IMG/VR virus record: IMGVR_UViG_3300041964_000206
Span: 1 to 31,346 of that record
Source of the DNA: a virus
Reading direction: 5' to 3' (one strand)
Length of the DNA stretch: 31,346 nucleotides
In this document: positions 1-31,346 of the stretch, one piece after another
How the letters are laid out: each line of letters begins with the position of its first letter
How positions within the stretch are numbered: position 1 is the stretch's first letter
The notes under the pieces: model-generated
Database searches by the model: none
What the model saw: only the letters and a program-made list of their open reading frames with translations
Told to the model about the DNA's origin: nothing
Translations under genes and position numbers: made by a program

Positions 1-261
1 TCAGGCTGACCGCCCAGGGGAAGAGAAGGCGACCTCCAGGTCGAAGATGATGAACAGGATGGAGACCAGGTAGAAGCGCACGTCGAACTTCAGCCGCGCG
101 TCCTCGAACGGGTTGAACCCGCACTCATAGGCGCTGGTCTTTTCCGGGTCCGGATTGGACGGGGCCAGCACCATGGGCGCCAGCATGAAGGCCGCGCCCA
201 GCACGATCGCGATGACCGAGAAGATCACGATCGGCAGGTACTCGAGCAGGAAGGCGTTCAT
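1..261 (-). CDS. nuoA: NADH-quinone oxidoreductase subunit A (apparent C-terminal frameshift)
   Basis: NuoA is a small membrane subunit of respiratory complex I, which passes electrons from NADH to quinone and pumps protons. Seen: an N-terminal hydrophobic helix (about residues 5-30), the family signature [10 protein letters not shown], then [22 protein letters not shown]. The usual continuation is LFPWAV; here the frame slips after LEVAF to SSPGRSA and a stop. Adding one G beside position 25 on the plus strand restores LFPWAVSL, so a single missing base explains the early end. NuoA is normally about 120-130 residues, so the rest should lie left of the window. ATG at 261 is preferred to GTG at 264. 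This is host, not phage. A sequence error is likelier than a true mutation, because the family motif survives intact in the next frame. Confidence 0.9.
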
Positions 262-401
262 CACACTCTAAGGAGGTCGGCGGAAAGGGGTTCCCCGCCG
301 GAGTCGCGCGTATCTAGCCCCTGCCCTCCCCCGTCGCAAACGCTTTGCCGACAGAGGCGCGAAGGGCCGCAGCCGAGGGCGAGAAGACGCCAGGGCCGCC
401 C

Positions 402-430
402 TTGACAGCTTCTCGGGCGCCGCCCTATTG
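402..430 (+). promoter_or_regulatory. Probable sigma-70 promoter of tRNA-Asp
   Basis: TTGACA at 402-407 is a perfect -35 box. CTATTG at 425-430 is a plausible -10 after a 17-base spacer. It would start RNA near 437, about 40 bases before the mature tRNA. The -10 is weak, as is common in G+C-rich alphaproteobacteria, so this rests mainly on the -35 and position. Confidence 0.5.
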
Positions 431-478
431 ACCGGCCTCCCGACGCGGCACGCTTCTAGAGAGGCGGTCCGGGAATAC

Positions 479-555
<77 letters not shown>

Positions 556-590
556 CCTTTTCAATAACTTAGGAGGGGTGGCGCAGGCCG

Positions 591-623
591 TTGCGACTCG
601 TTGCGACTCCGCCATTGCGACTC
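591..623 (+). repeat. Three direct copies of TTGCGACTC beside the tRNA
   Basis: Exact copies lie at 591-599, 601-609 and 615-623, with spacers of 1 and 5 bases, about 36 bases past the tRNA 3' end. Short direct repeats flanking an att core are typical arm-type sites for tyrosine integrases, so these may be integrase arm sites. That function is inferred; the repeats are seen. Confidence 0.6.
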
Positions 624-757
624 CACCGCTCCGGACGTTCCCTTTCCCGACCTAAACCAGCCGCCCGACGCCACCTGCGGTCGCACCCGAGCACGGACCT
701 GTGGACGAGGGGGGTTCCCGTCTTGTTCTCCGGCCGAGGGAGGCGCAAAGCGCGCCT

Positions 758-1114
758 ATGGGATCCAGAGGTCGCGAGCGGGTCCGGGTCATCCCGGCGT
801 GGACGGAGACGATCGGCAGCCTCATCGAGGAGGGCGCGATCGTCCGGGCCCACTGCTCGGAATGCGGCAAGGAGCGCCTGGTCGACCTGCAGCGGATCCA
901 GCGTGCGAAAGGGCCGCTTTACAGCCTCTGGCTGCGCACCGCGCCCTGCCGGACGAACCCCTGCCGCGGCCGGGTGTGGTTCAGCGCCATGCGGCCCGAC
1001 GCCGGCGTCTGGCCCACGAACATGCGAAATGTGATGCGCCACCAGGTGGAGCCGTTTCATGAGCGATGGCGGGCGTCGCTGACGGGACTGCCGGTTGCAG
1101 CGCCAACGCCCTAG
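758..1114 (+). CDS. Small four-cysteine (zinc-ribbon-like) protein
   Basis: A 118-residue protein of unknown function. The core reads SLIEEGAIVRAHCSEC, then a linker, then LWLRTAPCRTNPCRGRVWF. Cys33, Cys36, Cys64 and Cys69 form a CxxC...CxxxxC pattern suited to zinc binding. I recall similar small cysteine proteins as conserved hypotheticals in alphaproteobacteria and their phages. ATG at 758 is chosen over one at 701 because GGGAGG lies about 15 bases upstream and residues before it look non-coding. It faces the phage lysis genes (convergent, 13-base gap), so it is either the last host gene before the prophage or an accessory phage gene. Its last 20 residues are low in information. Confidence 0.7.
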   Translation: MGSRGRERVRVIPAWTETIGSLIEEGAIVRAHCSECGKERLVDLQRIQRAKGPLYSLWLRTAPCRTNPCRGRVWFSAMRPDAGVWPTNMRNVMRHQVEPFHERWRASLTGLPVAAPTP

Positions 1115-1127
1115 CCCCTCCCCTGGC

Positions 1128-1811
1128 TCAGCCAGGCCAGACGACGCAGGTCCGCGTCAGCCAGGCTTTCGTGTCCTCAAGACCGTTGGTCCCGCCATTG
1201 ATGCGGCGGCGGATCTGAAGCACGTCGTCGATCTCGTTTCGGAGCGCGCTTTCCCGGGCCGTCGAGTAGACCCGCTCGCCGGCGTCCGCATCGGCTAGGG
1301 CGTTCAGGCCGTGCACGCGCCACCAGTCGCACGCGAGCTGCGCGCCGATGGCCGGCTCGGCCGCCAGGTCCGGCTGCTCAAGCAGCGGCAGTCCGGTCCA
1401 GTCCTGGGCCTTGCTGTAGAAGTCCCGGCCGGTGCCCATGATCGGCGAGCGACCCCGGTGCTTCCACCCGTCGTCCGGCCCCACGTTCCCCATCCGGCCG
1501 CCGTAGACCTTATTCGCCAGCGGCCGCGGGTTGCGCGCGTAGGGCGCCGCGGAGGCGAGGGTCGGGAAGCGGCTCGGCCAAACGATGCACAGCCGCTCGG
1601 CCGAGTAGTTCAGGTTCTCCGTCAGCGCCCGAAACCCAGCGCACTCGTGGGCGAGTTGGGCGATGAAGTGTCGGATGCGGCGCGGGGTCGTGATCCCGCA
1701 CCGGGGCATGTGGGCGGAGAACGCCGCCGCGAGAGCGGCCGCCATCGTCGGGCTGCAGGCGGGCGAAACGGCGCGCAGATGCGCAGCCGTCACCAGAGGT
1801 GCGGTTGTCAT
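1128..1811 (-). CDS. Endolysin, glycoside hydrolase family 19 (chitinase/lysozyme-like)
   Basis: Predicted to cut peptidoglycan glycan chains at the end of infection. The 227-residue protein shows the GH19 landmarks: FIAQLAHECAGFRALTENL near residues 49-67 with candidate catalytic Glu56 and Glu65, KVYGGRMGN at 101-109, HRGRSPIMGTGRDFY at 118-132 (the usual form is RGRGLIQLTGR, so this is a slightly unusual variant), and RRINGGTNG at 202-210. Start ATG 1811 is chosen because residues before it are arginine- and proline-rich and unlike the family. There is no signal peptide, so export depends on a holin. It is the last gene of the minus-strand lysis cassette, 35 bases after the putative holin. 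Confidence 0.9.
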   Translation of the reverse strand: MTTAPLVTAAHLRAVSPACSPTMAAALAAAFSAHMPRCGITTPRRIRHFIAQLAHECAGFRALTENLNYSAERLCIVWPSRFPTLASAAPYARNPRPLANKVYGGRMGNVGPDDGWKHRGRSPIMGTGRDFYSKAQDWTGLPLLEQPDLAAEPAIGAQLACDWWRVHGLNALADADAGERVYSTARESALRNEIDDVLQIRRRINGGTNGLEDTKAWLTRTCVVWPG

Positions 1812-1846
1812 GGGTCGGTCTTTCGAGGGCTGGGGTGGGTGCGGGC

Positions 1847-2245
1847 TCAGAGCCCGAGGCGGTCCGCGGGAGACGGCATGGGAGCGTCGTTCGGGTACCC
1901 GGCCGGCCACGTCGGCTCGGTCGTCGCTCGCCCGGCCGGCAGTCCGGCCGCACCTTGGCGCAGGAGGTCCGCCGGCAGGGGCTCAGTGCCGTTGGTCAAA
2001 CGAACCAGGGTGGTGACGCCGGCGGCGGTCGCGATCAGGGTGCCGCTCACCGTCCCGACGAAGGCGGCCCATTCCCCGAGGCTAGCTTCGGGCCCGTCGA
2101 CCAGGAGCCAGAGCCCCAGGACCGTCTTGGCCAGCAGGTCCGACCCGAACGCCAGGGCGCCGAGCACGCGGCCGAATGCATAGGTGCGCCCGTCCGGGCC
2201 CGTCAGGCAGTCCCGTGCGACGCGGCCGAGCGGGATCCCGGTCAC
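1847..2245 (-). CDS. Putative holin (two-helix membrane protein)
   Basis: A 132-residue protein with two predicted membrane helices, about residues 29-50 (LAFGSDLLAKTVLGLWLLV) and 59-81 (AAFVGTVSGTLIATAAGV), joined by a short acidic turn, and a polar proline-rich tail. Size, two helices and position next to the endolysin fit a holin that permeabilises the inner membrane to release the GH19 enzyme. It starts with GTG overlapping the previous stop by 4 bases (GTGA), so its translation is probably coupled to that gene. I recognise no named holin family; the call rests on topology and context. Confidence 0.65.
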   Translation of the reverse strand: MTGIPLGRVARDCLTGPDGRTYAFGRVLGALAFGSDLLAKTVLGLWLLVDGPEASLGEWAAFVGTVSGTLIATAAGVTTLVRLTNGTEPLPADLLRQGAAGLPAGRATTEPTWPAGYPNDAPMPSPADRLGL

Positions 2246-2655
2246 GGGGCTTCGGCGCCGTCGCGGGGGTTAGGCGCCCGGCGGATTGCCTTCATGCTCG
2301 CCTGGAGGGTCTTCTGCGCGTGCCGGAGCTCGCCGAGCTGGCCGGCGATCGCGTCCTTGAAGTCGCCGAAGCGGTCCGTCAGGTGGGAGAGTCCCCGACC
2401 GACCGACTCGCCCATGTGCTCCATGCTACGGGCCATAGCGGCGACGGTGGTGGCCAGCTGGGCGAGTTCACGGACGTCTCGCTCGAGATCGTCCACGTCT
2501 TTTCGATCGGCCTTGTCGGCCTGGAGCACGCGGATGTCCTCGCAAGCGCGACGGAGCTCGGCCCGCGCCATGCCGTAGGCCAGGGCGGCGACGGAGAGCG
2601 AGATCGTGAGAGACGCGGCCAGGGTCGCCAGCGCGATCCAGCTTTCGTGGTCCAT
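2242..2655 (-). CDS. Membrane-anchored coiled-coil protein of the lysis cassette
   Basis: A 137-residue protein with one N-terminal membrane helix (residues about 7-29, ALATLAASLTISLSVAALAY), then a long charged alpha-helical region with heptad-like pattern (ADKADRKDVDDLERDVREL and LGELRHAQKTLQASMKAI). This N-in anchor plus coiled coil resembles an inner-membrane spanin or a holin accessory factor, but I see no lipoprotein partner. ATG 2655 is chosen because GGAG lies 8 bases upstream; a TTG 18 bases earlier is less likely. The Shine-Dalgarno lies just past the T-tract of the terminator at 2671-2695. Confidence 0.7.
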   Translation of the reverse strand: MDHESWIALATLAASLTISLSVAALAYGMARAELRRACEDIRVLQADKADRKDVDDLERDVRELAQLATTVAAMARSMEHMGESVGRGLSHLTDRFGDFKDAIAGQLGELRHAQKTLQASMKAIRRAPNPRDGAEAP

Positions 2656-2670
2656 GAGCGGGGCTCCGGG

Positions 2671-2695
2671 CAAAGAAAAGCCGCCCGGAGGCGGC
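2671..2695 (-). terminator. Intrinsic terminator before the lysis cassette
   Basis: On the minus strand GCCGCC, loop TCCG, GGCGGC, then TTTTCTTTG. The 6-bp stem is perfect. It begins 8 bases after the DUF1353 stop and ends 16 bases before the start of the next gene, leaving no room for a separate promoter, so lysis genes must be read through it or use a promoter inside the upstream gene. Confidence 0.8.
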
Positions 2696-2703
2696 GATGT
2701 GTT

Positions 2704-3036
2704 TCAGCGATGGGGGTGGGCTAGCGTCACCCCGGCCCAGACGGCGGCGCAGCGCCATAGCGCGACACCCTCCGCCCGCATGGCTCGATAGAGCTCGGCA
2801 TGACAGACGGCGTAAGGCAGCGCCGTCTGGCTCATATTCCAGTCGTGGCGGATCGCCGGCCGGACCATGTAGCCGGCCACAGGCACCACCCAGACCGCCC
2901 AGCTCGGAACGCTGCAGAGGTCGGTGACGAAACCGGCCTCGATCGTGGTCCCGCGATAGCTGAACGCCTCGAGGACTTCGAACTGCCCGCGCCCGTTCTC
3001 AAGGGTGCGGAGCGGGCGGAGCGCTAGGCCGGCCAT
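2704..3036 (-). CDS. DUF1353 family phage protein
   Basis: A 110-residue protein matching the DUF1353 pattern: EAGFVTDLCSVPSWA (about 33-47), RPAIRHDWNM (59-68), then a helix ELYRAMRAEGVALWRCAAVWAGV. The family is frequent in tailed phages near tail fibre or lysis genes and has no firmly established function; a peptidase-like role has been suggested from its conserved His/Asp. The start ATG overlaps the end of the upstream gene by 13 bases. It ends just before the terminator at 2671-2695 and so is probably the last gene of the tail unit. Confidence 0.85.
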   Translation of the reverse strand: MAGLALRPLRTLENGRGQFEVLEAFSYRGTTIEAGFVTDLCSVPSWAVWVVPVAGYMVRPAIRHDWNMSQTALPYAVCHAELYRAMRAEGVALWRCAAVWAGVTLAHPHR

Positions 3037-3821
3037 CCGCTTTCCGGATCGAACGCCTGCAGCGCATCCAGGCCTGCGGCGGCGGCGGCCGCCAGCTGGG
3101 CCTTCTTCGTCCAGAGCGCGCCCATCATCAAAGCTCCGAAGCTACGGATCGACGTGTTGACCACAGCCCTGCCCTCCGCCCAGGTCATCGGGTGGTTGAT
3201 GTTCTCGGTCGTTCGGATCGGCAGCATCATCGGCTGGTCCTGAAGGCCCTCCTCGAATGCATCGCGGATGGCGTCCTTCAGCGTCAGCCAGTTCGTCTTG
3301 TCGACCTCCCGAGAGACCTGAAGGTGCTCGATGCAGGGCTCGGCCGTGGTCCCGAAATTGTGTGGGGCGCCACGATCAAAGCGCCGGGAATAGGCAGCTT
3401 CCACAGCGGCGAGCTTGCATCCAACCAGCGCGCTCATGGCGGCCACCAGATCCTCGCCGTCGAGCTTCTCGGTCAACCAAGTCTGCTTACCGGCCACGAT
3501 AGGGCCCTCGACGGCCCTCTCATCAGCCGGGACGTGAGGCTGCGGAACCTGGGTGTAGCGGATGAAGTCCGCGTCTCCCGGCCAGTCGGGCCCGACCGGT
3601 CGGGACAGCCGCTCCGCCTGCACCCACTCCGGGGTGGGCGTTGCGGCCGCCACGCCGGCGGCGTGCGCGGCGCGCTCCTCTGGGGTCGCGTCCTCGGCCA
3701 GATCGTCGGGCATAGACGGGAGCCTGGGCGGTGCTGGGTAGAGGGCTGCCCGCTCCTCGTTGACCTCCAGAGTCCCGAGGCTGCGACGGCCGGACACGCG
3801 GGAAAAGAAGTGGTCCATCAT
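3024..3821 (-). CDS. DUF4376-like tail-fibre-associated protein
   Basis: A 265-residue protein. The N-terminal half is proline- and acid-rich (PPRLPSMPDDLAEDATPEER). The C-terminal third (about residues 130-250) resembles DUF4376: CKLAAVEAAYSRRFDRG, then a long helical segment with TNWLTLKDAI and a WAEGRAVV stretch. Such domains occur in proteins encoded directly downstream of phage tail fibres and are thought to act in fibre assembly or as fibre caps. ATG 3821 is chosen because it forms an ATGA overlap with the tail fibre stop, although an in-frame ATG exists at 3836. The family match is by memory of the pattern. Confidence 0.65.
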   Translation of the reverse strand: MMDHFFSRVSGRRSLGTLEVNEERAALYPAPPRLPSMPDDLAEDATPEERAAHAAGVAAATPTPEWVQAERLSRPVGPDWPGDADFIRYTQVPQPHVPADERAVEGPIVAGKQTWLTEKLDGEDLVAAMSALVGCKLAAVEAAYSRRFDRGAPHNFGTTAEPCIEHLQVSREVDKTNWLTLKDAIRDAFEEGLQDQPMMLPIRTTENINHPMTWAEGRAVVNTSIRSFGALMMGALWTKKAQLAAAAAAGLDALQAFDPESGWPA

Positions 3822-5272
3822 TGGAGATCCAGCCATCCGTTAAGAACGATCACGAGGCCGTCAGCGATCGGGCCGCCGCTGTTCTGGTTGCGCACGTCGA
3901 TGACCGGGCCGTTGAAGGCGAAAGCCACCATCGGGAGGGCCTGCGACTCGCTTGCGACGGTGAGCGTCTGGTTTCGTTTCAGCACCCAGGCGCCCGGGAG
4001 CCCTATTCGGAGCACCTGCCCCGCCGCGGCCCCAGCCGTGGTGACCTGATAACGAATGGACACCCAGACCCGCTTGCCGAGCAGGACGAAGTCGGCGTGA
4101 AGAAACTGGCCGGCTGAGATGGGGTTCGAAACGCCGGTAGCGGTCGGGGAGAAGGTCCCCGACTGCCCGCTGACGTTCTGGTTGCCGTTGATGATCAGAT
4201 CGCCTGACAGCGTTGTGACCCCGGCGGGGGAGATGTTCAGGGCGTTGCGCTTGAACGACCCGTCGTCGTTCTGCTGCTGAACGTTGAGCCCTCCCTGGAA
4301 GACCTGAAGGACCGTTCGCGTGGAACCCGATGGGGCTCCGCTATCCTGAAAGAGCAGGAAGGGAGACAGGTAGGACGACACGAGCGGACCGGTCAGCGTC
4401 CCGCCTGCCTTGTCGAACTTGGCGTTGAGCGCCGTCTGCTGAGCGGTGCTGACGGGCTTCTGGGCGTCGGCGGTGTTGTCCACACTCCCGAGGCCCACAT
4501 CGGCCTTGGTCAGAGCCAGCCACGTCCTCGCGGCCGCCTTCGTGATGGCGCGGACGATCTTCCCAGTAGGTCCGCCGAAGGCGACCAAATCGCCGTCAGC
4601 CACGCCGCCAGCAGGCCCCACCACGTCACCGGAGCCGGACCCCGAAGCGCCGGTTGCGCCTTGCGGGCCCCGGATATCGGTAGCCGCGGCAGCCGTGCCG
4701 ACGAACCCTGCGGCGCCAACGAACAGGCTAGCCGCGGCTGGCTTCGCACCAGTGCCGCCGACCCAGTCGACGACCTGGTGAACCCGCCGCTCGCCGTCTA
4801 CCACCGAGGCGAGAACGGAGGTCCAGCCGCGCTCACCAATTGGGCCCGGGATGCCTTGGAGCCCCTGGAGGCCCTGTATCCCTTGCTGGCCTTGACCTCC
4901 CGTGTCGCCCTTCGGCCCACGGAGCGGCCCCGCGTTCAGCCAGGAGCTGCCTGTCCAGACATGGTATTCCAGCGTGGCCTGGGCGTTCGGGACGAGGTAG
5001 CCGTCGCCGAAAAGCTGCCCGTTGATTGCGTCCAGCGCCGCACGGTTCGCCAGCGGGTCGCCCGAGATGCGGAGCAGCCCCGAGGTGACGGCCCGGTCTA
5101 CCGCGGTCTGAAGGCTGGCGATGGCTTCCAGCGACTTGTCGGCCGCTTGAGCGACGGGCGTCTCGCCGCCCAGGTATTGCTCGTAGAAGGGCTCCACGAC
5201 CGTGCGTTGCGACGGCGTGAGGACGCCGGCCGCTTCCAGGCCGTCGAGGAAGTCGTAGGTGTTAAGCGTCAC
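3818..5272 (-). CDS. Tail fibre protein with collagen-like segment
   Basis: A 484-residue receptor-binding fibre candidate. The N-terminal 110 residues probably attach to the tail. Residues about 117-149 are Gly-X-Y collagen-like triplets (GPKGDTGGQGQQGIQGLQG and onward), a trimerising rod common in phage fibres; a second short GPQGATGASGSGSG stretch follows near 200. Next comes the fibre repeat LTKADVGLGSVDNTADAQKP and KFDKAGGTLTGPL, typical of trimeric phage fibres. The C-terminal 150 residues are beta-rich and likely form the receptor-binding tip. It starts with GTG overlapping the upstream stop by 11 bases, with GGAGGAGG as a strong Shine-Dalgarno. Confidence 0.9.
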   Translation of the reverse strand: MTLNTYDFLDGLEAAGVLTPSQRTVVEPFYEQYLGGETPVAQAADKSLEAIASLQTAVDRAVTSGLLRISGDPLANRAALDAINGQLFGDGYLVPNAQATLEYHVWTGSSWLNAGPLRGPKGDTGGQGQQGIQGLQGLQGIPGPIGERGWTSVLASVVDGERRVHQVVDWVGGTGAKPAAASLFVGAAGFVGTAAAATDIRGPQGATGASGSGSGDVVGPAGGVADGDLVAFGGPTGKIVRAITKAAARTWLALTKADVGLGSVDNTADAQKPVSTAQQTALNAKFDKAGGTLTGPLVSSYLSPFLLFQDSGAPSGSTRTVLQVFQGGLNVQQQNDDGSFKRNALNISPAGVTTLSGDLIINGNQNVSGQSGTFSPTATGVSNPISAGQFLHADFVLLGKRVWVSIRYQVTTAGAAAGQVLRIGLPGAWVLKRNQTLTVASESQALPMVAFAFNGPVIDVRNQNSGGPIADGLVIVLNGWLDLQ

Positions 5273-5489
5273 CGGCGAGATCCTCCTCTCCGCCTTCGCC
5301 TGCCGCGGGCTTGGCGGAAGCGCGCTGCAATTCGAGGATCCGGGTCGCGGTGTTGATCTGGCCCGTCACCTTGAGGATCCCGGCCTGGTGCTCGGCCAGC
5401 TCACGGCGGGCCTGAGCGGCGCCCTCGTAGTGACCCAGCAGCTCGTCGCGCCAGACCGCGATGGCCACCTCCGGGGTGAGGTCTTCCAT
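5262..5489 (-). CDS. Small helical phage protein, unknown function
   Basis: A 75-residue protein, largely alpha-helical and charged (RRELAEHQAGILKVTGQINTA), ending in a Gly/Glu/Asp-rich tail. No family recognised. Its ATG shares a base with the preceding stop (TGATG) and its own end overlaps the tail fibre start, so it is translationally coupled on both sides. Position between tail tip and fibre suggests a small tail attachment or assembly factor, which is inference only. Confidence 0.75.
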   Translation of the reverse strand: MEDLTPEVAIAVWRDELLGHYEGAAQARRELAEHQAGILKVTGQINTATRILELQRASAKPAAGEGGEEDLAGDA

Positions 5490-5764
5490 CAGTCGACCAC
5501 GGTGTCTTCGGCCGCGCCGAGGTGGTGACGGACGATCCTGCGGGTGGTGATCAGCATCTGAATGAGCTGGTCGACCGCGGTCCGCGCAGGGTCGTCGCCT
5601 TCCAAGGCGTCCCGAGCCTCCGTCAGCTCGGCGCGGAAGGCGGCGGCGCCCTTGCTGTCCAGGGCGCCCACTGCGGCCTTCAGCTTCGGGATGCGGCGTT
5701 CGGTGAGCACGCGCTGGCGCTCACGCAGCTCCGTTTGGAGCTGGGCGTCGGTCTTCTCGGTCAT
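5489..5764 (-). CDS. Small coiled-coil phage protein, unknown function
   Basis: A 91-residue protein predicted as helical throughout: LQTELRERQRVLTERRIPKLKAAVGAL, then AELTEARDALEGDDPARTAVDQLIQMLITTRRIV. No family recognised. It starts 10 bases after the tail tip gene and ends by sharing a base with the next start. With the following 75-residue gene it forms a pair of small helical proteins between tail tip and fibre. Confidence 0.75.
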   Translation of the reverse strand: MTEKTDAQLQTELRERQRVLTERRIPKLKAAVGALDSKGAAAFRAELTEARDALEGDDPARTAVDQLIQMLITTRRIVRHHLGAAEDTVVD

Positions 5765-5774
5765 GTCCGGGTCC

Positions 5775-8700
5775 TCAGTTGAAGTAGTGCAGGTCCACGA
5801 AGCTGCCGCCGCTTAGGCTGGCGGTGCCGAGGCCGCGGGCGAACTGGAGCTTGATCAGGCGTTCGCCGCTGCGGGGGTGGGCGAGGTGCGCGCGGCGGTA
5901 GACCTCTGCCTCGGCGCTCGTGTTGGTCTGACCCGCCCCGTAGAAGTGGGTGAAATCCTGGGGCGCGTGCAGCTCGACGAGGTCGCCGCCGCCGAGGTTC
6001 GTCGAGACGATCCGATACCGGAGCACCCACTGCAGCGTCGTGGTGTTCGTCTCGGGATCGAAGGCCACTGGTGTGCCCTGACCGTTGCCGGTGAAACGAC
6101 CGTAGACGCTGAAGAAGCCCTGGGTCGTGTAGCGCTGGGTCACGGCCACGTCGTGCCAGTTCTGGTCGGGCGCCCCTGCCCCGTTGGGCAGGTCCCAGTT
6201 AAAATTTCCGGCTAGCGTCTGGCCGGAGAACCGGCCTCCTCCAGGCGCGCCCGCGCCTATGGCGATCACGCCGTTCTCGTAGCTCTCTCCGCCGTCAGGC
6301 ACGCTGGTGGAGCCCGCCCAGAGGGTAAGCGAACCGCCTGCGCCGAGGACGGTCTTCTGCCCGTCCCGCGTGATCTTCAGGCGGCCGGTCAAGGGCTCAT
6401 AGGAAAGGCCGTTGCCCTTGTCCGTGACCCGGAAGCTTGAGCCGGTGAAGTTGATGTCCCGGATAACGCCGTCGATCAGGTAGCCCGTGACCTCGTTGTT
6501 GGTCTGGACAGCCAGGCCGGCGATCGCCTTGATGCGCCCGTCCAGCGCGAGCTCGACACTGTCCACCCGAGTGATCGAGGCGTAGCGCCCGTCGAGGGTG
6601 ACGGACACGTTGTCGATGCGGGTCCCGAGCGCGCTGTCCGCGGCGATGCGGAGGTCTCGCTCCGTGGTGATCCCACCCTCAGCCGTGCCCACCCTCCCGA
6701 GCAGGCCGTTGATCTCGTTGACGCGGAGCTGGTTCGCCTCGACGTCGAGCTGCCGATTGCTGACGATGGCGCCCTCGGCGGTCCCGACGCGGCCTAGCAA
6801 GGCGTTGATCTCGCCGATCCGGGCGGCGTCTGCGCTGATGTCGAGCTGGCGGTTGGTGACGATCGCGCCTTCCGCCGTAGCGACACGCCCGACCAGGGCG
6901 GCGTGCTCGGAGATGCGAACGTTGTTGGCCTCGACGTCGAGCTGACGGTTGGTGATGATGGTGGCTTCAGCCGTGTCCACACGGCCGGCGAGCGCCGTCG
7001 TCTCGCTCGCGCGGGCGCTGTTGGCCGTGGCTGCCACCTGCCGATCGACAACCGCGGTGGCCTCGATCTGGCCGGCTCGCACCGTCAGCGCCGAGGTTTC
7101 CTGGGCCCGCGCGGTGTTCAGGTCCGTGAAGGTGGTCCGGTCGGAAATCTGGACGGCTTCAAGGCCGTTCGTGCGCGACACCAGCACGGTCGTGTCGGCC
7201 GCGAGCGCTGTGGTCTCGGTCTTCAGCTCCGTCGTGACCCGGCGGGCGAAGGCGGACACTGGTTCGCCGTTCGGCATCTGGGACAGGATGACGGCGACGT
7301 GCCGGCGTTGCTGCAGCTCCGCTCCGATGCGGAAGACCGACTCCGCGCGATCCAGCTGAACGTTAGCCAGGGAGCGGCGGAGGTCCCGGACGCTTTGCCC
7401 CCCTGCCGCACCGATGTCGCGGAGCACGTCCGCGATCGGGCGCTCGCCCAGGTGGGTCACATTGGAAGCGACCAGGTCCGGCGTGACGAAGAAGCCGAGC
7501 GAGGTGTAGACCTCGGGATTGTCGACCCCGCGCACCTTGTAGCGGACGGCGACCTCGTACCGGGTCCGCGGCCCCAGGCCCCGCACGTCTATGATGACGT
7601 TCGTGCCCGGGTAGGCCTCCCACTTCCACAGCTCCAGCGGCTCGTTGGCCGGCGCGGGGCCGACTCTCCGGACGCCGACGATCGTCTCCTCCGCCGCGGT
7701 GTTGTCGATGCCGTTCGGGCCGAGCGAGACCCTGACGACGGGCACCTGCGCCCCGCCCGTTCCGGTGACGGCCGCCGCAGCGGCGGCCCAGGTCCCGGCG
7801 GCGGGCGCCGGCACCAGGGACGGATCCACGCCGGTCAGCGCCGGCGTCGGCGGCGCCACGTCCGTCCGCCCGAGCGCGAAGTCGTGCTTGGGATCCGTTT
7901 CGGAGCGGAAGGCGATGGTGACGACGCCAGTCTGCAGATCGAAGTCGCGCTGGGTGACGACGCACTTCTGCCCGTTCAGGCCCCATTCCGGCTCGTCGGC
8001 GGTGAAGCCATGCCCGGCCCGCAATCCGATCATGTGCGGCTTGCACGGCAGGGCGCCCGTGATGCCCTCGCGGGTGTTGACCACGTCGTAGGCCGCGAGC
8101 TGCGCGGCCTGGGCCGCCGCTTCGTCGCCGCCCCCGACGTAGGGGTATTCGATCTCCCGCGGCCGCTCCTCCCCGTCTTCGTCCTGATAGGCCTGAACGG
8201 AGACGGGCTGGCCTGGGAGCGTCTCCCAGCCGCCCTGCTCCTGCCGGAACTTCGGGATAACGATGTTGATGCGGTCGCGACGCGCCGAGGAAGTGTCGAT
8301 GACCGGCTCGCCGGCCAGGTCCTCGCGGGTGATCGTGACGACGGAGGCCTTGGGCGCGTTGACGATGACGCCGATCCGGCCGCCGCGGCTGAGCGACTGC
8401 CCGCCGCCGGCCTGAAGCATCGCCTCCAGGACGTTCTTCGGATCGTCGTCGCTGGTCGGGACGCCGGAGAGGGTCCAGCCGTTCGCGAGGGCGACGTTGG
8501 CCGCCTCGACGAAGGACCCGATGTCGATCTGGTGGTCCGGCGCGCCGATGCCGAGCAGGACCGAGCCCAGCGTACCGTCCGGCCGCTGCGCCCGGTGGCC
8601 GCGCGCCCAGGCCAGGGCGTGCAGGTGCGGGTTGGCGGTGTAGCCCCAGGTGCGCCAGTCGTCGCGGCGTTGCGATCCCTCGCCGCCGGGATAGGTGCTG

Positions 8701-9383
8701 TCGAAGCGTGGATCCCACGCCGTCACGCCCAGGCCGACGAACAGGGGGCGCGGGAGCCCGGTCGAGTACTTCACCGGGTCCGCGCGCATCGTCCAAAGGG
8801 CGGCGGCGCAGTTCGTGAGCTTGTGAGCCGCGGTCCACTCCGGGAGATTGCCCTGGTGGTTTGCGGGCGTGTCCTTGGTGCCCGTGGCCGTGTGCTTGAG
8901 GTAGGAGCCGCCGGCGGCGCCGAGCGTCCGCACCTGCCACATGCGGTTCTGGTAGAAGCCGCTCGCCCCCTCCCCCGCGTCCGTCCCGAACACGACGGGC
9001 TGGGCGTTGGCGGTGAAGCTCTCGATGCTGGTGATCGGCAGGGCCGAGAGCAGCAGCAGGAAAGACAGGTAGTTCTTGGAGCCTCCCACCGCGTTGTGGT
9101 GCAGCGGGCGCCCCGCATGCGCCGTCCGTCCGACCATCAACGCAAGCGGAGGGTCTGGATCCAGCCGCACCTCGATGGGCGAGCCGCCGGCGTTCACGTT
9201 CGGCTTGGGCGACAGCGCCGACACCGCGGCGTTGGCGCCGACCGTCACGGCCACGTTGACCGCGACCACGGTGGCGACCTGGGCGAAGGTCGCGGTTCCA
9301 GCGGCCACGGCCGAGGAGGCGCTCGCAACGTAGGAGGCCGCCGAGGCGACCCAGGCGACCACGGCGGCGGCGGCCTCGGGCAT
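5775..9383 (-). CDS. Tail tip / host-specificity protein (lambda J-like)
   Basis: A 1202-residue central tail-tip protein expected to contact the host surface and plug the tail tube. Seen in order: an Ala/Val-rich hydrophobic N-terminal segment (about 4-50) typical of J-like proteins, a large mixed domain, a fibronectin-like region (GPRTRYEVAVRYKVRG), the segment RPIADVLRDIGAAGGQSVRDL, a helical tandem-repeat zone (about residues 750-910), and a beta-rich C-terminus, the likely receptor-binding part. ATG 9383 is chosen because it shares a base with the preceding stop (TAATG); the open frame upstream is antisense-like and rich in Arg. It sits directly after the NlpC/P60-like gene, the normal siphophage order. 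Confidence 0.9.
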   Translation of the reverse strand: MPEAAAAVVAWVASAASYVASASSAVAAGTATFAQVATVVAVNVAVTVGANAAVSALSPKPNVNAGGSPIEVRLDPDPPLALMVGRTAHAGRPLHHNAVGGSKNYLSFLLLLSALPITSIESFTANAQPVVFGTDAGEGASGFYQNRMWQVRTLGAAGGSYLKHTATGTKDTPANHQGNLPEWTAAHKLTNCAAALWTMRADPVKYSTGLPRPLFVGLGVTAWDPRFDSTYPGGEGSQRRDDWRTWGYTANPHLHALAWARGHRAQRPDGTLGSVLLGIGAPDHQIDIGSFVEAANVALANGWTLSGVPTSDDDPKNVLEAMLQAGGGQSLSRGGRIGVIVNAPKASVVTITREDLAGEPVIDTSSARRDRINIVIPKFRQEQGGWETLPGQPVSVQAYQDEDGEERPREIEYPYVGGGDEAAAQAAQLAAYDVVNTREGITGALPCKPHMIGLRAGHGFTADEPEWGLNGQKCVVTQRDFDLQTGVVTIAFRSETDPKHDFALGRTDVAPPTPALTGVDPSLVPAPAAGTWAAAAAAVTGTGGAQVPVVRVSLGPNGIDNTAAEETIVGVRRVGPAPANEPLELWKWEAYPGTNVIIDVRGLGPRTRYEVAVRYKVRGVDNPEVYTSLGFFVTPDLVASNVTHLGERPIADVLRDIGAAGGQSVRDLRRSLANVQLDRAESVFRIGAELQQRRHVAVILSQMPNGEPVSAFARRVTTELKTETTALAADTTVLVSRTNGLEAVQISDRTTFTDLNTARAQETSALTVRAGQIEATAVVDRQVAATANSARASETTALAGRVDTAEATIITNRQLDVEANNVRISEHAALVGRVATAEGAIVTNRQLDISADAARIGEINALLGRVGTAEGAIVSNRQLDVEANQLRVNEINGLLGRVGTAEGGITTERDLRIAADSALGTRIDNVSVTLDGRYASITRVDSVELALDGRIKAIAGLAVQTNNEVTGYLIDGVIRDINFTGSSFRVTDKGNGLSYEPLTGRLKITRDGQKTVLGAGGSLTLWAGSTSVPDGGESYENGVIAIGAGAPGGGRFSGQTLAGNFNWDLPNGAGAPDQNWHDVAVTQRYTTQGFFSVYGRFTGNGQGTPVAFDPETNTTTLQWVLRYRIVSTNLGGGDLVELHAPQDFTHFYGAGQTNTSAEAEVYRRAHLAHPRSGERLIKLQFARGLGTASLSGGSFVDLHYFN
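6654..7133 (-). repeat. Five tandem 96-bp units inside the tail tip gene
   Basis: Corresponding points (CTGCCGATTG and variants) recur at 6750, 6846, 6942 and 7038, exactly 96 bases apart, with a diverged unit starting near 6654. Each codes for a 32-residue helical unit of the form NRQLDVEAN...R..E...L.GRV.TAEGAIV. The units are clearly related but not identical, indicating old duplication under selection. They probably form a trimeric coiled-coil rod. Confidence 0.85.
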
Positions 9384-9802
9384 TAGAACACCTTCCAGGC
9401 GGTGACGAAGGCGTTGGGCGTGCCGACGCCCCAGCGGCCTTCCTTGGCCGTCAGCACGTCGCCGTTGCCCACGGCCACGCAGAGCGCGGGCCAGGTCGCG
9501 TCGTCCGACGGGATCGCCACCAGGTCGCCAATCATGGCCATGGCCGGCGGGATGCGCGGGAAGCCGAGCGAGTCGACGGCGGCCTCGAGCGTGTCGAAGC
9601 CGAGATCCTTCAGGGTGCGCCTGGCGGTGAGCGCGTTCGAGTAGCGGCGCCCCTTGAGGATGCTCACGCGGTAGCCGAGCTGGCGTACATGCCAGGAGGA
9701 CACGCGCACGCAGTCCCGCGTGCCCCAGGCGAAGGGCTTGTTCGCGAACCGCGCGATGGTGGCGTCCACGGCGATCTGCCGGCGGCGTTGCGGGTGCATC
9801 AT
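9383..9802 (-). CDS. NlpC/P60-like tail assembly protein (DUF6950-like)
   Basis: A 139-residue protein. KPFAWGTRDCVRVSSWHV (22-39) carries a Cys in the context used by NlpC/P60-type papain-like enzymes; a second block AMIGDLVAIPSDD precedes a likely catalytic-strand region, and the end is AFVTAWKVF. It best fits the DUF6950 pattern of small phage proteins found between hub and J-like genes. Related proteins act as tail-associated cell-wall peptidases or assembly factors. A clear catalytic His is not obvious, so activity is uncertain. It starts with ATG in an ATGA overlap with the previous stop and ends in a TAATG overlap with the tail tip gene. Confidence 0.8.
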   Translation of the reverse strand: MMHPQRRRQIAVDATIARFANKPFAWGTRDCVRVSSWHVRQLGYRVSILKGRRYSNALTARRTLKDLGFDTLEAAVDSLGFPRIPPAMAMIGDLVAIPSDDATWPALCVAVGNGDVLTAKEGRWGVGTPNAFVTAWKVF

Positions 9803-10476
9803 CCCGCCTGCAGCTGTCCGCCGCCGCCGCCGCCGCCCTGGTAGCCGCCATTGCTGACGCCCGAAGACGTCCCGCCGTAGAGGATGCGCGCGGGACCATC
9901 CACGCCCCAGATCGAGGGCGTGGTCACCAGGGGCACGAACTGCATGGAGAGGTCTCCCGGATAGACGCTCTCCCAGAAGGGGGCGCTCATGCCTCGGCCT
10001 TGATTCCTCTCGAACATCCGCTCCCAGGCGGACGCGACGTCGACGGTCAGCGACTTGCCGTTCTCGGAAGGAGCCAGGCGGGAGTTGTCGATCTCGCCCA
10101 CGAACTCCGGCTCTCCCACGATGGGTTGGCCGTTGGCGCCCAGCACCCCGAACCAGACCGTCACCGGCGATCCCTGCGCCTGCGGCGCGGCCGCCTCGGC
10201 CATGGCCGCGTTGGAGCGCGGGTGAAGGACCATGCGCCAGCGAGGAGCCTCGGTGCCTAGCCCCTCACTGATCGACTCGGCGCCGGCCAGCACGCCGAAG
10301 ACGTCGTCCTCGCCCGTGAACAGCTCCGGAGCGGGAAAGCCGATCGGCTGCAGGAACAGCTCGCCCGAGCCGTCCAGCAGGCGCAGGGTGCGGGTCGGGA
10401 GCTCGACCTTGACGGCCACGAACGCGGTCACCGCCGCCCCGCGAAGGGCGGCGTCCATCCCGGGTGAAAGGGGCAT
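9799..10476 (-). CDS. Tail hub protein (DUF2163-like, by pattern and position)
   Basis: A 225-residue protein lying between the distal tail protein and the NlpC/P60-like gene, where GTA-like siphophages encode a hub protein. Seen: LRLLDGSGEL, FTGEDDVFGVLAGAESISEG, then VTVWFGVLGANGQPIVGEPE with FVGEIDNSRLAP, similar in layout to DUF2163-type hub domains (cut, wedge and ring elements). The C-terminus is a glycine run (GGYQGGGGGGG), probably a flexible tail. Start ATG 10476 lies 4 bases after the previous stop. The DUF assignment is from memory of the pattern and not certain. Confidence 0.7.
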   Translation of the reverse strand: MPLSPGMDAALRGAAVTAFVAVKVELPTRTLRLLDGSGELFLQPIGFPAPELFTGEDDVFGVLAGAESISEGLGTEAPRWRMVLHPRSNAAMAEAAAPQAQGSPVTVWFGVLGANGQPIVGEPEFVGEIDNSRLAPSENGKSLTVDVASAWERMFERNQGRGMSAPFWESVYPGDLSMQFVPLVTTPSIWGVDGPARILYGGTSSGVSNGGYQGGGGGGGQLQAG

Positions 10477-10480
10477 GGCG

Positions 10481-11074
10481 CTACTTCGCCTCTTTGATGG
10501 TGAAGCTCAGCCCGACCGTGCGGGCGGCATCCAGGGTCCAGCTCTGCTCACGACCTTGGAGCAGGCCTTCGATGACGGGGCTCGCGAGCTCGATCACGGC
10601 GCCGTCACCAGGATTCTTCCGCAGCAGCGGGCGGAAGTTCGTCAGGACGCGTCCATCGCCGCCCGCCGTCGCCGGCGCCGCGTTCTGGTAGAGGTAGCGG
10701 CGCCCCTCGATGATCACGGAGAGGAACTGACCTTCGTCCAGGGCATAGCCCGGCGTCAGTCCTCGGAGCGCCATGGTGGAAACGCCATGGTTTGAACCAT
10801 CCGTCACCGGAACGCCGGGGTTGCCGACGACGTAGTCCGGTTGAGGGAACGGCATCGCGACGGTGTCGTAGAGCCCCTGCATCAGCCGCGAGATCCAGAC
10901 GCGGCCCAGGTCGTAGGGCATAGGCGGGAGCGTCACGTCGATCGCCATCCGGTCGCCCAGACGGTTCAGGAGAAGGTCCGAGGCCCCCAGGGCGCCAGGC
11001 AGCACGCCGCCCGCCCGGATGACGCGCGGCGTTGCTTCCACCGGAGCCGGGTTCACCGGAAAGAACACCGTCAC
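10481..11074 (-). CDS. Distal tail protein-like (Dit / DUF2460 position)
   Basis: A 197-residue protein placed directly after the tape measure, the usual place of the distal tail protein that joins tube and tip. Seen: DRMAIDVTLPPMPYDLGRVW, a block common in such proteins, then a beta-rich middle (QFLSVIIEGRRYLYQN) and GLSFTIKEAK at the end. GTG 11074 is the start, overlapping the tape measure stop by 4 bases (GTGA). The long open frame upstream of it is a shadow of the tape measure gene. Function is inferred mainly from position. Confidence 0.7.
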   Translation of the reverse strand: MTVFFPVNPAPVEATPRVIRAGGVLPGALGASDLLLNRLGDRMAIDVTLPPMPYDLGRVWISRLMQGLYDTVAMPFPQPDYVVGNPGVPVTDGSNHGVSTMALRGLTPGYALDEGQFLSVIIEGRRYLYQNAAPATAGGDGRVLTNFRPLLRKNPGDGAVIELASPVIEGLLQGREQSWTLDAARTVGLSFTIKEAK

Positions 11075-14000
11075 GAGAAGGTGTTCCGCCGTCGACGCGA
11101 TATGTCCTGCTGGGCCAAAGCCGCCCCTCCGCGCGCGCCCGCCATCGCTGCCTGTGCGGCCATAGGCGCGGCGGCGCTCTGAACGGCCACGTCGAAGTAC
11201 TTCGACTTGTCGACCTGGACGCGGATAACCTGGACGCCGCCGCCGGCGCGGAGCTGGCCGGGCGTGGAGATGTCGACGCGCTCGCCCCGTGTCGCGCGGA
11301 ACTGCACCAGGTTCTGATCGATCCCGCCGCGGCCGCCCACGGTGAAGGAGCCCCCGGTCTTGAAGCCCGGTATGCCGCCGACAGCGTTCGAGGCGCCGGC
11401 GGCCGTGGCCGCGGCCATGATCGCTGCGGCCACGGCCATGCCGGAGGATGTGATGGCGCCTGAGACGGTCGCGCCGACGGCGCCCAGGGCGGTCGATGCG
11501 GCCGTGACGGCGGTGGACAGAGCCGCGCTGGCGGTCGCGCCGGCGGTGGTGATCGATGTGGCGGCCGCGGCTCCGGCCGTGGTGATGGCGGTCGCCGCCG
11601 CGGTGCTGCCGGCCGCTTCGCCTGCCGCCTCGCCTGCGCCGATCAGTCCCTCGCCCAGGCCAGGGAACAGGCCCGGGAAGGTCTTCTGGGCGAACTGGAA
11701 GGCCCAGTCGGCCAGCTTGTCGGCCCCGCGCTGAAGACCGCGCGCGGTGGCGTCGGCGAGCCGCTCCTCCAGGAAGCCCTTCAGGTCGCCTTCGAAGGCG
11801 GCCCGGGTGCCGCCGCGGACGATCTCGCGCCACTGGCCCTGGGCGCGGGCGAAATCCTCTTCGCCGATTTCGATGCGGGCACGGCGTCCGGCCTCCTCGG
11901 GGCTGTATCGCTGATCCTTCAGCTGCTCGGTGCGGGCGGCGATCTCCGCCTCCCGACGGAGCCGCTTCACGGCCCCCTCCTCGCCGCGCAGCTCGGCCAG
12001 GCGCAGGGCGTGGTCGGTGCGACGGTCGGAGAGCCACTTCTCACGCGCCTGGGCCCGGGCGCGATCGATCGCGACCAGGTCGGCTTCGGCCTTCACCGTC
12101 GCATCGACGATGCCCTTGCCTTCTTGCTGGTAGCCTTTGATCCTGCGTTGGCCTTCGACCCGGCGCTGCAGCAGGTCCACGAGCTGGGTTTCCCCCGCGA
12201 TCTGCGCGACCTGGATGTCGAGCTCGAGCTGCATCTCCTCGAGCCGGATCTTTTGGCCGGCGGCCCTGCCCTCCTCGATGATCGACTGATCGATCAGCGC
12301 CTGCTTCACCGCGTCGGCTCTACTGAGCTTGGTCGACATGTACCGTTCGATCAGGTCGGCGAGCTCGGTCTCGCGCTCGAGCGTGCGCAGCTGGTCTTCG
12401 TCCATGGCGAGCCGGGCGGCCGCGATCTCCGCCATCTCGACCATGCGGAAGCGTTCGCTCTCGGCCGCCTCCGTCCGTGCAGCCTGGAGCTCGCCCATGT
12501 CCCGCTCAGCGGCGGCGCGCGCACCAGCCTTGCCGAGGCCGGCCTCGTCGTAGGCGGCGATGCGCTGCTTGAGGTCGGCCTGGTCTTCGAGGCGCTGCGC
12601 TGTGGCCTCATCGCCGCGGGCCCGGGCGATCTCGATTTGCGCCTGCAGGCGAAGATCCGCCGGCGTTGGGCCGGAGCGGCCGCCGCCTTCTTTCTTGGTC
12701 CGGACGTTGTCGGGAATGTTGAGCGTCCCCGTGCCGCTGCTGTTGCCGGTCGCGATCGGGCGAGCGAGGCTGGTCTCGAAGGCGGCGAGGTCGGTCGCCT
12801 GATTTTTGAGGGCTGCGGACCGGGCTTCCAGATCTGCAGTCTCACGCTGCACGTTGCGGCGCTGATCGCCCGCCACCTGGCCCAGCATGGAGCGGGTTCG
12901 TGCGTCCGCATTGACCGGATCGTTGATGGCGGTCGTGGTGGCGGCGAGCCGGGCGCGGCTAAGCGCGACTGTGGCTTGCGCCTCTCGGACCTGAGCCTGC
13001 GCGGTGCGAAGCGCCTGCTCCATGAGGGCCCGCTTGGCCTTGGCCGCCTGGATCGCGCTGTCCCGGTCCTTGTCGCTGGCGTTGGCCGCCAGCAGGGCGG
13101 CTGATTTGTACTCGTCCGTCGCCTTTGCGAGAGCTTCAGTTGTAGCGGCCGTCTGCCTCTGTGCGGGCGACAGCTCCTGATTTTTCGCGATCAGTACGCC
13201 CACGGCCGTCGCGACCCCCAGGATCAGCAGCCCCCACGGTCCGGTCAGGAAGGCGAACGAAGCCGCAAGCACCCGCATCGCGCCGGCGAGGAGCCCAGCC
13301 TTCCCGGCGGCGCCGGCCATGGCCGTCGCGAGCGCGCCTTTCGCGATGATCAGGTTGCCCACGAAGATCAGCAGCGGGCCGATCGCCGCCGCCACGGCCG
13401 CAAGGGCCAGGGCCACGCCGGCAAGTGACGGATGTACGTTACCCAGCGCATCGAGGAGGCCCGTTAGGCCCTGCACCAGGCCCGTCATGGCGGCCAGGAG
13501 CCCGGACTCGCCCAGGACGATCGCGAGCTCCTCGGCCGCGCCCTTCAGCTGCTCGAGCTGGCCGTTGAAGCCTTCCATGCGCTTCGCCGCCTGGGCCGCG
13601 GCGTCGGTCGCTGCGATCTCCTTCTGCAGGCGCTGCAGGCCGTCGGCGCCCTGGGCCATGAGGCCCAGCGCCGTGCGAATGGCGTCTGAGCCGAAGATCT
13701 TGGTCAGGGCTTCGTTCTTGGCCTCGCCGTTCAGCGCCCCGACCTTGACCCGAAGCTCCTCGGCGATCTCCGCCATGGGCCGGAGCTGGCCGCTGGACGT
13801 GTAGAACTGCAGGCCCAGGGCCGCGATTGCCGCCTCAGCCTCCTTGCTGGCGGGCTTGAGGCGCTGGATGAAGGTGCCGAACGAAGTGCCCGCATCCGAA
13901 CCGCTGGCGAATTGGGAGGCGGTGCCCGCGAGGACCGCGGTGAAGTCTTCGAAGTTGACGCCCAGCCCCGCCGCGCGCGCGCCCGCCTGGGCCATGCCGC

Positions 14001-14571
14001 CCTGGAAGTCCGCGAAGGCGAACTTGGACAGGTTCACGGCGCCGGTGATCTGATTGACGACCTGGGGCAGCTCGGCGGCCGTCTTGCCGAACACGCTCAT
14101 GGTGTCGGTGACGGCAGCCGCTGCGGGCTCCAGCTCCGAGTCGGCCGCAGCCGCGAGGTCCACCGTGGCCTCGGCCGCACCGCCCAGGATTTGGGAGGCG
14201 CTCAGTCCGTTCTTGGCCAGCATGTCCATGCCTTCGGCGGCCTGGGTCGCGCCGAAGATCCCGTCCTTGCCGAGCTGTCGGGCCTTCTTGCCCATCGCCT
14301 CGATCTGGTCGGCGGGCGCCTTGGTCGAGATCTCGACCTTCTTCATCGCGCCTTCGAAGTTCGCGGCTGTCTTCACCGAGACGACGCCCAAGGCGGCGAT
14401 CGGCGCGGTGATGGCCAGCGACATGCGCTGGCCGATCTGGGCCATGCTCTTGCCCAGCGCCTGCATTTGCTTGCCGGCGGCCGCGAGTTCCTTCTGAGCC
14501 TGACGCATGGCGTCGGTGAACTGGGCGGTGTCCGCGCCCAGCGTGACGTGAAGGGAGCCGACTTCGGCCAT
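11071..14571 (-). CDS. Phage tail tape measure protein
   Basis: A 1166-residue protein that sets tail length and is threaded through the tube during assembly. The N-terminal 350 residues match the TP901-type tape measure pattern: SLHVTLGADTAQFTDAMRQA, then ANFEGAMKKVEISTK, FGATQAAEGMDMLAKNGLSA, GLGVNFEDFTAVLAGTASQF and FGSDAIRTALGLMAQG. Hydrophobic stretches follow (about 380-470), then long charged coiled coil, an Ala/Thr-rich hydrophobic segment (ITTAGAAAATSITTAGATAS, about 1010-1080) and a C-terminal GFKTGGSFTVGGRGGIDQN block typical of the family. ATG 14571 is preferred to ATG 14583 because GGAGG lies 5 bases before it. The gene is intact. Confidence 0.95.
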   Translation of the reverse strand: MAEVGSLHVTLGADTAQFTDAMRQAQKELAAAGKQMQALGKSMAQIGQRMSLAITAPIAALGVVSVKTAANFEGAMKKVEISTKAPADQIEAMGKKARQLGKDGIFGATQAAEGMDMLAKNGLSASQILGGAAEATVDLAAAADSELEPAAAAVTDTMSVFGKTAAELPQVVNQITGAVNLSKFAFADFQGGMAQAGARAAGLGVNFEDFTAVLAGTASQFASGSDAGTSFGTFIQRLKPASKEAEAAIAALGLQFYTSSGQLRPMAEIAEELRVKVGALNGEAKNEALTKIFGSDAIRTALGLMAQGADGLQRLQKEIAATDAAAQAAKRMEGFNGQLEQLKGAAEELAIVLGESGLLAAMTGLVQGLTGLLDALGNVHPSLAGVALALAAVAAAIGPLLIFVGNLIIAKGALATAMAGAAGKAGLLAGAMRVLAASFAFLTGPWGLLILGVATAVGVLIAKNQELSPAQRQTAATTEALAKATDEYKSAALLAANASDKDRDSAIQAAKAKRALMEQALRTAQAQVREAQATVALSRARLAATTTAINDPVNADARTRSMLGQVAGDQRRNVQRETADLEARSAALKNQATDLAAFETSLARPIATGNSSGTGTLNIPDNVRTKKEGGGRSGPTPADLRLQAQIEIARARGDEATAQRLEDQADLKQRIAAYDEAGLGKAGARAAAERDMGELQAARTEAAESERFRMVEMAEIAAARLAMDEDQLRTLERETELADLIERYMSTKLSRADAVKQALIDQSIIEEGRAAGQKIRLEEMQLELDIQVAQIAGETQLVDLLQRRVEGQRRIKGYQQEGKGIVDATVKAEADLVAIDRARAQAREKWLSDRRTDHALRLAELRGEEGAVKRLRREAEIAARTEQLKDQRYSPEEAGRRARIEIGEEDFARAQGQWREIVRGGTRAAFEGDLKGFLEERLADATARGLQRGADKLADWAFQFAQKTFPGLFPGLGEGLIGAGEAAGEAAGSTAAATAITTAGAAAATSITTAGATASAALSTAVTAASTALGAVGATVSGAITSSGMAVAAAIMAAATAAGASNAVGGIPGFKTGGSFTVGGRGGIDQNLVQFRATRGERVDISTPGQLRAGGGVQVIRVQVDKSKYFDVAVQSAAAPMAAQAAMAGARGGAALAQQDISRRRRNTFS

Positions 14572-14590
14572 GCTCACCTCCATTGGTCAT

Positions 14591-14618
14591 GAAAAAGGCG
14601 GCCCCGGAGGAGCCGCCT
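14591..14618 (-). terminator. Intrinsic terminator before the tape measure gene
   Basis: On the minus strand AGGCGGCTCC, loop TCC, GGGGCCGCCT, then TTTTC: a 10-bp stem with one U-G pair and a U-tract. It ends 20 bases before the tape measure start and only 9 bases before its Shine-Dalgarno. It would stop most transcripts from the upstream accessory gene. Confidence 0.75.
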
Positions 14619-14656
14619 GATTTGAATATTGCTGGCTTAAGGGCTGCTGCTGAGCC

Positions 14657-15094
14657 CTAGGGCCGATGCAAGGCCGTCGTCCCCAGACAGAAGGTGTCGT
14701 ACATCCGCGTCACGACCGCATCATCGTCGTCTCCGCCCAAGTAGACGGTGCCGCCAGACAGCACGACGACAGGGGTTGGGCCGGCCATTCCGCCAAAGCC
14801 GTTCTTCGCGTTCACCAATCCGCAGACGGTGAAGCTGGGCTCTTGCCCGTACACCGTCATGCTCGAGAATTCTGCTGAACCAGGGTCCTTGAGCCGCGCC
14901 TTAACGGCTGTCTGAGCCGATGCCAGTGCAGTGTAGGCCGCCAACTCCTCGTCGTCGCCGGACGAGCCTGCACCTTTGAAGGAGCAGTAGCCGACCCCTG
15001 CGATGATCAGGACGACCCAGATGAGGCAGCCGATCTGGTTCACGGTCGACATAGATGGCGGCGGCGGGGTCGGGTCAGCCTCGGAATCAGCCAT
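14657..15094 (-). CDS. Membrane-anchored accessory (moron-like) protein
   Basis: A 145-residue protein with an acidic/proline-rich start, one membrane helix (about 21-38, IGCLIWVVLIIAGVGYC), and a periplasmic-type domain containing LKDPGSAEF (68-76) and VCGLVNAKNGFGG (90-102). This 'LKDP-SA-F ... VCG-VNAKNGFGG' module is one I recall in many bacterial envelope hypotheticals. It sits between tail chaperone and tape measure, where siphophages normally have no gene, and is followed by its own terminator: the pattern of a moron, an added gene that may benefit the lysogen or alter its surface. No function is established. Start ATG 15094 lacks a clear Shine-Dalgarno. Confidence 0.75.
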   Translation of the reverse strand: MADSEADPTPPPPSMSTVNQIGCLIWVVLIIAGVGYCSFKGAGSSGDDEELAAYTALASAQTAVKARLKDPGSAEFSSMTVYGQEPSFTVCGLVNAKNGFGGMAGPTPVVVLSGGTVYLGGDDDDAVVTRMYDTFCLGTTALHRP

Positions 15095-15106
15095 GGACTG
15101 AGGCTG

Positions 15107-15442
15107 CTACTGCTGTTCGGCCTGATCAAGTTCCCCGCCGGTAGCCACCGTCCACCGGCGGGCCATGGAAAGCATCTCTTCGGGACTAAGGCGCCTCGCC
15201 TGGCGGGGCTTCGGCGCGGTCTTCGGCGCTTCCACGAACTCCGAGTACTTCGGGAACTTCTTCAGCCGGGGGAGGATGGCGGCGTGCCACACCGCCCAAG
15301 CCAGTTCACGCCGAGCGGTCCGGGCCGCGCGGGCCCGGCCGGCGACGAAGGCCGCAAACTGCCGGGGGGTGAGCCGCCAGAAACTTGCGGGTTCTCCGCC
15401 GAGCTCGCACCAGGTGCTTAGGGAGCCTTCGTAGTCCCACCG
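15107..15442 (-). CDS. Tail assembly chaperone, second frame (rcc01693/Phage_TAC_6-like)
   Basis: The reading frame RWDYEGSLSTWCELGG, EPASFWRLTPRQFAAFVAG and onward to ELDQAEQQ resembles the small GTA/phage chaperone family with the WxLTPxEF motif, which helps tape measure assembly. It overlaps the upstream chaperone by about 25 bases but has no ATG, GTG or TTG in frame in the overlap or for a long way upstream. It lies in the -1 frame relative to the upstream gene, as in lambda G/GT, so expression by ribosomal frameshifting is possible. I see no canonical X-XXY-YYZ slip heptamer. The left coordinate is firm; the right one marks where family similarity begins, not a start codon. A weak alternative is to start at TGG-rich codon GTG 15240 (61 residues). 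Confidence 0.6.
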   Translation of the reverse strand, partial: RWDYEGSLSTWCELGGEPASFWRLTPRQFAAFVAGRARAARTARRELAWAVWHAAILPRLKKFPKYSEFVEAPKTAPKPRQARRLSPEEMLSMARRWTVATGGELDQAEQQ

Positions 15443-15798
15443 GCTCTCGCCGGCCGCCGAGGGCGCGCCCCGCCTTTGGGCGCCGCCTCCTTCGGGAATG
15501 CGGCCGACATGGCCCGGGCCATCAGCGTCGCCGCCTTGGACGCGCCGATCGCCTGGATCACACCGCCCGCGACGTGATCGGGGATGATCTCCCCGTGGGC
15601 GTGGTTCAGGCCCACCGCGAAGATCGTCCGCAGGTCCGACAGGCGCATGCCCTCGCCGAGCTTGGCGGCGATCTCCACGATGGTCTTGCCCTCGAAGAGA
15701 TCCTCGAGCGCGCAGAGCGCGTTGAAGTCGTAGCAGAGGACGTAGCTCTCGCCCCCTGCCTTGACCTCGATCTCACCCGCGATCGGGTTCGCGGTCAT
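15418..15798 (-). CDS. Tail assembly chaperone (GTA family / Phage_TAC_11-like)
   Basis: A 126-residue protein placed right after the tail tube gene. It contains VLCYDFNALCALEDLFEGKT, KLGEGMRLSDLRTIFAVGL and IGASKAATLMARAMSAAF, the pattern of the gene-transfer-agent family chaperone (rcc01692-like), followed by a basic, flexible tail. Such proteins coat the tape measure during tail assembly and leave the virion. ATG 15798 forms an ATGA overlap with the tail tube stop; the earlier in-frame ATG at 15912 would lie deep inside the tail tube gene. Its last 25 bases overlap the second chaperone frame. Confidence 0.85.
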   Translation of the reverse strand: MTANPIAGEIEVKAGGESYVLCYDFNALCALEDLFEGKTIVEIAAKLGEGMRLSDLRTIFAVGLNHAHGEIIPDHVAGGVIQAIGASKAATLMARAMSAAFPKEAAPKGGARPRRPARAGGTTKAP

Positions 15799-16250
15799 TG
15801 GGGCGCCGCCGGCGCGGCGCCGCGCACGATCGACCCGCTGACCTTGCAGGTGACCGTGGCGGTCATCTTGTCGTCGTTCGGCATGGCCGGCTCGTAACCG
15901 AGCACCAGGCACCCGAACTCCCAGCGCTGGCGCGCGGCGGCCCCGACTTTGGGGAAATTGATCCGCCCGCCGACGCGCTTCCGGGCGGCGCGGGCGGCCA
16001 GGATCTTCTGTTCGCTCGGGCTGCCGGGCAGGAAGTTCATCTCGAACGAGACTTCGCCTGGATCCGTCAGGCCGAAGATGAACTCCCGGTTGGCGCCCGG
16101 GCTCTTCATGTGGGTGGCGTCGATGGTGTCGGTCGACTCGTTCGGCGGGGTGATGTCGAACACCTCGGCGATCTCGGTGAACGCCTCCTCCGGTTCGGCG
16201 CCGTCGCCCAGCTCGAAGGTGGAGCCGTAGCCGATCGCTGCGTCAGTCAT
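15795..16250 (-). CDS. Major tail tube protein
   Basis: A 151-residue tail tube subunit. AIGYGSTFELGDG, then EIAEVFDITPPNESTDTIDATHM, SPGANREFIFGLTDPGEVSFEMNF and the final KMTATVTCKVSGSI follow the pattern of siphophage tube proteins (lambda gpV N-domain type), whose hexameric rings stack to form the tail. Order (DUF3168 completion protein before it, chaperone after it) agrees. Its stop overlaps the next start (ATGA). Intact. Confidence 0.9.
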   Translation of the reverse strand: MTDAAIGYGSTFELGDGAEPEEAFTEIAEVFDITPPNESTDTIDATHMKSPGANREFIFGLTDPGEVSFEMNFLPGSPSEQKILAARAARKRVGGRINFPKVGAAARQRWEFGCLVLGYEPAMPNDDKMTATVTCKVSGSIVRGAAPAAPQ

Positions 16251-16263
16251 GTGGGTGAGCCTC

Positions 16264-16659
16264 CTAGGATGGGTTGCGCCAGACCATCAGGTCCAGGCTC
16301 CGCCCCACGATGGGGTCGGTATGGGTGTCGGTGTTGGTCCCGGTGAGGGTGTCGCGCTCGCCCTCGACGAAGGCGGCCTGGAAGCCGGCCTGCCCCGCGA
16401 TCGCGTCGGCCGCGGCAACCACGGCCCGGGAGACCCGGACTGCGACCAGGTAGTCTTCGGACAGGCAGTCGACCTGGACGCGGTTGCGGGTCAGGCTTGA
16501 GCGCGCCTTGGTGGTGTAGTCGCCGGGCCCGCTGATCAGGTGCAGAACCACGGCGGGAAGCGGGCTGCCCTGCGGCCGCAGCTTCCAGTGGATCTCGCTC
16601 CCGACCAGGGCGGCCAGCGCCGGCGATGCGAGCAGGTGGGCGGTCAGGGCCTCTTCCAT
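16264..16659 (-). CDS. DUF3168 family tail completion/terminator protein
   Basis: A 131-residue protein with the DUF3168 layout: LTAHLLASPALAALVGSEIHW, LPAVVLHLISGPGDYTTKA, RNRVQVDCLSEDYLVAVRVS and GRSLDLMVWRNPS. Members cap the tail tube and connect it to the head (lambda gpU-like, RcGTA rcc01690-like). It starts 3 bases after the HK97-gp10-like gene stop and precedes the tail tube gene by 13 bases. Confidence 0.9.
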   Translation of the reverse strand: MEEALTAHLLASPALAALVGSEIHWKLRPQGSPLPAVVLHLISGPGDYTTKARSSLTRNRVQVDCLSEDYLVAVRVSRAVVAAADAIAGQAGFQAAFVEGERDTLTGTNTDTHTDPIVGRSLDLMVWRNPS

Positions 16660-16662
16660 GCC

Positions 16663-17106
16663 CTACCCCCTTGCTGCGGCTCGAGCGCGCTTCTTTGCGA
16701 GCCGCGTCGCGGCCTTCTCGATCTCGGAGCCGAGCTCCTCGCCGATCTTGGGAAGCAGACCGTCCTTGTGCCGATCCCACGCCGGGCGGGCGAAGGGCTG
16801 TGGCGGGTGTCGGGACGTTCCGTTCTCTTGCAGTTCGGCCTGGGGATTGCGGCCCGGGCCCGTGTAAACCTCGACGGTGGAGCGCTTCGGCTTCCGCTTC
16901 TTGGTCTTGGGCCGGACTGTCGTGACCGCGATGGTCTCCTTCAGGTCCTGCCACTGCTCCGGCGCGAGCCCCTGCATCGTCTCGGCGATCGGCTCGCTGA
17001 CGCCGACCAGGACACGCTTGAGGACGTTCCGTCCCGTGGCCTTGGGCAGCTCGCCGAGCGCTCGGTCCAGCTCCTTGAAGCCGGACAGCTTCACCGTCGT
17101 CTTCAA
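16663..17106 (-). CDS. HK97 gp10-like head-tail joining/tail completion protein
   Basis: A 147-residue basic protein. LSGFKELDRALGELPKATGRNVLKR at the start and NGTSRHPPQPFARPAWDRHK (about 97-116) match the HK97 gp10 family signature (usually EFGT..H.PQPFMRPA). It probably sits at the neck, finishing the tail end that binds the head. It begins with TTG overlapping the upstream stop by 4 bases (TTGA), an uncommon start made credible by the coupling and the family N-terminus. Confidence 0.88.
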   Translation of the reverse strand: MKTTVKLSGFKELDRALGELPKATGRNVLKRVLVGVSEPIAETMQGLAPEQWQDLKETIAVTTVRPKTKKRKPKRSTVEVYTGPGRNPQAELQENGTSRHPPQPFARPAWDRHKDGLLPKIGEELGSEIEKAATRLAKKRARAAARG

Positions 17107-17441
17107 GGCCTATCCGACCTGGTCGCCGCGGTGATCTCGAGCGCTTCGCGCGTCCCGAGCTCCTTCACGCCGACGATGTCGTAGGCTCGGGCGCCGAACT
17201 CGACCCGGTGGCTCGCGTCGACGCCGGCGACCGCGCTCGACCAGCGGATCTCGAAGCGGGTGGTGATGATGGCGCCCTGTTCGGAAGCCCGGAAGCGCTC
17301 CCGGTCGCTCACGTCCTGCTTCGAGGCCGCGACCCGGGCGAGCTCGCTCCAGACCTCGATCGGCTTGTTCAGGGCGTCCCGGGCGTTGGCGACCCTGCGC
17401 AGGATACGGATCCGGCGATTGTACTTGCCGGCCGGGCGCAC
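17103..17441 (-). CDS. Head closure / head-tail adaptor protein
   Basis: A 112-residue protein. AGKYNRRIRILRRVANARDALNKPIEVW, then TTRFEIRWSSAVAGVDASHRVEFGARAYDIVGVKELGTREALEITA follow the SPP1 gp16-like head-tail joining family (Phage_H_T_join), whose ring closes the head after packaging. Start GTG 17441 lies one base past the previous stop. Its stop is inside the next gene's TTGA overlap. Confidence 0.9.
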   Translation of the reverse strand: MRPAGKYNRRIRILRRVANARDALNKPIEVWSELARVAASKQDVSDRERFRASEQGAIITTRFEIRWSSAVAGVDASHRVEFGARAYDIVGVKELGTREALEITAATRSDRP

Positions 17442-17442
17442 C

Positions 17443-17727
17443 TCAGAAGCTCCAGCGCCGGAAGGCTGACAGGAGCGCGCCCACTGTGGTGGACATCGGG
17501 ATCGCCTGGACGGCGCCCGCCGCGACCGTCTCGCGGTTCGCGTAGAGGTCGCCGACCATTAGGAGCACCGCCGCCGCGACGTCCGCGGGAACAGGCTCCG
17601 GGACGTCGTGGTGGCGGAGCACGTGGTCGCTCGCGGCCTGCAGATAGATCTCGATCAGCGGGTCATGATCGTCGTGGTCGACGTGCAGGTGCGCCTTGAC
17701 CAGCTGCAGGTCCGCGAGCTCCGCCAC
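17443..17727 (-). CDS. Head-tail connector protein (gp6-like)
   Basis: A 94-residue helical protein: LVKAHLHVDHDDHDPLIEIYLQAASDHV, then AAAVLLMVGDLYANRETV and LLSAFRRWSF. This is the HK97 gp6-like connector pattern; its ring binds under the portal. GTG 17727 is the start, 6 bases after the inferred stop of the preceding small gene. Intact. Confidence 0.9.
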   Translation of the reverse strand: MAELADLQLVKAHLHVDHDDHDPLIEIYLQAASDHVLRHHDVPEPVPADVAAAVLLMVGDLYANRETVAAGAVQAIPMSTTVGALLSAFRRWSF

Positions 17728-17733
17728 GTCGGC

Positions 17734-18014
17734 TTACTTGACGTCTTCGCCTTGGGGGCCGGCTGGGTTTCGGAGTTGGCCGTGTCGGCCGCCAGGCGCC
17801 CGGCCGCGGCCTGGTCGGCCTCGGCACGGGCGCGCGCTTCCTGCTCGGCGGCCTGTCGGGCCAGCTCGGCTTGGCGCTCGGCGGCCGTCGGCTTGTAGCG
17901 CTCGGCGATCTTCTGCTTGACCAGGCGCTCCTCGGTCTCCGCGTCGAAGCCGGCGACTTCGTCCTTGTTGTAGTGCGCGCCCAGGTTGTGCCCCTGGAGG
18001 AACTTGACGGACAT
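17734..18014 (-). CDS. Small phage protein after the capsid gene (one-base break)
   Basis: A protein of about 93 residues. The N-terminal part VKFLQGHNLGAHYNKDEVAGFDAETEERLVKQ looks like the small structural proteins often coded between capsid and connector; an Ala/Glu-rich helix and flexible tail follow. As written, the frame runs on past PAPKAKTSSK into the connector gene. Adding one base near 17748 gives PAPKAEDVK and a stop at 17734, 6 bases before the connector start, and makes the length divisible by three. ATG 18014 is chosen for AGGAG 8-9 bases upstream. Function unknown; a head decoration or completion role is possible. Confidence 0.7.
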
Positions 18015-18069
18015 GGTGGTCTCCTTTCGGTCCACCGGGAGCCCGCCGGCGCGGGATCCGGGGGGGCCG

Positions 18070-18098
18070 AAAAGCCGAGGGCGCCCGCAGGCGTCCCC
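18070..18098 (-). terminator. Possible terminator after the major capsid gene
   Basis: On the minus strand GGGGACGCC, loop TGCG, GGCGCCCTC, with GGCTTTTC after it. The stem of 9 pairs has one A-C mismatch and one G-U; the T-run is short. It lies 26 bases past the capsid stop, where many phages lower transcription after the abundant capsid message. Confidence 0.45.
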
Positions 18099-18123
18099 AG
18101 CTGATCAGCGATGCTCAGGAAGC

Positions 18124-19435
18124 TCAGGTGCCCCACTTCACTCCGGTGGCCACCGAGAAGGCGGTGTCATAGCGGACCGAGGTATCGTGCTCGGTGATGA
18201 TGCGGATCACCGTCTCGTCGTTCGAGAAGGCGGAGCGGATCACGCCGCCGTCGTCGTAGGCGGCGGTGTCCGAGGCGGCGATCGCCACGTTGAGCGTGTC
18301 GCCGATTTGGAACTGGTTGAAGGCGCCGAAGTAGATCTCCGACTCGTTCGAGCCCGCGCCCAGGTTGTCCGGCACGCTGGTGGTGTGGCCGATCGGGTAG
18401 TTGCGCAGGGTGCCGTTCGCCTGGATCGACGGGTAGACCAGGTTGCCGTTGCCGTCGCGCAGCTCCGACAGGAACATCATGGTCCGCGGGCTCATGATCC
18501 AACCGCAGCTGACCATGGGCACGTTGGCCTGCAGCACCCTCAGGATCAGGTCGGACAGCAGCTTCGCCACCGTGACCAGGTCCGTTCCTGCGCCGGCCAC
18601 CAGGACGTTGCCCGCGGCGGTGAGCGACTTCAGGCCGGCCGGGCGGTCGAGGACCCGACGCCGCGGATGAACTGCTGGTCCTCTTTCAGCGACACGCTCT
18701 CGAGCAGGTCATCGCGGACCATGGCGTCGACGGCGATGCTCGCCCGGCGCAGCAGCTGGTTGGTGATCGGGACCAGCGCCGTCAGGCGCTTCGCCGACAT
18801 GGCGTTCTGGCCCACGGAAACGTCCGTGGTGGGCGCGGGCACACGCTCGCCGATGTAGGAGGCTTGGGTGCCGGCGGTCTTCTTGCGCTGGGTCAGGTTG
18901 CCGTCGGGCATGGGCACGGTGCGAGCGCCGAGCTGGCGGACGACGACCCGGGGCCGCAGGATATCAATGAAGTCGGAGCTGTAGGCGGTGTTGACCAGGA
19001 AGCCGCCTTTGACGTTGGTGGCCTGCTCATGTTGCCGACGATCTGCCCGAAGTCCGATCCGTAGATCGTCTCGGCGTGCGCGGCGGCCGCGCGCTGGTCC
19101 ATGTTGGCCGCAGCGAGCGAGGTGACGATGCGGGTGAAGCCGATCCCGGCCTCGAGCTTCTCCTTGACCTGGGGCTCGACGCGACCGCCGCCAGCGGCGC
19201 CCGGGCCGTTCTGAGGCACGATCACAGGCTGGGCGGCCGAAGCCTTGGCGTCGAGCAGCGTCTGTTCGCGGGCGATCGCGCCCTGCAGGCGCTTCGCCTC
19301 CGCCTGCTTAGCTTCAAAGGCGGTGTTCTCTTCGGCGGTCAGATCGCGGGCGTTGTCGTCGGTCGCGACCTGCAGGATCCCGTCATATCGGCCAGGGACG
19401 GAGGCGAGCGATTGCTTGAGCGCGGTGATGCGCAT
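18124..19435 (-). CDS. HK97-type major capsid protein (two one-base breaks)
   Basis: Forms the icosahedral head. The N-terminal 110 residues are helical and charged (NTAFEAKQAEAKRLQGAIAR), the usual scaffolding delta domain that the protease removes. The shell domain follows: MDQRAAAAHAETIYG, then GGFLVNTAY, VPMPDGNLTQRKKTAGTQA, LTALVPITNQLLRRASIAVD, LKEDQQFIRGVG, and a C-terminal beta-rich part. The frame changes near 19030 (after IVGNMS) and near 18648 (after GVGSS). One added base at each joins all parts into 437 residues, and 1312+2 bases is divisible by three. ATG 19435 has GGAGAG upstream. Confidence 0.88.
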
Positions 19436-19476
19436 GGTGGTTCTCTCCGGATTGTCAGTGGGTTGTGGGAAGGAGC

Positions 19477-20420
19477 TCAGAGACCGGCGCGAAGGTGCGC
19501 CAGCTCGAGGGATGCGGCCCGGGCGGAACGCCCGCCTGCCGAACCCCGTGGGGCCGGAGCCGACTTGGCGAGACGGCGGATCGCCCCGTCCAGGCCATCG
19601 GCCTCGACGCGGTCGACCATGCCGGCTTCCTTGGCCTGCTTCCCGGTCTTGGTGCCGCCCTTGCCGAAGTCGGCCTTGACGGTGGCGACGGAGACGCCGC
19701 GGGCCTTGGCCACGGCGGCGATGAAAACGTCCTCGATCGCGTCCAGCATCTCGCGGACGACGGCCCTGCCCTCCTCCGTCGACATGTCCGGGCGCTTGTT
19801 CGGCGCGCTCGAGCTGGTCACGTCGACGGTTCGCCGGCCGAGCGCGTCCGCGTTCTCCTGGTAGGAGGTGGACATCGCCACCCCGATCGAGCCCACCACG
19901 CCGGTGGGGGTCGATCGAGAAGCCGGCGTTGGCCTGGCTGGCGATCCAGTAGGCAGCCGAGCAGCCCATCCCCGTGACGTGGGCCACGATCGGCTTGGGC
20001 GAGGCCGCCACGAGGCGGCCGAACTGGTCGACGTCGGTGACCACCCCGCCCGGGCTATCGACCACCAGGCAGATCCCGCGAAGCGAGTTGTCCGCCTGCA
20101 AAACGCGGAGATCGGCCGCGCTTGGTCAGCGCAGTCGCGCCAGCCCCTGATGGGCTGAGCATCGCAGCCCTCGGAAAGATCGGCCCCATGATGGGGAGGC
20201 AGCCGACGCCGTCCCGAGCGGCGGCGCCGCGCGTCCCGGACACCCGCTCGCCCATGACGGCGATCGCCGCCGCGTGCCGCTCGATGTGCCCGTCATCTGC
20301 GACGGCCTGGACCGCCGGCGCACTCAGGGCGCGCTGCGCGATCTGCTCGATCGCCTCGAGGTAGCCGTCGGCGATCGCCCAGGGTTGGCTGCGGATGGCC
20401 GCCAGAACGCGATGGGGCAT
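19477..20420 (-). CDS. S49-family (SppA/ClpP-like) capsid maturation protease (two one-base breaks)
   Basis: Cleaves the capsid delta domain during head maturation. Seen: IMGPIFPRAAML, LVVDSPGGVVTDVDQFGRL, AHVTGMGCSAAYWIASQAN with the probable nucleophile Ser in GCSAAYW, then GVVGSIGVAMSTSYQ, the S49 second block. The frame changes near 20119 (after ALTK) and near 19905, where GATCGACCCCCACC has five Cs and four would restore IDPTGVVGS. Removing one base at each gives 313 residues, and 944-2 is divisible by three. Its ATG shares a base with the portal stop (TGATG). It lies directly before the capsid gene, the normal order. Confidence 0.88.
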
Positions 20421-21705
20421 CAGTCCTCCTCGTCTTCAGGCGGTTCAGGGGTGCGCTGGGCGGGCCCGGGCTCCGGGGGCGCGCTCTCGAGCGTCGATCC
20501 GGATCCGAGGCGGTACTCGTCGCCGCCCTCGCGCTTGTTGAGGTTCTCGCGGGCCCGCGCCTCGTTGGGGTTCATGATCCCCTTGTCGATGGCCATGCCG
20601 TAGGCCTCCAGCCGGCTCTTCAGGTCGCCCTTCAGCAGCGCGTCGGGCAGGAACTCGAAAAAGCAGCCGGGCTCGGCGAAGTAGTGCGTGGCGGCGGAGG
20701 CCACGCGCTCGTAGTGCGGGCCCATGTGGAAGGTCACGAACTCGAGGCTCTGATGCTCGATGTTCGAGAAGGTTGCCCGGCTCAGCTCGAACAGGAGGTG
20801 GGGCGGAACGCCGAAGCAGCGCGCCACTTCGAAGACGGAGAACTGGCGCGTCTCAATGTGCTGGCTGGCCTTGTTGTCCAGGGACATGACCTTAAGGTCC
20901 ATCTCTTGGTCCAGGACGGCCGTTTCGCCGGCCCGGCGCTGGCCGCCGAACAGAGCCTTCCAGTCCGCGCGGATCTTGTTCTTGGCCTCGGGCTCGACCT
21001 TGTGCTTCGTCGTCAGCACCGTGGAGGGCTGGGCGTTGTTCTCCCAGAAGCGCGCCGCGTATTCCGAGGTGGCGATCGCGCCGGCCAGTGCGTCGCGCAC
21101 GGCGTGGATCCGGTTCACCCCGGTGACCCCGTCCAGGCTGAAGCCCGGGATGTGCCAGCAGTCCGCCCGGCTCAGGCGCCGGCGCAGCCCGTTCGGCAGC
21201 TGGACGTCGTAGAAGAGCTCGAGGCCGTCCTTTTCATCCCAGTGCTGGGCGACGGCCGCGCCGATCGGCGAGAGCCGACTGATCGCGGAAGGTCGGAAGG
21301 CGGCGTCCCGGTGGACGTAACTGTAGAAGCCCGCTCGGAGCAGCAGGTCGAGTAGGAGCGCTTCCTTGAAGCGGAAGGCGTCCTGCACGTTGTTCGGCCT
21401 GTCGTGCAGCAGGGCGTAGAGCGGCGACTCCGTCGCGCGCTCCTTTCCGCCGTCCGGAAGCCGGCGGTAGTAGATCAGCGGCGTCATCGCGAAGAGACCG
21501 GACAGGATCTCGAGCGCCCGCAGGACGGCCGGAAGCGCGATCGCCGTCTTCTCGGTGACGCCGGCGCCGCCGCTTGAGGCGCCGATCATGTTGAACACGG
21601 TCAGGCCGTTCGGATCCGACAGGCCGTCGCCGCGGCTATCGGCGCAGCGGTGTTGACCGCGGCGGCCTGGGGCCGCCGGCGGCTGAAAACTTCCCGCAGG
21701 CCCAC
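20420..21705 (-). CDS. HK97-family portal protein (one-base break near the N-terminus)
   Basis: Forms the dodecameric ring through which DNA enters the head. Seen: PAVLRALEILSGLFAMTPLIYYRR, SPLYALLHDRPNNVQDAFRFKE, WHIPGFSLDGVTG, AARFWENNAQPSTVL and VARCFGVPPHLLFELSRATFSN, all portal landmarks, with an acidic/proline-rich C-terminus. The likely start is GTG 21705, one base after the TerL stop, reading MGLREVFSRRRPQAAAVNTA. The frame breaks near 21625 before LSDPNGLTVFNM; adding one base gives 428 residues, and 1286+1 is divisible by three. If the break is real, translation could still begin at ATG 21598, losing the N-terminal arm. Confidence 0.88.
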
Positions 21706-21706
21706 C

Positions 21707-23518
21707 CTAGAGGCCCGTGTATTCGAACTTGGGCGCGGCCTCTTCCGGCATGACGGCCGGCTGGATCGCGTTGATCAGGGCGTCGATGCCGTCGATCTTG
21801 TTCGGCGACATCGGCGTCTCCTTCTTCGGGATGATCGTCTCGTCGACCTTGCGGGTGACCACGACGTTCGACGCCATCCAGGTCATGACCGGGTTGCCGT
21901 CGTGAGCGAGCGCCCACGGTCCGGCCTTGACCCGACGCTCGAGCTCTTTCGCCGGGTCGGTCACCGACTTCGCGTTCTTGTGCAGGACCTGGGCGAAGGG
22001 CTCGTCGCCTTCCCCGAAGTCCTCGTTGAGCTTGCTCGCCATCCCGAGCGCCGCAGCGAATTGGTCGAAGGTCGCCCGACGTGCGCCGTAGCGGGCCTTC
22101 CAGTCCCGTACGACGGCCTCGACCGTGTTGTGGTCCACCAGTCGCCCGGGGTCAGCTGCAGGTGCCCTTGGGCCGCCCAGGAGCGATAGGGCGCCGGGCC
22201 CTTTCCCTCCGCATGGGTGGGATCCTGGAGGACCGCGTCGGGCAACCAGAACATCGGCTTGAAGATCAGCTGCTGCTCGCCGGGCTTCGTGGGCGAGTCC
22301 CGGAAGGCGGCCAGCACCAGGGCGGTGATGTCGTCCTTGTCGGCCAGGTCCGCCCCGATCAGGCAGTCCAGGCCGTCGAAGTCCCTCCCACTCGAGCTTC
22401 TCGTCGGTGCAGGCCTTCCAGCTCGTGATGTTCAGCCAGGCCGCCGCGGCGTTCAGCCAGCGGTTGAGGTTCTTGGTGAAGAAGTTCCCCTCGGCCGAGG
22501 GCGACGCCCGGGCGTCGGCCGCATCCTGGCGCATCGAGGCCCAGCTCGGCGTGATGCCGATCATGGGATTGGCCTTCGGCCAGTTCTTCTCGTCGTAGGG
22601 GTCGTCGCCCTCGTCGAGCGTGAAGATGATCGCGAACACGTGGTCCGCCTGGAGCACGCCGGCGAGCACCTTCCCGACGTACAGGCGCTGCTCGTAGCAG
22701 ACGCCGTTCGTGTTGAAGCCGGCCGTGGTGATGATCCACATGAGCGGGTTGCGCCGGGCGCCCATCCCCGACTTCATCACGTCGAACAGCGCGCGATCCT
22801 TGTGAGCGTGCAGCTCGTCGAGGATGGCGACGTGCGGGTTGTGTCCGTCGTTCGTGGAGCCCTTGCTGTTGACGGTCTGGATGAAGCCGCTGTTGTCGGC
22901 GCAGGTGATGGCCTTGGCCCAGACCTTCAGCGCGAAGGCCTCGCACAGGTCGGCGCTCTTGTTGGCCATCTTCTGGGCCGGCTCGAACACCTTCAGCGCC
23001 TGGGCGCCCGTGGTCGCCCCGACGTAGATCTCGGGCCCGACTTCGCCCTCGCAGGTGAGGCAGTAGAGCGCCACGCCAGCGGTCAGCGTCGACTTGGCCC
23101 CTTCCGGGCCATCTCAATGTAGACGTAGGAGAACCGCCGGAGGCCGTCCTCGGTCCGGCGCCATCCGAATATGACCACCAGGATGAAGATCTGCGGCGGC
23201 TCAAGTTCGATCAGTCCGCAGCGCTCGAGGTGCTCCCCTCGCCTGCCGTTCGGGCAGCTGCACCAGTTGCCTTTGACGTGCCCGAGCTTCTCGATGAAGT
23301 CGCAGACGTCGTCGCCGTGCCAGGGATCGAAGCGGTAGCCCCAGGCCTTATCCTTCTTCGCCCGCTTGAGATCGTCCAGGTGGCGCTTGCACGCCTGGCG
23401 GACCTCTTTGCAGGCCACCGCGCGCTTGCCGACGACGTCGCGAGCCCAGCGCTCGGCGATGCCGCTGTAGTCCCGGGCGTGCGTGAGCTCCCTAGCCGCC
23501 GCGGCCGCGCGCGCCCAT
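21707..23518 (-). CDS. terL: Terminase large subunit TerL (four one-base breaks)
   Basis: The packaging motor and nuclease. Seen in order: ARELTHARDYSGIAERWARD at the N-terminus; YRFDPWHGDDVCDFIEKL; ATPase Walker A around residue 140 (EMARKGAKST after repair); Walker B near 232 (VAILDELHAHKD) and the coupling segment MWIITTAGFN; nuclease start near 389 (CLIGADLADKDDITAL); LVDHNTVEAVV; and the C-terminus APKFEYTGL. Frame changes lie near 23505 (extra base), 23098 (missing), 22388 (extra) and 22136 (missing). They cancel: 1812 bases give 603 residues. ATG 23518 becomes usable, and TerS gains its stop, when one base is removed from the GCGCGCG run near 23505. Confidence 0.88.
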
Positions 23519-23924
23519 TCCGCTCGAAAGGGTTCTTCGGCCGACCGTCCTCGGCGCCGCCGGCGCGCTGCACGACGCGGCTCTTGGGGCCGGCCAGGCC
23601 GAACAGCTCGCCCAGCATCCTAAACTGCGCGACGTACGACGCCGGCGCTGAGGCGTCCGCCTCCCGCGCCTTCCGAAGGTTCGCCGCCATGGTGCACCAC
23701 TCGGCGAAGCTTTCGGCGTCGCACTGGCGGGCGCCGTGCGTCACAGCGAGCGCGACGTAGTCCGCCCAGACCTCGGCCACTGCGTCAGGGAGCTTTGGCG
23801 GCGTCAGCGACAACGCCGGGGAGAGCGTCTCGATTATGTCGACGCTCGCGGACCGGCATGGCTGCACCGTGCCGCGCTGCTTGTGGACCGATTTGGGCTC
23901 TGGCTTTTTTCCGGGAGCCGGCAT
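23492..23924 (-). CDS. terS: Terminase small subunit, P27 family (one-base break at the end)
   Basis: Recognises phage DNA for packaging. The N-terminus MPAPGKKPEPKSVHKQRGTVQP is the usual basic P27-type start; LTPPKLPDAVAEVWADYVALAV, DAESFAEWCTMAANLRKA, SYVAQFRMLGELFGLAGPKSR and the closing KNPFER follow the family. As written the frame runs on into TerL as Arg/Ser-rich antisense-like residues. Removing one base in the GCGCGCG run near 23505 gives a stop at 23492 after about 143 residues, overlapping the TerL start by 27 bases. The same single change repairs TerL, which strongly supports it. Confidence 0.88.
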
Positions 23925-24037
23925 TTTTCGGACCCCCCGCGATTTTCAATTCGCACGCGCGATTTTTTGACCAACCACGCGGTCCCGGAGCGTCGGCTCC
24001 CAGACTTTCGACCCACCCCCCTCTTCAGAGGGGTTGA
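23925..24037. other. Gap before TerS with phased T-tracts; possible cos/terminase site
   Basis: A 113-base gap, large for this compact phage. CGCGATTTT occurs at 23938-23946 and again at 23958-23966, 20 bases apart, and GCATTTTT at 23921 continues the spacing. A hairpin CCCCTC-TGAA-GAGGGG lies near 24023-24038 without a T-tract. Lambda-like phages often keep cos between the HNH gene and TerS, so this is the best place for it here. No gene is seen. Confidence 0.4.
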
Positions 24038-24427
24038 TCAGGCCGCAGCCGGCCGGGTCGGGAGGCCGAGGCGCCGGGCGAGCGCGTCGATCGCGCTCTG
24101 CCCGATGTCCTCGATGCGTTGCTTGAAGCCGTTGTGGCAGGGCGCGCAGCTCGAGACCCACCAGGTCCGGATCCAGAAGAGCGTCTGGTCGCCCTTGTGA
24201 GGGTAGAGGTGGTCGACCAGGGAAGCGGCTGTCACGCGGCTCTCGAGGCTGCAGTACTTGCAGAGAGGTGAGCCCCGGAGGTGCCCCTTCGCCGCCTTGT
24301 CCCAAGCCGTGGTGTAGCCTCGCGCCCGGGCTGATCCCCGCCGACGATCGACAGCTGCAGCAGCTGCTGCGACCGCCCGCCTGGCCACGGCGCCGCCCGA
24401 GGATGCTCGAGGCGGACGCCTGGCCAT
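24038..24427 (-). CDS. HNH endonuclease of the packaging module
   Basis: A 129-residue HNH nuclease. The basic N-terminus is followed by RARGYTTAWDKAAKGHLRGSPLCKYC, then VTAASLVDHLYPHKGD and SCAPCHNGFKQRIED. The two CxxC pairs (CKYC, CAPC) bind structural zinc; the Asp-His of VDHLYPH and Asn/His of CHNGFK form the HNH fold. HNH proteins next to terminase are required for cos cleavage with TerL in HK97-like phages. ATG 24427 has GAGG 5 bases upstream and begins 9 bases after the methylase stop. Intact. Confidence 0.93.
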   Translation of the reverse strand: MARRPPRASSGGAVARRAVAAAAAAVDRRRGSARARGYTTAWDKAAKGHLRGSPLCKYCSLESRVTAASLVDHLYPHKGDQTLFWIRTWWVSSCAPCHNGFKQRIEDIGQSAIDALARRLGLPTRPAAA

Positions 24428-24436
24428 TGGACCTCG

Positions 24437-25240
24437 CTAGCCGGGGCTGGTGATGATCAGCTCGCGAGCAGCTGTGGATCCGCTCGCCAGCCCATAGCTC
24501 AAGCCGATCGGCTCAAGCTCAGCCCAGCTGAACAGCTCCCGGATCTGGGGCACGTCGTTGATAGACAGGACGAACCTGCCCTTCGCCGAACGCAGAACGT
24601 CAGCAAGGCGGGCGAAGTCCTCCCGGCTGAAGAGCTCCCGCCCGTAATAGTCCTCAGTGCCCCAGTAGGGCGGGTCGCAATAGAACAGGGTCCCTAGGCG
24701 GTCGTACCGCTCGACGAACGCGTCGAATCGGAGACGCTCGATGGTCACGCCGGCCAGCCGGGTGTGCACGTCCTCGAGGAGCGGGCCCAGGCGGGTGACG
24801 TCGAACGCTCCAGGTCGATCGACCTGGACGCCGAAGTTGCGGCCCTCAACCTTCCCGCCGAACGCTGTCGACTGCAGGTAGAGGAAGCGCCCTGCCCGCT
24901 CGAGGTCGGTCAGGGTTTCAGGGTCTACCCTGCAAAGCCGCTCAAACTCGGCACGGGTGGTGATCCCGAACCGCAGCGTGTCCATGAACTGGACGTAGTG
25001 GCGCTGCAGGATCCGGAAGAGGTTGGAGACGTCGCCGGACAGGTCGTTGATGACCTCGGCCTTAGGCCGGGCGCGCCGGCGCAGGAAGATCCCGCCCATG
25101 CCCACGAAGGGCTCGGCGTAGGTCACGTGCGGGACGGTTTCGATCAGGGTGGTCAGGCGCTTCGCTAGGTTGCGCTTCCCGCCAACGTAGGGGGCGACCG
25201 GGCGCACGGGGGCGACCGGAGAAAGGCTGTTGCTCTCCAA
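24437..25240 (-). CDS. D12-class (Dam-like) adenine-N6 DNA methyltransferase
   Basis: Transfers a methyl group from S-adenosylmethionine to adenine. With the TTG start at 25240 it has 267 residues, the family's usual size. Motif X is PYVGGKRNLAKRL (17-29), motif I YAEPFVGMGGIFL (41-53), and catalytic motif IV FYCDPPYWGTEDYYG (186-200, DPPY at 189-192). No restriction enzyme partner is seen, so it is an orphan that may protect phage DNA or alter host methylation; the target is unknown (GATC for Dam-type, but not shown here). The start is uncertain: GTG 25207 is possible, and an upstream TTG at 25414 would overlap YodC and is less likely. Intact. Confidence 0.9.
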   Translation of the reverse strand: MESNSLSPVAPVRPVAPYVGGKRNLAKRLTTLIETVPHVTYAEPFVGMGGIFLRRRARPKAEVINDLSGDVSNLFRILQRHYVQFMDTLRFGITTRAEFERLCRVDPETLTDLERAGRFLYLQSTAFGGKVEGRNFGVQVDRPGAFDVTRLGPLLEDVHTRLAGVTIERLRFDAFVERYDRLGTLFYCDPPYWGTEDYYGRELFSREDFARLADVLRSAKGRFVLSINDVPQIRELFSWAELEPIGLSYGLASGSTAARELIITSPG

Positions 25241-25260
25241 GGTGGACTCAATCTCGATTG

Positions 25261-25357
25261 GTCCCGCCGGTCGGACCGGTGGCGGGACTGATGGGCGTGC
25301 TAGCCGCCCAGAGGTGCGGGCTGGTACCCCGCGGTTCGGAGCATGCCAGTGCTCCGA
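25261..25357. promoter_or_regulatory. Cluster of inverted repeats between methylase and yodC genes
   Basis: The 150-base divergent gap holds successive inverted repeats: GTCCCGCC/GGCGGGAC at 25261-25288 with inner CCGGTC-G-GACCGG; TGGGCG/CGCCCA at 25291-25309 or nearby; GCGGG/CCCGC around 25316-25332; and TCGGAGCA/TGCTCCGA at 25336-25357. They may be operators for the two divergent promoters or structured RNA leaders. Function is inferred. Confidence 0.5.
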
Positions 25358-25390
25358 CCCCCGTCCCACAATCACGCTGCAGGAGCGCTC

Positions 25391-25579
25391 ATGCAAGCCG
25401 GAGACGTTGTTCAACTCAAGTCAGGTGGTCCGCAAATGACCATCTCGCACAAGGCGGCGGGCGGAGCCTCAGGATGGGTCTGCATCTGGTTCGACGGCGC
25501 GAAGAAGGAGCAGGCCATCTTCCCCGAGAACGCACTCAAACCCGCGAGTGAGGCCGGCGGCCGGGTCTCTCTGGTCTAG
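25391..25579 (+). CDS. YodC family protein (DUF2158)
   Basis: A 62-residue protein on the plus strand, opposite to its neighbours. MQAGDVVQLKSGGPQMTI and GWVCIWFDGAKKEQAIFPENALKP are the DUF2158/YodC signature: a small beta-barrel-like domain with GDVV.LKSGGP.MTV and W(F)...K. Its function is not established. ATG 25391 has AGGAG 6 bases upstream and an inverted repeat 33 bases upstream. It ends convergently with the next minus-strand gene, overlapping by 4 bases. Because it has its own orientation and operator-like repeat it may be expressed in the lysogen. Confidence 0.85.
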   Translation: MQAGDVVQLKSGGPQMTISHKAAGGASGWVCIWFDGAKKEQAIFPENALKPASEAGGRVSLV

Positions 25580-25851
25580 AGCACCATCCATACTGGAGCG
25601 GGGGCGGTCTTCACCGAGGTCCTGAGGAGGTCGAGGGCCCGCAGTAGCGGACCGGCTCGCGGCAGCCGAGCGGCTGAACTGTCCACCGTCACGCGGCGGA
25701 CGGTCAGCCCTTCAAGGCAATGCAGGCTCCTCTTTGGCCACCAGACCATGATCGTCGGGTCAGCGTGGTGCCGCCAGTCGGGCCAGGTGAAGCCGCCCGC
25801 TTCGGCCATGTAGCGGTCGCTCACGACCACCACTTCGCTGACCTGGTTCAT
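25576..25851 (-). CDS. Hypothetical phage early protein
   Basis: A 91-residue protein, unrecognised. The N-terminal half is rich in Trp/His (GGFTWPDWRHHADPTIMVWW), the C-terminal half basic (LTVRRVTVDSSAARLPRAGP). It starts in an ATGA overlap with the DUF3164 gene and so is probably coupled to it. It is the last gene of the small-gene operon running from the integrase. Confidence 0.6.
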   Translation of the reverse strand: MNQVSEVVVVSDRYMAEAGGFTWPDWRHHADPTIMVWWPKRSLHCLEGLTVRRVTVDSSAARLPRAGPLLRALDLLRTSVKTAPAPVWMVL

Positions 25852-26495
25852 GCTGTGGCGACATCCAGCGTGACGGCTTCCCAGTTCGCCTGGGGCGTCT
25901 TGCGGGTGTGGAAGCGGACGTACCGGCTCGAGCCGATCACGCGGATGCTGTCGGTGATCGCCTGCATGGCGCGCTTCCAGCGCGGGTCATCGATGTCGAG
26001 GCGCTGCAGCGCGAACAGCGCGCCGCGGTTGAACTGGCCGGCCTTGTCGACCCGGAATGCGTTGGCGACGATCGCCTGCAGCTCCGGCCGGCTGTCGGCC
26101 GCCCACTCGCCAAGGCACTCGTCGACCAGGGCCTTGGCCGTCTGCAGCTGGGCGCCGAACGCGATCAGGTCGGCCACCTGGACGGTGACCTTCAGCAGCC
26201 CGTCAAAGCTGCTGAGCGTGATGTTGCCCTTGGCGCCGCCCACCTTGGCCTTGTGCTCGGCGGCGAGGATCGCGCTGAAGACGTCCACTTCGCTGAACGC
26301 CCATGCCTTGAACGCCGCGATCGCGGCGGCCAGCTCGGCCGCCCGTGCGTGCAGTTGGCGCACCAGGCCGTCCTCGAGCTTGTCGGCGGCCTTCACCAGG
26401 CTGATCGGCACCAGTGAGCCCTTGGCGTCGGTCATGTAGAGCTGGCCGTTCGCCTGCTCGACGCCGGCCGGCAAATCCATGCGTTCTTCGCTCAC
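25848..26495 (-). CDS. DUF3164 family protein
   Basis: A 215-residue protein. GVEQANGQLYMTDAKGSLVPISLVKAADKLEDGLVRQL at the start, AFSEVDVFSAILAAEHKAKVGGAKGNITLSSFDGLLKVTVQVADLIAFG in the middle and ANAFRVDKAGQFNRGALFALQRLDIDDPRWKRAM later are the DUF3164 pattern. The family is best known from Mu-like transposable phages, near replication control genes; its activity is unknown. Here it is in a lambda-like phage with a tyrosine integrase. GTG 26495 is the start, in a GTGA overlap with the preceding stop. Confidence 0.88.
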   Translation of the reverse strand: MSEERMDLPAGVEQANGQLYMTDAKGSLVPISLVKAADKLEDGLVRQLHARAAELAAAIAAFKAWAFSEVDVFSAILAAEHKAKVGGAKGNITLSSFDGLLKVTVQVADLIAFGAQLQTAKALVDECLGEWAADSRPELQAIVANAFRVDKAGQFNRGALFALQRLDIDDPRWKRAMQAITDSIRVIGSSRYVRFHTRKTPQANWEAVTLDVATA

Positions 26496-26884
26496 AGCGT
26501 GAGGCCCTTCCCTGCCCGCTGCAGCCCGACGCGCAGCGCGTGGTCCTTGAGCTCCCGGAGGGCGGTGTCGCGGGCGCTGAACGCGTGCACCGGCCGCCCT
26601 TGGTCGTCGTAGCCATCCGCCAGATCGCTGCCGGCGCGATCGCCCTTGCAGCACCAGCGGCGGCCGTCGGCCGTCTGGTACTCGTGCAGGCAATTGCACT
26701 GAGTGCCCGCGGGCAGCGGCTTGTAACCGCTCGGTACGGCGGCCTCGCCTCGGGACAGCGCACGCAGCTGGTGGGCGATGTCGCTACGCTCAGCGAAGAA
26801 GCGCTCCGGATCCCGACGGTCGACGATCAGCGAGCCCACGCGCGAGGCGAGGGCCAGCAGCTGCGCCGCGTCGGCCGGGCTCAC
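26492..26884 (-). CDS. Hypothetical phage early protein with Cys/Trp motif
   Basis: A 130-residue protein, no family recognised. A helical N-terminal half (AAQLLALASRVGSLIVDRRDPERFFAERSDIAHQLRAL) is followed by GTQCNCLHEYQTADGRRWCCKGDRAG, with CNC and WCC cysteines that could bind metal. GTG 26884 overlaps the preceding stop by 4 bases, and its own stop overlaps the DUF3164 start. Translational coupling and operon position suggest a role with DUF3164. Confidence 0.7.
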   Translation of the reverse strand: MSPADAAQLLALASRVGSLIVDRRDPERFFAERSDIAHQLRALSRGEAAVPSGYKPLPAGTQCNCLHEYQTADGRRWCCKGDRAGSDLADGYDDQGRPVHAFSARDTALRELKDHALRVGLQRAGKGLTL

Positions 26885-27048
26885 CGCGTGGTGAACTTCA
26901 TGAGGCGGACGGCGACGTCGCCCAACCTGGCGGCGAGGCCGTTCAGGCCGACGTAGGCCGCCGCGGTGCGCAGCGCGAGGGCGACGCGCGCTGCGCGGGT
27001 CACCTCGAGGGATAGGGTCAGGTGGACCCAGCGGTCATCGACGCTCAA
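26881..27048 (-). CDS. Small hypothetical protein (55 aa, TTG start)
   Basis: A 55-residue reading frame: MSVDDRWVHLTLSLEVTRAARVALALRT, then AAAYVGLNGLAARLGDVAVRLMKFTTR. It looks like a helical, amphipathic protein; no family recognised. It starts with TTG in a 4-base TTGA overlap with the preceding gene and stops in a 4-base GTGA overlap with the following one; GGGAG lies 8 bases before the start. The overlap on both sides, plus strong third-position G+C, makes it credible despite its size. Confidence 0.6.
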   Translation of the reverse strand: MSVDDRWVHLTLSLEVTRAARVALALRTAAAYVGLNGLAARLGDVAVRLMKFTTR

Positions 27049-27283
27049 GCCGAAGCTCCCTGCGAGAGGCGGCGCGTGCGCCAGCCCTTGGTGGCGTGGA
27101 GGCAGTGCTCGCGGCCCGCTTCGGTCCGGCGCGCGATGATGTGCCGGTCCGGCCGGCCGCGATCGCGCAGAAGGCGGGGCGTCAGCCCCGAGAGCGCATC
27201 GTTGCCCAGGTCGTAGCCCAGGAGGACCTCGCCATGTCGTCGATCGTCGAACCCATCGGGGTCATGTCGGGAGCTTGGCTCAC
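27045..27283 (-). CDS. Small hypothetical protein after the integrase (one-base break)
   Basis: GTG 27283 overlaps the integrase stop (GTGA) and reads MSQAPDMTPMGSTIDD. The coding-like residues GEVLLGYDLGNDALSGLTPRL, RPDRHIIARRTEAGREH and LHATKGWRTRRLSQGASA continue in another frame. Adding one base near 27235 joins them into 79 residues ending at 27045, and 239+1 is divisible by three. No family is recognised; the protein is basic at its C-terminus. Its stop overlaps the next start (TTGA). Confidence 0.6.
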
Positions 27284-28275
27284 AGGCCCACCTTTCCGGC
27301 TGCGTTGCGTTTGAAGAGCTGAGCTTCGCGGTCGTAGCCGAGCAGCGTGTCGACCTTGGCGTGGCGCGTCTGGCGCTGGACGTCGGCGAGGCCGACGTTC
27401 CGGCCGAGCGCGCTGGTGACTAGGCCGGCGCGAAGCGAGTGACCGGCGAACACCGCGGGATCGAGCTTCACCCGGTCCGCGGCCGCCTTGACGATGGTGG
27501 CGATCGCCTGCCCCGACAGGGCGACGATCCCGAGGTGGCCATGACGGTCGATCGACCGGAACACCGGGCCGCGCTTCACACCGGAGGCCTGCAGCCAGGC
27601 CTCGACCGACCGGACCGGGCAGTACTTGGTCTTGCCGTAGGGCACCGCGATCAGCTGGCCGTGGCCTTCCTGGTCGCCTTTCGACCGGCCGAGCCAGAGC
27701 TCGGCGCCGCCGGCGACGAACCGGAGCTCGTTGGTCCCGCCACCCAGCTCGAGGCTGGCCAGCTCCGACCGGCGCAGCGCGCTGGCGAAACCGAACAGAA
27801 GGACCGCGCGATCGCGCAGGCCCGCCAGGTTCGTCGGCGTCTTGTCGATCGCGCGCTTCAAGTCCTCGGTGACCAGCGCCCGCTTCTTGCGGGGCGGGCG
27901 CCCGTGGGCGCGGCGGATGCCGCTCCACACCCGGCGGAGGTCTCCATGATCGGGCGGAGCGTGGCCCGCCTCGCGGTGAGCCGTCCGGATCGCTGCAAGT
28001 CTACGCGCCAACGTCGACGCCGCGTGCGTGGGCGCGCGGGCGGTCAGGTACAGGGCGAGGGTCGCCGCTTCCGCCGGGAGCGGGACGGCGCCGACGCTGG
28101 CGCACCAGCCGGAGAAGTCCGCCCAGTCGCTCCCATAGGCGCGCCTGGTGTTCGCCGCTCTTCCGAGCTCGGCGTAGGACTGGGCCTCCTCGGCCAGTGT
28201 TCGAACAGCCGCCGCGTCGAGTTTCGCGACGGCCGAATTGTGCGGGCCGACCGGGACGAGATCCTGGCCGGGCAT
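27280..28275 (-). CDS. Tyrosine recombinase (phage integrase)
   Basis: Catalyses site-specific insertion and excision. The 331-residue protein has an N-terminal SAM-like DNA-binding domain (about 25-110, YGSDWADFSGWCASVG) and a catalytic domain. Catalytic residues seen: Arg168 in SALRRSELASL, Lys199 in GRSKGDQEG, His279 and Arg282 in GHSLRAGLV, His305 in QTRHAKVDT, and nucleophile Tyr314 in LLGYDREAQ. All are present, so it should be active. ATG 28275 has GAGGAGG 6 bases upstream. It lies 27 kb from the tRNA rather than at a prophage end, and its stop overlaps the next small gene, so it heads an early operon. Confidence 0.93.
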   Translation of the reverse strand: MPGQDLVPVGPHNSAVAKLDAAAVRTLAEEAQSYAELGRAANTRRAYGSDWADFSGWCASVGAVPLPAEAATLALYLTARAPTHAASTLARRLAAIRTAHREAGHAPPDHGDLRRVWSGIRRAHGRPPRKKRALVTEDLKRAIDKTPTNLAGLRDRAVLLFGFASALRRSELASLELGGGTNELRFVAGGAELWLGRSKGDQEGHGQLIAVPYGKTKYCPVRSVEAWLQASGVKRGPVFRSIDRHGHLGIVALSGQAIATIVKAAADRVKLDPAVFAGHSLRAGLVTSALGRNVGLADVQRQTRHAKVDTLLGYDREAQLFKRNAAGKVGL

Positions 28276-28288
28276 GTATCCTCCTCGG

Positions 28289-28495
28289 ATGAGCGACGAG
28301 GCTGCGGAGACGGTGACCGTCTTCTTCGAGGACGCGCTGGAGATCCGCGCCGTGCCGGTCGCCGGCCACGACGCCGGCGGGCGCCCGCTGCTGGATCTGC
28401 CCGGCTACGAGGTGATGGAGGTCTACGGCTTCAGCTACCGCTTCGCGGCGTTCCGGCCTGGGCCCGCCGATGGCGGAGATCCTGCTTCACATTGA
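28289..28495 (+). CDS. Small hypothetical protein on the plus strand
   Basis: A 68-residue reading frame with strong third-position G+C: SDEAAETVTVFFEDALEIRAVPV, then PLLDLPGYEVMEVYGFSYRFAAF. No family recognised. Its ATG is only 13 bases from the divergent integrase start, so the two genes share leader sequence, and no clear Shine-Dalgarno is seen. After FRPGP the codon use worsens; removing one base near 28465 would give MAEILLHIERLG and a stop at 28508, so a one-base error is possible here too. Confidence 0.55.
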   Translation: MSDEAAETVTVFFEDALEIRAVPVAGHDAGGRPLLDLPGYEVMEVYGFSYRFAAFRPGPADGGDPASH

Positions 28496-28544
28496 GCGGC
28501 TTGGGTAAGCCGTGGGCCGGACCCAGCTTTCACCGGCTGGCTTG

Positions 28545-28562
28545 CGATAAGGGTTCTTATCG
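28545..28562. promoter_or_regulatory. Perfect 18-base inverted repeat
   Basis: CGATAAG, spacer GGTT, CTTATCG. No T-tract follows on either strand, so an operator is likelier than a terminator. It lies between the convergent genes at 28289-28495 and 28583-28729. Repressor binding is inference. Confidence 0.35.
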
Positions 28563-28582
28563 GGAGTGAGCTTCGCGCTCGA

Positions 28583-28729
28583 TCACGCCATCTTCGGGGT
28601 TTCGGCGACCGTTCGACCCGGGTCGAACCCGGCCGCGATCAACCGACGCCGCAGTCCGATCGCCGACAAGGCCGCCGGGCCGCGAACGGCCAGGACCACC
28701 CGATCGAAGAAGACCAGGTTCGGCGGCAT
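28583..28729 (-). CDS. Small hypothetical protein (48 aa)
   Basis: MPPNLVFFDRVVLAVRGPAAL, then SAIGLRRRLIAAGFDPGRTV and AETPKMA. A short, partly hydrophobic and basic protein of unknown role. ATG 28729 is chosen because GGAGGG lies 8 bases upstream; longer versions of the frame have no better signal. The Shine-Dalgarno begins right after the T-tract of the terminator at 28746-28778. Upstream of the integrase, it could be an excision or regulatory factor, but nothing in the sequence shows this. Confidence 0.5.
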   Translation of the reverse strand: MPPNLVFFDRVVLAVRGPAALSAIGLRRRLIAAGFDPGRTVAETPKMA

Positions 28730-28745
28730 GCGGCGCCCTCCGGAC

Positions 28746-28778
28746 AAACGAAAGCCCCGCGACCTGGGGTCCGGGGCT
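28746..28778 (-). terminator. Intrinsic terminator between early genes
   Basis: On the minus strand AGCCCCG...CGGGGCT with an inner GACC-CCA-GGTC extension (one bulged G), then TTTCGTTTG. It is a strong hairpin. It lies 138 bases past the 28917-29576 gene stop and 17 bases before the start of the 48-residue gene. The 28781-28916 stretch holds no supported gene. Confidence 0.7.
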
Positions 28779-28916
28779 GATGTAGGTGTTCTCTGCGACG
28801 GCTCCGGTCGCACCGGCCGCGCCGGACGCTCCGGCCGGCGCCGGTCGCAAGTCCGACGCCTGCCGATAGGGATACGATCTCGACCGTGTAGAACCCGTTA
28901 AGGCTGTCGCGACCGC

Positions 28917-29576
28917 TCAGGCCGCCTCGGCCTCGACGGGCAACGTGCCGACCAGCTGCTCCACCTCGAGCACATGCCTCTCGCGACGGTGCGTGCGGTA
29001 CCCCGCGCCGACCCGGACGCAGGCCTCGACCACCACCGCGACCTGGTGCTCCGGCCGGTGCTCGCCGGCGACGCGCTTGACGATGTGCCGCCAGTTGCTG
29101 CGTGCTGCGCCTGGAGCGAGCAGCGCGGTCATGACGGCCGCGGCCATCGGCCCGGCCACCTCGAGAACGCGGTCGACACGCAGGCCAGCGTCAAGCACGA
29201 TGTCGTCTACCAGCGCCCGCGAGCCCGGCACGCCGCCGCCGCCCGTCTTGTTGTAGATGTCGTCCGCCATGCCGACGCCGGCGCGCAGCTCGACGTCCTG
29301 CTCGAGCTCGCGTGCGGCGTCGAATTCTTCCCGCTCGAGCACGCGCATGCCGTCGGCGCGCCGGCGGCCGTTCAGCAGTGCGAAGACGTCGTAGCGCCGG
29401 GCCCGCTCCACCTGGCGCTTGGCGTCCAGGTCGAAGACGACGTCCTGGTTCGCCGACAGGCGCAGCGCGTCGCGATCGGCGCCCCACTTCTCCGGATTGC
29501 GCCGGCGCTCGTGCGCCAGGCGCGCGGCTTCGGCCGGATCCATCGGGCCGAGACGACGCTTCTTCGATCGGGACAT
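28917..29576 (-). CDS. Hypothetical phage early protein (219 aa)
   Basis: A basic N-terminus (MSRSKKRRLGPMDPAEAARLA), then VVFDLDAKRQVERARRYDVFALL, MRVLEREEFDAARELEQDVEL, and a helical C-terminal part (AAAVMTALLAPGAARSNWRHIVKRVAGE, VAVVVEACVRVGAGYRTH). Layout loosely recalls DUF6456-type proteins of alphaproteobacteria, but I cannot confirm it. Starts 4 bases after the 91-residue gene, so both probably share the transcript downstream of the LexA-type box. A DNA-binding or regulatory role is plausible from the basic N-terminus and position. Confidence 0.75.
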   Translation of the reverse strand: MSRSKKRRLGPMDPAEAARLAHERRRNPEKWGADRDALRLSANQDVVFDLDAKRQVERARRYDVFALLNGRRRADGMRVLEREEFDAARELEQDVELRAGVGMADDIYNKTGGGGVPGSRALVDDIVLDAGLRVDRVLEVAGPMAAAVMTALLAPGAARSNWRHIVKRVAGEHRPEHQVAVVVEACVRVGAGYRTHRRERHVLEVEQLVGTLPVEAEAA

Positions 29577-29580
29577 GAGC

Positions 29581-29856
29581 TCAGGAATCCACAGGGTCGT
29601 TAAGATCGGCGAAACTGTGATCCCGCGCCGGATGGGCGGCGAAGGGCAGCCGGATCTGAAGCGACAGCAGGTCGCGCCGCACCACCTCGACCGGCTCCTC
29701 CGCGGTGCGCGCCTCGGCCGCGGCGTCCAGCAGGTACCTGAGAAAGGCCCGGCGCTCCCACACCGTGGCGCAGGCCTGCAGGCCGCTCTCGATCAGGGAC
29801 GAGGCGCGGTCCCTGGGCGGCAGACTGACCACGTTGGAACCGTTCGCGTTGCTCAC
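29581..29856 (-). CDS. Hypothetical phage early protein under a LexA-type box
   Basis: A 91-residue protein of unknown function: SNANGSNVVSLPPRDRASSLIESGLQA, then CATVWERRAFLRYLLDAAAEART and VVRRDLLSLQIRLPF. No family recognised. It starts with GTG at 29856. A GTTC-N7-GTTC element ends 33 bases upstream, the motif bound by LexA in alphaproteobacteria, so the gene and the one after it may be induced by DNA damage. Confidence 0.7.
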   Translation of the reverse strand: MSNANGSNVVSLPPRDRASSLIESGLQACATVWERRAFLRYLLDAAAEARTAEEPVEVVRRDLLSLQIRLPFAAHPARDHSFADLNDPVDS

Positions 29857-29888
29857 AACACGAACTTAGCCGTTAGCGCGGCTGAACG

Positions 29889-29903
29889 GAACATGAGCGG
29901 AAC
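29889..29903 (-). promoter_or_regulatory. LexA-type SOS box (GTTC-N7-GTTC)
   Basis: Minus strand GTTCCGCTCATGTTC, an exact GTTC-N7-GTTC direct repeat, the LexA recognition pattern in Caulobacter, rhizobia and Rhodobacter. It is part of a larger direct repeat (plus strand TGAACGGAAC 29883-29892 and TGAGCGGAAC 29894-29903, 11 bases apart). Flanking elements are AGCCG-N6-CGGCT (29870-29885) and CCGCATGCGG (29905-29914). Confidence 0.65.
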
Positions 29904-29938
29904 GCCGCATGCGGAGATCGGGTACGGCGCCCATTCTC

Positions 29939-30273
29939 CTAGCCGCTTCGGCCGATCTCGAGCGCGACCGTCTCGAGCCGCGGCGTTCCGCCGGCGAGCT
30001 GCAGGTCCGGCCGGCCGGATACCCAGGCGCGGACCCTGCCCACCAGGTCGGGATCCCCGTTCCGCCAGCCGTCGATCGAGGTGAACGTCCAGTCGCCCAA
30101 GGCGAGCAGCCCTTCGGCGGCGCCCTGGGCCGCGCGCAACCCGCCCACCACCTCGATGATCGCGTGACCCGTCGCCAGGTGGACGACTTCCCAGGTCGGG
30201 GCGGCGCTTCCGTTCTGCGACCGATTTATCGGTCGGAAGTCGGAAGTGGCTAACCGTGCGCTGCCTTGTTCAT
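29939..30273 (-). CDS. Hypothetical small protein (probable one-base break at the start)
   Basis: Coding-like residues are APTWEVVHLATGHAIIEVVGG, LRAAQGAAEGLLALGDWTFTSIDGW, RAWVSGRPDLQLAGGTPRLETVALEIGRSG. No family recognised. The frame has no good start: the open frame upstream is Arg/Gly-rich and not coding-like. ATG 30273 reads MNKAAHG then stops; adding one base near 30255 would join it to LATSDFRPINRSQNGS and give 111 residues. If instead the gene starts later, the palindrome at 30218-30235 lies in its leader. The end is firm, the start is not. Confidence 0.45.
30218..30235. promoter_or_regulatory. Perfect 18-base palindrome, candidate operator
   Basis: CGACCGAT, TT, ATCGGTCG: 8-base arms with a 2-base centre, in a local A+T-rich patch, followed by two copies of CGGAAGT (30234-30247). 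It is typical of a dimeric repressor site. It overlaps the doubtful start of the 29939-30273 gene. Binding protein unknown. Confidence 0.5.
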
Positions 30274-30675
30274 GAGACGGCCGCGCCCCCGCCCACTCCG
30301 GCCCGATCCGACCGGCCACAACACCACCACGCCGAGCGGGCCCGAAACCCAGCCGCCGTCCACCCGCGCGCCCTCCGCCGATGCGGTTGCTATGGGCGCC
30401 ACCCTCCAGCCGCCCGCGCTTTCGCCGCCGCTGGTCAACGGAGCCCCGCCGCGGCCTGTTTGCGAGCGACGGACCCCCTGCCCCCTTCACGCCGACGGAA
30501 CGGACGTCCGCCTCCCGGCGGCCCTCCCTGGTGCCGCCTGTGGGCCAGTTTAAGGCGGAGTCCGGGCGTCTCCGCACTCGGGCGGCGCTGCCGGGTGGAG
30601 CATCCCGGCGCCGTCGTCGGCGTCTTCGCCAACCATGTGAGCGCCGACCAGGCGCTCTCCTTTCCTCTCCCCACA
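30274..30675. other. Region with no supported gene
   Basis: About 400 bases between the doubtful small gene and the winged-helix gene stop. Open frames here are Arg/Pro/Gly-rich and lack Shine-Dalgarno sites. A 28-residue frame (MVGEDADDGAGMLHP...) starting near 30635 follows AGGAGAG but at too great a distance. I see no clear iterons or terminator. Confidence 0.4.
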
Positions 30676-31346
30676 TCAGATGAGGCCCTGGTCCGGACTC
30701 TTGGCGCTTGGCGGTATCGCGTTCTGTCTCGCCTCGCGGCCGGCGAGCGCGGCCCCCGCCCGGTCGCAGGCGTCCAGCAGCCCGTTCGCTTGCGCGTCGT
30801 AGAGGCGGAGCTGCTGGCCCGCGCCTCCCGGGCCGTGACGTGGTCGTCCGGGACGGCCGTCTTCCGCAGCAGCTTCCGCGCGGCGTCCGGGATCGAGAGG
30901 CGGTAGGCGTTGGATGTCTGGCGGACCTGGGGGCCGCGGCGGCCGAGCGCGCCGTCCACGGGCGTGAACCTCCGGATCCAGTCCAGGAAGCCGTGCGCCT
31001 TCAGCGCGGCCAGCGCGCGCACGACGGCGTCCTTAGAGCGCCGGGTGGATCGCATGATGTACTCGATCGCCGGCTCCAGGAGCCGGTCCCTCCCGCCGCT
31101 CAGCGCCAGGCCGACCAGGGTGCGCAGGACCTCGCGCCCGACGTGGCCGATCGGACCGTTCCGGCTTCCGGGCTGTCGTCGCATGCGGTCATAGATCTCG
31201 GCGGCCGAGAGGATGTCCCGCTTGTCGCGGCGCCGGAAGCCCTGCCGGTATTCCCGAGGCTCCGCGCCGGCGAGCAGGCTGTTGCGGCGAACCGGCTGAC
31301 ACGTCCGCCGGCGCTCCGGCTCCCGCCAGGGGTCGGCGGCGCTCAC
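30676..31346 (-). CDS. Winged-helix DNA-binding / replication-like protein (edge, one-base break)
   Basis: The coding part reads DKRDILSAAEIYDRMRRQPGS, NGPIGHVGREVLRTLVGLALSGG, LEPAIEYIMRSTRRSKDAVVRALAALKAHGFLDWIRR and TSNAYRLSIP. The STRRSKDAVVRALAALKAHGFLDWIRR block is a helix-turn-helix with following wing, as in replication-type or regulatory winged-helix proteins of alphaproteobacterial phages and plasmids. After TAREARA the frame turns Ser/Thr/Arg-rich; adding one base near 30825 gives QQLRLYDAQANGLLDACDRAG and a stop at 30676 (671+1 bases, 223 residues). The GTG at the last window base may not be the true start. Confidence 0.7.

Follow-up and report, generated by a model that had tools for sequence, protein, structure and literature searches.

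The window (the whole 31,346-nt stretch of DNA that was analysed) comes from an integrated prophage and comprises its left part and one flank of host DNA; the right end is missing. The prophage starts just after a host tRNA gene, and integration at the end of a tRNA is the usual pattern. The late genes (terminase, portal, capsid and tail) run leftward, and the window stops within the early region, on the side opposite the host DNA. The prophage was placed by the following features:

1-264, minus strand: host nuoA, with the end of its reading frame broken (Pfam PF00507, E=7e-20)
479-555, plus strand: host tRNA-Asp, the probable attachment site (ARAGORN)
27280-28275, minus strand: tyrosine integrase (Pfam PF00589, E=2e-7; phrog_1, E=3e-14)

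Of the 12 nearest genomic loci examined, 10 likewise had a tRNA-Asp gene within the few kb fetched around nuoA. No repeat of tRNA-Asp of at least 14 nt that could serve as the right attachment site was found elsewhere in the window, so the opposite prophage end probably lies beyond 31346. Several related prophage records in IMG/VR measure 37-42 kb, compared with 31.3 kb here. Besides its tyrosine integrase, the prophage encodes a DUF3164 protein (25848-26506) like those of the Mu-like phages Rhodobacter phage RC1 and Pseudomonas phage B3. Reading frames appear to be broken at the end of NuoA, in TerS (23211-23924) after approximately residue 142 and in the replication-like gene after approximately residue 170 (~30800-30850); a TerS relative matches the TerS of the window in two pieces, and the breaks are either sequencing errors or decay.

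The nuoA flank and the relatives of the replication gene and of the terminase indicate that the host is an alphaproteobacterium. At the DNA level the nuoA of the window is 79-80% identical to the nearest genomes, and its best three matches (G368, G290 and G075) come from one order, which, judging by this single gene, is the probable host order. The LexA target of alphaproteobacteria is GTTC-N7-GTTC (PMC3323433; PMC12700426). In Caulobacter the motif is (T/A)TGTTC(N6)TGTTC (PMC13384398); it is common to the SOS promoters of this bacterium, ~97% of which have one box (PMC12700426). Within the probable host order we found the core upstream of lexA in all 31 loci and upstream of recA in 12 of 33, and inside none of 64 lexA and recA gene bodies.

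Near its right end the window contains a LexA-type box in the 82-nt gap between two early reading frames. The features of this region are:

28917-29576, minus strand: gene for a 219-aa DUF6456-like protein, in second place of the presumed unit (Pfam PF20057 at E=4e-4, which does not reach the family cut-off)
29581-29856, minus strand: 91-aa ORF with a GTG start, the first reading frame after the box (coding signal +0.15 per codon)
29868-29883: inverted repeat AGCCG-N6-CGGCT, between the box and the 29581-29856 gene
29883-29903, minus strand: 10-nt direct repeat TGAACGGAAC/TGAGCGGAAC, spaced by 11 and largely the box itself
29889-29903, minus strand: LexA-type box GTTCCGCTCATGTTC, with an exact GTTC-N7-GTTC core
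29905-29914: palindrome CCGCATGCGG, adjoining the box
29939-30205, minus strand: coding stretch upstream of the box (coding signal +0.17 per codon; start approximate)
30435-31346, minus strand: replication-like winged-helix gene that runs up to the end of the contig, with a probable frame break near residue 170

The original prediction had named an exact GTTC-N7-GTTC match, a neighbouring palindrome and the AGCCG-N6-CGGCT repeat, all of which are present. It had set the box 33 bases before the GTG; the box does lie just upstream of this start codon, at a counted distance of 32 nt. The 11-spaced direct repeat that it also listed exists as well, but it provides no independent evidence, because an alphaproteobacterial LexA box is itself an 11-nt direct repeat. 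Sigma-70-like promoter hexamers were not found near the box by a consensus scan, a method that is weak in alphaproteobacteria, and no clear ribosome-binding site was seen before the GTG at 29856. We rejected as a meaningful element a perfect 12-nt inverted repeat (29897-29908/29980-29991), since 0.85 such repeats are expected per window. The multibranched fold that it encloses had a z of about -3 in a segment selected to cover it, and was likewise rejected, its sole Rfam match being far below the gathering score.

The two genes downstream of the box have few relatives. For the 91-aa ORF there was no match in Pfam or PHROGs and no relative in viral contigs, and the 363 genomes of the host order gave only marginal matches. 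The 219-aa protein is 30-32% identical to proteins of two loci (L109 and L295), and no relative of it was found in viral and genome contigs (by pattern), in phage records or in 385 genomes of the class. Structure models of both proteins were of low confidence, with a mean pLDDT of 59 (unreliable) for the 91-aa ORF and 58 for the 219-aa protein.

Taken by itself, the bare GTTC-N7-GTTC core is unremarkable in this window: three exact cores were observed against 0.84 expected, and 6 of 100 shuffles of the window contained at least three. We scored the box with a class-wide LexA matrix, made from 36 lexA and recA boxes of the whole alphaproteobacterial class, in which it came lowest of the three cores, at the bottom of the range of real boxes, and its spacer was no better than random (25% of random spacers equalled it). 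This matrix was set aside once nuoA had fixed the host lineage, and one built from LexA boxes that precede lexA and recA in the probable host order was adopted because LexA box spacers differ between orders. In its 15-nt form the box obtained 17.97 bits, mid-range among real sites, a gain that is to be read in the light of a switch made after the first result was known; its spacer scored at least as high as 14 of 34 real spacers. Two sites in the window reached at least 17.4 bits in this form, where 0.087 were expected (P of two or more ~0.003). With the flanks included (19-nt matrix) the box fell at the 9-14th percentile of real host-order sites, and a site this good appeared in 7-15% of simulated windows. 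By the standard of host-order LexA boxes, therefore, it appears weak but acceptable. It resembles recA boxes of the host order: one of these (GTTCCGCTTGTGTTC) differs from it at 2 of 15 positions, and those of L270, L266 and L271 at 2-3 of 15.

The position of the box adds weight, as it falls in the ~3.6% of the window that is non-coding and no more than 100 nt ahead of a start, a fraction estimated from a rough hand-made gene list. Chance matches are scarce in the 82-nt gap around it. The same upstream fraction holds another LexA-like site, near the tRNA end of the prophage:

714-728, plus strand: second LexA-like site GTTCCCGTCTTGTTC, 29 nt before the ATG at 758
758-1114, plus strand: Cys-containing ORF of 118 aa, located at the edge of the prophage (its coding signal is weak, +0.05 per codon)

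This ORF, which was examined because of the site and together with it adjoins the tRNA end, matched no family and had no relatives in viral contigs.

Conservation of the box was sought among homologous prophages, as had been proposed with the original prediction, and no relative was found to carry it at the same place. An exact 20-mer search of viral contigs gave no match, and the box was absent in front of the distant homologues of the 219-aa protein in L109 and L295. Almost no relatives of the two downstream genes turned up in the collections searched. The related prophages contained 20 cores in 561 kb over 27 loci, some of which are one prophage present in two collections; this density, ~1.1 per 31 kb, is what chance would give. 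One prophage of the related group, from Sphingobium, has a strong-looking LexA core (GTTCTCTTCTTGTTC, L087:7807-7821) 6 nt before a 102-aa ORF.

The box had been described as standing in front of the early operon. On the strand of the box, however, it is preceded by both the coding stretch and the replication-like gene, which puts it inside the early region and not at its front. Over residues 11-170 the replication-like gene shares ~50% identity with alphaproteobacterial plasmid proteins ('replication protein A' and HTH proteins), and a weak match to phrog_391 was also seen (E=0.003). In a terminase relative of this phage, G011, an O-like replication gene is followed by another gene and then by a DUF6456-like homologue; ~3 kb further upstream there is a weak candidate for a CII-like gene (E=0.007). 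Comparison with this one relative suggests that cI, cro and cII of the phage in the window likely lie beyond the contig end. Searches of Pfam and PHROGs agreed with the original prediction that the window holds no CI-like repressor gene. This absence is uninformative, since the window ends before the likely regulator region and relatives reach 37-42 kb.

We tentatively read the box as a plausible weak operator of the host LexA for the genes starting at 29856 and 29576. Host LexA would bind it with modest affinity, and DNA damage would raise the expression of the 91-aa ORF together with the 219-aa gene as a two-gene unit. The box would then add an SOS-responsive control point within the early (replication) region, acting alongside a regulator that the phage would encode beyond the contig end. 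The presence of a promoter, the binding of LexA and the induction of both genes are what we infer from the DNA. Calling it a LexA-type SOS box is plausible in view of the host class, the motif and the likeness to recA boxes, but the score is weak and no relative was seen to keep the box. The main rival is that GTTC-N7-GTTC arose by chance in a gap of a GC-rich phage and has no LexA binding of consequence, which we consider a serious possibility. The excess of cores is small (three against 0.84), an equal site turned up in 7-15% of simulated windows, the spacer looks random under the class-wide matrix, and neither a promoter signal nor conservation was found. Against chance stand the location of both the box and the second site in the small upstream non-coding fraction and the resemblance to recA boxes of the host order; moreover, high-GC DNA of this order outside the lexA and recA promoters is poorer in cores than the window, with 3 in 248 kb.

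It is also conceivable, though unlikely, that the 11-nt tandem copies GTTCCGCTCAT and GTTCCGTTCAG, one helical turn apart, form an operator or iteron-like repeat bound by a regulator or initiator of the phage. The identity of the copies extends past the GTTC cores to 9 of 10 nt, 5 of the six bases that follow each GTTC agree, compared with 0-4 in the LexA boxes examined, and the replication-like gene lies upstream. There are, however, just two copies with no more nearby, while iterons usually come in more than two, and short repeats in two copies are often due to chance. Less probable still is the proposal of the original prediction that host LexA, through this box, is the main lysogeny repressor of the phage. 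The box is plausible, a second site is located near the left end of the window and no CI-like gene was seen in the window, all of which would fit. But LexA bound downstream of the replication-like gene would not block the replication genes, the box is weak, and the contig ends before the region that holds the weak CII-like candidate in G011. With the box inside the early region, and the lack of CI uninformative in a window that ends so early, this claim was not upheld. We accordingly give very little credence to a siphophage-like alphaproteobacterial prophage whose early and edge genes (sites at 29889 and 714) are both controlled directly by host LexA, which would be the main lysogeny repressor of a phage that lacks a CI-type protein.

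As a candidate weak LexA operator, the box shares with alphaproteobacterial LexA boxes the exact core, the 11-nt direct repeat, the place close upstream of a start codon and a spacer like that of host-order recA boxes. It differs from them in a score within the lowest 9-14% of real host-order sites and in a promoter that is putative, and from the Caulobacter box in having C instead of T before the first half-site (CGTTC(N6)TGTTC in the window). Prophages that depend on SOS and have host LexA sites in their promoters form a recognised class, which is used by PSOSP (PMC12527982). The window resembles this class in that a candidate site for host LexA precedes prophage genes, but the gene behind the box is no known induction gene. 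We judged the box by matrix percentiles and not by the PSOSP heterology index, the threshold of which was set for other hosts. In GIL01 of Bacillus thuringiensis, a tectivirus, lysogeny is repressed by host LexA instead of a repressor of the phage; its LexA boxes are found at the promoters for early replication genes and for late genes, and it uses gp7 (PMC6182141). Like GIL01, the prophage described here has a candidate host LexA site in the early region of a temperate phage; unlike GIL01, the window has one weak box, downstream of a replication-like gene, and its regulator region, with any further boxes ahead of that gene, would lie beyond the contig.

Host LexA sites in prophages are already known, and the box would be a further member if LexA binds it. 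Alone, it would not change ideas on the control of lysogeny. If real, it would reveal another prophage that wires a pair of genes into the DNA-damage response of its host, a case within alphaproteobacterial prophages whose related members show the core at about the chance rate, and it would give the first functional clue for two uncharacterised early genes.
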